Source: a virus. From it: DNA of 39,453 nucleotides. The position numbers and the translations under genes are program-made. Of the stretch, positions 1 to 39,453 are shown piece after piece. Under the pieces are notes generated by a model. The model saw only the letters and a program-made list of their open reading frames with translations, was not told the DNA's origin and did no database searches. Location of the stretch: positions 1 to 39,453 of the IMG/VR virus record IMGVR_UViG_3300014497_000016. The stretch is one strand, 5' to 3'. Numbering within the stretch: the stretch's first letter is position 1; each line of letters starts with the position of its first letter.

Positions 1-43
1 GCCATCAGCCGAAGCCGTCGTACACAGTCACAGAGGTGCTGTC

Positions 44-244
44 GTGACGAACTGTCCCGACCCTCTGAACACCTTCCTTGCCTTCCTGAGCGAGATGCAG
101 CTTGACGCTGCCGCGCGGGAGGCCGCGTATGTGGCGTGGCTTGCTGAGGCTGGGCCACGGTTCGCGGCGGAAATGACCGAGGAGCTGATCCCCGCGGATC
201 TCCGCGCGGCCGGGATCCGGTTCGAGTGGACGGCCGCGCGATGA
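44..244 (+). CDS. small hypothetical protein, 66 aa
   Basis: Not recognised. It starts at GTG and encodes an acidic, mostly helical protein (alanine- and glutamate-rich from residue 10 to 50) without a membrane segment or Cys motif. Its stop overlaps the ATG of the next gene as ATGA (241-244), so the two are probably translationally coupled and belong to one accessory operon. Codon third positions are mainly G/C, which supports coding. No function can be assigned. Confidence 0.6.
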   Translation: MTNCPDPLNTFLAFLSEMQLDAAAREAAYVAWLAEAGPRFAAEMTEELIPADLRAAGIRFEWTAAR

Positions 245-1164
245 GAGAACTCACCTCGGATGAGCGCGCCCTCGCCGAAGCGATGTCCGACGTGTCCGAG
301 CTGGCGTACTGCGCTGGCTGGATGCAGGACACGGAGTACGAGGTGTGGCGTCTCCTCCACGAGGGCGGAAGCTGGGGGCAAGCAGACGCCGAGCATCTCG
401 CGCCGCTCCTCGCCGACGTGCGGGCCGCGTTCGACCGGGCTGGCTGCTGGATCGTGTGGGACGACGAGCACGAGGAACAGCCCATCACGCTCGGCACGTG
501 GCGCTCCAAGTACCGGGCGTGGGCTGCGCGGCACGGCAAGGAGGACGCATCCGTGACGGACGGGATGGTGGTGTGGCTGCGGGAGACCCTGGATGCGGCC
601 CAGCGGGACGCGGAAGCTGCAAGCGGGGGAACCGTGGTCGGTGGACCCGGCGCCTGGTTGCCTTCGCCTGCTGGCGACGAGTGGGAGGCATCCCGCAGCG
701 AACACGGTGACGAGGAACTCCTCGTTGCTCTCCGTCCCGGCTTGCCGCGACCGCCGGACGTGATGAGTGGCATGTGGGGCGCCGTGGTCTCAGCCGTGCC
801 TGACGGCGCGGACTCTGACGCGTGGTCGCCTATGCCGCAGTTCGTGCATGCGGCCCGGCATGACCCTGCCGCCGTGCTGCGCCGCATTGCCGCCGACCGG
901 AAGACCCTCGAAGAGCACAAGCCCACACCTGCCGACTTCGATGGGATCTGCAGGTGCCTCGTCTGCGGCTGCTACACCATCCGCCCCGGCCTGGGGCCGG
1001 TCGGCTACCAGAAGGTCTGGCCGTGCCCCACCATCCGCAACCTCGCCGAGGGCTGGGGCTGGACCGAGGAGACGAAGAAGCCCGACTGGCCGGAGTGCAT
1101 GTGCACCCCCTCAGGCGAGTGCGGCAGATGCTGGGAGAAACGGCAGCGAGAGGCAGCGCCGTGA
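241..1164 (+). CDS. hypothetical protein with DUF6221-like Cys C-terminus, 307 aa
   Basis: The ATG at 241 is chosen because it overlaps the previous stop. An upstream in-frame ATG at 226 would lie inside the previous gene. Residues 1-110 look helical and unlike anything I recognise. The C-terminal third carries a run with FVHAARHDPAAVLRRIAADR, then CRCLVCG, YPCP-like WPCPTIRNLAEGW, and a final cluster CMC-x6-CGRC. The HAARHDPAAVLR plus late Cys pattern resembles the DUF6221 family common in Streptomyces, whose role is unknown. A zinc-bound fold is likely. It ends in a GTGA overlap with the next gene at 1161. Confidence 0.75.
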   Translation: MRELTSDERALAEAMSDVSELAYCAGWMQDTEYEVWRLLHEGGSWGQADAEHLAPLLADVRAAFDRAGCWIVWDDEHEEQPITLGTWRSKYRAWAARHGKEDASVTDGMVVWLRETLDAAQRDAEAASGGTVVGGPGAWLPSPAGDEWEASRSEHGDEELLVALRPGLPRPPDVMSGMWGAVVSAVPDGADSDAWSPMPQFVHAARHDPAAVLRRIAADRKTLEEHKPTPADFDGICRCLVCGCYTIRPGLGPVGYQKVWPCPTIRNLAEGWGWTEETKKPDWPECMCTPSGECGRCWEKRQREAAP

Positions 1165-1570
1165 CCGATGCCCTGATGATGCGGCTTCTGGCCTCCGGAG
1201 CCCTCGCGCCCCCGAATCACCTCGACCCACCCCACCAGTGCTGCTGGATCGTTGACCAGAGTTACGAGCAGTGCGGCCTGTGGTGCGGCCACGACGGCGA
1301 CCACACCCCGGACCACATAGGCGACTACCTCACCGTCACGACGCCCGTCATTCACCCGCTCGACATGCTGCGCCTGAACTCCCTGATGCGCGCCAGGCAG
1401 TGGGATCGCCTCCGCTGCCCACTCTGTGGTGCGGGCCGAGAGTCCTTTACGCTCACGTTCGACTGCGAAGGCTTCATCGGCCGCTTCTCGACGACGGGGA
1501 CCATGGCGGCTACGAGCGCCTATGGCGGTTCGGTCCATGCGGCTGCGAGGGCCGCGAACTCTTGCGCTAG
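1161..1570 (+). CDS. zinc-motif hypothetical protein, apparently frameshifted near 1487
   Basis: The GTG at 1161 overlaps the previous stop. The first ~108 residues are protein-like, with CCW, QCGLWCGHDGDH and a zinc-knuckle CPLCG near residue 92. After about 1487 this frame loses sense (Ala/Ser/Arg-rich) yet stays open to 2468. The -1 frame continues sensibly with DDGDHGGYERLWRFGPCGC and stops at 1568-1570. The natural product is therefore probably about 136 aa, made from both frames. Likely causes are an indel mutation or sequence error. No classic slippery heptamer is visible. Role unknown. Confidence 0.5.
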
Positions 1571-1594
1571 CACCCGACTGCTAGCTGCGGGTGC
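1566..1594. promoter_or_regulatory. GCTAGC direct repeat with inverted repeat, putative operator
   Basis: GCTAGC occurs at 1566-1571 and 1580-1585, 14 bases apart. An inverted repeat GCACCCG / CGGGTGC (1570-1576 and 1588-1594, loop 11) overlaps it. It lies just before the small gene at 1636. Promoter or operator use is inferred; the stop of the preceding gene falls inside it. Confidence 0.4.
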
Positions 1595-1635
1595 ACAATG
1601 GGCCCACAACCCTCATGCACCACGGGAGGCCCAAC

Positions 1636-1794
1636 GTGCCCGAGATTCCGCAGGACCCTCTCACCGAACTTGCCGCAGGCGCCGTCCAGCTCCACGAACT
1701 CTTCCTCGCCCAAGTCGCGGCAGGATTCACGGAGCAGCAGGCCATGCAGATCGTCATAGCCGTCCTCACCGGAGGCATGGGAGGCAGGCAGTGA
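1636..1794 (+). CDS. small hypothetical helical protein, 52 aa
   Basis: The GTG at 1636 follows a good ribosome site (GGGAGG at 1624-1629). The product is almost one amphipathic helix pair (LTELAAGAVQLHELFLAQV, then a segment ending MQIVIAVLTGGMGG), like many short Streptomyces and phage proteins of unknown role. It overlaps the next gene by GTGA (1791-1794). An upstream in-frame ATG at 1597 lies inside the putative operator and lacks a ribosome site. Confidence 0.6.
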   Translation: MPEIPQDPLTELAAGAVQLHELFLAQVAAGFTEQQAMQIVIAVLTGGMGGRQ

Positions 1795-2468
1795 GCGACG
1801 AGCAGGAACCCGCCTACCGCTGCACCCACTGCCCCCGCCTCCTCCACGCCAAGGAACTCGGGCGGCCCGTCTGCTTCGTCTGCGAAGACCGAGCCACCGA
1901 ACAAGTCCGAGTGTTCCCCGACTTCTACCGCCGGCTTGAGGCCGCACTCCGCCCGGGCCGCGCGCCGGGCCCCACCGGCCGTGTTACGACGAGCCGCAGC
2001 GCGCCGCTTCCCGTCGCCCTCCAACCGCTCAGTCTCCGCGGCCCGGGCGGGATCGTTTCGATGCTGTTGGGGATCGAGCAGCGGTGGCGGATCGCTCTCG
2101 ACTGGGAGCAGTTGCCCGTTCGTGGCGGGTACGAGGCCAGTCTCGCCGGGACGGTTGAGGTGATCGTCAACAACATGCGGTGGGCGTGCGCCGAGTACCC
2201 CTACGTCGCCCCTGACTTGAAGCTGATCGGAGTCCTGCACCGGCAGGCCGAAGCGATCGTCAACGACGTCCCCGATCAGCGCGTCCCTATCGGCGTATGT
2301 CCGGTCGTCGACGACGAAACCGGCGCACCGTGCGGGGAACGGCTGAAGGTGTCGCCGTTCGCGCTGCTGATCCGCTGCAACGGGTGCGGGACGCGATGGG
2401 GCCGCGACGAATGGCTGCGACTCGGGGCTGAGTTGCGGGGGCTCCCGGAGCCAGTTGTGGCGGCATAG
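1791..2468 (+). CDS. zinc-ribbon hypothetical protein, 225 aa
   Basis: GTG start overlapping the previous stop. Two candidate metal sites are visible. The N-terminal one is YRCTHC-x13-CFVC (residues 9-30). The C-terminal one is CPVVDDETGAPCGERL followed by CNGCG (about residues 169-205). Between them is a helical domain containing GIEQRWRIALDWEQL and VNNMRWACAEYPYV. This architecture is common among small-molecule-free, DNA-associated hypotheticals of Streptomyces phages and plasmids, but no function is established to my knowledge. It is the last plus-strand gene before the repeat array, which begins within a few bases of its stop. Confidence 0.75.
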   Translation: MSDEQEPAYRCTHCPRLLHAKELGRPVCFVCEDRATEQVRVFPDFYRRLEAALRPGRAPGPTGRVTTSRSAPLPVALQPLSLRGPGGIVSMLLGIEQRWRIALDWEQLPVRGGYEASLAGTVEVIVNNMRWACAEYPYVAPDLKLIGVLHRQAEAIVNDVPDQRVPIGVCPVVDDETGAPCGERLKVSPFALLIRCNGCGTRWGRDEWLRLGAELRGLPEPVVAA

Positions 2469-2471
2469 GAA

Positions 2472-3006
2472 GCCCTACGCCGCCACTGTCGTGCCTGCCG
2501 TGGCAAGCCACGTCCCGCCCCGCCGAGCCGTGCCGAGACAAGCCGTGCCTGCCAGGCCGAGCCCTGCCACGCCTGGACGGGCCCAGTCATGCCGAGCCAA
2601 ACCGCGCCTGCCGAGCCCCGCCCAACCCTGCCGGACCATGCCATACCTGGACGGACCTAGCCTGCCGTACCTCGCCTGGCAATGCCTCGCCTAGCCACAC
2701 CATGCCTGCCCTACCGCGCCGCGCCTGACCGTGCCTGAACCCGCCCAGCCGCGCCTGCCATACCCTACCGAGCCCAACCCAACCCGACCATGCACCGCCT
2801 GGACCCGCCTGCCAGACCGAGACAAGACCCGCCGGACCTAGCCGAACCGCGCCTGCCACGCCGTGCCGACCTTGCCACGACAGATCGCGCCTAACCTTGC
2901 CTGCCGCGCGAAGCCGTGCCATGACGTTCCTGGACACACCGCGCCGAACCCAGCCTGCCGAACGATGCCCTGCCAAGCCCTGAACTGCCTTACCGGGCCT
3001 GCCACG
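2472..3006 (-). repeat. phased degenerate pentanucleotide array with GCCTGCC anchors
   Basis: On the plus strand, GCCTGCC occurs eleven times, starting at 2493, 2547, 2606, 2660, 2704, 2753, 2807, 2851, 2899, 2953 and 2997. Spacings are 54, 59, 54, 44, 49, 54, 44, 48, 54 and 44. Nine of these ten equal 4+5n. Each interval parses as GCCT followed by 8-11 pentamers. I count 92 pentamers, about 72 beginning GCC or ACC; nearly all others differ by one base, most often GAC. The 48-base interval has one further 4-base step (CCTT). Read on the strand of the adjoining operon the unit is NNGGY with anchor GGCAGGC. The last unit touches the stop codon of the minus-strand gene at 3007. Open frames here are by-products of the 15-base (5-codon) periodicity. 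Function unknown; assigned strand reflects probable co-transcription. Confidence 0.93.
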
Positions 3007-3429
3007 TCACGCGGCGTCGAGATCTCGCCGCACCATCTCGACGAATTCCGCGAACTCCTCGTACTTCCGTCGGAGCGTCTTCCACTCACGCTCCATGTTG
3101 GCGAGAGCCAGCTTGGTGCGGAAAGGGTCCTCGGCAACTTCCTCGACCGGGTCGAAGACGTGACCTTCACCAGCCTGGATGGCGACGAACTTCCGGACCA
3201 GCCTCGGAGGGCCATCGCCATCAGACCGATAGGCAACCTTCGCCTTCTGAATCAGAACGTGAGCCTGCTCACGGCGATACTTCTCGGCCGCGACAGAGTC
3301 GTCCCACTCGAACCGCGAATGCAGCGGATGCGTCGAGTCCCGGGCTGCGTCTACCACGGCTTCAGGCGTCAACACCCCGCCGTTCGCCGACCGAATCGAC
3401 AGAAGCAGATCCACCGTATTCACGGTCAT
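3007..3429 (-). CDS. small helical charged protein next to the array, 140 aa
   Basis: The ATG at 3429 overlaps the stop of the upstream gene as ATGA, so the two are a coupled operon. The protein is nearly all helical and strongly charged. Notable segments are GGVLTPEAVVDAARD (about 17-31), FEWDDSVAAEKYRREQA (40-56) and a C-terminal coiled-coil-like stretch with MEREWKTLRRKYEEF. The aromatic-acidic FEWDD and YRREQA blocks look like a conserved phage family that I recall only as hypothetical. There is no catalytic motif. The pentamer array begins at its stop codon, which suggests they share a transcript. It may be a partner or adaptor of the 211-aa protein. Function not known. Confidence 0.85.
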   Translation of the reverse strand: MTVNTVDLLLSIRSANGGVLTPEAVVDAARDSTHPLHSRFEWDDSVAAEKYRREQAHVLIQKAKVAYRSDGDGPPRLVRKFVAIQAGEGHVFDPVEEVAEDPFRTKLALANMEREWKTLRRKYEEFAEFVEMVRRDLDAA

Positions 3430-4061
3430 GCAGCCACCAACTCCCCGGAGTCCCTGATGATTTCTACCTCACGCGCCGGGTCCACCCGGTAGGTGCCGAA
3501 GTCGCCGTCCTTCTCCGGGCGCCACTCGCCGACCCCAACGCCCATCCCGCCCGCGTCGATGAGCGAGAGCACCGAGCCCTGTGTGAGCGCCGAGGTGACG
3601 TAGCGGATCTCCAGGGTCGTGCGCCACTCGGAGAACTGCGGCCGGTAGCGCAGGTCCGAGCCGTTCCGGCCGACCGTGACGACGTCCTCACGCATCAGAG
3701 GGTCGCCCTCGATGCGGGTCAGTGCGCGGCCGTCGTCGCCTTCCTCGCCGTGGATGAACAGGAACTGCTTCAGGGCCGTCATGGTGACGCCCTGATAGAA
3801 GCGGGCGCCGCCGACGGTTGCCGCCTTGAAGGCGAGGGCAGGAAAGCCGAAACCGCCGTCCTTCAGCCGGTAGAACGCGGCCTCGTATTCGGCGTTCGGG
3901 TCCTTGGCCTGCTTCGGTGACTTCCGGCCCTGCATGGCGTCCAGCATCTGCCGCTTCGCTTTTTCGCTGAAGCGGTGAACGATGAGGGGGCTCGTTCCGA
4001 CGATGGGAACGAGGAGCGTTTCGGTGCCTACTCGGGTGATTTCGATCGCGGCGTCGGACAT
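3426..4061 (-). CDS. array-associated protein with glycine-rich loop, 211 aa
   Basis: The ATG at 4061 is preceded by AAGGGG about 8 bases upstream. The longer frame to 4247 runs through the promoter and is rejected. Visible features are a beta-like start LVPIVGTSPLIVHRFSEKAK (about 18-37), a basic loop with KSPKQAKDP, then FPALAFKAATVGGARF (about 74-89), a beta-rich second half, and a late loop GMGVGVGEWRPEKDGDFG. The order of strand, helix, F-P-x4-FK-x2 turn and terminal glycine-rich strand is reminiscent of RAMP (Cas7-type) RNA-binding folds, but this is inference without a profile search. It is not a recombinase or nuclease by any motif I can see. First gene of the minus operon that runs into the repeat array. 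Confidence 0.85.
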   Translation of the reverse strand: MSDAAIEITRVGTETLLVPIVGTSPLIVHRFSEKAKRQMLDAMQGRKSPKQAKDPNAEYEAAFYRLKDGGFGFPALAFKAATVGGARFYQGVTMTALKQFLFIHGEEGDDGRALTRIEGDPLMREDVVTVGRNGSDLRYRPQFSEWRTTLEIRYVTSALTQGSVLSLIDAGGMGVGVGEWRPEKDGDFGTYRVDPAREVEIIRDSGELVAA

Positions 4062-4124
4062 GGGTAACCCCTTGCATTTGAACGGTGACTTGAAGTGCCG
4101 TTCCTCGCCACGAACCGTTCCGCA

Positions 4125-4155
4125 AGTATAAGAGATACAGCGTGTAAATCCGCAA
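4125..4155 (-). promoter_or_regulatory. putative minus-strand promoter of the array operon
   Basis: On the minus strand a strong -10 TATACT (4130-4125) lies 19 bases from TTGCGG (4155-4150). It points at the gene starting at 4061. Transcription would start near 4118. The leader then contains inverted repeat GAACGGT / ACCGTTC (4080-4086 and 4114-4120). The low-GC composition here contrasts with the neighbours. Confidence 0.5.
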
Positions 4156-4165
4156 GAAGCCCAGC

Positions 4166-4194
4166 TTGACAGAGATATGAGACCGAAGTAACTA
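4166..4194 (+). promoter_or_regulatory. putative plus-strand promoter TTGACA-17-TAACTA
   Basis: A consensus -35 TTGACA (4166-4171), a 17-base spacer and TAACTA (4189-4194) read toward the small HTH gene at 4272. With the opposite promoter it forms a divergent control region. Confidence 0.6.
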
Positions 4195-4220
4195 TCTGAT
4201 CCAATGGCGCAACGAGTCGC

Positions 4221-4247
4221 ATGGATCACCCCCACAAGGTGATCCAT
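4221..4247. promoter_or_regulatory. 10-bp perfect inverted repeat, operator or attenuator
   Basis: ATGGATCACC (4221-4230) and GGTGATCCAT (4238-4247) form a perfect 10-bp stem with a 7-base loop, followed on the plus strand by TTTT. It sits between the plus promoter and the gene at 4272. It could be a repressor operator or a terminator/attenuator in that gene's leader. Confidence 0.55.
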
Positions 4248-4271
4248 TTTCGCGTTTCAGGGGGTGCGCCC

Positions 4272-4490
4272 ATGGACCCCATCCTCGTCACCGCCGCCGA
4301 AGCCGCCCTCTGGACCGGACGCCCCGTCGGAACCATCTGGCGGTGGGCATCAGAAGGCCGCATCACCACCCACCGGGCACCCAACGCGCGCAAGAGAGAC
4401 GCCCGCTACGACCTTCGCGAACTCCCCGCAGCCACCGACGCCGGCCCCGGCCGCACGCCCCCGCTTCCCGAGGGCGTGCAGGCTGCGTAA
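4272..4490 (+). CDS. MerR/excisionase-like helix-turn-helix protein, 72 aa
   Basis: ATG at 4272 with AGGGGGTG just upstream. Residues 6-45 read as a winged-helix DNA-binding unit: VTAAEAALWTGRPVGTIWRW, then a basic wing RITTHRAPNARKRDARYDL. This is the pattern of small excisionase or MerR N-terminal domains (AAE-A-L---P-TIRRW---G). The C-terminal 25 residues are Pro/Gly-rich and disordered. It lies just behind a strong promoter and a perfect inverted repeat, so autoregulation, or control of the divergent array operon, is plausible. It could instead be a general phage regulator; excisionase activity is not shown. Confidence 0.75.
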   Translation: MDPILVTAAEAALWTGRPVGTIWRWASEGRITTHRAPNARKRDARYDLRELPAATDAGPGRTPPLPEGVQAA

Positions 4491-4522
4491 CGCAGACGGC
4501 ACCCACCAACACGGGGACTGTG

Positions 4523-4687
4523 ATGACGAGCTGGCAGCGGGTCAAGGCGTACGCGCGGCAGCGTGGGCAAGACCCGCGTGGCCAGGTCGTGCTTACCGCC
4601 CGTCAGGCTCGCCGGTACGTGAAGAAGTGGCACCGCGAGTTCCCGCACTTGAACGCCCAGGACTACATGGACGGGGGCGGCCGGTGA
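4523..4687 (+). CDS. small basic hypothetical protein, 54 aa
   Basis: ATG at 4523, with an in-frame GTG one codon earlier. Not in a family I know. The protein is basic and helical with VVLTARQARRYVKKWHREF in its middle, compatible with nucleic-acid binding. Its end overlaps the next GTG (GTGA, 4684-4687). Confidence 0.55.
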   Translation: MTSWQRVKAYARQRGQDPRGQVVLTARQARRYVKKWHREFPHLNAQDYMDGGGR

Positions 4688-4794
4688 CCTGCGCCGACCT
4701 GATCCGCTGGGTGCTGATGCGTCACTACGGCTGGTCGGCCGTGCAGGTTGCCGACATCCCGGATCGCCTGCTGCTCGCCGTCCTCGACGCGTAG
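4684..4794 (+). CDS. very small hypothetical protein, 36 aa
   Basis: GTG at 4684 overlapping the previous stop. The product is a single helical unit (CADLIRWVLMRHYGWSAVQV, then PDRLLLAVLDA). Supported by overlap, G/C third positions, and a following gene with a good ribosome site. Role unknown. Confidence 0.5.
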   Translation: MTCADLIRWVLMRHYGWSAVQVADIPDRLLLAVLDA

Positions 4795-4803
4795 GAGGCG
4801 GTC

Positions 4804-4953
4804 GTGCTCACCGTGTTCTGCTACGTCACCGCCCTCGTCCTGTTCGCTCTGGCCGCGACCATGCCGAACAACGTCCCGCGTGACCGGCTCGCCTACGCCG
4901 CCCTCGGCCTGTGGCTCCTCCCCACCGCCGTGCACGTCCTGCAAGCCCACTGA
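4804..4953 (+). CDS. small membrane protein, 49 aa
   Basis: GTG at 4804 after TAGGAGGCG, a near-ideal ribosome site. Two hydrophobic segments (about residues 2-19 and 29-45) flank a short PNNVPRDR loop, so it probably sits in the membrane as a hairpin. No family recognised. Confidence 0.55.
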   Translation: MLTVFCYVTALVLFALAATMPNNVPRDRLAYAALGLWLLPTAVHVLQAH

Positions 4954-4962
4954 GGAGGCCCG

Positions 4963-5145
4963 GTGCCCGTTCGCTGCCCTGCCACCGACACGCTCGACGT
5001 CGACGGCGTCCAGATTGAGCTCCGCTGCGTCCACTGGAGTACCGACCCCGACGGACGCCACCCGGACGCCGTCCACCTCGTGCACACACGGCCACTCGAC
5101 GACGACCACACCTGGCCCAACACCAACCCACTCCCGACGGAGTAG
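4963..5145 (+). CDS. small hypothetical protein, 60 aa
   Basis: GTG at 4963 with GAGGAGG directly upstream. An acidic and His-rich protein with two Cys (RCPATDT and LRCVHW), no clear fold and a Pro-rich tail. It may bind a metal, but the motif is too short to say. Part of the same small-gene run as its neighbours. Confidence 0.55.
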   Translation: MPVRCPATDTLDVDGVQIELRCVHWSTDPDGRHPDAVHLVHTRPLDDDHTWPNTNPLPTE

Positions 5146-5147
5146 CC

Positions 5148-5498
5148 GTGGGCACCAACTACTACGTTGAGATCTCCTCGTGCCCGAACGCGTGCGAGCA
5201 CTGCACCGCCGTGGAACGGCATCACCTCGGGAAGAGCAGCATCGGGTGGCGCTTCCTCTTCCGTGCCGAGTCCCACTGGCCTCAGGGTGCGGCCTTCACC
5301 AGTTGGCTCAGCCGGGCCGCCTCCGGCCGGATCGTGGACGAGAGCGGCGACGAGCACTCACTCGCCGACCTCATCCGGCTGATCGACCGGAACAGAAGCG
5401 GCGGTTCCCACAACGAATCCCACCCAGGCTGCGGTGCGCGCCCGTCGGAGATCTTCCACTGCTGCGGTCATCAGTTCACCGCACGCGATTTCTCGTAG
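5148..5498 (+). CDS. conserved phage protein beginning MGTNYY, 116 aa
   Basis: GTG at 5148 three bases after the previous stop. The N-terminus GTNYYVEISSCPNACEHC, then HHLGKSSIGWRFLFRA, matches a phage hypothetical family in which GTNYY is followed by a Cys pair and an HIGKSS-x-GW block. Later Cys and His (HPGCGA and FHCCGHQF) could complete a zinc site. Its biochemical role is unknown. It is the last small gene before the tail-fibre pair. Confidence 0.75.
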   Translation: MGTNYYVEISSCPNACEHCTAVERHHLGKSSIGWRFLFRAESHWPQGAAFTSWLSRAASGRIVDESGDEHSLADLIRLIDRNRSGGSHNESHPGCGARPSEIFHCCGHQFTARDFS

Positions 5499-5519
5499 AT
5501 CCAGGTGAGGCGGTGAGCG

Positions 5520-5891
5520 GTGGCCAGCCTCCCGAACCAGTGGAACACCACGGCCGCCGCCGGTAGCCAGTGGGCGCAGGCCTTCCAGCTCGTCAACGAC
5601 GACGGCACACCCGTGAACGTCACTGGCTGGACGTGGGAGTTCGTCATCCGGCCCACCGTGAACGACACGGCCAGCCCCGCCCTCGTCCAGGTGACGACCA
5701 CAGTGAGCGCCCAGGGCTACATCACCGTCGACACGGTCACGGCCACGGTGATGGTCGTCCTCAACCCAGCCGCCACCGCGCTACTCGGCAAGGGCGCCAG
5801 ACCGTACACGCTCTGGTCCAACCCCGGCACCACCCAAGCCGTCGCCTGGGTCGACGGCATCTTCAACACCCAACTCGTCGCCGCAGCCTGA
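5520..5891 (+). CDS. tail-tip or fibre-associated protein, 123 aa
   Basis: GTG at 5520 with GGTGAGG upstream. The protein is beta-rich: WTWEFVIRPTVND, QGYITVDTV, VVLNPAATALL and a final hydrophobic strand. This is a small beta-sandwich of the sort encoded beside tail fibres (baseplate upper-protein-like). It directly precedes the large spike gene and is probably an adaptor or connector for it. The structural role comes from context. Confidence 0.65.
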   Translation: MASLPNQWNTTAAAGSQWAQAFQLVNDDGTPVNVTGWTWEFVIRPTVNDTASPALVQVTTTVSAQGYITVDTVTATVMVVLNPAATALLGKGARPYTLWSNPGTTQAVAWVDGIFNTQLVAAA

Positions 5892-5904
5892 AAGGGGAGA
5901 CGCC

Positions 5905-8049
5905 GTGCCGAACGTGATCGTCTCCCCGACCGGCGTCCAAGGCCCCCGCGGCAACGCCGTCCTGAGCGGCGCCCGCACCCCCCTCGCGTCGGATGGCATC
6001 GACGGCGACTACTGGATCAACACCACCAACTACCCGACCAGCGCCGTCCTCTACGGGCCCAAGACATCAGGCGCGTGGCCCGGGTCGGGCATCACCTTCG
6101 GCGGGGGAGCCGTCGGCGCATTGCTCGCCGCCAACAACCTCTCCGACGTCCAATCCGCCGCGACCTCCCGCACCAACCTCGGACTCGGCACCGCGGCCAC
6201 CCACGCCACCGGCGACTTCGACGCATCCGGAGCAGCCGCCGCAGCACTCGCCAGCGCGCAGACCTACAGCGACAACGAGATCGCCGCTGAAGTCAACCGC
6301 GCTAACGCCGCCTACGTCGGCCTCACTGGCAACCAAACCAAGACCGGCCAGCTCACCTTCGCCGACTTCTACCCCGTCGGCCCCGGCTTCGAGCCCGGCT
6401 TCGACAACCAACTCGTCCCCAAGTTCTACGTCGACAAGCCCTGGGTCTTCGACGTCACCCGCGCCCCCTACAGCGCCAAAGGCGACGCCCAAGTCGTCGG
6501 CGACGGCGCCATGGGCTCCGGAACCGCCATCCTCACCTCAGCGACCGCGAACTTCCAGGACAGCGACGTCGGCAAAGCCATCAGCGTCAAAGGCGCCGCC
6601 GCGACCGGAGTCACCACCCTCATCACGACGATCGCCAGCCGCCAATCCGCAACCCAGGTCACCCTCAACGCCGCAAACGCCTCCGGCGGAGCAGTCAGCG
6701 GCGCGGTCGTCATCTGGGGCACCGACGACACCGCAGCCATCCAAGCCGCCGTCAACGCCGCCGAAACCTACCTGGCCAGTCACACCTACGCCCAGGTGTA
6801 CTTCCCGCCCCGCCCCTACATCATCGCCGGAGCCCTCAACACCTCCAAGAGCGGCAACGGACAGATCGTCTTCGGCGTGTACCCGGCCACGGCAAACAAG
6901 CGCATCCTGGAATTCCGCGGCGAAACCGACGGCGCCGCAGCCGTCCGCCACTGGCTCCAGACCGTCCCCCAGTACGCCGGATCCTGCCTCATCAGCTTCG
7001 GCGTGTACGCGTCCACGTCCGCGCAGATCTCCAGCATCAACACCGCAGGCAACCCCGGCGTCATCAGCGGACCCAGCGAAGGCTTCGGGTACGGGGCGAG
7101 CGCCCTCTACAGCAACATCATGCCGGTCATCAAGAACCTCGCCATCGGCACCACCCACAGCAGCTTCGGCCTCACCTACGGCATCGCCAACCTGTACGGC
7201 TGCGCCAACACCTACGTCGAAAACCTCGGCGGCGGCACCCTCGGCACCGTCGCCTCCCCCTCCACCGACTACAGCAACCCGGCCCTCTTCGGCACCGGCC
7301 TCTCCATCGGCCTACTCCTGCCATCGAACGGCAACAACGACCACAACATCGTCCGCAACGTATCCATCGGCGGCGGCTACACCTACGCCATGTTCCTCAC
7401 CGAACACGGCCTCGCCGACCGCTACATGGCGTTGTACTGCTGGGCCGGCCTGTGCGCCGTCGGCACCTACTTCGGGTCCGTGGGCGCCACCCACGCCATG
7501 AAAGCGCTGCAAGCCTCCATCGAGGCGTGCACGCACGAGCTGTACATCATCGGCGCCGGCTCCTCCGGTGTCGGCCCGATCGTCGACATCGACCAGCTGC
7601 AGACCGAGTCGGGCACCCCAAACGTCGGCGGGAACTCCACCGGGGCGGTCGCCGCGGCGCTCGGCAGGGTAAAGCTGACGGGCCTGTTCACCCCGAGCGG
7701 CTTCTCGACGTCGAGTGCGTGCGGTATCGAGTTCGTCAACGGGCAGGTCCCCAGGGCGGTAAGCCGCAAGACGGGTGCGTTCACCTGCAACCCGCTGGAC
7801 CGCACGCTGGTCTGCGACACCACAGCGGGTGGGGCGTTCACGGGCACTCTGCCGGACGCGTCGTTCAATCCGGTCGAGTACGTGTTCAAGAACGTCGGCA
7901 ACAGCACGCTGACCGTGGCCACCACGTCCAGCCAGCTGATCTACGCGACGAGCGGCACCGGCGCCACAACCGCCGCACTCGCCACCGGGCAGAGTCTCCG
8001 CGTCCAAGCCCTCTACAACGGCACCAGCTGGGGCTGGTACGCCACATGA
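5905..8049 (+). CDS. tail spike / tail fibre with beta-helix domain, 714 aa
   Basis: GTG at 5905 with GGGGAGA upstream. It begins with a short collagen-like TGVQGPRG and a DGDYWIN block typical of fibre adaptors. Then comes LLAANNLSDVQSAATSRTNL, the tail-fibre repeat seen in many phages. From about residue 185 to 600 the sequence is consistent with a pectin-lyase-like beta-helix (GDGAMGSGTAILTSATANFQ; DTAAIQAAVNAAE; many G-N-x turns). The C-terminal ~80 residues form another small beta domain. Role: host recognition and possibly depolymerase activity on surface sugars. Unusually it lies upstream of the terminase genes. Confidence 0.85.
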   Translation: MPNVIVSPTGVQGPRGNAVLSGARTPLASDGIDGDYWINTTNYPTSAVLYGPKTSGAWPGSGITFGGGAVGALLAANNLSDVQSAATSRTNLGLGTAATHATGDFDASGAAAAALASAQTYSDNEIAAEVNRANAAYVGLTGNQTKTGQLTFADFYPVGPGFEPGFDNQLVPKFYVDKPWVFDVTRAPYSAKGDAQVVGDGAMGSGTAILTSATANFQDSDVGKAISVKGAAATGVTTLITTIASRQSATQVTLNAANASGGAVSGAVVIWGTDDTAAIQAAVNAAETYLASHTYAQVYFPPRPYIIAGALNTSKSGNGQIVFGVYPATANKRILEFRGETDGAAAVRHWLQTVPQYAGSCLISFGVYASTSAQISSINTAGNPGVISGPSEGFGYGASALYSNIMPVIKNLAIGTTHSSFGLTYGIANLYGCANTYVENLGGGTLGTVASPSTDYSNPALFGTGLSIGLLLPSNGNNDHNIVRNVSIGGGYTYAMFLTEHGLADRYMALYCWAGLCAVGTYFGSVGATHAMKALQASIEACTHELYIIGAGSSGVGPIVDIDQLQTESGTPNVGGNSTGAVAAALGRVKLTGLFTPSGFSTSSACGIEFVNGQVPRAVSRKTGAFTCNPLDRTLVCDTTAGGAFTGTLPDASFNPVEYVFKNVGNSTLTVATTSSQLIYATSGTGATTAALATGQSLRVQALYNGTSWGWYAT

Positions 8050-8507
8050 CCTGGAAGGAGACCCTGGTGGACACCCTCACGCCCGACACCGCACCCGCAG
8101 CACCCGCCGAACTTCCCCCCGCATCTGCGGGCCCGGCGTGCGGGGCGTGCGGTGAACCGGCAGTCGTGAACTGGCGCCGCCGCCTCACCGACGGCGAACT
8201 CGCCGAACACGTCGCCCTGGAGCAGGAGCGCCGCGACCACGCCCTCCTGATCGCCAACCCCCAACTCCCGCCCCCCGTGTTCCCGCCACTCCCCGACGGC
8301 AGCGACGACACCCGCACCCTCTACGCCTGCGCCCAGCACGCCATCCGCATGGACGCCGCCGCCCACATCCACCACAACGCTTGCACCGCCCCCAATCAAG
8401 ACGGTGTCGACGGCTGCGACTGCACCCCCGAACCCCACCCCAAGCCGGCCACCGACACCCCGATCGAGAGCCGCCTCCCCGAGCACTGGCAGACCGGAGG
8501 CGCCTGA
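8046..8507 (+). CDS. zinc-binding hypothetical protein, 153 aa
   Basis: ATG at 8046 overlaps the spike stop (ATGA). After a Pro/Ala-rich lead, CGACGEPAVVNWRRR and then YACAQHAI-x8-HIHHNACTAP-x7-CDC form a likely zinc site (about residues 35-125). The middle has a coiled-coil-like segment with LAEHVALEQERRDHALL. Similar Cys/His proteins occur beside structural genes in Streptomyces phages; the role is unknown. Its stop overlaps the next ATG (TGATG). Confidence 0.7.
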   Translation: MTWKETLVDTLTPDTAPAAPAELPPASAGPACGACGEPAVVNWRRRLTDGELAEHVALEQERRDHALLIANPQLPPPVFPPLPDGSDDTRTLYACAQHAIRMDAAAHIHHNACTAPNQDGVDGCDCTPEPHPKPATDTPIESRLPEHWQTGGA

Positions 8508-9037
8508 TGAATCCCAACCGCGTCCTCCAGATCGACTTCGCGCAGCGCCGCGCCAAGCTCGTCGAATACCGGCGCCGCAAGGTCCCCTACGCCGACTTCT
8601 ACGAAGAACTCGGCTACGGCAGCATCCAGTCCGCCCGCAAGGACTTCACCCGCGCCCTCGAATACTCGATCGCCGCCCAGCACGCCAGCGTCGAGGTGTA
8701 CCGCGAAGAGCAACTCGAAGAACTCGACTACCTCGCCGAGGAAGCCCACAAGGTCATGCGGGCCACGCACTACGTAGTCGCCCCCGGCGGACGAATCGTC
8801 GAAGACCCCGAAACCGGGCGCCCCCTCATCGACGACGGCCCCCGCCTCCAAGCCATCGACCGCCTCATCAAGATCCTCAATCGCGTCGCGAAACTCCGCG
8901 GACTCGACGCCCCGCAGAAGCTGGAGGTGATGACGATCGATGCCATCGAAGCCGCCATCGCCGACCTCAACGCCCAAATCGCCGCTACTGACCCTGAAAC
9001 TGAAGCGGCTGCAGGAACTGAAGAAGCTCCAGGCTGA
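8507..9037 (+). CDS. terminase small subunit-like protein, 176 aa
   Basis: ATG at 8507. The N-terminus (IDFAQRRAKLVEYRRRKV then YADFYEELGYGSIQSARKDF) reads as a helix-turn-helix, and a long helical region follows (residues 45-170). Size, acidic C-terminus and position just ahead of the large terminase fit the DNA-recognition subunit that selects the packaging site and regulates the motor. The assignment rests mainly on context. Confidence 0.75.
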   Translation: MNPNRVLQIDFAQRRAKLVEYRRRKVPYADFYEELGYGSIQSARKDFTRALEYSIAAQHASVEVYREEQLEELDYLAEEAHKVMRATHYVVAPGGRIVEDPETGRPLIDDGPRLQAIDRLIKILNRVAKLRGLDAPQKLEVMTIDAIEAAIADLNAQIAATDPETEAAAGTEEAPG

Positions 9038-10553
9038 GCTACAACGCCGCGAAGCCGAACGCCTCCGTCACATAGACGTCTTCGGCCTCCTCGGCTACAT
9101 CCCCACGCCGAAGCAGCAAGAGTTCCATGCGGCGACCGAGTTCGACGTCCTGTACGGCGGCGCAGCTGGCGGCGGCAAAACCAAAGCGTTGCTCATGGAC
9201 GATCTTCTTGACTGCGTCCGCCACCCCGGCATCCGTATCGGAGCGTTCCGCCGGACCTACGGCGAACTGAAGGAAAGCCTCCTCGCCGAACTGGCACAGG
9301 TCGAGTACGCGGCGGCCCTCGGAGCCTCCTGGAACGGCACCGAGTACGAACTACGGTTCCCGAACGGCTCACTGCTGATGTTCCGCTACGCAGAGAGCGT
9401 CAAGGACGCCAGCCGTCGGCAGGGTGGCCAGTACCAGAAACTCACCTTCGACGAGCGGACCCTTACCCCGCCTGACGTGTGTTCCTTCTTGGAATCCCGG
9501 ATCCGTTCCGGCCGCGCCGAGGTACCAGTCATCGGCATCCGGTCCGGCACCAACCCGGGAGGCGCCGGCCACGGCGCCGTGAAAGCCCGCTACATCCAGC
9601 CGACGAAATACGGTGCCAGCGTCGTAACTGATGAGCGAGGCAGGAACGTCCGCTTCATCCCGAGCCGGCTATCCGACAACCCGCACGTGAACCCGGAGTA
9701 CGCCGCAGACCTCAAGGCACTCCCCGACAAGCTACGCGCCGCATTCCTGGACGGTGACTGGGACGTGTTCGCCGGCCAGATGTTCCCCGAGCTCAAACGC
9801 GAACGGCACGTCGTCGAACCGATCACGCTGCCTGCCACGTGGAAGCGGTACAACGGGCTGGACTGGGGTTTCACGAAGCCATGGGCCGTACTGTGGGCTG
9901 CAGTCGACGAAGACGGCCGCGTGTGGGTGTACCGGGAGATCTACCGCACGCAGGTCGGCGAGTCCGACCAGGCGAAGCAGATCCTCGCCGCCGAGGCTGA
10001 CGGCGAGCATGTCGCCGTCCGGTTCGCGGACGACGCGATGTGGGCCACCCGCGGCGATGCCAAGCCGATCGCCCACATCTACGCCGAGAACGGCGTGCAT
10101 CTCACCCAGGCCGGGAAGGGCGCCGGCAGCCGCGTCAACGGCTGGCAGCGCGTCCACTCCTACCTCGGTGAGGGCCCGGCCTGCCCGCATCACCGGGCGC
10201 AGGGCTGGGACACCTGCCCGAGGATGCACGTCTTCTCCACGGTGACAGAGCTGTACCGGGAACTCTCGGACCTGCCACACGCCACGAAGGGCGACCCTGA
10301 GGACGCCGACACGACAGCAGACGATCATGCATCCGATGCTCTGCGCTATCTCCTAACCAACCTGGGCACAGGCCCGGAGATGGTCATTCTCGATGATGTG
10401 CCGGCAGAGCCGATCGCCGAGGTGCTTCAGCCGCTCGGACTGACCATGGCGGTCCGACCGACCGCTCCCGCCCCCTCGGATGATGCGTGGTGGCCCGAGG
10501 ACGACGAGACGACGCCGCGTGCGGGGAGGACGGTGGAATCCCCGTGGGTCTGA
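8940..10553 (+). CDS. terL: terminase large subunit (packaging ATPase/nuclease), 537 aa
   Basis: The packaging motor. The Walker A GGAAGGGKT is at about residues 73-81, and Walker B is LTFDE (Asp171-Glu172). The RNase-H-like nuclease domain shows GLDWGF (Asp308), FADDAMW (Asp364-365) and DDHASDAL (Asp461 to Asp466). An arginine-rich FRRTYGELKESLL follows the P-loop. The ATG at 8940 gives a 98-base overlap with the small subunit; the true start may be later at a non-ATG codon (CTG near 8988), since no ATG or GTG occurs before the conserved region. A Pro/Asp-rich tail follows the nuclease domain. Confidence 0.95.
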   Translation: MPSKPPSPTSTPKSPLLTLKLKRLQELKKLQAELQRREAERLRHIDVFGLLGYIPTPKQQEFHAATEFDVLYGGAAGGGKTKALLMDDLLDCVRHPGIRIGAFRRTYGELKESLLAELAQVEYAAALGASWNGTEYELRFPNGSLLMFRYAESVKDASRRQGGQYQKLTFDERTLTPPDVCSFLESRIRSGRAEVPVIGIRSGTNPGGAGHGAVKARYIQPTKYGASVVTDERGRNVRFIPSRLSDNPHVNPEYAADLKALPDKLRAAFLDGDWDVFAGQMFPELKRERHVVEPITLPATWKRYNGLDWGFTKPWAVLWAAVDEDGRVWVYREIYRTQVGESDQAKQILAAEADGEHVAVRFADDAMWATRGDAKPIAHIYAENGVHLTQAGKGAGSRVNGWQRVHSYLGEGPACPHHRAQGWDTCPRMHVFSTVTELYRELSDLPHATKGDPEDADTTADDHASDALRYLLTNLGTGPEMVILDDVPAEPIAEVLQPLGLTMAVRPTAPAPSDDAWWPEDDETTPRAGRTVESPWV

Positions 10554-12118
10554 GGTCGTGGTTCAACAGTCGGCGTGCTGAGCCGGAGGTCTTGGAGACC
10601 GCCCTGGCCAAACTCCCCGAACGCTCCGGCTTCGAGTACGGCATCGGGCCCGGTGGCCTCACCGAGACCAACCAGGGCATCGGCGCGGCCACCCAGACCG
10701 ACCGCCGCTCCATGCTCGGCCAACTCTACGAGGCCTACATGGCCTGCCCTTGGGCGTGGGCATCCGTCAACGCGATCGCGCGTACTATCACGGCCGGCGG
10801 CCTGGTCACCGACTGGGACAACGACGACGGTGAAGGCGACGAAGACACCCCGGACAAGCCGGCCGAGGTGAAGCTCCTTGAGAGCATGCTGGCGTTCTGC
10901 AACCCGCGGGAGAACATCCGGCAGATCCTCCGCGGTGTGATCGTGGACCTGCTGGTGTTCGGCGACGCCTACATCGAGGTCGTGTGGATCGGGAACCAGC
11001 CGGTCGCCCTGTACTCGCTGGACTGCCCGAGCATGCTGCCGATCGCGGACGAGCACGGTGCTATCACCTCTTACGTGCAGTACACGGAGTTGGGGCAGCG
11101 GGCAGAGTTCGAACCGCGCGAAGTCATCCACATCTCGTTGGACTCGCCGCGTAGTTCGGTGTTCGGTGTGTCGCCGACGCAGGCCGCCCTGCTGCCGATG
11201 ACGGCATGGCTGTTCGCCGCCGCCACCTCGAAGGAAATCTTCCGCAAGGGTGCGCCCCCGCAGATCCACGTCGACCACCCGGCGTCCGCATCCCCGTCGG
11301 AGATCAACCGCTGGAATGCGATGTATCAGCAGCGGAACATCGGTCCCCGCAACATCGGCAACCCGATCAACACCAAGGGCGGCGCCACCGTCAACGAGCT
11401 GGCGCAGTCCCGCACGATGGACTACCTCCAGTTCCTCGACCAGAAGCGCGACGAGATCATCGCCGCCTACGGTGTGCCTCCGGCGAAGGTCGGCATCATC
11501 GAGTCGGGGAACCTGGGCGGCGGCACGGGTGAGGCGCAGGATCGCACGTTCATGGTCAACACCTGCCAGCCCATCGCCGAACTGGTACTGGAAGCGCTGA
11601 ACTACGCGCTGGCGAAGATCGGCTTCGGGGTCGAGGGCTGGAAGCTGAAGTTCCGCGACATCGACATGCGCGACTCCAAGACCGTCGAGGAGATCCGCGA
11701 CCTGCGGCTCCGCAACGGCTCCTGGACTCTGGACCGCTACCGCGCCGACATCGGCGAACCCGCGGTCGAAGGCGGCGACCAGCCGGTGCTCGTCGACCGG
11801 GAGAACCTCGTCAAGTGGGCCGACATGGACGCCGCGTCCAAGGCCGGCATCGCGTCCAAGCTCAAGGGCACTGCTCTGGAGCCGGCCGACCCGCAGCATG
11901 GCGAACCCGTCACCGTTGAGAAGCCGGAACCGGCGCCCGTGCCACCACAGTTGAAGGCGTTCGCGGGCGGTGTTCCGCCAGAGCCTGACGGCGACGGCAC
12001 TCCGGACGATGACTTGCCGGAAGAGCCGGAGGAGTCGGCCCGCGCCCTCTATCGGCGCCGTCTGCGAGAAGCGCTGGCCAGCCTGCCGGGAGGTGTCGAT
12101 GAGCGAGCAGCCGCCTGA
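10544..12118 (+). CDS. portal protein, HK97-type, 524 aa
   Basis: GTG at 10544 overlaps the terminase stop. It forms the dodecameric ring through which DNA enters the capsid. Diagnostic stretches include WASVNAIARTIT (N-terminal helix), FGDAYIEVVW, a clip/stem block with FRKGAPPQIHVDHP, and EIIAAYGVPPAKVGI followed by NLGGGTGEAQDRTF, typical of the phage portal family PF04860. The C-terminal ~90 residues are Pro/Glu-rich. It is followed by a 37-aa gene and then by the inserted antitoxin/endonuclease cassette that separates it from the MuF gene. Confidence 0.93.
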   Translation: MGLRSWFNSRRAEPEVLETALAKLPERSGFEYGIGPGGLTETNQGIGAATQTDRRSMLGQLYEAYMACPWAWASVNAIARTITAGGLVTDWDNDDGEGDEDTPDKPAEVKLLESMLAFCNPRENIRQILRGVIVDLLVFGDAYIEVVWIGNQPVALYSLDCPSMLPIADEHGAITSYVQYTELGQRAEFEPREVIHISLDSPRSSVFGVSPTQAALLPMTAWLFAAATSKEIFRKGAPPQIHVDHPASASPSEINRWNAMYQQRNIGPRNIGNPINTKGGATVNELAQSRTMDYLQFLDQKRDEIIAAYGVPPAKVGIIESGNLGGGTGEAQDRTFMVNTCQPIAELVLEALNYALAKIGFGVEGWKLKFRDIDMRDSKTVEEIRDLRLRNGSWTLDRYRADIGEPAVEGGDQPVLVDRENLVKWADMDAASKAGIASKLKGTALEPADPQHGEPVTVEKPEPAPVPPQLKAFAGGVPPEPDGDGTPDDDLPEEPEESARALYRRRLREALASLPGGVDERAAA

Positions 12119-12212
12119 CCCAGGACCTGTCGTGGTGCAGCCGCCGGATCCGCCGAACCATCCACTGCGGGCCAAGGACGTCGCAGCTCTGATCAAGAAG
12201 CGGATCGGCTAG
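12099..12212 (+). CDS. very small hypothetical protein, 37 aa
   Basis: ATG at 12099 with GGGAGG at 12088-12093, overlapping the portal end. A Pro-rich first half is followed by a short helix (RAKDVAALIKKRIG). Its stop shares the four bases CTAG with the converging antitoxin gene, which suggests a tight junction at the edge of the inserted cassette. Function unknown. Confidence 0.5.
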   Translation: MSEQPPDPGPVVVQPPDPPNHPLRAKDVAALIKKRIG

Positions 12213-12382
12213 GACTCGTCTTGCTGTACCGCCTTCTCAGCGATGGAGAGCGGGACGACCGCCGCCACACGGCGCCCGCGACTGGTCACGAAGGTGATCC
12301 GGTTTCGGACCGCCGCGTTGATCACGTCCGCCAGGTTCGTGCGCACTTCGGCGGTGCTCATCTCGACAGGCTCTTCTTTCAT
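12209..12382 (-). CDS. Phd/YefM-family antitoxin, apparently without toxin, 57 aa
   Basis: ATG at 12382 (a longer frame runs to 12427 through the operator). The sequence EMSTAEVRTNLADVINAAV-x5-TFVTSRGRRVAAVVPL is the classic Phd/YefM DNA-binding and dimer domain. In type II toxin-antitoxin pairs such a protein represses its operon and neutralises a RelE/YoeB or Doc toxin through a C-terminal tail. Here the tail is very short (about ten residues) and no toxin gene follows: the next sequence is the converging 37-aa gene and the portal. It may be a solitary antitoxin protecting against host toxins, or a remnant. Regularly spaced GTAC sites lie just upstream. Confidence 0.85.
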   Translation of the reverse strand: MKEEPVEMSTAEVRTNLADVINAAVRNRITFVTSRGRRVAAVVPLSIAEKAVQQDES

Positions 12383-12390
12383 GACGCCAG

Positions 12391-12436
12391 AGTACAGAGA
12401 AGCCCTTCCAGGTACACTGATGTACATGAATGTACA
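12391..12436 (-). promoter_or_regulatory. GTAC-core operator cluster upstream of the antitoxin
   Basis: GTAC cores fall at 12392, 12412, 12422 and 12432, that is 20, 10 and 10 bases apart, all on one face of the helix. Two are full TGTACA palindromes (12421-12426 and 12431-12436). TGTACA is the known core of YefM-YoeB operators, so autoregulation by the adjoining antitoxin is likely. The cluster overlaps the start codon of the divergent endonuclease gene. Confidence 0.7.
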
Positions 12437-13223
12437 AGGCGGGATGGCCTGGATCTACACACTGAGCGACCCGCGGTCGGGCGAAGTTCGCTATGTCGGA
12501 GTCACAACTCGCTCACTGGCCGCGCGACTTCGAGGCCATATCTCTGATGCCGGTCGCCAAGACCACAAGAGTCGGTGGATCCGCTCTCTACTGAGAGCGG
12601 GCGTCTCGCCCTTGATGACGGAGATCGAGGTCGTTCCAATCGAGACCCACGGGGAGGCAGAACGCCGATGGATCGCCGCATACCGGGCCAAGGGCGCGCG
12701 CCTGACTAACGCCACCGACGGCGGCCCCGGGACCCTGGGTCACGTTCTTTCCCCCGAGGCTCGGGAGCGCATCCGGCAAGCTGCTCTCAAACGCATGAAA
12801 GAGCCCGCCCGTCGCGAAGCCGTAAGCCGAGTACACAAGGGCAAGACCATCCCTGATGCGACAAAGAAGGCGGTCTCCGAAGCTGCCACCAAGCGGTGGG
12901 CTGCCTGGCGCGCGGCAGGCAGCGTCACCTCAGACGAAACACGAGCCAAGCTCAGCGAGCTGGCCAAGGCGCGGGACCTCCAGCCCATGAACAACCCCGC
13001 GTCTCAGGCCAAGGTCGCTGAAGCTAAACGGCAGTGGTGGGACGAGTGGCGCGCGCAGGGGCGCCCCGGCCGGAAGACTCACTGCCCGCAGGGCCACCCA
13101 TACGACGAAGCGAACACGGCGCTCGAACGGGGCGGCAATCGAAAGACACCCGGCCGTAAGTGTCGGACCTGCATGCGAGAGCGCGCACGAGCTCGACGCG
13201 AGGCCGCTCGCCGGATTCCCTGA
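12420..13223 (+). CDS. GIY-YIG homing endonuclease with NUMOD3-like repeats, 267 aa
   Basis: Start ATG at 12420, or 12426. The GIY-YIG nuclease domain is at the N-terminus: WIYTLSDP, VRYVGVTTRSLAARLRGHI, then RWIRSLLRAG and the Glu of EAERRWIAAY. The middle carries basic helical SPEARERIRQAA and GKTIPDATKKAVSEAA repeats, like NUMOD3 DNA-binding modules. The C-terminus has HCPQGHPYDEANT and CRTCMRERARARR, a zinc-binding end typical of free-standing phage homing enzymes. It has no ribosome site and starts inside the antitoxin operator. As a mobile gene it explains the break in the head operon between portal and MuF. Confidence 0.9.
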   Translation: MYMNVQGGMAWIYTLSDPRSGEVRYVGVTTRSLAARLRGHISDAGRQDHKSRWIRSLLRAGVSPLMTEIEVVPIETHGEAERRWIAAYRAKGARLTNATDGGPGTLGHVLSPEARERIRQAALKRMKEPARREAVSRVHKGKTIPDATKKAVSEAATKRWAAWRAAGSVTSDETRAKLSELAKARDLQPMNNPASQAKVAEAKRQWWDEWRAQGRPGRKTHCPQGHPYDEANTALERGGNRKTPGRKCRTCMRERARARREAARRIP

Positions 13224-13270
13224 ACCGCATAGGTGTTGGCATCGCCGCTGGCCGTCACGTGGGGGTGTCA

Positions 13271-14242
13271 ATGCCACATCCGATCGAGCCCTTCGCCCGG
13301 GAGGCGTTCGCTGCCGGATGGGCCCTGTCAGGGGGGCCGATGACCGAACGAGTGAAGGCCGCCAGCCGCGCGGCCGTGGACACGGCGATCGAGCGCGCCG
13401 ACGACCCGCGCATCCTCGAAGTCACCATCGACCTCGGGAAACTCGAAGGCATGTGGGCGAAACTCTTCGCCCGCCGTGAGGCGAAGCAAGCCGAACACAC
13501 CCGGCACGTCGCAGACGCCTGGCGCCCCCTCATCGACCGCGACACCGTCACCACAATGGTGACCGCCTTCCGAGGCCGCACGATCCTCGCAGAAGCGCTC
13601 AGCGACTTCTCCGCCGAAGCCCTCGCCGCCGCCCGGGCCATGCTCCGCGCGCTCGCCGACCTCACCGGCTGGACCAACCTCCGCACCACCATCCGCAACG
13701 CCATCGCCGCCGGACAAGCCGAAGGCATGGTCAACGCCGTGGCGATCGCCGCCGAACGCGCCAGCGCCATCGGCCTGGACTGGAACATCGCCTTCAAGGA
13801 CGCCTACGAAGCCCTGGAACACCTCGACGAACTGTGGGGCCAAGCAGACGGCTGGCTCGGCCGCATGATCGACCGGGCGGCCGGAGACCTCGGCCGGGTC
13901 CTCGCGCGGGCGGCCGAAGACGGGGCGTCACGAGACGAGATGGTCGCCGCCGCCATGGACGTCCTCACCTCCACCGACGTGGATGCGGTCGCGTTCACCG
14001 TGGACTGGGCCATGACCACCGCAGCTGACGAAGGCGCACTGCGCCTGTACCAGTCCGAGGGCGTCCAGCAGATCGACGTCATCACCGCAGGCGACGGCCG
14101 TGTCTGTCAGGCCTGCGCCGACTACGAGGTCGGCAGCCCGTGGAACACGCTCGACGTACCGCATCTGCCCACGCACCCGTACTGCCGCTGCTGCTACGCC
14201 GCCGCCCTGTCCCTGAGCCACTTCGCCGGCTGGTTCGCCTGA
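13271..14242 (+). CDS. MuF-like minor head protein, 323 aa
   Basis: ATG at 13271 after GGGGGTG; an in-frame GTG two codons earlier is possible. The protein is long, helical and Ala-rich (residues 20-260) and ends in the head-morphogenesis signature DGRVCQACADYEVGSPW, then PHLPTHPYCRCCY, the Cys/His block of the phage MuF C-terminal domain. Members of this family sit inside or near the portal and help assembly or DNA ejection. Its place after portal (interrupted only by the mobile cassette) and before protease fits. Confidence 0.85.
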   Translation: MPHPIEPFAREAFAAGWALSGGPMTERVKAASRAAVDTAIERADDPRILEVTIDLGKLEGMWAKLFARREAKQAEHTRHVADAWRPLIDRDTVTTMVTAFRGRTILAEALSDFSAEALAAARAMLRALADLTGWTNLRTTIRNAIAAGQAEGMVNAVAIAAERASAIGLDWNIAFKDAYEALEHLDELWGQADGWLGRMIDRAAGDLGRVLARAAEDGASRDEMVAAAMDVLTSTDVDAVAFTVDWAMTTAADEGALRLYQSEGVQQIDVITAGDGRVCQACADYEVGSPWNTLDVPHLPTHPYCRCCYAAALSLSHFAGWFA

Positions 14243-14255
14243 CCTGGAGACCTGA

Positions 14256-14663
14256 ATGAGCATCTACCGCCCGGCCCGGGTCCTGTGGAACCTGACCCAA
14301 TCCGGCACGCCGCAGACCCTGTCCGGCGCGGCCACGACGAACGGCCCGGTCATCAACCTGATCGACGTCAGCGACGTGTGGCTCGCCGTCACCGTGATCG
14401 GCACCCCAACCGGCACCAACCCGACCCTCGACGTCGGCCTCGACGTACAGGACCCGGACGGCAACTGGTACCCGACCGTCGCAAAGATCACCCAGCTGAC
14501 GACGAGCGCCGGCCGCGGGTCGGCCTTTGTGGGCCTGCACATGCCGAACGTCTCTTCCACGAGCGCGGCGTTCGTCCTCCCGTCCTACGGCAGGGTCACC
14601 TGGACGCTCGGCGGCACCAACCCCGTCTACCCGCAGACGTCGATCGCCCTGATGGGGAGGTGA
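14256..14663 (+). CDS. beta-rich structural protein, 135 aa
   Basis: ATG at 14256, 13 bases after the MuF gene. The protein is beta-rich (VLWNLTQSG; NGPVINLIDVSDVWLAVTV; TLDVGLDVQDPDGNWYPT; YGRVTWTLGG), compatible with a small jelly-roll or immunoglobulin-like virion protein such as a decoration or head-fibre unit. No family is recognised. Its location between MuF and protease indicates a capsid-associated part. Confidence 0.65.
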   Translation: MSIYRPARVLWNLTQSGTPQTLSGAATTNGPVINLIDVSDVWLAVTVIGTPTGTNPTLDVGLDVQDPDGNWYPTVAKITQLTTSAGRGSAFVGLHMPNVSSTSAAFVLPSYGRVTWTLGGTNPVYPQTSIALMGR

Positions 14664-14666
14664 ATT

Positions 14667-16442
14667 GTGGCCCGCATCGGCACCCTCTCCGGCATCGCAC
14701 TCGTCCCTGGAGTCTCCCGCAACGGTCGGCTGTACACCGCCGAAGCGATCGGCCGGGCCTGCGCCCGAGCTGCGGCCCGCATCAAGGAAGGGGGCGCCCC
14801 GCTGACGATGCTGACCCACCACGCAGCCGACGACGACTCCACCCTCATCGTCGGCCGGCTCACCTCCCTCACGCAGCTCGACGACGGGCGCGCCCAGTAC
14901 ACCGCGGACCTGGCCGACACCGAAGAGGCCCGGACCATCGCCACGCTGGTCGATGGCACCGACGGGCCTCCGTACCTCGACGGCGTCTCCATCCGCGGCG
15001 CCTGGGTCGGGAAGGTGCGCCGGCAGCCCGGCCCGGACGGCGTGCCAGTGGAAACGGCCGACGACCTAGAGATTGATGGCCTGGACTTCACCCGGAAGCC
15101 CGGCGTTCCTGGTGCGCGGGTCGACAGTTTCACCCGCGAGGGCTCCAGCGCCCCGGCGGAGACGGCATCCGAAGGGCGGGTGCTCATCACCGAGTCAGTG
15201 CAGGAGGCGCTGGTGACCACCACGACTGAGGCCGACACGCCGAAGGCGGAGACACCGGTGCCGGGCGGTGGCCCGTATGCAGATCCGGGCTACCAGGCCG
15301 ACAAGAAGAAGCGGTACCCCATCGACACGAAGGCTCGGGCCAAGGCTGCCTGGAGCTACGTGAACCAGGCCGACAACGCCCGCGCCTACACGTCCGCGCA
15401 GCTGAAGCGGATCAAGCAGCGCATCGTGAAGGCGCTGAAGAGCTTCGGCGTGACGGTAGCCACCCAGGAGGGCTGGCTGATCGAGCCCGCCACCGCGGTG
15501 ACCGAGGCGCTCGCCGAGTGCTGGGGGATGGACTCGGCGGACGCCGGCAACCTGTACGTCTCGCTGACGAACGGGCCGACCACGGTCACCGTGTCCTCGT
15601 ACTCGCTCGACCCCCACGACCTCGACGCCGTCGGCCGTGCGGCGATGGCGGGCGCCCTGCAGGCCATCCTCAACATCGACCCGGACCTGGACGCCGACGT
15701 CGACGTGCCCGGCGAACCGGACGACGACGGAGCCGCCGCCAGCGCGGCCGGCACCACATGCCCGTGCGGATGCGGCTGCGCGATCCCCGCCACGCCCGGC
15801 GGCTGCCCATGCGAGTGCGAGTCGTGCATGCACTGCAAGGGCGAAACCGACGAGGACGACGGCGACGACGACGCGATGGAGACCGCGGCCGAGCACGCCC
15901 TCACCGAGACCTCGGCGCCGGAGACACCGGCCGCCGACAACCCCACCAAAGAGAAGGAGGGGCCCGCCATGGCGGAGTCCACCACCCCGGCAGCTGAGAC
16001 CGCTGCCGTCCCCGCCGCTGGTGGGGTCCACCTGACCGACGAGCAGTTCGCACAGCTCCTCGCCCGCGTCGCCCCGCCCACCGCCCCTGCCGCGGCGGCA
16101 GAGACCGCCCCGGCCGAGCCGGTCGCCGAAGCGCAGACCGTGGCCCCGGCCGCGGAGGTGACGGAGACCGAGGAGCAGCGCATCGCGCGGCTCGTCGCCG
16201 AGGGCGTCGCTGCGGCGCTGCCGAAGGCGATCCAGGAGCACGTCGAGACGACCGGAGGCCCGACCCGCAAGGGGCTCGTCGCCGAGGCCTCCACCGCACC
16301 CGGCAACGGCCCGTCCGGCCTGCCCGAGGGCTGGCCGCAGAAGCCCCTGCACCAGTACACCGAAGAGGAGTGGAGGGCGCACGTCGGCCCGTCCACGGTC
16401 GGCGCGATCCTCGGCGCCCGCGGCGCGATCCCCGCCGAATAA
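14667..16442 (+). CDS. capsid maturation protease fused to scaffold, 591 aa
   Basis: GTG at 14667 with GGGGAGG upstream. Residues 1-165 look like a prohead protease (S-R-N-GRLYTAEAIGRAC, LTHHAADDDSTLIVGRL with the candidate His, and YLDGVSIRGAWVG with the candidate Ser). Residues ~205-265 contain a helical KRYPIDTKARAKAAWSYVNQ unit (DUF6582-like) found in capsid operons. Residues ~365-390 hold an unusual Cys-rich segment with CPCGCGC and CECESCMHC. The last ~160 residues are Ala/Pro/Glu-rich and scaffold-like. A perfect ribosome site lies inside the gene before Met435. Confidence 0.85.
   Translation: MARIGTLSGIALVPGVSRNGRLYTAEAIGRACARAAARIKEGGAPLTMLTHHAADDDSTLIVGRLTSLTQLDDGRAQYTADLADTEEARTIATLVDGTDGPPYLDGVSIRGAWVGKVRRQPGPDGVPVETADDLEIDGLDFTRKPGVPGARVDSFTREGSSAPAETASEGRVLITESVQEALVTTTTEADTPKAETPVPGGGPYADPGYQADKKKRYPIDTKARAKAAWSYVNQADNARAYTSAQLKRIKQRIVKALKSFGVTVATQEGWLIEPATAVTEALAECWGMDSADAGNLYVSLTNGPTTVTVSSYSLDPHDLDAVGRAAMAGALQAILNIDPDLDADVDVPGEPDDDGAAASAAGTTCPCGCGCAIPATPGGCPCECESCMHCKGETDEDDGDDDAMETAAEHALTETSAPETPAADNPTKEKEGPAMAESTTPAAETAAVPAAGGVHLTDEQFAQLLARVAPPTAPAAAAETAPAEPVAEAQTVAPAAEVTETEEQRIARLVAEGVAAALPKAIQEHVETTGGPTRKGLVAEASTAPGNGPSGLPEGWPQKPLHQYTEEEWRAHVGPSTVGAILGARGAIPAE
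15969..16442 (+). CDS. nested in-frame scaffold protein, 157 aa
   Basis: Within the protease gene, AAGGAGG (15954-15960) stands eight bases before ATG 15969, in the same frame. Starting there gives a separate scaffold of about 157 residues (VHLTDEQFAQLLARVAPP, an Ala/Pro linker, then EEQRIARLVAEGVAAALPKA). This copies the lambda C/Nu3 arrangement, in which protease and scaffold share an end but start separately. Seen in the sequence: site, spacing and frame. Inferred: real use. Confidence 0.65.
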   Translation: MAESTTPAAETAAVPAAGGVHLTDEQFAQLLARVAPPTAPAAAAETAPAEPVAEAQTVAPAAEVTETEEQRIARLVAEGVAAALPKAIQEHVETTGGPTRKGLVAEASTAPGNGPSGLPEGWPQKPLHQYTEEEWRAHVGPSTVGAILGARGAIPAE

Positions 16443-16448
16443 CACCCC

Positions 16449-16577
16449 AGGCCTGTACGGGCCTTCACGCACTTCCTGACCGCCAGCCAGCCCGGCTGGT
16501 GCCGCTCGGCAGAGATGGTCACCCAGCCCCACCCGCAACCCGCGGCGTGGGGCTTCGTCATTCCCGCTTCTGCCGAG
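16449..16577 (+). promoter_or_regulatory. structured leader before the major capsid gene
   Basis: The 150-base gap contains four stems: AGGCC/GGCCT (16449-16464), CCAGCC/GGCTGG (16487-16499), AGCCCCAC/GTGGGGCT (16525-16532 with 16547-16554), and an enclosing CTCGGCAGA/TCTGCCGAG (16505-16513 with 16569-16577). The last arm abuts the capsid ribosome site near 16575-16582, so folding could control translation. Confidence 0.65.
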
Positions 16578-16592
16578 AAAGGCACGCTCACC

Positions 16593-17966
16593 ATGACTAC
16601 TGGTGACCTTCGTGAGGCGCTGACCGCCGCCGGTGCAGCACCCCTCATCAACAAGATCATCGACCCGATGCTGCTGGAGTACCAGCGGCGCTACTCCCCG
16701 CTCGTGCGGTCCATCCAGACCCGCAAGTGGGACTCCACGGTCTACTACTTCAACCAGCGCACCGCCCGCGCCGCGGGTGGCTTCGTCACCGACGGCGGCG
16801 CCCGACCGGTCACCAACAGCACCTACGTGCAGAACCAGTTCACGATCCGCAACATGCAGAGCGTGGGCGCGGTCACCGGCTACTCCCAGGCCGTCACCAA
16901 GCAGCTCATCGGCGACCTGCGCCAGCAGGAAATCGAGGGCGGCGTCCAGGGCCTGTACTGGGACATCGAGACCGCCCTCCTGTGGGGGAACTCCGGCTCC
17001 ACCGCACTCGGCGGCTACCCCCAGTTCGACGGCCTCGACACCCTTGCCGCCACGTTCTCCGGCACCAACCAGAACGCCCTCGACGCCGCCGGCGCCTCGT
17101 TCTCGCTGGGCTGGCTGGACAAGCTGATCGACATGGTCGAGCAGCAGGCCGCGATGCCGGTCGCCGACCAGTCGTGGATGCTGGTGATGTCGCCGACCGC
17201 CGCGTCGAAGGTGCAGCAGCTCGTCGTCGCGAACCAGCGCTTCATGGACAAGATCGAGGTCGCGGCCGGCCTCAACGTCATCTCCTACCGCGACATCCCG
17301 ATCATCAAGTCGTCGTTCCTGTCGGCGCGCGCCTTCCAGATGGGCGCGGTCACCACGGCGACCGCGACGACCGGCGGCTCGCTGGCGGCGGCCACGTACT
17401 ACTACCAGATCGTGCCGGTCATCGCCCGCCAGGGCGAGATCCTCCCGTCGACCGAGGTCTCCCAGACCACCACCGGCTCGACGAGCACCGTGACGCTCTC
17501 GTTCTCCACCCCGAGCGGCCTCGACGGCTCCCAGCCCAACCTGTACAAGGTGTACCGGTCCACCGCGACCGGCACCGAAACGTTCCTCGGCTACGTCGAC
17601 GCCACCGTCGGCATCGGCACCGACGGCGTCACCCCGATCCTCACCACGAGCATCCTCGACGACGGCGTCACCCTCACCCCGAAGAACGGCTCCACCGTCC
17701 CGGCCTCCGTGCCGGCCGCCTACGTGGGCACCAACAGCTCGATGAAGCCGCAGGCCTCCGGGTCGGAGAACATCTACCTGATGGCCCGCGACCCCAACTT
17801 CGTCGTGCGGCCCTACGTCCGCGAGCTGGAGCCGCTCGACGTGTACCCCACCACGTCCAGCCCCGACAGCCTCCCGTTTGCCATCGCGTCCGACACCTGC
17901 CTCGCTGTCCGTGCGCCCAAGTACCTCGGCCGCGTCAGCCGCGTCAGCACGGCACTGTCCAGCTGA
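16593..17966 (+). CDS. major capsid protein with inserted Ig/FN3-like domain, 457 aa
   Basis: ATG at 16593; the longer frame from 16515 lies in the leader hairpins and is rejected. Capsid-like regions are residues 1-250 (NKIIDPMLLEYQRRYSPLVR, GGFVTDGGARPV, QQEIEGGVQGLYWDIE, WMLVMSPTAASKVQQL) and residues 380-457 (ENIYLMARDP, then FVVRPYVRELEPLDVYPT). Between them, about residues 255-375, is a beta-sandwich insertion (ATYYYQIVPVIARQGE; SGLDGSQPNLYKVYRSTATG) typical of surface-exposed FN3/Ig domains. It assembles the HK97-type shell. The hairpin downstream probably ends or trims this highly expressed message. Confidence 0.92.
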   Translation: MTTGDLREALTAAGAAPLINKIIDPMLLEYQRRYSPLVRSIQTRKWDSTVYYFNQRTARAAGGFVTDGGARPVTNSTYVQNQFTIRNMQSVGAVTGYSQAVTKQLIGDLRQQEIEGGVQGLYWDIETALLWGNSGSTALGGYPQFDGLDTLAATFSGTNQNALDAAGASFSLGWLDKLIDMVEQQAAMPVADQSWMLVMSPTAASKVQQLVVANQRFMDKIEVAAGLNVISYRDIPIIKSSFLSARAFQMGAVTTATATTGGSLAAATYYYQIVPVIARQGEILPSTEVSQTTTGSTSTVTLSFSTPSGLDGSQPNLYKVYRSTATGTETFLGYVDATVGIGTDGVTPILTTSILDDGVTLTPKNGSTVPASVPAAYVGTNSSMKPQASGSENIYLMARDPNFVVRPYVRELEPLDVYPTTSSPDSLPFAIASDTCLAVRAPKYLGRVSRVSTALSS

Positions 17967-17976
17967 TCTTCCCCTC

Positions 17977-18021
17977 GTCCGGCGGCGCGCCATCCAGTGG
18001 CCCTTGCGCGCGCCGCCGGAC
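17977..18021 (+). terminator. 14-bp perfect hairpin after the capsid gene
   Basis: GTCCGGCGGCGCGC (17977-17990) pairs fully with 18008-18021 across a 17-base loop. There is no T-run. In high-GC hosts such stems act as terminators or 3' stabilisers. Confidence 0.6.
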
Positions 18022-18047
18022 CCCACCTCACCGAAGGGAGCGGACGT

Positions 18048-18392
18048 ATGCCGCTCATCCGCAAGGAGCGGGCCGGGTCCGACTCGTTCGGCAACACCTG
18101 GCCCGAAGACGGCGCGGCCGTCGACATCGACGACGCCGAGCAGATCGCCGCCCTGATGTCGATCCCCGACGGCGGCTTCAGCGAAGTCACTCCCGATGCC
18201 GACGACGAAGGCCCTGGCGAGCCGTCCCAGGAACCCGCCGACGGCGAGAACCCTGACGAGAACACGGAACTCTCCGAAGTCGACCCTGACGCGCCAGCCG
18301 CCGAGCCCAAGGCTGAGGACGACGCGAAGCCGGCGGCCAAGAAGACCACCGCCCGCAAGACCACCGCGCGCAAGCCCGTCGAAGAGGGATAG
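18048..18392 (+). CDS. acidic protein with basic tail, 114 aa
   Basis: ATG at 18048 with GAAGGGAG upstream. It begins PLIRKERAGSDSFGNTWPED, then an acidic Asp/Glu/Pro stretch to about residue 90, and a Lys/Thr/Ala-rich C-terminus (KKTTARKTTARKP). Position after the capsid gene matches small head-completion or decoration proteins, whose first domain is often followed by a disordered tail. The repeated TTARK motif resembles histone-H1-like tails. Function inferred from context only. Confidence 0.65.
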   Translation: MPLIRKERAGSDSFGNTWPEDGAAVDIDDAEQIAALMSIPDGGFSEVTPDADDEGPGEPSQEPADGENPDENTELSEVDPDAPAAEPKAEDDAKPAAKKTTARKTTARKPVEEG

Positions 18393-18395
18393 CCC

Positions 18396-19064
18396 ATGGC
18401 CGCGGACTCTCCCGTCCCCCTCGCCACCAGCGCGGACATGCAGGACGGACAGTTCGCAGACCTGGTGCGCGACTACAGCGCAAGCGCCCTCGACCAGCTG
18501 ATGATCGAGTCCACGCGCGTCTGCGAAGGCATCGCCGGCCGACGCCTCGCACCATTCACCGCCGTGCCGGAAACCCACCGGGCCACCGGGATCGACCCGG
18601 ACGAGTACACGGACTCGACGAACCTGCCCATGGACATCCTCGGATCGCTGGGCCGCTCCTACGCGAACGCGCTCGGCGCCGGCGACCAGGTGCGGCACGT
18701 GTGGCTGAACGAGTTCGCACCCCGCTACCCGGAGATGTGGACCTACTCCAACCTGCAGGTGACCATCCTCCGTTCCTACGGCGGCACGCAGGTCGTGAAC
18801 ACGGCGAACATCATCGGCGCCGAACCCGACTCCGGTCACATCTGGTTCACCCTGGGCACGTTCCTGCCGCTCGGCTCCCTGATCCGCACCGTCTACAGCG
18901 GCGGCTACACCACGTCTCCTGCCGATCTGGCCAGGGCGTGCAAGCTGCAGGCCGCGGTGCTGGTGCTCGGTGAAATCGACCCGGCGGGCACGCAGTTCGG
19001 CCACGATCCCGGCGCACTGCGCACGCAGGCCGAGGAGATCCTTTGCCGCTACCAGCCTTCCTGA
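18396..19064 (+). CDS. head-tail connector-like protein, 222 aa
   Basis: ATG at 18396, three bases after the previous stop. A helical N-terminus (FADLVRDYSASALDQLMIES, then TRVCEGIAGRRLAPF) is followed by a beta middle and a helical C-terminus (PADLARACKLQAAVLVLGEI). This fits the head-completion adaptor (HK97 gp6/Ad1-like) that docks under the portal. The call relies on size, helix content and gene order. Confidence 0.7.
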   Translation: MAADSPVPLATSADMQDGQFADLVRDYSASALDQLMIESTRVCEGIAGRRLAPFTAVPETHRATGIDPDEYTDSTNLPMDILGSLGRSYANALGAGDQVRHVWLNEFAPRYPEMWTYSNLQVTILRSYGGTQVVNTANIIGAEPDSGHIWFTLGTFLPLGSLIRTVYSGGYTTSPADLARACKLQAAVLVLGEIDPAGTQFGHDPGALRTQAEEILCRYQPS

Positions 19065-19077
19065 CAGGAGGTGAGTG

Positions 19078-19563
19078 GTGCCCACTGCCGTACAGAAGGA
19101 GGCCGCCTGGCTGGCGGCGTACAGTGCCGCGGATGGTCTGCCGGGGCTGCTGAAGGCCTACGGGGGACCGTGGGACATCGTTCAGGCGTACCGGGCGCGG
19201 ACGCCCCCGCATCGCAAGGCCCGCTTGTACGTGCGGCGCTCGAATCTGCGGGTGGAGCGCTTCGGCTTCAACCGCAAGATCAACCACCACACGTTCATGC
19301 TGCACCTGTACTGGCCCCAGTCCTCCCCAACGGGGCAGGCCGAGTCCGTTCAAGAGGACTTCGACAACGCGGTGGGCCTCGTAGTCGACCGGATCTCCGG
19401 CCTGTTCATGGACAAGACACACGGAGCCCGCTTCCTCAGCGTCGCGGAAGACCCGGCCGACATCGACGTGCAGTTCGACGACCCGGATATTCCGATCCAG
19501 GCGAAGGCCGAGCTGACGGCCACGATCACCTACCAGGCAGACGACCAGGACTACACCTCCTGA
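19078..19563 (+). CDS. tail terminator or neck protein, 161 aa
   Basis: The GTG at 19078 is favoured over 19075 by its spacing from AGGAGG (19066-19071). The fold is mixed: a helical start (AAWLAAYSAADGLPGLLKA), strands (ARLYVRRSNLRVERFGFN; HTFMLHLYWPQ), a helix, and a final ELTATITYQAD. This pattern fits a tail terminator, which caps the tail tube and joins it to the head. No catalytic residues are expected. Function from context. Confidence 0.65.
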   Translation: MPTAVQKEAAWLAAYSAADGLPGLLKAYGGPWDIVQAYRARTPPHRKARLYVRRSNLRVERFGFNRKINHHTFMLHLYWPQSSPTGQAESVQEDFDNAVGLVVDRISGLFMDKTHGARFLSVAEDPADIDVQFDDPDIPIQAKAELTATITYQADDQDYTS

Positions 19564-19581
19564 CCTGCCTGTTCATTCACC

Positions 19582-19608
19582 GGCTCTCGCCTCGCGGGGG
19601 CCATTTTT
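19582..19608 (+). terminator. hairpin with T-run
   Basis: GGCTCTC (19582-19588) pairs with GGGGGCC (19596-19602), with some G-T pairs, followed by TTTTT at 19604-19608. A standard intrinsic terminator form, ahead of the tail tube genes. Confidence 0.65.
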
Positions 19609-19636
19609 CATGCCCCCATCCCGCGAGGAGATCCCC

Positions 19637-19903
19637 GTGCCCGAGGCCGAAGAGACACCGCCGCCGGTCCGGCAGCGCAACACCACCCCCTACATCTACA
19701 ACGTCGCCGAAACCGAGGCCGGCCCGGCCTACGCGGTGCTCCCCGGCGAGACCGCTGTGCTCCCCGCCCTCCTCGACGGCTGGACCCCCGTCGACGAGGC
19801 CGAGCCTGAGCCGGCCGCCGGGGAGACCCCGGCGAAGTCCCCCAGCAGGAAGCGCGCCGCCACCGCGAACACCGACACGAAGGACGGAGGTGAGCCGCAG
19901 TGA
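19637..19903 (+). CDS. small acidic protein before the tail tube gene, 88 aa
   Basis: The GTG at 19637 has GAGGAG eight bases upstream. An ATG at 19610 is also in frame but overlaps the terminator. The centre (TTPYIYNVAETEAGPAYAVL, then PGETAVLPALLDGW) looks like a small beta domain. Both ends are disordered, with a basic KSPSRKRAA near the C-terminus. Its stop overlaps the tail tube GTG. Probably a minor virion part or assembly factor. Confidence 0.6.
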   Translation: MPEAEETPPPVRQRNTTPYIYNVAETEAGPAYAVLPGETAVLPALLDGWTPVDEAEPEPAAGETPAKSPSRKRAATANTDTKDGGEPQ

Positions 19904-21063
19904 CCCTGCTCGGACGGCTCGGATATGTGGGCCTCGCCAAGGAGACCACCCAGGGCACGTGGGTGACGCCTTCCTACTACCTGGCCTGCACGAAGATGGA
20001 CTTCGAGGTCAACTACGACCAGTTGCGCGACGAGTCGTACCGCAACAACGACTCCAACCTGCAGGGCCTCTACCAGGGTGCCGGCGACAGTGCCGTGGAC
20101 CTGGAGTTCAACGGCTACCCGGACGCGCTCGGCTACGCGCTGCGCATCATCGGCCCGGACACGGTTACGGCGGGCGTGTCGACGACGCTGTCCTCGTCCA
20201 GCATCGCGGGCGCCACGTCGATCAGCACCGCGGCGTCGATCCCGGTCGGCTCCACCATCATGATCGACACTGGGACGAAGGTCGAATACGCCACCACCGG
20301 AACCCCCACCGGCTCCGGCCCCTACACGATCCCCATCGCCACCCCGACGACAGGCCTGACATACGCCCACAACTCGGCCGTGGCCGTCGTCTCCCAGACG
20401 ACCCACACCTTCAAGCAGTCCGCGACCCAGGCGAAGCCCACCTACTCTCTGACCCAGTCCAACGTCTACGAGGCGTGGGGCTACGCAGGCTGCATGCTGT
20501 CCGACGTATCGATCAAGGTCGACCCGAAGGGCATCGTCACCTGCGGCGCCAAGTACATGGGATGGATCCCGACCGTCCAAGCGGGCCCGTTCACGCCCGC
20601 GTTCTCGCAGCCGGCTCCGCTGCTGGGCTGGCAGTTCGCCATGACCAACGCGGGCGCCACGTCGACGCGCGGCCTGTCGTACGAGATGACGCTGAAGCGG
20701 CCGATCGAGGCCATCCACGCATCCAACGGCAGCCAGCAGCCGCGTGAGGTCTTCTCCGGTGTCCTCGACGCCGACATCGCGTACAAGGCGATCTACGAGA
20801 ACGACAACGACTACAACCTGTACCTGAACGCCCTGCAGAACAACCCGACGTCGATGTCGCTGGTGCAGCCGGTCGGTGCGGGCGTCGACGCGGCGGGGTC
20901 GTCGCTGACGCTCACGACAACGCAGGGCGGCTGGAGCAAGGGCAAGCCGGACGTGTCCGGGACGTACGTGACCGCGGACTTCGACATCTCCGGCGTGTAC
21001 AACGCCACCGACTCCGGGTCCGTGCAGGCCGTCCTGAAGAACTTCACCGCCAGCGCGTACTGA
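19900..21063 (+). CDS. major tail tube protein, 387 aa
   Basis: GTG at 19900. It begins LGRLGYVGLAKETTQGTWVT, the usual start of actinophage tail tube proteins (AKETTYGT-type), followed by beta-rich sequence. An insertion at residues ~85-165 (SSSIAGATSISTAASIPVG to TYAHNSAVAVVS) resembles a surface Ig-like loop. Later segments RGLSYEMTLKRPIEAIHASN and REVFSGVLDADIAYKAIYE form tube core strands. It polymerises around the tape measure. Strong hairpin directly after. Confidence 0.88.
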   Translation: MTLLGRLGYVGLAKETTQGTWVTPSYYLACTKMDFEVNYDQLRDESYRNNDSNLQGLYQGAGDSAVDLEFNGYPDALGYALRIIGPDTVTAGVSTTLSSSSIAGATSISTAASIPVGSTIMIDTGTKVEYATTGTPTGSGPYTIPIATPTTGLTYAHNSAVAVVSQTTHTFKQSATQAKPTYSLTQSNVYEAWGYAGCMLSDVSIKVDPKGIVTCGAKYMGWIPTVQAGPFTPAFSQPAPLLGWQFAMTNAGATSTRGLSYEMTLKRPIEAIHASNGSQQPREVFSGVLDADIAYKAIYENDNDYNLYLNALQNNPTSMSLVQPVGAGVDAAGSSLTLTTTQGGWSKGKPDVSGTYVTADFDISGVYNATDSGSVQAVLKNFTASAY

Positions 21064-21075
21064 CCTGCTTTCACT

Positions 21076-21119
21076 CCCCGGCCGTACCCGCGCGTGAGGG
21101 CGTCGCGGTACGGCCGGGG
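21076..21119 (+). terminator. 13-bp perfect hairpin after the tail tube gene
   Basis: CCCCGGCCGTACC (21076-21088) pairs perfectly with 21107-21119 over an 18-base loop. No T-run. Likely a terminator or processing stem that separates tail tube expression from the tail chaperones. Confidence 0.65.
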
Positions 21120-21160
21120 TCTCACGCCCTCAACGCCCTCACCCTGCAAGGAGATCGCCC

Positions 21161-21565
21161 ATGTCGGGCTACACCAACCCGTATGTCCTGCTCCCGTTCC
21201 CCGAGCTCGGCGACGACATCAGCGTACTGATGAAGAACCCGCAGCTCCTGCCACCGTCCGAGATCCAGCCCGAGGACGTGCCGACCGACGAGAACGGGCA
21301 GCCGAAGGACCCGGAGGAGGCGCAGCGCGCCATGTACCGGGTCATGGCGCGGCTGATCGTCGCGTGGAAGGTCTACGAGGCGTTCGACCCGGACGCGACT
21401 CTCGACATCGACCCGGAAGCAGATCCGGCCGATCTCTTCGAGACGCTCGGCGCGGGCGAACAGAAGCGGCTGGGCGCCATCACCGTCGACAACATCGCGC
21501 GCCTGCCCCTGGCCATCATCAACCGGATCGGCGAGGAGGTCGGCCGGGTCGCGGACCCTCAGTAG
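21161..21565 (+). CDS. tail assembly chaperone, short form, 134 aa
   Basis: ATG at 21161 with AAGGAGA upstream. The protein is helical and acidic (EAQRAMYRVMARLIVAWKVYEAF; VDNIARLPLAIINRIGEEV) and lies between the tail tube and tape measure genes, the place of the lambda G-type chaperone. A second reading frame takes over near its stop, as expected for the G/GT frameshift pair. It helps load tube subunits on the tape measure and is not kept in the virion. Confidence 0.85.
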   Translation: MSGYTNPYVLLPFPELGDDISVLMKNPQLLPPSEIQPEDVPTDENGQPKDPEEAQRAMYRVMARLIVAWKVYEAFDPDATLDIDPEADPADLFETLGAGEQKRLGAITVDNIARLPLAIINRIGEEVGRVADPQ

Positions 21566-21828
21566 AGCCGGGCTCCCCGTACTACGAGAACGTTCTCCTC
21601 CCCGTCGAGTCGATCATCGAGGGTAGGTGGGGCAGCACCGAGCCCGCGCCGCCGGAATGGACCGACTTCGCGTTGATGAGGCAGATGCGCTGGTCGTGGG
21701 AGCAGCTCCAGCGGACTCCGCTGTATGTGCGCCGGTACTGCGTCGACTTCCTCAGCATGATCAACGAGCACGAGGAACGCCAGATCGAACGCGAACGGCG
21801 CAAAGCCGAACGGGCATCACGGGGGTGA
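21161..21828 (+). CDS. tail assembly chaperone, frameshifted long form
   Basis: The frame -1 relative to the short form carries a protein-like stretch from about 21559 to 21828 (PGSPYYENVLLPVESIIEGR; RQMRWSWEQLQRTPLYVRRY) but has no start codon there. A -1 slip at the proline codon CCT in GGACCCTC (21553-21560) would read VADP then SVEPGSPYYENV. That would give a fused product of about 222 residues. The heptamer is not canonical, so the exact slip site is inferred. The pattern itself (two overlapping frames before the tape measure) is strongly conserved in siphoviruses. Confidence 0.75.
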
Positions 21829-21831
21829 TCC

Positions 21832-22287
21832 ATGGGCGAGCTCAGGCCCGGCACATTCACCCGGCTGTTCGCCGAGATCGACCGCGAAGCCCAACTCAAG
21901 GCGCGCCGGGTCCTCACTGCGACCGCCCTGGCGGTAGAACGCCAAGCGAAGATCAACGCCTCGGTCGGTGCCCACAAGCGCGGAACCAAGACCCCGGCAA
22001 GCCCAGGCACCGGGCCAGCCGTCATCTCAGGAACGCTGCGCCGCGCCCTCTCCCACTCCCCGGTGACCTTCACCGGCAAAGGCTGGGAGACGAAAGTCGG
22101 CACCGCAGTCGGCTTCACACCCCCCTACGGGCGCACCCCGGCCAACAAGTACGGCTTCTACCTGGAGACCGGGCTGAAGAACGGCGCCACCTACCCCTTC
22201 CTCAAGCCGGCGGCTGACTTCGGCATGCGCATCGTCGCCCCCCAGCTGTACCGGGCCGCGTTCCGCGTCGGGTGGCCTCACGCCTGA
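21832..22287 (+). CDS. HK97 gp10-like neck/tail completion protein, 151 aa
   Basis: ATG at 21832 with GGGGGTGA upstream. The helical start (RLFAEIDREAQLKARRVLTA, then TALAVERQAKINA) is followed by a loop with SPGTGPAVISGTLRRALSHS and YGFYLETGLKN-x6-FLKPA. The S-G-x-LR-A and Y-x-E-x-G patterns are typical of HK97-gp10 family proteins. These normally act at the head-tail joint and are usually encoded nearer the connector genes. Here the gene lies after the tail chaperones, a less common position. Confidence 0.75.
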   Translation: MGELRPGTFTRLFAEIDREAQLKARRVLTATALAVERQAKINASVGAHKRGTKTPASPGTGPAVISGTLRRALSHSPVTFTGKGWETKVGTAVGFTPPYGRTPANKYGFYLETGLKNGATYPFLKPAADFGMRIVAPQLYRAAFRVGWPHA

Positions 22288-22326
22288 ACCCGGCAACACC
22301 GCCTTTTCCCCTGGTGCAGAGAGGCG

Positions 22327-25300
22327 GTGGGACGCGTGGGTGCCGAGATCGCCGACCTGTACACGATCCTGCGGGCCGAGACCGCCCCGTTCACCGCTGG
22401 CATGCGCCGGGCGTCAGAGGAGGGCGAGTCGTTCACGACGCGCATGGGTGGCGCGTCAGCGATGCTCCGCAAGCTGGGTGCGGCCACCACGCTGGTCGGG
22501 ATCGGCTTCGTCGCCTACGGCGTGAAGGCGGCAGGCGACTTCCAGCAGCAGATGAACCTGCTGGTCACCGCTTGCGGGGAGTCGTCGAGGAACCTGAAGA
22601 AGGTCTCCGACGGCGTCATGTCCCTCGCGCGGGAGACGGGCACCTCGACGGACCAGCTCGCCGAGGGCATGTACCAGGTCGAGAAGGCCGGCTACCGGTC
22701 CGGTGATGGCCTGAAGGTTTTGCGGGCCGCGGCACAGGGCGCCCGTGAGGAGGGCGCGAACCTCAAGGACGTCACCAACGCGATGACGTCCGTGATGGCG
22801 TCGTACCACTTGAAGGCGAGCGACAGCGTCCGCGTGATGAACGCCCTCAAGACCGCCGCGGGCGAGGGCAAGATGACCATGGAGGAGTTCGCCGGATCCC
22901 TGTCGACGGTCATCCCGATCGCCTCCGCCAACAAGATCTCCTTCGGTGAGGTCGGCGGCGCGATCGCCACGCTCACCCAACACGGCACCTCGGCGCGTGA
23001 GGCCACGCAGGAACTCGCCTCCACGATCCGCCAGTTGGCGGCGCCGAACAACGTCGCTGTTCAGGAGATGCAGCGCCTCGGCCTGTCCAGCGTGGACGTA
23101 TCCACGAAGCTCGGCAAGCGAGGCCTGTCCGGCACGTTGGATCTGCTGTCGCGGACGGTACTGCAGCAGATGGGCAAGTCCGGAACCCTGCTGCTGTCGT
23201 CGTTCAACAAGACGAAGCAGGCCGCGGCCGACGCCGACCAGATGGTCAAGTCGATGCCCCCGAACCTGCAGAAGCTCGCCCAGTCGTATGCGAAAGGTTC
23301 GATCAGCCTGGGTGACTGGCGCAAGCAACTGAAGGGGCTTCCGCCGGAGCAGGCCAACCTGCTCACCCAGTACGCGACGCTGCAGAACAAGACCAACGGG
23401 TTCTCCGCCGAGCTGAAGAAGGGCGGCCCGGCAGCCCAGACATACACCGAGGCGATCAAGAAGCTCACGGGCGGCGCGATCGGCCTCAACACCACGCTGC
23501 AGCTGACCGGGGAGAACACGGAAGGCTTCAAGGACCGCGTCCACAAGGTCTCGGAGTCGTTCAACCACGCCTCGAAGGACGTCGAAGGCTGGAAGATCAC
23601 CCAGCAGTCCTTCAACGTCCAGATGGGCCGCCTGAAGGAGGCCGTGCAGACCGCCGCCATCACGGTCGGCACGAAACTGATCCCGGTCATCCTCAAGGTC
23701 GTCACGTTCTTCGAAAAGAACAAGGCTGCCGCGATCGCGCTCGCCGTCGTCATCGGCGGCGTGCTCACCGCCGCCGTGGTGTCGTTCGCGACCGGCGCTG
23801 TCGTCGGCGCGGTCTCCGGCGTGATGGACCTCTCCCGGGGGATCCTGGCCGCAGCGAAGGCCGTGAAGGCATTCGTGCTCTCGGAGCGGCTGGCCGCGAT
23901 CGCCACGAAGATCTGGGCCGGCATCCAGCTCGTCTTCAACGCGATCATGGACGCGAACCCGATCGTTCTCGTCGTCCTCGCGATAGCTGCCCTCGTCGCC
24001 GGAATCATCTACGCCTACAACCACTGCGCCCGCTTCCGCGCCATCGTCCAGGCGGCGTTCGCCGGCGTGAAAATGGGGGCCGTTGCCCTCTGGCACGGCC
24101 TGCAGGCGGTCTGGAACGGCCTCGTCACCGGGGTCACCTTCCTGTGGCACGCCATCGTCGCCGTCTGGCACGCCATTTCCAGCACGACAACGACCGTGTG
24201 GAACGGGATCGTCGGGTTCTTCCGCAAGTGGTGGCCGCTCCTCCTGGTCATCTTCGCGCCGCCGATCGCCGCACTCGTCGCCATCTGGAACCACTTCCAC
24301 ACCCAGATCACCACGATCGCGCAAACCGTCTGGAACGCCATCCTCAGCTTCCTCAAAGGCGTGTGGAGCGGCATCCAGACCATGGCAGGGGCCATCTGGA
24401 CAGCCATCCAGTTCGCGGTCATCACCCCGATGTTGGCTCTGTGGTCCGTGCTGAAGGCCGGCTGGAACGCCTTCTCCGGCTGGCTCAAGACGGCCTGGAG
24501 CCTGATCGAGGGCTTCGCGCGGGGCTACTGGTCGGCCATCAAGGGCGCCATCGTTGATCCGCTCGTCGCGGCCTGGCACGCGGTCAGCGGCACGATGTCC
24601 AGCATCGGCAAGACCATCACCAGTGGTCTGAGGTATGCCTACAACTTCGCCAAGGGCTTCGTCACCGGCTTCGTCAGCGTCGGCCGGAACATCGTCATGG
24701 GCATCGTCCACGGCGTCGAAAATTCCGCCGGGGCCCTGTTCGGGTCTCTGAAGAGCCTCGCCAAGAACGCTCTCAGTTCCGCGAAGTCGTTCCTTGGGAT
24801 CAGTTCGCCGTCGAAGCTGTTCGCCGACCACGTTGGCGCCAACATCACGGCGGGCATCGCGCAGGGTGTCACCGCGACCGCCCGCACGGCGCATGAGGCC
24901 GTGCGGTCTGTGGCCGCCGGAATGATCGCCGAGACGGCGAAGACCCTCGGCATCTCTTCCCCGTCGAAGGTGTTCCGCCAGCTGGGCATCTACGTCAACG
25001 AGGGCCTCGTCGACGGTTTGACGGGCTCCATGGCGAGGGTGAAGGCCGCGACGCGGAGGATCGAGTCGCTGCTGCAGCAGACCTACAACCGGGTTGCGGA
25101 CCTGAAGGGCCACAAGGGCGTCTCCAACAAGTGGGTCGCCTCCCACGAGAAGACCATCAAGCATCTGGAGGCGTACGCGGCGAAGGAGGACAAGATCCTC
25201 CGAGGCCTCGCGGCGAAACGCGACGCCGTCGCATCCAAGATCAAAACAGCGCAGAAGAAGCTGGCCGACCTGCAGAAAGCCTGGTCGGAAGAAGTCAAGT

Positions 25301-26073
25301 CAGTGGCCTCCGGCGTCATGCAGGGCTTCAGCATCGTCACCGACGCCCCCCAGGAAGGCTTCGCCCTCACCGCGCAGGACGTCGTCAACAAGATGCGCGA
25401 CCAGATGCAGAAAGCCGTCCAGTTCGCGGCCCAGCTGCAGGCGCTGAAGAAGAAGGGCCTCAGCTCGGATCTGATCGCCCAGATCGCGGCGGCCGGCGTC
25501 GACCAGGGCGGGGCGACCGCGGCGGCACTACAGAACGCGTCGGCGGCACAGATCAAGCAGATCAACACGCTGAACACGACCACGAAGTCCGCGGCCACGA
25601 GTGCGGGCAAGGCGGTCGCCGACTCCATGTACGGGGCAGGGATCCGCGCGGCGCAGGGCTTGGTGAAGGGTCTGCAGTCGCAGGAGAAGCAGATCGAGCA
25701 CCAGATGCTGAAGATCGCCGAATCGATGAAGAAGGCGATCAAGCACGCGCTCGGCATCAAGTCCCCGTCCACGGTGTTCGCGGAGATCGGCACGTGGATT
25801 CCCAAGGGCCTCGCCAAGGGCGTCGACGGCAGTGCACGGCATGCCACACAGGCCGTGCACCGGCTTGCCGGCTCCGTAGCGGGCGCGGGCGCCCGGATGG
25901 GCGCTGGGCTGGCCATGGCCGGCGGGGGAACCACGGTGGTGAACCAGTACACGGTGAACGTCCGGGTTGAGGGTTCGGTCCGTAGTGACCGTGAGCTGCG
26001 GGATGTGATGCAGCAGGAGTTCGCCCGCCTGGGGATGCGTAATGCGCAGACCTGGCAGTCCTACAGGCGCTGA
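22327..26073 (+). CDS. tape measure protein, 1248 aa
   Basis: GTG at 22327; 22336 is an equally good in-frame GTG. It sets tail length and helps DNA entry. The N-terminus has the TP901-type core (AEIADLYTILRAETAPFTAG, KSMPPNLQKLA). Hydrophobic membrane-type segments occur near residues 467-490, 541-563 and 634-655. Trp-rich helical repeats (VWNGIVGFF, TVWNAILSFLKGVW) follow. Three copies of the I-S/K-SPS-x-x-F-x-x-x-G pattern are near residues 824, 877 and 1146. At about 1.5 Angstrom per residue, the tail should be near 190 nm, an estimate from the family rule. Confidence 0.93.
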   Translation: MGRVGAEIADLYTILRAETAPFTAGMRRASEEGESFTTRMGGASAMLRKLGAATTLVGIGFVAYGVKAAGDFQQQMNLLVTACGESSRNLKKVSDGVMSLARETGTSTDQLAEGMYQVEKAGYRSGDGLKVLRAAAQGAREEGANLKDVTNAMTSVMASYHLKASDSVRVMNALKTAAGEGKMTMEEFAGSLSTVIPIASANKISFGEVGGAIATLTQHGTSAREATQELASTIRQLAAPNNVAVQEMQRLGLSSVDVSTKLGKRGLSGTLDLLSRTVLQQMGKSGTLLLSSFNKTKQAAADADQMVKSMPPNLQKLAQSYAKGSISLGDWRKQLKGLPPEQANLLTQYATLQNKTNGFSAELKKGGPAAQTYTEAIKKLTGGAIGLNTTLQLTGENTEGFKDRVHKVSESFNHASKDVEGWKITQQSFNVQMGRLKEAVQTAAITVGTKLIPVILKVVTFFEKNKAAAIALAVVIGGVLTAAVVSFATGAVVGAVSGVMDLSRGILAAAKAVKAFVLSERLAAIATKIWAGIQLVFNAIMDANPIVLVVLAIAALVAGIIYAYNHCARFRAIVQAAFAGVKMGAVALWHGLQAVWNGLVTGVTFLWHAIVAVWHAISSTTTTVWNGIVGFFRKWWPLLLVIFAPPIAALVAIWNHFHTQITTIAQTVWNAILSFLKGVWSGIQTMAGAIWTAIQFAVITPMLALWSVLKAGWNAFSGWLKTAWSLIEGFARGYWSAIKGAIVDPLVAAWHAVSGTMSSIGKTITSGLRYAYNFAKGFVTGFVSVGRNIVMGIVHGVENSAGALFGSLKSLAKNALSSAKSFLGISSPSKLFADHVGANITAGIAQGVTATARTAHEAVRSVAAGMIAETAKTLGISSPSKVFRQLGIYVNEGLVDGLTGSMARVKAATRRIESLLQQTYNRVADLKGHKGVSNKWVASHEKTIKHLEAYAAKEDKILRGLAAKRDAVASKIKTAQKKLADLQKAWSEEVKSVASGVMQGFSIVTDAPQEGFALTAQDVVNKMRDQMQKAVQFAAQLQALKKKGLSSDLIAQIAAAGVDQGGATAAALQNASAAQIKQINTLNTTTKSAATSAGKAVADSMYGAGIRAAQGLVKGLQSQEKQIEHQMLKIAESMKKAIKHALGIKSPSTVFAEIGTWIPKGLAKGVDGSARHATQAVHRLAGSVAGAGARMGAGLAMAGGGTTVVNQYTVNVRVEGSVRSDRELRDVMQQEFARLGMRNAQTWQSYRR

Positions 26074-26123
26074 CCTGTTGATCGAGTTCGAGGGCGCCGC
26101 CGGGCGTCAGTGAGGGGTGTCCG

Positions 26124-29100
26124 GTGGCGAAGCTGGCGACGTTGATCGACGGGTTCACGGCGAGCGCGATCAACACCAGTGTGTGGAATGCGACGTCGGG
26201 TGGCCAGTTCGCGCTCGATGCGGTGAACGATCTGGTCACCCTCAACGTGGGTACGACGAGCGGCACGTTCTACAGTTTCGGGTCGGCGCTCGGCTACGAC
26301 GCTACGGGCAGCAGCCTGTACGCGCAGATCACGGTCGCGGCGAACGGCAACGGGCACGTCCAGACGAACCTGAAGCTGGACGCGGGCGGCAACAATGCGT
26401 TGATCGCTTCGGTGTCGTCGGGCGGTAGCTTTCAGCTTCAGGTGTTCACGGCGGGCTCGCCGGTGTCGACGGCGCTGCCCACTTACGATCCGCACGCGCA
26501 CAGGTGGTGGAGGTTCCGCGAGGTCGGCGGCTCGTTCGCGTTCGATGTGGCGCCGGACGGCCTGAACTGGACGACGCTGGCGACGATGGCGTACGCGTGG
26601 TCGGCGACATCGGTGGCCGTGTACTTGCAGACGGGTGCCACCGCGACCGAGGCGGCCGGGAATGTGGCGGCGATCCAGAACGTCAACACCCGGTCGGGGG
26701 GCCTGGCGAATCCGAACTGGCCGTGGGTTGAGGACGGCTGGGGTGCAGTCTGGAACGCCAACGGCGGCGACTCCCCGCTCGACCGGTACGTCGATGTCAG
26801 CGACCGTACCCGGCAGTCGGTGTCCGTGCAGCGGGGGCGGCAGTACGAACTGGACCAGGTCCGCAGCGGTGAGGCGTCACTGGCTCTGGAGAACAAGGAC
26901 GCAGCTCTCGATCCGACGAACGCGTCGGGCCCGTATTACGGGCACATCCTGCCGTATCAGCCGTACCGGCGGCGCGCGCAGTGGCCTGCGACGAGGAACC
27001 GTCTCACGCAGGTTCAGGCGACGGGCGGGGATCTCGGCGGGTTCTCTGCCGGGACGATCCCGCAGGGCTCCGGCGGCATCGACGTGTTCTCGTTCTCCGA
27101 CAGTTCGGGTGGGAGCATCGTCGCGTCGGCGACGGCCTGGCAGGGCGGCTCGGTCTTTCAGTTCTCGGTGCCGAACGCGACGGCGCTGCATACGGCGATC
27201 TGTTTCACTGCCCAGCCTGCGGTCAAGCCGGGCATCGCGTACACGGTGTCGATGTGGGTTCGGGATGTGACCGCATCAACATCGTTGCAGGTGAACGCGT
27301 GGATTGCGTTTACCAATGTGGGCGGTACGCAGACGACGACTCGCTCGTCGGCGGTGACGTTGACGGGGGCGACGGCGGCCGGGTGGACGCAGGTGTCCAT
27401 AACGGCGACGGCTCCGGCGGATGCGGCGCGCCTGTCGGCGGGCGTGGAGACGGCCGCCGCAGCGGCGGCGACGTGCAGCGTGCAGGTGGACGGCTGGCAG
27501 CTTGAGACGGCCACCACCGCATCAGCGTGGGCGTGCCCCGGCATCATGTACCCGGTCTATGCGGGGTACATGGAGCGCTGGCCGTCCTCGTGGGACATGT
27601 CCGGCACCTACGGGCTCGTGCAGCCCAGTGCGGTGGACGCGTTCTCGCTGCTCTCCCAGAAGCAACTCAGTGATCCGCTCACCCAGGAGATCAACGGGAA
27701 CAGTCCGCGGTTCGTCTACCGGCTCGACGACCCCAGCGGGTCGACCGCTGTGTCGGACTGGACCGGCAACAACCCGGCCGCGCAGCTCGGCGTCTCCAAG
27801 TACGGCGCGGGCTCCGTGACCTTCGGCGCCACGGTCACCGCCGCCGATGCGACCGGCGTATACACGGGCAGTTCGGGGACCGTAGCCACGGTGTCGAACG
27901 CGAATCCCGGCACCTCGACGATCGGCGCGGCCACGTTCATCCAACTCGCGGCGGCAGGGATCCTCGGCCCGGCAAACCTGGCCTCATGGACCCGCATGAT
28001 CGCCTTCAAATACACGGGGCCGACCCCCACCAGCCTGGCCGTATTCGCGTCCGCGTTCGACCGGCAGCGCGCCAACAACGCGCCGAGCGGGTCGGGTATG
28101 TTCTGGCAGATCGACTCCACGGGCAAGGTCGGCTTCGTCATGCGAGGCCCGGCCTCCGGGGGCGTGGGCACCATCTACGCTCCCGGACCGACCGTCCTGG
28201 ACTCCGACTGGCATCTCGTGTTCGCCGCCTACGACCGCACCTCGGCGACACTGCGGATCGGCATCGACGGCGTCTCGTGGACCTACACGAGTATCGCCTC
28301 CACCGATGAGCCGTCCGGGCTGATCAGCGACAACATCGCCGCCTACGTCGACCCGACCGTCGGCAACGGCACCGTCTTCAACTTCAAGGGCGACATGAGC
28401 TTTGTCGCAGAGTTCCCGACGCAGTTGTCGACGACGGCCATGAACAACATCTACACCGCGTGGCGGTCGGCGTGCGCGGGCGAGTCGACGAACGCCCGGT
28501 ACGCGCGGATCCTCCGCTACGCCGGCTACACGGGCCCGTCGACGCTGCAGACCGGGCTGACCACATCGATGGGGCCCGCGGCGATTGAGGGCCAGGATGC
28601 GGTGTCGGCGTTGCAGGCGGTCACGGACACGGAGAACGGTGAGCATTTCGTCGACCGCTCCGGGTTCGTGCAGTTCAAGGCTCGTAGCGCCCGCTACAAC
28701 GCGCTCACCCCGGTGTACACGTTCGGGGAGAACACAAACGAGTGGCCGTATGAGGACATCAGCACGGACTTCGACTCCACCCACCTGTCCAACCAGGTGA
28801 CGGTCACCCAGGAGTCCACCGGGCAGAACTTTTACGCCCAGGACTCGACGTCGATCACGAACTACTTCCCGAGGACGATGGCCCGCACCATCAACGCCTC
28901 CGACCCCAACGAGTGCCAGGACGCCGCCGACTACCTGCTCTCCCGGTACAAGCAGCCCGCGACCCGCGTCGCGACGCTCAAGCTGCACCCGAGTGCGTAT
29001 CCGGCGATGTGGCCTATCTGCCTCAGCCTGGAACTCGGGATGCGGGTGCGGGTGATGCGGCGGCCTCCCGGGGTGCCGGTGACGCAGATCGAATGCTTCA

Positions 29101-29531
29101 TCGAGAACATCAGCTGGGAGTTCGGGGACGACGGGGAAGCCTTCCAGACGCTGCAGTGCTCGCCTGCCGACCTGACCCCGTATGGGATCTTCGCGGCCTG
29201 GCATACGACCCTCAACGCGTCTATCGCGTCGGGGGTCACGTCGATCGTGGTGAACGCCAGCCAGGACAACGTGAATCCACTCGCCGCGCAGTTGGCGGCC
29301 GGGCAGCAGTTGGTGCTCGGGCAGAACACCGGCAACCAGGAGACCGTCACGATCTCCACGGTCGGGGCGACGTCGCCCGGCTGGACCACGGCCACCATCA
29401 CCCTCACCGCGGCCACCACCAAAGCCCACACGGCCGGTGACCTGGTCAACGAACCGCTGCCCGCAGGCACGACGGACCCCACCACGTGGGACAACGTCGC
29501 CAAGTTCGACTCTGTCGCGTTCGCTTATTGA
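26124..29531 (+). CDS. large minor tail protein, distal tail/tip, 1135 aa
   Basis: GTG at 26124. Region order: an N-terminal LamG/concanavalin-like sandwich (WRFREVGGSFAFDVAPDGLN near residues 128-147), a distal-tail-like block (YVDVSDRTRQSVSVQRGRQYEL), a carbohydrate-binding-like domain (about 310-470), a second LamG-type domain (about 540-790), and a C-terminal baseplate-like region (residues 850-1040, LARTINAS and LSLELGMRVRVMRRPPGVPV). It probably forms the tail tip hub and contacts cell-wall sugars. Several functions often split over two genes seem fused. Confidence 0.82.
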   Translation: MAKLATLIDGFTASAINTSVWNATSGGQFALDAVNDLVTLNVGTTSGTFYSFGSALGYDATGSSLYAQITVAANGNGHVQTNLKLDAGGNNALIASVSSGGSFQLQVFTAGSPVSTALPTYDPHAHRWWRFREVGGSFAFDVAPDGLNWTTLATMAYAWSATSVAVYLQTGATATEAAGNVAAIQNVNTRSGGLANPNWPWVEDGWGAVWNANGGDSPLDRYVDVSDRTRQSVSVQRGRQYELDQVRSGEASLALENKDAALDPTNASGPYYGHILPYQPYRRRAQWPATRNRLTQVQATGGDLGGFSAGTIPQGSGGIDVFSFSDSSGGSIVASATAWQGGSVFQFSVPNATALHTAICFTAQPAVKPGIAYTVSMWVRDVTASTSLQVNAWIAFTNVGGTQTTTRSSAVTLTGATAAGWTQVSITATAPADAARLSAGVETAAAAAATCSVQVDGWQLETATTASAWACPGIMYPVYAGYMERWPSSWDMSGTYGLVQPSAVDAFSLLSQKQLSDPLTQEINGNSPRFVYRLDDPSGSTAVSDWTGNNPAAQLGVSKYGAGSVTFGATVTAADATGVYTGSSGTVATVSNANPGTSTIGAATFIQLAAAGILGPANLASWTRMIAFKYTGPTPTSLAVFASAFDRQRANNAPSGSGMFWQIDSTGKVGFVMRGPASGGVGTIYAPGPTVLDSDWHLVFAAYDRTSATLRIGIDGVSWTYTSIASTDEPSGLISDNIAAYVDPTVGNGTVFNFKGDMSFVAEFPTQLSTTAMNNIYTAWRSACAGESTNARYARILRYAGYTGPSTLQTGLTTSMGPAAIEGQDAVSALQAVTDTENGEHFVDRSGFVQFKARSARYNALTPVYTFGENTNEWPYEDISTDFDSTHLSNQVTVTQESTGQNFYAQDSTSITNYFPRTMARTINASDPNECQDAADYLLSRYKQPATRVATLKLHPSAYPAMWPICLSLELGMRVRVMRRPPGVPVTQIECFIENISWEFGDDGEAFQTLQCSPADLTPYGIFAAWHTTLNASIASGVTSIVVNASQDNVNPLAAQLAAGQQLVLGQNTGNQETVTISTVGATSPGWTTATITLTAATTKAHTAGDLVNEPLPAGTTDPTTWDNVAKFDSVAFAY

Positions 29532-29538
29532 TCATGTC

Positions 29539-29554
29539 GGGCCCGCGCGGGCCC
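29539..29554 (+). terminator. GGGCCC hairpin after the tail-tip gene
   Basis: GGGCCC (29539-29544), loop GCGC and GGGCCC (29549-29554) form a compact stem in the 45-base gap before the next tail gene. No T-run, so activity is uncertain. Confidence 0.4.
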
Positions 29555-29576
29555 CTACCCGCCTGGAGGTGCCTGC

Positions 29577-30128
29577 GTGCCCCGCACCGTGCCCGTCTCC
29601 GTCACCGAATCACCCGGCAACTACCTGACCGGCGCCCTCTGGACAGCCCAGGTCAAAGCCACCATGGACTTCCTCCTGGGCTCCGGCACCAACGGCGTCC
29701 CACGCTTCAAAGGCTGGGCCTCCACCAGCCAGTCCATCGCCACCGGAGCCACCGACACACCCATCACCCTCGACAGCGAAGACTGGGACTCCGACAACGG
29801 CCACTCCACAGTCACCAACACCAGCCGGTACACGATCCAAGTCGCGGGCACCTACCGCGTCATCGCCGTCGGCGGATTCACCTCCAACAGCAACGGCAAC
29901 CGCAAGCTCGGCATCAACGTCAACGGCGCGAACGTCCGCGGCTCCTCCACCCAGCAAGTCAACGCCGGAACCAACTCCTGGATCGGGGCATGCTCGGTCG
30001 AACTCGCCCTCAACGTGGGTGACTACGTCGAAATGGTCATGTGGCACACCTCCACCACCACCCCGTTGGGTACCGCCCAATCCGTCGGATTCGGGCCCGC
30101 CATGTCCGTGTGCTGGATCAGCAGCTAA
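29577..30128 (+). CDS. C1q/TNF-like tail protein, 183 aa
   Basis: GTG at 29577 with TGGAGG upstream. A short N-terminal helix anchor (SPGNYLTGALWTAQVKATMD) precedes a beta jelly-roll with SRYTIQVAGTYRVIAVGGFT and NVGDYVEMVMWH. That pattern is usual for phage proteins with C1q-like heads, thought to bind host surface or complete the tail tip. A trimeric fold is likely. It follows the tail-tip gene and precedes a small tail gene. Confidence 0.78.
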   Translation: MPRTVPVSVTESPGNYLTGALWTAQVKATMDFLLGSGTNGVPRFKGWASTSQSIATGATDTPITLDSEDWDSDNGHSTVTNTSRYTIQVAGTYRVIAVGGFTSNSNGNRKLGINVNGANVRGSSTQQVNAGTNSWIGACSVELALNVGDYVEMVMWHTSTTTPLGTAQSVGFGPAMSVCWISS

Positions 30129-30136
30129 GGAGTCCC

Positions 30137-30394
30137 ATGAGCACGGCGAGTTCGGTCACCACCTACCAGATCGGCTTCTACCTCCAGCACGGCGGCGGGG
30201 AAGCAGAGACCGCATTCCTCACCTTCACCACCGCGTCCGGAATGGACGACGCCTCCGCGCTCGCCCTGGCCAGGGCCATGAAAGGCGTCGCCTGGCCGAC
30301 GGGCACCAGCGCATCAGTGACGGTCGAACGCACCGAGATCACCAGCGTCTACACCGGCGGCGACCTCACCGCCGACCCACCCGTCTTCAACTGA
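30137..30394 (+). CDS. small tail-associated protein, 85 aa
   Basis: ATG at 30137 with TAAGGAG upstream. One alpha/beta domain (YQIGFYLQHGGGEAETAFLT, DDASALALARAMKGVAWP, ASVTVERTEITSVYTG). No family recognised. It lies between the C1q-like protein and a terminator, so it is the last gene of the tail block. Confidence 0.65.
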   Translation: MSTASSVTTYQIGFYLQHGGGEAETAFLTFTTASGMDDASALALARAMKGVAWPTGTSASVTVERTEITSVYTGGDLTADPPVFN

Positions 30395-30413
30395 CCCCTT
30401 CCAGCCCACACCC

Positions 30414-30441
30414 GAGCCCCTGGCAGCGCGCTGGGGGGCTC
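30414..30441 (+). terminator. terminator between tail and lysis genes
   Basis: GAGCCCC (30414-30420) pairs with GGGGCTC (30435-30441), with inner CAGC/GCTG pairing. It is placed in the gap before the peptidase gene. Confidence 0.6.
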
Positions 30442-30460
30442 TTGCACGCCCAGGAGCACC

Positions 30461-31312
30461 ATGACCAGCACTTCGCCGCGCCCAGGTCTCGGCCGCATTC
30501 AGCATCACGACCCGCGGAATCTCGGCTACGCCCACGGCGTGCTGCCGAAGTCCGCGATCCAGTCCGTCGTCTGGGCCCGGCACACGCCGATCCTCGACCA
30601 GGGACAACTCGGCTCGTGCACCGCCAACGCCCTCACCGGCGCACTCGGCACCGACTCCGCGGGCCGCACGGCGACCGCACAGGTCACAGTGAAGGCCGAC
30701 AGCAAGGGCATCTTCAAGGCCGGCTCGTACACCCTCGACGAGTCCTTCGCCGTGATGGCGTACGAGCTGAACACGCGCCTCGACGACATCAAGGGCCAGT
30801 ACAAGCCTGACGACACCGGCTCGTCCGGGCCGGCGTGCGGGAAGACCGCGAAGGCTCTCGGGCTCGCGTCCGGCTACACGCACGCGTTCACGTACGACGC
30901 GCTGCGGTCGGCGCTGCAGTCGGGGCCGGTCCTGATCGGCATCGACTGGTACAACTCGATGTTCGACCCGCAGGCGGACGGCCGCATCGTCGTCGACAAG
31001 ACATCCGGCCTGGCTGGCGGTCATGAGCTGATGATCCGCGAGTACGACGCCGTCAAGGACGTGGCGTGGGTCGACAACTCGTGGGGCCCGTCCTGGGGTG
31101 TGAACGGCCGCGGGTACTTCACGGGCGCTGACCTGCGGACGCTCCTTGCCGACGGTGGCGACGTCACTGTCCTCGCGTTCACGACTGCGCCGATGCCTAC
31201 CCCTCCTCCGTCGCCCACTCCTGCTCCGGATCCTCGACTGGCTCAGGCGGCTGCTCTGGCCGTCCAGTTGAGCGATCTGATGCAGCCGTGGGCGCAGAAC
31301 AAGGCCGCCTGA
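30461..31312 (+). CDS. papain-like (C1) cysteine peptidase, 283 aa
   Basis: ATG at 30461 with AGGAGC upstream. A C1A-type triad is visible: LDQGQLGSC (Cys53, with the oxyanion Gln before it), GGHELM (His188) and VDNSWGPSWG (Asn206). The intervening fold matches (ESFAVMAYELN; GPVLIGIDWYNSMF). No signal peptide; a Pro-rich linker and a short C-terminal helix follow the catalytic domain. It stands at the start of the lysis block beside a GH25 endolysin. Possible roles are cleaving peptide cross-links, maturing virion proteins or attacking host proteins. The substrate cannot be read from the sequence. Confidence 0.85.
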   Translation: MTSTSPRPGLGRIQHHDPRNLGYAHGVLPKSAIQSVVWARHTPILDQGQLGSCTANALTGALGTDSAGRTATAQVTVKADSKGIFKAGSYTLDESFAVMAYELNTRLDDIKGQYKPDDTGSSGPACGKTAKALGLASGYTHAFTYDALRSALQSGPVLIGIDWYNSMFDPQADGRIVVDKTSGLAGGHELMIREYDAVKDVAWVDNSWGPSWGVNGRGYFTGADLRTLLADGGDVTVLAFTTAPMPTPPPSPTPAPDPRLAQAAALAVQLSDLMQPWAQNKAA

Positions 31313-31524
31313 TGACCGTGTGGGCCCAGCTGTGGCCGAACCTCGCGGCGAACATCATCTGGGTGCCGCTGGCCGCAGCGTGGGCGTGGGCACACCGCCG
31401 CTGGTCGAAACGGCACATCGCGATGCTCCGCGACCACATCACCGCCCTGCAGCGGCAGCACGAGGAACTCCTCATCAACCACATCCTCGGCGGCGCCGAG
31501 AACCGGCAGGAAGGAGGCGGGTGA
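31312..31524 (+). CDS. small membrane protein, holin-like candidate, 70 aa
   Basis: ATG at 31312 overlaps the peptidase stop (TGATG). One N-terminal membrane segment (NLAANIIWVPLAAAWAWAH, residues 9-27) is followed by a basic RRWSKRH and a helical tail (MLRDHITALQRQHEELL). Encoded immediately before the endolysin, it could be a holin or spanin-like partner. The family is not recognised. Confidence 0.6.
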   Translation: MTVWAQLWPNLAANIIWVPLAAAWAWAHRRWSKRHIAMLRDHITALQRQHEELLINHILGGAENRQEGGG

Positions 31525-32471
31525 TGACCACCTCCCGCGGTATCGACGTCTCCGCCTACCAGGGCCTCCAGGACTGGGCGGCGCGGAAGGCTGAGGGCGT
31601 CGTCTTCGCCTTCGCCAAAGCATCCGAGGGCCAGACATCCCGGGACAGTCGGTTCGATGCCCACATCCGCGGCATCCTCGCCGCCGGCCTCATCCCTGGC
31701 GCCTACCACTTCGGCTGGCCCACGCAGGATCCGGCGCGGGAGGCGGCGAACTACATCGCCGCAGTGGGGCCGTACGCGCGGCCGGGGTTCGTGCACTGGC
31801 TGGACTTGGAACGCTACTCGGACGGCCGGAACTATGCGGGGCGCTCGGACAAGCAGATCGCCGAGTGGGTGGTGACGTGGCTCGCCGCGGTGCGCACCGC
31901 GTTCCCGGGGCAGCGGGTCGGCGTCTACACCAGCGCGGATGACGTCGCGAAGGAGCACGTGCCGGACGGCGTCGACTGGTGGTATCCCGCCTACCCGTGG
32001 GGCCCGGCCGCGTACTCGCGCGCGGAAGCCGCCACGCGCCCGAAGGCGTCCGGGCGTCAGCCGCTGATCTGGCAGTTCACCTCGCAGCCCGTCGACCGCA
32101 GCATCGCCTACCTGTCCGCCGCGGACCTCCGCACGTGGGCAGCCGGAACCGAGGAGGACCCCATGGCGGGGATCACCAAGCAGGACATCTACGACGCGGT
32201 CTGGAAGACGGACCAAGTCGCCGCACCAGCCGACGCGCCGGACCTGAAGACGAACCCCACCTGGCAGCCGCAGTCGTACCTGAAGGGCATCGATCAGCGG
32301 CTGCAGAAGCTCCTCGCTGCCGAGTCGGCGCAGTCGGCGGCGATTGCCGCGCTGGCGAAGCTCGTCGGCTCCGAGGTGGACACGGCCGCCGTGGTGGCGG
32401 CTGTGCAGAAGGCCATCGCGGACGCGGTGGTCAAGGTGTCGGTCGACGTCACCGGGCCGAGCGCATCGTAA
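31524..32471 (+). CDS. GH25 muramidase endolysin, 315 aa
   Basis: ATG at 31524 with AAGGAGG (31511-31517). The catalytic domain (residues 1-205) shows the family's opening GIDVSAYQG (first catalytic Asp), FAFAKASEGQTSRD, AYHFGW, and HWLDLERY with the catalytic acid pair near residues 92-95, then WQFTSQ. It hydrolyses the MurNAc-GlcNAc bond of peptidoglycan. The C-terminal ~100 residues (KQDIYDAVWKTDQVAAP; SAAIAALAKLVGSEVDTAAV) are an oligomerisation or wall-binding region common in Streptomyces phage lysins. Confidence 0.93.
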   Translation: MTTSRGIDVSAYQGLQDWAARKAEGVVFAFAKASEGQTSRDSRFDAHIRGILAAGLIPGAYHFGWPTQDPAREAANYIAAVGPYARPGFVHWLDLERYSDGRNYAGRSDKQIAEWVVTWLAAVRTAFPGQRVGVYTSADDVAKEHVPDGVDWWYPAYPWGPAAYSRAEAATRPKASGRQPLIWQFTSQPVDRSIAYLSAADLRTWAAGTEEDPMAGITKQDIYDAVWKTDQVAAPADAPDLKTNPTWQPQSYLKGIDQRLQKLLAAESAQSAAIAALAKLVGSEVDTAAVVAAVQKAIADAVVKVSVDVTGPSAS

Positions 32472-32476
32472 CCCGA

Positions 32477-32776
32477 GTGGACCGTAGTAAGCCGCCGTCG
32501 GAGTGGCCCGGCCTTGAGCTCGCTGGCCTGACGAAGCTCACCGACGACATCTTCTTCGGCTGGCTCGACCACGAGGTCAACCCGTTCTTCTGGCACTGGT
32601 GCCCGACCTACGCCGAGCTGCCGGAAGAGAACACCGTCAGCGGCGGCTGGATCGGCGCAGGCACCAGTGCACACACGCTCGTCTCCCGCGAGCCCCTGCA
32701 TCTGGAGCCCTCGCTGTTGTGGCAGTGCTGCGGCACGCACGGCTTCGTCCGCGACGGGGTGTGGATCCCCGCGTGA
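32477..32776 (+). CDS. DUF6527-like small protein, 99 aa
   Basis: GTG at 32477, five bases after the lysin stop. It contains HWCPTYAELPEENTVSGG and EPSLLWQCCGTHGFVRDGVW, matching the CP...PS...C..H.FIRDG pattern of DUF6527, a family of small metal-binding proteins without known activity. It sits in the lysis block but need not act in lysis. Confidence 0.65.
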   Translation: MDRSKPPSEWPGLELAGLTKLTDDIFFGWLDHEVNPFFWHWCPTYAELPEENTVSGGWIGAGTSAHTLVSREPLHLEPSLLWQCCGTHGFVRDGVWIPA

Positions 32777-32794
32777 CCCCCTGAGAGGAATCCC

Positions 32795-33157
32795 ATGAAG
32801 ATCTTCGGAAGAGAACCGGCCGCCTGGCTTGCGCTCGTCTCGGTCGCCGTCAAGCTCCTGGCCGCGTTCGGTGTCGGTATCACCGCCGACCAGCAGGCCG
32901 TCGTCAACGCTGTCGCCGCCGCGGCCGTCGGCCTCCTCGTCGCGGTAATGGCGCACGACGCGCTCGCCGCGCCCATCTACGGCCTCGCACAGGCCGCCCT
33001 GGCGCTCGCGGTCGGGTTCGGTCTGCACTGGTCGGCGGACCAGCAGGCGGTCGTGCTGTCGTTCGTCCAGGTGGCGATCGCGATGTTCCTGCGCACGCAG
33101 GTCACGTCGAAGACGCCGTCTACCGCGCCGCGGCATGCTTCCCCCCAGGACGTGTGA
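32795..33157 (+). CDS. holin-like membrane protein, 120 aa
   Basis: ATG at 32795 with GAGAGGAA upstream. Three to four hydrophobic segments (ALVSVAVKLLAAFGVGI; VVNAVAAAAVGLLVAVMAH; IYGLAQAALALAVGFGL; VVLSFVQVAIAMFL) and a short charged tail. The internal duplication around DQQAVV (residues ~31 and ~78) suggests two similar halves. Size and topology suit an actinophage holin that opens the membrane for the lysin or triggers lysis timing. Confidence 0.78.
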   Translation: MKIFGREPAAWLALVSVAVKLLAAFGVGITADQQAVVNAVAAAAVGLLVAVMAHDALAAPIYGLAQAALALAVGFGLHWSADQQAVVLSFVQVAIAMFLRTQVTSKTPSTAPRHASPQDV

Positions 33158-33170
33158 TCGGAGCTGACGG

Positions 33171-33521
33171 ATGCCCGATGAGCAGCCCACGAACGGGGAA
33201 CTCGGGCGGCTCATCGGCTCCTTGCAGAACAGGCTCGACAGCCGCTTCGGAGAGCTGAACGCCCGCCTCGACAAAATGGTGTCCCTGGACGTGTACACGA
33301 TCCAGACGACCCACATGGAGCAGCGCCTCGCGGGGCTCCAGACGGCGCTGCAGCAGTGCATGGACGCGAACGGCAAGCTGGAAGACGACTTCGAGGCCTA
33401 CCAGCGTGACGAGGCGAAACGCCGGGACGCAGAACGGCAGGCCCGCCTCTATCAGCTGATCGTGCCCGTGGCGTTGTGCGTCATCTCCTCGGTGATCGCG
33501 ATCTGGGCGGTGGTGAAGTGA
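33171..33521 (+). CDS. coiled-coil protein with C-terminal membrane anchor, 116 aa
   Basis: ATG at 33171. Residues ~5-90 form a charged coiled coil (LIGSLQNRLDSRFGELNARL; EQRLAGLQTALQQ; YQRDEAKRRDAERQARL). A single membrane helix (LIVPVALCVISSVIAIWAVV) ends the protein. This resembles XhlA/hemolysin-type lysis accessory proteins or second holins. Its stop overlaps the next GTG. Confidence 0.7.
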   Translation: MPDEQPTNGELGRLIGSLQNRLDSRFGELNARLDKMVSLDVYTIQTTHMEQRLAGLQTALQQCMDANGKLEDDFEAYQRDEAKRRDAERQARLYQLIVPVALCVISSVIAIWAVVK

Positions 33522-34261
33522 GCGATCCCAAGCACGCCGCGATCGAGGAGAAAGAACGGCGCCGGCTGGTACCGCGCGCCGAGACGGTCATTGCTGGCCT
33601 GGTGGTGGTGATGTGCGGCGGCATGGCCCTGCTGGCCGTGCAGTACGTGAGCATGCACCAGGATCTGGAGACTGCGAACGCCGCCCGGGATGCTCTGGCC
33701 TCGCAGGTGCAGCATCTTGGGGCTTCCCCGGTTGCGGGGGCGCCAGGATCGCGGGGTGAGCCGGGGCAGTCGATCGTCGGCCCTCGCGGGCCAGCCGGTC
33801 CGAGTGGGGCGTCGGGGAAGCCGGCACCAACGATTACGGGGCCGCCTGGCGCTTCTGGTCGTCCGGGTGCGGACTCGACGGTGGCGGGCCCGTCAGGTGC
33901 CCCGGGCCCGTCGTCGACGGTTCCAGGTCCGAGCGGGCCGCCGGGGGAGAAGGGCGACAAGGGCGATCCCGGAGACGCGGGCGCCCCGGGCCAGCCGCCG
34001 GCGGGTTGGTCGTACTCCTGGACGGACGGCACGGGTGTGACGCATCACGTGTCGTGTACGCGGACCGCGGATTCCCCGGACAGCGCTCCGGAGTATGCGT
34101 GTTCGGACACGTCAACGGACGGACCATCGCCGTCGCCGTCGGGTCCGTTGGTTCCGCAGGGTGCCCTGTTGGTGGCTGCTGCTGTCGTGGGTGGGAGGCG
34201 TCGTGGCGGACCGGGAGGTCGGGGAAGGCATCGGGCAGCCCGCGGCGGAGCACACCGATAG
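33518..34261 (+). CDS. membrane-anchored collagen-like protein, 247 aa
   Basis: GTG at 33518 overlapping the previous stop. A membrane helix (ETVIAGLVVVMCGGMALLAV, residues ~22-41) is followed by a short coiled coil and about 30 Gly-x-y triplets (GPRGPAGPSGASGKP, GPPGEKGDKGDPGDAGAPG; residues ~72-155). A small domain with two Cys follows (HHVSCTRTADSP, YACSDTS). The end (GALLVAAAVVGGRRR) is a hydrophobic segment plus arginines. Collagen triplets form trimers in phage fibres. The last ~30 codons overlap another coding frame, so the true C-terminus is uncertain. Confidence 0.75.
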   Translation: MSDPKHAAIEEKERRRLVPRAETVIAGLVVVMCGGMALLAVQYVSMHQDLETANAARDALASQVQHLGASPVAGAPGSRGEPGQSIVGPRGPAGPSGASGKPAPTITGPPGASGRPGADSTVAGPSGAPGPSSTVPGPSGPPGEKGDKGDPGDAGAPGQPPAGWSYSWTDGTGVTHHVSCTRTADSPDSAPEYACSDTSTDGPSPSPSGPLVPQGALLVAAAVVGGRRRGGPGGRGRHRAARGGAHR

Positions 34262-34331
34262 GCCGCCGCGGCCAGAGTGGCAGGGCCTGTTCCGGGAACC
34301 GGAGTGGCCGCCGGAGGACGAGGCCGACTGA
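34203..34331 (+). CDS. small acidic protein, 42 aa (longer form from 34161 possible)
   Basis: GTG at 34203 is preceded by GGGTGGGAGG (34189-34198). Codons are strongly G/C in third positions: REVGEGIGQPAAEHTDRPPR, then a tail ending PEWPPEDEAD. A GTG at 34161 would add a hydrophobic CWWLLLSWVGGVV, making a small membrane protein. It overlaps the collagen-like gene in another frame. Function unknown; last gene of the lysis block. Confidence 0.5.
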   Translation: MADREVGEGIGQPAAEHTDRPPRPEWQGLFREPEWPPEDEAD

Positions 34332-34347
34332 CGGCCGCATGTAGACC

Positions 34348-34371
34348 ACCGGCCAGCCCCCATAGGCCGGT
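34348..34371 (+). terminator. ACCGGCC hairpin
   Basis: ACCGGCC (34348-34354) pairs perfectly with GGCCGGT (34365-34371), 10-base loop, just after the late gene block. Confidence 0.5.
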
Positions 34372-34408
34372 TGCCCGATCCGTTCTCTGTAGGGGAGGAG
34401 GTGTTCTC

Positions 34409-34456
34409 GTGCTGGACGTGCTGGTGCACATCGTCGTCATCCTCGGCTGCCTCTGA
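34409..34456 (+). CDS. possible 15-residue hydrophobic peptide
   Basis: GTG at 34409 lies seven bases after GGGGAGGAGG, an exceptional ribosome site. It encodes VLDVLVHIVVILGCL and then stops; every codon ends in G or C. A strong terminator follows. It could be a small membrane peptide or leader. Too short to be certain. Confidence 0.35.
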   Translation: MLDVLVHIVVILGCL

Positions 34457-34468
34457 CCGGCCATGAAC

Positions 34469-34511
34469 GCGCCCCGCTCCTTGCTGCCATCCGGCGGCAG
34501 GGGCGGGGCGC
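34469..34511. terminator. 9-bp GC-rich two-part hairpin
   Basis: GCGCCCCGC (34469-34477) pairs with GCGGGGCGC (34503-34511); inner CTGCC/GGCAG (34484-34488 and 34496-34500). End of the rightward late transcription. Confidence 0.65.
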
Positions 34512-34541
34512 TTCGTCGTGTCCGGGGTAGTGTCGGGGCAG

Positions 34542-34570
34542 GTCCCCGCCTGGTAACGACAGGCGGGGAC
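34542..34570. terminator. 11-bp perfect hairpin, terminator of the leftward gene
   Basis: GTCCCCGCCTG (34542-34552) pairs perfectly with 34560-34570 over a 7-base loop, four bases beyond the stop of the minus-strand gene. With the stem at 34469 it separates convergent transcription. Confidence 0.7.
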
Positions 34571-34573
34571 CGC

Positions 34574-35470
34574 TCACTGCTCGTCGTCGGCGTGGTGTCC
34601 GACCCATTCGACGCCGGACACGATGCCCGTGCCGGGGGTGCCGACGAAGCTGGGCGCCCAGCCATCCGCGATGAACTTCGCAGCGGCGGCAGGCGGAACC
34701 CACCGGTCACCGCGCGCCAGGTCGGACATCCACCCAGCCAGCTCGTCGGCCGTAGCGAAAACGGGGCTGACGGGCGAGCCCTCGCTCACGGTCTCCCACA
34801 GCTGCCAGCCGTCACCCTCCGGCGGATCGGTCGGCTCCCATGCTTCGGCCTCGGCGCGCTGCCCCTCGTACTTCTCCAGGCTGGCGTGGCCCTTGCAGGT
34901 CGGACAGGTGTCGTCGATGCCCTCACGCTCACAGCGGGCTCGGATGACGACGGACGCGTTGATGCCGTCGTGGCCGAGCCCGCTCAGCGACCACGCGTTG
35001 ACCTCGGCCGCCGTCGGATGTACCGGAGGATCCTTCGGCTTCCAGCCTTCGCCGGGAACGACCACGTGCGTGAAGTCGTAGAGACGTCCGGCCTTGATGA
35101 GTGCGTCCACGTCGTCCTGGTCGATGTGGTGTAGCCAGCCGTTGTTGAAGTGGTCGGCCAGTCGTTGGGCTTCACGTGCGATGGCGGCCTCGCCGCGACC
35201 GTAGTACTCGGGGGCCTGAGCGATGTTCCGCTCAGCGCGGGCCCGGATGGCAGGGGTGTCGGGCCCCCATGGGGTGGAGCCGGTGGTGGCCGGGTCGAAG
35301 GGGATCTTCCCGTACCAGAGGTCATACAGGTTCTGCGCGCGCGGCGAGTAGCCGTTCTCGCAGGCGGGGCACTTCTCCTCGTCGAACCGGTCAGGCGACA
35401 GGAAGCCCTCCCAGACCTTGTTCAGTGGCCAGTCGAAGTCGAGGGCCACTCGCCGGACTTCACGTCCCAT
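34574..35470 (-). CDS. conserved actinophage hypothetical protein, 298 aa
   Basis: ATG at 35470 with AAGGAGA upstream on the minus strand. It starts REVRRVALDFDWPLNKVWEG, followed by CPACENGYSP (near residue 34) and a later CPTCKGHAS (near residue 190), together a likely zinc pair. The centre has REAQRLADHFNNGWLHHIDQ. The end carries GWQLWETVSEGSPVSPVF and GTGIVSGVEWVGHH. These blocks recur in Streptomyces phage proteins often left as hypothetical. Possibly an early or takeover protein; no activity can be assigned. Confidence 0.8.
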   Translation of the reverse strand: MGREVRRVALDFDWPLNKVWEGFLSPDRFDEEKCPACENGYSPRAQNLYDLWYGKIPFDPATTGSTPWGPDTPAIRARAERNIAQAPEYYGRGEAAIAREAQRLADHFNNGWLHHIDQDDVDALIKAGRLYDFTHVVVPGEGWKPKDPPVHPTAAEVNAWSLSGLGHDGINASVVIRARCEREGIDDTCPTCKGHASLEKYEGQRAEAEAWEPTDPPEGDGWQLWETVSEGSPVSPVFATADELAGWMSDLARGDRWVPPAAAAKFIADGWAPSFVGTPGTGIVSGVEWVGHHADDEQ

Positions 35471-35472
35471 GC

Positions 35473-35562
35473 TCAGTTCTCCTTGTGGTGTCGGTTCAGG
35501 TGGTTGCGGATGCTGGCGGGGGCGCCGACGTAGCCGCAGCCACGCGGGCGCGGTTGTCGGCC
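35473..35562 (-). pseudogene. zinc-finger C-terminal fragment in frame behind a TGA
   Basis: Directly after the TGA (35565-35563) of the next gene upstream, the same frame stays open for 29 codons. It encodes RGCGYVGAPASIRNHLNRHH followed by KEN and a stop at 35475-35473, three bases before the ATG at 35470. The C-x-Y-x12-H-x3-HH pattern looks like the end of a C2H2 finger protein. There is no start codon in it. It may be a decayed gene or be made by stop readthrough. Confidence 0.4.
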
Positions 35563-35850
35563 TCAGGACTTACTGTCCAACTCCTTGTTGATGGCGGTCC
35601 GGTAGTCCATGTACCGATCCACCAGCTCGGCGGCTTCCAGCTCATCCATCTCCATGGAAGCCATCTCCGCCTCGATGGCTTCCCGCCTCGCGCCCTCGGC
35701 CTGCTCCGCGAGGAAGAGCAGGAGTTCCTTGGCAGTCGCCCCTGGGTTTCTCTCCAGCCAGACCTCGGCCCACTGATAGTGGAGCCCCTTGGTCACAGCC
35801 TCGATCCTGGCCTTGAGGGCGCGAGCGGAGTTTGGCTCTCTTGCTTCCAC
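35563..35850 (-). CDS. hypothetical helical protein, 95 aa
   Basis: The GTG at 35850 is chosen because AAGGAGG lies just upstream on the minus strand. Longer frames would start in the divergent promoter region. The protein is helical and acidic (ALKARIEAVTKGLHYQWAEV; ELLLFLAEQAEGARREAIEA; ELVDRYMDYRTAINKEL). No family is recognised. It is divergent from the serine recombinase and leads the leftward operon that includes the 298-aa gene. Confidence 0.65.
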   Translation of the reverse strand: MEAREPNSARALKARIEAVTKGLHYQWAEVWLERNPGATAKELLLFLAEQAEGARREAIEAEMASMEMDELEAAELVDRYMDYRTAINKELDSKS

Positions 35851-35929
35851 GCCACCTCCTTGATCCATGCGTGACGGAAAACCGTCGTCTGTCGTCATCT
35901 CGTCAACAAGCCTATCGCTGCAGGAAGTT

Positions 35930-35968
35930 GTTGTCGATAACTCGCGTCGAAAATCTATGTCGGATAAC
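35930..35968. promoter_or_regulatory. divergent promoter region with repeated TGTCGNATAAC
   Basis: GTTGTCGATAAC (35930-35941, nearly palindromic) and TGTCGGATAAC (35958-35968) repeat about 26 bases apart, in AT-richer DNA between the leftward 95-aa gene and the recombinase. They probably form an operator, and GATAAC could serve as a -10 for the recombinase. Confidence 0.45.
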
Positions 35969-35991
35969 AGTGCGCGTGTATGGTTGTCGTC

Positions 35992-36579
35992 ATGGACTTC
36001 GGATACGCCCGGGTCTCCACCGCCGACCAGAACCCGGATCACCAGATAGACGCCCTCCTGCGGGCTGGCGTCGAAGAGAAGAACATCCACATCGACTACG
36101 CCAGCGGCGCCAAGGCGTCTCGGCCTGAGTTCGACATCCTCCTGAAGCGCCTACGTGAAGGAGACACGCTCAAGGCCACGCGCCTGGACCGGATCTCCCG
36201 ATCGCTGCTCCATCTCGTCAACCTCGGTGCCGAGTTGAAGGAACGGGGAGTCGGACTGCACATCATCGAGCAGGGCATCGACTCCTCCACCCCGGAGGGC
36301 CGGGCCATGTTCGGCATGCTCGGCGTCATGGCCGAGCTGCAGCGCGAGCTCATCCTGGCGAACACCATGGACGGCCTCGCCGCCGCACGGGCTCGCGGAC
36401 GCATCGGAGGACGTCGCCCCAGACTCACCGAACAGCAGGCGATCCTCGCGCAGGAGCTATACGACAAGCGAGAGAAGACCGTGCAGGAGATCGCCGACCT
36501 CTTCGGCGTGCCGCGCACCACCGTGTACGGCCACCTCAACCGATCGACCACCAACGCCAGGAAGGAAAAGGGGAAGTGA
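35992..36579 (+). CDS. small serine recombinase (resolvase/invertase type), 195 aa
   Basis: ATG at 35992 (an earlier in-frame ATG at 35980 is possible; neither has a ribosome site, so the message may be near leaderless). The catalytic domain shows GYARVSTADQ with Ser9, DYASGAKASRPEFD, and KATRLDRISRSLLHL with the active-site arginines. The long E-helix (FGMLGVMAELQRELI) leads into a C-terminal helix-turn-helix (TVQEIADLFGVPRTTVYGHL). It is too short for a large serine integrase. It may resolve dimers or invert a segment; no inverted fibre cassette is visible. Confidence 0.92.
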   Translation: MDFGYARVSTADQNPDHQIDALLRAGVEEKNIHIDYASGAKASRPEFDILLKRLREGDTLKATRLDRISRSLLHLVNLGAELKERGVGLHIIEQGIDSSTPEGRAMFGMLGVMAELQRELILANTMDGLAAARARGRIGGRRPRLTEQQAILAQELYDKREKTVQEIADLFGVPRTTVYGHLNRSTTNARKEKGK

Positions 36580-36734
36580 TGAGCGATACCCGCCCCGTGC
36601 GCAACCCTGACCCGAAGAAGAACGAGGCCTACTGGGACCGCATCAGGCGCATCGTCGATGCTGCCCCTCCCCTCTCCGACGAGCAGCGAGCGATCATCCG
36701 AACCGCCTTTCATCAGCCCTCGGGGCGCAAGTGA
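36579..36734 (+). CDS. small hypothetical protein, 51 aa
   Basis: ATG at 36579 overlaps the recombinase stop and has AAAAGGGG upstream. It contains EAYWDRIRRIVDAAPPLSDE and QRAIIRTAF, a short motif common in Streptomyces plasmid and phage proteins of unknown role. It overlaps the next GTG (GTGA). Confidence 0.7.
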   Translation: MSDTRPVRNPDPKKNEAYWDRIRRIVDAAPPLSDEQRAIIRTAFHQPSGRK

Positions 36735-37375
36735 CAGTCACCTGCACCGCCACCGCCAAGTCAGGACGGCCCTGTCGGGCACTCCCCATCACCTGGCCCT
36801 ACGGAGTCGACGGCAACCCTGGCCTCTGCGCCAAGCACGCACCAGCGCACCTCCGGCAGATGCGCGACACCATCTTCGCCGAGCAGAGGCAACGCCAAGC
36901 CGAACGCCTCGATGCCCGCGAACCCGAGTGCTGGTCATGGGACCCGGAGATCCCACTCGACCGCATCGCTGCCGAATACGGCTGGAGCGCGGACCACTTC
37001 ACGCCCCGATTCCAGGCCGGTGATGAGCAGGCCCTGCGCATAGCCTTCGACGCCTGGCACCGTCACCGGTGCGCCGTCTGCGGCTTCCGCGACCTGCGAC
37101 TCCTGACCGACCACGACCACGACACGGGCCTGATGCGCGGCCTTCTCTGCCGGAGCTGCAATGGCCGCGAGCCGCACGACGACGGTCTCTTCCGGAAGTA
37201 CCGCGAGAGGCCCCCGGCGCAGATCCTCGGCATCAACCTGCGCTACTACGATCCCTGGCACGGTTGGGCTCAGCCGCGCGCCATCGACCCGAACCGCCTC
37301 GATAACCACCCCGCCTACGCATTGGCCGCCAAGCTGGGGGAGCGGCTGCAGCGGGACGATCCACCGCAGACGTAG
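36731..37375 (+). CDS. endonuclease VII-like HNH nuclease, 214 aa
   Basis: GTG at 36731. The N-terminus has a Cys/His patch (CTATAKSGRPCRALPITW; GLCAKHAP). The catalytic core is CAVCGFRDLRLLTDHDHDTG followed by RGLLCRSCN (about residues 114-143), the zinc-bound ββα fold of recombination endonuclease VII and related HNH enzymes; the DHDH pair is catalytic. Such enzymes resolve branched DNA before packaging or nick specific sites. It is encoded with the serine recombinase. Confidence 0.85.
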   Translation: MTVTCTATAKSGRPCRALPITWPYGVDGNPGLCAKHAPAHLRQMRDTIFAEQRQRQAERLDAREPECWSWDPEIPLDRIAAEYGWSADHFTPRFQAGDEQALRIAFDAWHRHRCAVCGFRDLRLLTDHDHDTGLMRGLLCRSCNGREPHDDGLFRKYRERPPAQILGINLRYYDPWHGWAQPRAIDPNRLDNHPAYALAAKLGERLQRDDPPQT

Positions 37376-37380
37376 GGGTG

Positions 37381-37435
37381 CGGTCGTCGGAGTGCCCCGT
37401 GGGGCTCTGTCCGGAGGCAGCGACTGCGACGACCG
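37381..37435 (+). terminator. compound hairpin after the HNH gene
   Basis: CGGTCGTCG (37381-37389) pairs with CGACGACCG (37427-37435); inside is GCCCC/GGGGC. It begins six bases after the nuclease stop. The rest of the gap up to 37642 shows no convincing gene on either strand. Confidence 0.6.
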
Positions 37436-37642
37436 CAAGGCCACGGTAGGCGGCGGACGGCCGTCCTGTCAGGCAGACGGCAACCCCGGCGCGTACCCTC
37501 ACCGTAGGGGCGTCCCGTGCGTGGCTGGCCAGCGCGCGCCCTCAAGAGCAAGGGGACCGGGGCCTGGCGGTGGCCAGGCCTGAGCGATCAGTGCGTCTGC
37601 GCCCACCCCTCGCGGCCGTCCGACGGCGGGACCCGGACGGCG

Positions 37643-37837
37643 CTACGCCGCTTCGACGACGTCCGGCCGGTCCCGCTCGGCGGCTATCGCGATCGTCCAC
37701 TCCGTGACGAGCCGCTCATACTCCGCCCGATCCTCCCCATACAGGCGCCCGCCGGCCCGCGCGAACAACGCGCGGATCAGCTCGTTGACCACGTCAGCTG
37801 GGCGCGGTCGGCCACAGGCCGGGGGAGTGGGGGGCAT
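37643..37837 (-). CDS. small hypothetical protein, 64 aa
   Basis: ATG at 37837. The pattern PRPADVVNELIRALFARAGG, then EDRAEYERLVTEWTIAI, matches a short helical protein I recall as common in Streptomyces chromosomes and plasmids, with no function known. Transcribed leftward with no neighbour overlap. Confidence 0.7.
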   Translation of the reverse strand: MPPTPPACGRPRPADVVNELIRALFARAGGRLYGEDRAEYERLVTEWTIAIAAERDRPDVVEAA

Positions 37838-37871
37838 GCCCTCGATCTTAGGGCGCGGGTCTGACAGCGGG

Positions 37872-38276
37872 CTATGACCGGGTGGCCTCAGCCACCTTCT
37901 GCTGCTGACCGCCTAGCCGGAAGCCGTGGATGCTCACCCCGGCGCGCCGGGCAAACCACACTGCGTCATCCTTCGACATCGGGCTGCCAGTCGGGGTCGC
38001 GAACAGAGGACCCTCGTCACGAGTGCCGATCAGTTCCCGCAGCATCTCGGCTGTCTGCTCGCTGAAAGGGACCGTGCGCGGATCGCCCTCATACTTCGGG
38101 AAGTCGACCGTCGCCATCCGCACCCCCAAGTCCGCATCCCGTACATCCAGGGACAGCAAGTCACCCAGCCGCAGCTTGCCCTCCCGGAGCAGCGTCCACA
38201 GCACGCGATGCCGTAGCGGGATCGTGTCGTCGGAGACGAGCTGGAGATATCGGTCTTCGTTCACGGCTTCAGGCAT
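37872..38276 (-). CDS. truncated tyrosine-recombinase-like protein, 134 aa
   Basis: ATG at 38276. The sequence LRHRVLWTLLREGKLRLGDL-LSLDV matches the first catalytic-box region of tyrosine recombinases (Gly-Arg/Lys-Leu-Arg/Gly-x-x-L-L). It is followed by a beta sheet (VDFPKYEGDPRTVPFSEQTA with the usual Lys position) and a short SIHGFR matching the H-x-x-R box. It ends soon after with no nucleophilic tyrosine and has no core-binding N-terminal domain. It is probably not an integrase, but a diverged regulator or remnant. Confidence 0.75.
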   Translation of the reverse strand: MPEAVNEDRYLQLVSDDTIPLRHRVLWTLLREGKLRLGDLLSLDVRDADLGVRMATVDFPKYEGDPRTVPFSEQTAEMLRELIGTRDEGPLFATPTGSPMSKDDAVWFARRAGVSIHGFRLGGQQQKVAEATRS

Positions 38277-38303
38277 GCCGCCAGACTGCCAGACCTGGCG
38301 CGC

Positions 38304-38555
38304 CTAGGAGGCGGACTCCGGCGGCTGCGGCAGCTCGGTGACGAACGACCCCATGCCCGGCTCGGTGTAGATCAGCCCGTCGTCGCGCAGCTGCCGCAAA
38401 ACCTTCTGCGCCGTCACGTTCGCGACCCCGAACTCACCCATCAACTGCACCGTCGACGGCACCCTCGAACGAGGGGCATACACGCCCGACCGGATCCGCT
38501 CCACGATCACCTCGTGGACCTGCCTCCACCTGGGGCGATCTGCAGCAAACTCCAT
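38304..38555 (-). CDS. short GntR-family regulator, 83 aa
   Basis: ATG at 38555, or seven codons earlier at 38576. The winged helix of the GntR family is clear: WRQVHEVIVERIRSGVYAPR, SRVPSTVQLMGEFGVANVTA, QKVLRQLRDDGLIYTEPGMG. There is no effector domain, as in the short KorSA/TraR-like regulators of actinomycete plasmids. An inverted repeat just upstream at 38596-38624 is the probable operator. It likely controls itself and the divergent gene at 38704. Confidence 0.88.
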   Translation of the reverse strand: MEFAADRPRWRQVHEVIVERIRSGVYAPRSRVPSTVQLMGEFGVANVTAQKVLRQLRDDGLIYTEPGMGSFVTELPQPPESAS

Positions 38556-38595
38556 GAGCGCACCGTAGAAGCCCATGATCCGCCACGGCGATCGG

Positions 38596-38624
38596 TAGTA
38601 CGCCAGGCAAGCTATGGCGTGCTA
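38596..38624. promoter_or_regulatory. operator-like inverted repeat upstream of the GntR gene
   Basis: TAGTACGCCA (38596-38605) and TGGCGTGCTA (38615-38624) match at nine of ten positions with a 9-base spacer. It lies 20-50 bases upstream of the regulator start, fitting dimer binding and autoregulation. Confidence 0.7.
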
Positions 38625-38703
38625 TGTCATTGTGGAGCAAAGAGAACGCCCCCGGAGCCGCGGCACAGCAGCCCCGAGGGCAGCCGACGATGGAGCCGTC
38701 GAC

Positions 38704-38934
38704 ATGGACGAGCGTAGAGACGCCACACCATCCCCCGGAACCCGGCCGGCGCGGATACTTCCGGCAGGGTTAAGCCCCGTGCAGCGGGCGCATCAGGCGC
38801 ACACCGCGCATGCTGCGGGCTGTCCTCGCTGCAGTGATATCGACCGTGATCGCTGCCCTGTAGGGGACCGGTTGTGGAGGGCGTGGAGTGATGCCTGCGA
38901 GGCGGCTTACCGGGAGCTGAACCACCCCAGTTGA
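38704..38934 (+). CDS. small Cys-containing hypothetical protein, 76 aa
   Basis: The ATG at 38704 has GGAG eight bases upstream. The longer frame from 38614 begins in the GntR operator and is poor in protein-like sequence. The C-terminal half (QRAHQAHTAHAAGCPRCSDI, DRDRCPVGDRLWRAWSDACE) resembles a short zinc-motif protein family found widely in Streptomyces, of unknown role. Divergent from the GntR regulator. Confidence 0.6.
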   Translation: MDERRDATPSPGTRPARILPAGLSPVQRAHQAHTAHAAGCPRCSDIDRDRCPVGDRLWRAWSDACEAAYRELNHPS

Positions 38935-39092
38935 CGACTGGTGGCGGCTGACGGCTTCGCACGGGGTGTGTTGTCGTCAGGCGGGTACGTGCTGGCCAGG
39001 GCTTACACGGACGGTTAGATCTTCACAAGTGGTGCACGGGATCCCCGCATTCAGATGTATGACAGCGGTTTCGTCCCTCCCGGGCCAGGTAT

Positions 39093-39389
39093 TTACTCAG
39101 GGTCGATAGCGCGTCCCGGACCTTGCCGCGCTTCCCCGCCTGTGACGAGGAGGTCGGAGACGTGCACTCGAAGAGCGTGAGCCAGCAGCAGGAGGTCCGC
39201 GTATCGCGGGTCAGTGACGGCGTTCTCGTAGCGTTGCACGGTCCGCCTCTCGACTCCCATGTGTGCGGCTAGCTGGTCTTGTGAGAGGTCGGCTGCCCGT
39301 CTCAGGTCGGCGATGCGTTTACCGAGGGCGATCTGGCGGGCTCGGACCCAGTCGGGTCTTTCGTGGCGGCGGGATGGCACCCACCACAC
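39093..39389 (-). CDS. Xre-family repressor-like protein, 98 aa
   Basis: Start GTG at 39389, with no ribosome site. The helix-turn-helix is typical: RIADLRRAADLSQDQLAAHM, GVERRTVQRYENAVTDPRYA, DLLLLAHALRVHVSDLL. The N-terminal 20 residues are basic. The start codon lies directly next to a perfect inverted repeat (39391-39425), so the mRNA may be leaderless or the true start later. Candidate lysogeny or plasmid-type repressor controlling itself and genes beyond the window's right end. Confidence 0.85.
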   Translation of the reverse strand: MWWVPSRRHERPDWVRARQIALGKRIADLRRAADLSQDQLAAHMGVERRTVQRYENAVTDPRYADLLLLAHALRVHVSDLLVTGGEARQGPGRAIDPE

Positions 39390-39390
39390 C

Positions 39391-39436
39391 GTTTAGGTCA
39401 AGTGATCTTGTGTCAGTACCTAAACTGTCGCTTTAG
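39391..39436. promoter_or_regulatory. repressor operator with TTTAG half-sites
   Basis: GTTTAGGT (39391-39398) and ACCTAAAC (39418-39425) form a perfect 8-bp inverted repeat, 19-base spacer. CAAG/CTTG lies inside, and a third TTTAG follows at 39432-39436. It stands at the start of the Xre gene. Confidence 0.7.
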
Positions 39437-39441
39437 CCGTG

Positions 39442-39453
39442 TGCATATATGCA
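39442..39453. promoter_or_regulatory. 12-bp perfect palindrome at window end
   Basis: TGCATATATGCA is a perfect palindrome and AT-rich in a GC-rich setting. It could be another operator or part of a divergent promoter; the window ends here. Confidence 0.35.

What the first reader, a model, noticed from the sequence alone, without database searches (positions are those of the whole stretch)
2472..3006. Hierarchical pentanucleotide array: GCCT step plus 8-11 RCCNN pentamers, anchored every ~50 bases
This is not simple low complexity. Eleven GCCTGCC anchors are spaced 54, 59, 54, 44, 49, 54, 44, 48, 54 and 44 bases. Nine of ten spacings equal 4+5n, and the exception is explained by one extra 4-base step. 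Within each interval the pentamers stay in phase while the two last bases vary freely. About 72 of 92 units keep GCC/ACC, and most others are single substitutions (often GAC). Such phase keeping with free NN positions implies selection on spacing, or a copying mechanism that adds 5-base units. On the operon strand this is (NNGGY)n with GGCAGGC anchors. I recall similar low-complexity stretches in other phages but no accepted function.
Basis: partly seen in the sequence, partly recalled or inferred. Interest (0 to 1): 0.93.

Follow-up and report, generated by a model that had tools for sequence, protein, structure and literature searches.

The report
Guide-RNA array of a VIPR phage
The odd five-base pattern is a string of about ten RNA "addresses" that an actinobacterial phage most likely uses, with a Cas7-like protein encoded next door, to find and silence rival phages; this kind of system (VIPR) was first described in a 2026 preprint.

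Summary
Window 2493-3003 holds 105 in-phase units (85 exactly GGC/GGT on the minus strand), 92 free dinucleotides and twelve 4-base steps, eleven of them GGC-A-GGC. It is a guide-RNA array of a VIPR system (preprint PMC13142463).

The gene two places upstream (3426-4061, minus) encodes a Vipr protein: its profile hits the PDB chain "SUSP1 Vipr protein" (E=1.2e-11) and its AlphaFold model matches Csm3/Cas7 RAMPs. The 140-aa gene between them is the likely accessory gene (vap). Of 114 non-redundant Vipr-gene loci, 108 carry such an array within 3 kb, 123 of 125 arrays in the same orientation.

Across these arrays the dinucleotides match DNA by the published 1-base-skip rule, and matches stop at the GGCA steps. 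The "anchors" are therefore guide boundaries; the window encodes about ten guides.

Added here: whole-guide gain and loss at the steps; guides aimed at rivals' vipr genes but mismatched to their own; a testable pair of cultured phages, Quico versus the Che8 tape-measure gene (19/20). Targets of the window's own guides remain uncertain. New member of a very recently described kind.

The parts
2493..3003 (-). vrRNA (guide) array: 105 GGY-type triplets separated by 92 NN dinucleotides and 12 one-base spacers
2997..3003 (-). first GGC-A-GGC step (GCCTGCC on +), 5' boundary of guide 1; three bases after the vap stop codon on the minus strand
2960..2996 (-). guide 1: CC.AA.AG.AG.TT.AG.AT.TC
2906..2952 (-). 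guide 2: TG.TC.GC.GT.CA.AC.AT.AC.TT.GC (17/20 with the vipr gene of Gordonia phage UmaThurman; not above chance)
2858..2898 (-). guide 3, with an internal one-base C spacer: AA.TA.GC.CT.GT.AA.C.AC.GT (the 48-base interval)
2814..2850 (-). guide 4 (index 5): GC.TC.TA.CC.GG.TT.TC.CT
2760..2806 (-). guide 5 (index 6): GG.CA.GG.AT.CG.TG.TG.TC.AG.AT
   Evidence: no exact match in IMG/VR
2711..2752 (-). guide 6 (index 7): GC.TG.GG.CA.AC.CA.GC.GC.AG
2667..2703 (-). guide 7 (index 8): AT.GT.TA.GA.AT.CA.GA.AC; 14/16 identical to a guide in relative L017
2613..2659 (-). guide 8 (index 9): TA.CC.CA.AT.AT.CC.AG.TG.GG.TC
2554..2605 (-). guide 9 (index 10): GC.TT.TC.AT.TG.CC.CA.GT.AG.TC.CT; 21/22 match in IMG/VR contig 3300044712_000982 (L265)
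2500..2546 (-). guide 10 (index 11): AC.TT.TC.AC.TC.GG.GG.GT.TT.AC
3426..4061 (-). vipr gene (211 aa, phrog_4652): Cas7/Csm3-like RAMP with glycine-rich loop GVGVGEWRPEKDGDFGTY; its stop overlaps the start of the next gene
3007..3429 (-). putative vap (VIPR accessory) gene, 140 aa, phrog_15946, conserved LHSRFEWDD motif

Best explanation
The array is the guide-RNA locus of a VIPR system. The minus strand is transcribed together with, or just after, the vipr-vap genes. The RAMP protein Vipr coats the RNA, one subunit per five bases, holding the constant GGY triplets (inferred from the preprint and the RAMP fold) and exposing the NN pairs. The NN pairs of one interval together read double-stranded DNA with one skipped base between pairs (NNxNNx...), the skipped base usually being a codon's wobble position. 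The GGC-A-GGC step ends one guide and starts the next, so the window encodes about ten guides of 8-11 NN pairs. The complex is expected to repress genes of competing phages. Shown here: the array, the Vipr homology and fold, the tight linkage and orientation, the skip rule and the guide boundaries across relatives. Inferred: transcription, RNA processing at the steps, repression, and the identity of this phage's targets.
For: (1) The profile of the adjacent gene hits PDB 36pp_D, 'SUSP1 Vipr protein', E=1.2e-11; hhalign with the SUSP1 gene read from KT454805 gives E=6.8e-12, aligned over RYRPxFxxW...GVGEWRP...G.F. (2) The AlphaFold model (pLDDT 92.8) matches Csm3/Cas7 RAMPs: 6xn3_F E=9.9e-6; the 38 hits at E<=1e-3 are CRISPR RAMP proteins or complexes. 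(3) 108 of 114 non-redundant loci fetched by gene homology have the array within 3 kb of vipr, 123 of 125 arrays with GGY on the vipr sense strand, none farther away in 1.09 Mb, at GC 0.43-0.72. (4) The step is GGC-A-GGC across relatives, A in 79%, with a main peak at 8-12 pentamers and mode 10 between steps. (5) Skip rule: 935 A-delimited guides against 2 Mb give 45 matches of >=18 bases with a 1-base skip, 0-1 with skips of 0 or 2, 0-3 with reversed dinucleotide order (similar in 63). Matches do not continue past the A steps. (6) Four guides hit other phages' vipr genes at conserved codons: VGVGEWRPEK, EDMVRVGM, EKKGDFGTF and, antisense, VLSLIDAGG; none matches its own vipr gene above control, e.g. 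13/16, 16/20, 15/20. (7) A guide of mycobacteriophage Quico matches the tape-measure genes of Che8, Wachhund, Squirty and Minnie at 19/20; the bases varying among the four sites are skipped bases; Quico's own gene scores 14/20. (8) The mechanism itself was demonstrated for SUSP1 VIPR in PMC13142463.
Against: No RNA data for this phage. None of its own guides has a proven target: guide 9 has one 21/22 match, guide 2 a 17/20 match that is not above chance. The array lacks the constant 3' tail that separates SUSP1 vrRNAs. The accessory protein is not detectably related to the SUSP1 accessory protein, and its fold match is only a weak winged-helix resemblance. Sequence similarity to SUSP1 Vipr is confined to the C-terminal third.
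Confidence: 0.94

Rival explanations
1. The continuous array makes longer, overlapping vrRNAs, so that the GGCA step is not a processing boundary but only a register shift inside staggered guides.
For: PMC13142463 mentions 'staggered arrays with overlapping vrRNAs' (the figure could not be read). No tail or ribozyme separates the intervals here.
Against: Target matches begin right after and end at the A steps, with no extension on either side in any register. Gain and loss of guides happens at the steps.
Confidence: 0.3
2. The (NNGGY)n RNA is a regulatory leader or sponge bound by a ring protein that reads triplets every five bases, as TRAP reads (G/U)AG NN, and the NN pairs carry no information.
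For: Triplet-plus-two spacing is formally like a TRAP site (general knowledge). The array sits next to a predicted RNA-binding protein.
Against: The NN letters match target DNA by the 1-base-skip rule far above controls, and the protein is a RAMP, not a TRAP-like ring.
Confidence: 0.03
3. The array is a DNA element (replication origin, iterons, R-loop or G-quadruplex region) rather than a guide-RNA gene.
For: Strong G-richness of one strand, location near early phage genes in relatives, GG every five bases.
Against: Position varies (upstream of vipr, between vipr and vap, downstream of vap) while orientation stays fixed to the vipr gene; the hypervariable pairs match other phages' genes.
Confidence: 0.02
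4. Simple-sequence drift or slippage in GC-rich DNA without function.
For: Low sequence complexity.
Against: Phase kept over 500 bases with random NN letters; the same architecture beside relatives of one gene in genomes of 43-72% GC.
Confidence: 0.01

Closest known systems
VIPR (Viral Interference Programmable Repeat) systems, PMC13142463 / bioRxiv 2026.04.26.720920
   Same: RAMP-type Vipr protein, one small accessory gene, GGY/NN tandem repeats with hypervariable NN, phage location, 1-base-skip target matches in coding DNA, guides against other VIPR phages.
   Different: Continuous array punctuated by GGC-A-GGC with no constant 3' tail; accessory protein not detectably related to SUSP1 vap1; type within the published seven not assigned. 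The preprint's 'staggered arrays' may be this architecture, but its supplement was not readable.
SUSP1 VIPR (Escherichia phage phiSUSP1, KT454805), the characterised example
   Same: Vipr homology (E=6.8e-12 by profile), gene order vipr then accessory gene, arrays upstream and downstream of the genes.
   Different: SUSP1 has separate arrays of 11-15 GGY units without 4-base steps, each followed by a constant tail; the window has about 105 units in one run.
Class 1 CRISPR-Cas (Csm3/Cas7 effector complexes)
   Same: RAMP fold of the RNA-binding subunit; an array of variable guides in which whole guides are gained or lost.
   Different: No constant repeats, no spacer-acquisition genes, no other cas genes near the array; noncontiguous reading of the target.

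Membership tests
VIPR | Vipr protein: a RAMP homolog with RRM core and glycine-rich loop | tested here: met
   Profile hit to PDB 36pp_D E=1.2e-11; fold match to Csm3/Cas7 E=9.9e-6; GVGVGEWRPEKDGDFGTY loop conserved
VIPR | Arrays alternating conserved GGY with hypervariable NN | tested here: met
   85 of 105 triplets GGC/GGT; NN positions at 1.97 and 1.96 bits
VIPR | 9-16 repeats per vrRNA | tested here: inconclusive
   8-11 NN pairs (9-12 GGY) between GGCA steps in the window, but the RNA ends are unknown
VIPR | Accessory gene (vap) next to vipr | tested here: inconclusive
   140-aa gene coupled to vipr and conserved in relatives, but no detectable relation to SUSP1 vap1
VIPR | Targets read with a 1-base skip, skip base on codon wobble positions | tested here: met
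   Met for the family: 45 vs 0-3 matches, vipr and tape-measure targets. For the window's own guides only suggestive
VIPR | Constant structured 3' tail on each vrRNA (described for the SUSP1 clade; the preprint says architectures vary between types) | tested here: not met
   No tail between intervals; not a defining feature of all types according to PMC13142463
VIPR | vrRNA is transcribed, binds Vipr and represses transcription of the target | not testable with these tools
   Needs RNA sequencing, pull-down and reporter assay
VIPR | Found mainly in phages and prophages | tested here: met
   Terminase and portal genes in the window; 34 records in the phage collection; IMG/VR loci
CRISPR-Cas | Constant repeats separating spacers | tested here: not met
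   No constant repeat beyond the 7-base GGCAGGC step
CRISPR-Cas | Spacer-acquisition and effector cas genes in the locus | tested here: not met
   No cas family hit for the five nearest genes in Pfam or PADLOC
TRAP-type triplet binding site | Binding by a TRAP-like ring protein | tested here: not met
   The neighbouring proteins are RAMP-like or without known family, none TRAP-like

The most novel reading that the evidence does not exclude
In tail-less VIPR arrays the one-base A step (GGC-A-GGC) is the punctuation of the code. It sets where one guide ends and the next begins, is the unit at which whole guides are gained and lost, and lets one continuous transcript carry ten or more independent guides without repeats, tails or ribozymes. 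The 5'-most guide is in several phages an anti-VIPR guide aimed at conserved codons of rivals' vipr genes, while the phage's own vipr gene has diverged to escape it.
Probability: 0.45. Interest if true: 0.72.

Novelty: new member of a known kind. Interest (0 to 1): 0.6.

Why it matters
VIPR is reported as the first RNA-guided system to read DNA noncontiguously and is proposed as an ancestor of CRISPR. This locus and its relatives show the system in cultured Mycobacterium smegmatis and Gordonia phages, where it can be tested with ordinary phage genetics. They suggest how guides are delimited when no tail exists, show that guides come and go as whole units, and give a specific predicted rivalry (Quico against Che8). 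Two phage protein families of unknown function (phrog_4652, phrog_15946) and several spurious 'hypothetical proteins' called inside arrays can be re-annotated.

Tried and rejected
Tandem Repeats Finder, Rfam and tRNA search do not recognise the array. Protein-coding reading: stops in all frames and interval lengths that are not multiples of 3. Rho-independent terminator or sigma-70 promoter around the array: nothing above chance. Pfam for both genes: no family; PADLOC: none. Reversed sequence as a null for array detection was discarded because reversal keeps the 5-base period. Self-targeting (autoregulation) by guides: no guide matches its own vipr gene above control. Targets for window guides 2 and 5 in IMG/VR: none exact. 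Window guide 9 in 179 genomes of one genus (centred on the Streptomyces relative) with up to 2 mismatches: none. A conserved guide of Pippy and Donkeykong in IMG/VR: none exact. A TRAP-like triplet site, R-loop, G-quadruplex or origin were considered before the Vipr match was found and are now minor rivals.

Full report
What is there. On the minus strand, window 2493-3003 reads as 105 triplets, 85 of them exactly GGC or GGT, separated by 92 dinucleotides that are nearly random (1.97 and 1.96 bits per position, all 16 dinucleotides used) and by twelve one-base spacers, eleven A and one C. The eleven A spacers are the GCCTGCC anchors of the plus strand. They occur at the reported positions and spacings, against 0.96 expected in shuffles. 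The dynamic-programming score is 249.5; shuffled controls reach at most 16.4.

Neighbours. The array begins three bases after the stop codon of a 140-aa gene (3007-3429, minus). The start of that gene overlaps the stop of a 211-aa gene (3426-4061, minus). Both are phage families of unknown function, phrog_15946 and phrog_4652. Transcription through them would run straight into the array. Beyond it lies a convergent gene ending at 2468.

The array belongs to these genes. All 19 IMG/VR loci fetched by homology to the 140-aa gene have such an array beside it or its partner. A profile of the 211-aa gene returned at least 459 relatives. Of 114 non-redundant gene-first loci, 108 have an array within 3 kb. 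Two of the six without one are contigs that end soon after the genes (L037, L070). 123 of 125 arrays have GGY on the sense strand of the gene, and no array lies farther than 3 kb away in 1.09 Mb. Position is free: 26 upstream of the 211-aa gene, 17 between the two genes, 73 downstream of the second; two loci carry arrays around both genes. The pattern holds from 43% to 72% GC.

Identity of the protein. A profile of the 211-aa family hits one solved structure by sequence, 36pp_D 'SUSP1 Vipr protein', E=1.2e-11. The AlphaFold model (pLDDT 92.8) matches Csm3/Cas7 subunits of CRISPR effector complexes (best E=9.9e-6, probability 1.00). I fetched the SUSP1 genome and found the vipr gene there; profile comparison gives E=6.8e-12. 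The preprint PMC13142463 describes VIPR: Vipr, an accessory gene, and vrRNAs of alternating GGY/NN. The NN pairs read double-stranded DNA with one skipped base between pairs, mostly at wobble positions, and the complex represses transcription, acting against competing phages. The window is therefore a VIPR locus. The SUSP1 accessory protein shows no relation to the 140-aa protein, whose model gives only weak winged-helix matches; calling it vap rests on position and co-conservation.

Testing the code here. With a one-base skip there were 45 matches of at least 18 bases; with skips of 0 or 2, and with dinucleotide order reversed, 0 to 3 (one search gives a similar contrast). Matches typically begin immediately after an A step and do not continue across the next one in any register. 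This is direct evidence that the anchors delimit guides. In L011, L093, L107 and L127 the first complete guide of the array matches conserved codons of other phages' vipr genes: VLSLIDAGG (antisense), VGVGEWRPEK, EDMVRVGM and EKKGDFGTF. These guides are mismatched to their own vipr gene (for example 13/16 in L107, 16/20 in L011, 15/20 in L127), as expected if self-targeting is selected against. Four cases are few, and the first-position pattern is an observation, not a rule.

Guide turnover. Donkeykong has two guides that Pippy lacks, inserted exactly at steps. BobaPhett has one guide that ByChance lacks, again at steps. This speaks against growth by 5-base units and for exchange of whole guides.

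A testable target among cultured phages. Thirty-four records in the phage collection encode relatives, chiefly cluster F mycobacteriophages (cluster name from general knowledge; genus Cheoctovirus in the records) and Gordonia phages. One guide of Quico, AA.TT.AT.TT.TT.AT.GC.CC.TC.AT, matches the tape-measure gene of Che8 at 19 of 20 bases, skipped bases on wobble positions. The same site is in Wachhund, Squirty and Minnie, also 19/20, and the bases that differ among the four sites are skipped bases. Quico's own tape-measure gene reaches 14/20. The Che8, Tweety, Fruitloop and Giles sequence fetched (about 50 kb of each) has no array. Controls in the same sequences never came closer than 3 mismatches.

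The window's own guides. They decode to ten intervals of 8-11 NN pairs, one with an internal one-base C spacer. Guide 9 has one exact 20-base match in IMG/VR (21/22 over the whole guide), inside an ORF of a 106-kb contig of actinobacterial type, with skips on wobble bases. The total size of that collection is not known to me, so I treat this as suggestive. Guide 7 is 14/16 identical to a guide of relative L017. Guide 2 resembles a vipr gene (17/20), but such scores occur by chance in this set. No target is claimed.

Shown and inferred. Shown: array, gene identity and fold, linkage, orientation, skip-rule matches and guide boundaries across the family. Inferred from the preprint: transcription, RNA binding by Vipr through GGY, repression of the target. 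Not known: RNA ends, the type within VIPR, the role of the accessory protein, and whether the preprint's 'staggered arrays with overlapping vrRNAs' are this architecture; its supplement could not be read.

Verdict. Its kind had been described a few months earlier, so this is a new member of a known kind, with a tail-less, A-punctuated array that may be a variant.

Noticed in passing
L025 5041-5229, L028 5053-5211, L029 5042-5206, L030 4936-5322, L026 4944-5267: Annotated 'hypothetical proteins' in Pippy (gp47), ByChance (gp39), BobaPhett (gp51), Donkeykong (gp48) and UmaThurman (gp40) lie within guide arrays and are probably not genes.
   Followed up: partly
L010 3485-5467 and L011 3654-5442: Two related phages carry three arrays, before vipr, between vipr and vap, and after vap, all in the same orientation.
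   Followed up: partly
Pseudomonas phage vB_Pae_LESphi2 OQ594955 4903-5472; Cyanophage Cy-LDV1 BK059895 31526-32083: Distant vipr relatives in named phages outside the actinobacteria; their arrays and targets were not examined.
   Followed up: no
L145-L264: Of 120 loci fetched by the array pattern alone, 30 show no recognisable vipr gene in the DNA held: truncated contigs, distant vipr types or orphan arrays.
   Followed up: no
L055 5905-8158 and L065 7058-8755: Very long arrays of about 470 and 350 units; how many guides they hold and what they target was not studied.
   Followed up: no
window 954-2468 (+): The 504-aa ORF convergent with the array has a conserved cysteine-containing C-terminal part (phrog_1467); the true start is probably near residue 280. 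A relative lies on the far side of the array in L006.
   Followed up: partly
window 12243-13223 (+): An ORF matching homing/HNH endonuclease families sits between the portal gene and the head-protein gene.
   Followed up: no
L054 2716-2984: One strong array lies upstream of vipr in the opposite orientation, one of only two such cases.
   Followed up: no

Follow-up and report, generated by a model that had tools for sequence, protein, structure and literature searches.

The 39,453-nt window analyzed here (the whole of IMG/VR virus record IMGVR_UViG_3300014497_000016, positions 1 to 39,453) very probably carries a phage-encoded VIPR system, which is RNA-guided and resembles a minimal CRISPR; some of its guides appear to be directed against a host E1/JAB defense operon, against competing phages, and against a mobile element that has integrated into Streptomyces genomes. 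VIPR was first described in 2026 in a preprint (PMC13142463). There, the Vipr protein is a minimal RAMP, the guide RNAs (vrRNAs) are composed of alternating GGY and NN elements, targets are read as NNxNNx with the skipped base falling mostly at codon wobble positions, the system acts by transcriptional repression, and seven types differ in their accessory genes and array layouts. The window probably derives from a soil phage with Streptomyces as its host, the host being one that we infer from the relatives of the phage and from the targets of its guides. The remainder has the look of a tailed-phage genome, in which we noted, by eye only, a serine resolvase-like open reading frame (ORF) at 35980..36579 and a short integrase-like ORF near 37872..38276 on the minus strand.

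The locus lies on the minus strand and consists, in order, of a gene encoding a 211-amino-acid (aa) protein (gene A, the vipr gene; ATG at 4061, stop at 3426), a gene encoding a 140-aa protein (gene B; 3429..3007), and an array with 5-nt periodicity (2496..3003). Genes A and B overlap as ATGA, and the first GGY of the array, at 3003, stands 3 nt beyond the TGA stop codon of gene B (3009-3007), so that the minus-strand coordinates bear out both the coupling of the two genes and the start of the array at the second stop codon, as a preliminary description made from the letters alone had claimed. An in-frame ATG farther upstream, at 4247, was considered as an alternative start for gene A, and homologues give it no support. 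Directly after the array is a terminator-like hairpin (2457..2486, minus strand), perfect over 13 bp (-33.7 kcal/mol, z -3.6). ORFs of 79 to 129 aa span the array on both strands (2587..2976, minus; 2455..2694, plus); they are by-products of the repeat, and automatic tools are likely to annotate them as proteins.

Sequence comparison and a predicted structure agree that gene A is a Vipr protein, a minimal RAMP with a glycine loop that is homologous to the Vipr of phage SUSP1. Searches of Pfam and NCBIfam with gene A gave no match, and genes A and B both fall into PHROGs families of unknown function (phrog_4652, E = 1.7e-41, and phrog_15946, E = 3e-26, respectively). The single match of gene A among PDB sequences was 36pp_D, “SUSP1 Vipr protein” (E = 0.0023), to which a profile built from 55 sequences of the gene A family aligned over nearly the whole length with an E value of 2.2e-13; alignment with the Vipr of phage SUSP2 by hhalign gave a probability of 98 (E = 1.3e-13). 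The AlphaFold model of gene A (pLDDT 87) resembles Csm3/Cas7 RAMP proteins (Foldseek, Csm3, E = 8.7e-6; VIA, Z = 11.3 over 162 residues). The preliminary description had pointed to a glycine-rich loop and a RAMP/Cas7-type fold in this protein; the loop, GVGEWRPEKDG, turned out to be its most conserved part, and the model returned a RAMP rather than an unrelated fold.

Read on the minus strand, the array follows the pattern GGY-NN, the vrRNA signature of VIPR systems. It contains 56 GGY pairs at exactly 5-nt spacing in about 520 nt (517 to 530), compared with 6.0 ± 2.5 (maximum, 16) in first-order shuffles (n = 2000) and with 7 at the best other place in the window on either strand. TRF did not report this repeat because three of every five bases are constrained and two are variable. 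The array is made up of ten units of 44 to 59 nt, each closed by a 4-nt GGCA, acting as punctuation, ahead of the next GGC. A guide would thus comprise 8 to 11 pentamers plus the GGCA unit, i.e., 9 to 12 units, which falls within the approximately 9 to 16 repeats per guide typical of VIPR; these borders are provisional because some matches of guides from two related loci (L027 and L068) run across the GGCA join, which may be a point of processing or of overlap. Unit lengths across the clade are mostly 39, 44, 49, 54, 59, or 64 nt (n x 5 + 4). Folding of two guides singly gave no significant structure, the sole stable hairpin found being that at the end of the array, and the guides abut without an invariant structured 3′ tail. 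The earlier explanation of the 5-base phase as the footprint of a backbone protein agrees with the fact that a 5-nt scaffold is the repeat of the RNAs bound by homologous Vipr proteins.

Gene B looks like an accessory (vap-like) protein, and its model points weakly to a winged-helix-like domain rather than to Cas11. Pfam and NCBIfam held no real match to it, and an R3H match with an E value of 0.09 was dismissed as noise. The model (pLDDT 94) has four strands in addition to helices, in disagreement with the small helical protein first proposed. Its VIA matches cover the N-terminal part (residues 1 to 99) and are mostly to winged-helix DNA-binding chains, with Z values (≤6.4) under the level that is trustworthy on its own and hence with no convincing fold match; these weak matches are nevertheless the nearest folds, and Cas11, to which gene B had been likened, was absent from the Foldseek and VIA lists. 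A single-sequence hhalign comparison of gene B with the SUSP accessory gene (presumed from its position to be vap1) revealed no similarity. In SUSP1, vap1 makes repression stronger.

The association of the two genes with an array holds well beyond this phage. Of the 95 loci that encode a gene A relative, 91 also have a relative of gene B, as expected of a VIPR accessory gene. A GGY-NN array, defined as a chain of at least eight units, is found on the vipr strand in 76 of the 95 and on the opposite strand in none; several of the 19 array-less loci are cut contigs. The co-occurrence of gene pair and array is therefore real, and gene pairs without arrays are not common in this sample. With the same detector, the positive control SUSP2 yielded two guide tracts, each followed by a tail of about 45 nt. 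Both genes also occur in sequenced phages of Gordonia and Mycobacterium, and an array is present in both of the loci that were read. In Gordonia phage Pipp (L125), the VIPR locus is annotated as hypothetical genes gp42/gp44 and its array as a protein gene, gp43; in Mycobacterium phage Saal (L126), the locus is the hypothetical pair gp51/gp52, with the array upstream.

Some of the related arrays are very long. That of L027 (5683-9661) extends over 4 kb, with about 450 steps and >60 guide-like units, and has vipr on one side and the gene B relative on the other. Viral contig L032 has a 2.9-kb GGY-NN array of about 426 steps (7429-10280) preceded by a smaller one, and in L024 vipr has a long array on either side (4373-4881 and 6042-6545), of which the downstream one includes stretches at 14-nt spacing. 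Long arrays are also present in Faecalibacterium/Clostridiales contigs (L012:5686-6512 and L013:5222-6069), and the clade therefore extends to the Bacillota.

To decode the guides we used the published 1-nt-skip rule, under which the target is read as NNxNNx. Conservation between homologous guides follows the division into scaffold and NN that this rule presupposes: in three copies of guide U3 from three phages, 4 of 27 scaffold columns vary and none of 18 NN columns does, and for guide U7, of which six copies were aligned, the first five units give corresponding values of 4 of 15 and 0 of 10. When all arrays were compared with all of the non-array DNA collected, the best scores were 26 and 20 for a skip of 1 in natural order. 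Seven control readings, in which the skip was 0, 2, or 3 or the order was reversed, scored 16 to 18, except that reversed order with a skip of 0 gave 20. There were 146 perfect windows of eight dinucleotides, a count inflated by loci that had been fetched with U3, and we therefore rely on hits that are independent of U3. No guide of the ten-guide array matches its own window. At the level of sequence matches, then, the targets fit recognition in the NNxNNx manner with the skip at wobble positions, as in VIPR. Targets were sought for guides U2, U3, and U5 to U10.

Guide U3 (2854..2901, minus strand; AA TA GC CT GT AA TC AC GT) was searched first because three phages have it in their arrays, the other two being L016 and L017. 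A search of 199 Streptomyces genomes with U3 returned four exact matches (18/18), all in one gene, with the skipped bases exactly at wobble positions and differing between genomes; an independent protein search found the target gene in those four genomes only. The gene combines a JAB-like domain (Prok-JAB match, 0.005, below the cut-off) with a ThiF/E1 domain (Pfam ThiF, E = 2e-26; PADLOC E1-E2, 1.6e-11). Two genes lie upstream of it. One is small, about the size of an E2 gene, and matched no family; the other is ubiquitin-like (Multi_ubiq, E = 0.036, a value short of the cut-off). A CD-NTase gene comes next in L113 and L114 (PADLOC cyclase, E = 6.5e-159; tblastn, 84% in L114) and, together with the ubiquitin-like, E2-like, and E1/JAB genes, makes the operon there of the CBASS type; no CD-NTase was found in the operons of L112 and L115. 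The operon thus resembles CBASS with E1/E2/JAB in its ThiF-E1 and JAB domains and, in two genomes, its CD-NTase and differs from it in the extra ubiquitin-like gene. In L112 an ImmA/IrrE regulator and an nSTAND3 protein adjoin the E1/JAB operon. This Streptomyces defense island (L112:6425-14836) also holds, besides the Ubl/E2-like/E1-JAB operon, a 668-aa gene of no assigned family. By homology, the operon would have a role in defense. Other candidates for U3 were rejected: a match in L097 is out of frame, one in L098, although in frame, falls in an unrelated repeat protein and is probably due to chance, and a list of 61 genomes at 2 mismatches was set aside as mostly one conserved gene repeated.

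The E1/JAB loci were fetched with U3 alone, yet guides from the arrays of three further phages match this operon elsewhere than U3 does. One L027 guide matches the E1/JAB gene of L112 at 26/26 positions and a homologue in another actinobacterium at 27/28, at the motif LDYDVIFSCVDRPW, and a second L027 guide matches a divergent E1 at 17/18, again at LDYDVIFSCVDRPW. An L032 guide matches the operon at 16/16 (IPVVDGGI), an L068 guide matches the small first gene of the operon at 16/16, and a stretch of seven dinucleotides from L027 matches the CD-NTase at 14/14. In all cases the skipped base is at the wobble position in the reading frame of the gene. We consider it likely that actinophage VIPR serves as an RNA-guided counterdefense, the arrays of several phages being aimed independently at conserved motifs of one immune operon; this reading covers the ubiquitin-like E1/JAB operon and, for one array, also the CBASS CD-NTase. 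Because the skipped bases are at wobble positions, synonymous changes would on this reading offer the host gene no escape.

A different interpretation, which we regard as unlikely but deserving of weight, is that VIPR acts only against competing phages and mobile elements and that the E1/JAB matches reflect an operon carried by rival mobile elements. Satellites and prophages are given as the main targets in PMC13142463, the targets of U2, U9, and U10 fit rival elements, and the surroundings of the L112 operon look like a mobile island, with a recombinase-like ORF and further defense genes nearby. What this interpretation accounts for poorly is that four arrays converge on one defense operon, one of them on the CD-NTase as well, and that they do so at conserved E1 motifs; the convergence fits defense genes as the target, whoever the carrier.

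The remaining guides, all on the minus strand, include three with candidate targets in such elements. For U2 (2902..2955; TG TC GC GT CA AC AT AC TT GC), the best target is a tyrosine integrase that belongs to an integrated element and was matched in three Streptomyces genomes (19/20, 18/20, and 18/20, wobble-aligned). U9 (2550..2608; GC TT TC AT TG CC CA GT AG TC CT) has a wobble-aligned 21/22 match in a 106-kb viral contig, and U10 (2496..2549; AC TT TC AC TC GG GG GT TT AC) matches the tape-measure genes of two GC-rich phage contigs, also wobble-aligned, at 18/18 over its first nine pairs and 19/20 over the full guide. The U9 and U10 matches are each moderate when taken alone because 1 to 3 chance hits per guide occur in exact scans of a collection this large; at up to 2 mismatches, neither guide matched anything in the 199 Streptomyces genomes, and a U10 match in L119 (GC 0.48) was regarded as chance. 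Searches with U5 (2756..2809; GG CA GG AT CG TG TG TC AG AT), U6 (2707..2755; GC TG GG CA AC CA GC GC AG), U7 (2663..2706; AT GT TA GA AT CA GA AC), and U8 (2609..2662; TA CC CA AT AT CC AG TG GG TC) gave nothing above chance, U5 and U8 being at background. The one U6 match, in L122, is out of frame and so attributable to chance, as are the one-mismatch matches of U7 in two Streptomyces genomes; guides related to U7 are present in five other phage arrays. The array is completed by U1 (2956..2999; CC AA AG AG TT AG AT TC, followed by GGCA) and U4 (2810..2853; GC TC TA CC GG TT TC CT). Elsewhere in the clade, a guide of L019 (at 6938) matches a gene of the VIPR-bearing phage L017 at 20/20 and one of L055 (at 6273) matches a gene of the VIPR-bearing phage L080 (at 3291) at 18/18, both wobble-aligned, suggesting phage-on-phage targeting inside the clade.

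These matches also bear on the notion that the array is an iteron-like structural or regulatory DNA repeat and Vipr a nucleic acid-binding protein without guiding. The array is indeed long, periodic, and GC rich, but NN differs between guides and yet is kept between homologous guides, in other genomes NN reads out coding sequence with the skips at wobble positions, the strand of the array is fixed relative to vipr, and the 26/26 match and the four 18/18 matches contradict it outright, so that we give it very little credence. Equally implausible is a degenerate class 1 CRISPR-Cas remnant composed of Cas7 and Cas11, since for all its RAMP fold gene A belongs by sequence to the Vipr family, the repeats are 5-nt GGY-NN and not repeat-spacer, and gene B looks winged-helix-like rather than like a Cas11 bundle. 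With the Cas7/Csm3 backbone of class 1 systems the locus does share the fold (Z = 11.3 to Csm3) and periodic nonpaired positions; it differs in having no repeat-spacer array or long identical repeats and in skipping every third target base instead of every sixth.

Among known systems, the closest likeness is to VIPR type II, as represented in PMC13142463 by Escherichia phage SUSP1 and a P. fulva prophage. Common to both are a homologous Vipr (E = 1e-13), tandem intergenic repeats of GGY/NN adjoining vipr, a small accessory gene, carriage by a phage, and a 1-nt skip with wobble alignment. Unlike in type II, each guide here runs directly into the next through a 4-nt GGCA join, long invariant 3′ tails between guides are absent, the accessory protein has no relation to SUSP vap1 detectable by single-sequence comparison, and one target is a host defense operon. 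The VIPR types with “staggered arrays with overlapping vrRNAs” (fig. S18 of the preprint) possibly have the same architecture, with guides meeting at GGCA. The gene pair and array had been put forward as an undescribed RNA-guided conflict system; homology, the array, and the target matches support such a system, whose class was, however, described in 2026 (PMC13142463). VIPR itself is therefore known, and it is the aiming of guides at host immunity, as read from the sequence matches, that appears to be new: the main text of the preprint makes no mention of CBASS, Streptomyces, or antidefense.

By analogy with the published work, the system could operate as follows. The vipr gene, the accessory gene, and the 10-guide vrRNA array would probably form one minus-strand transcript, which would be processed as in the SUSP1/P. 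fulva work, here perhaps at GGCA. Vipr subunits, with their RAMP fold, would coat the guide RNA, each holding one GGY in place and exposing the two NN bases, and the NN pairs of one guide would read double-stranded DNA as NNxNNx..., the skipped base usually being the codon wobble. The bound complex would then sit on the target gene and repress or silence it, as in SUSP1. U3 would in this way silence the host JAB/E1-like gene of ubiquitin-like/CBASS-type operons, a form of counterdefense that presumably protects the phage. With U3 directed against a host defense and other guides against rivals and mobile elements, the system therefore looks like a programmable weapon against both.

VIPR is a class only months old that has been proposed to predate CRISPR and has been presented as a weapon that phages use on one another. 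The present locus and its relatives place the same code in actinophages, in multiguide arrays that can be decoded from sequence alone, and such decoding is a possible way to find unknown defense systems and unknown phage competitors. If the silencing proposed here is true, phages carry programmable libraries that switch off the defense genes of their hosts.
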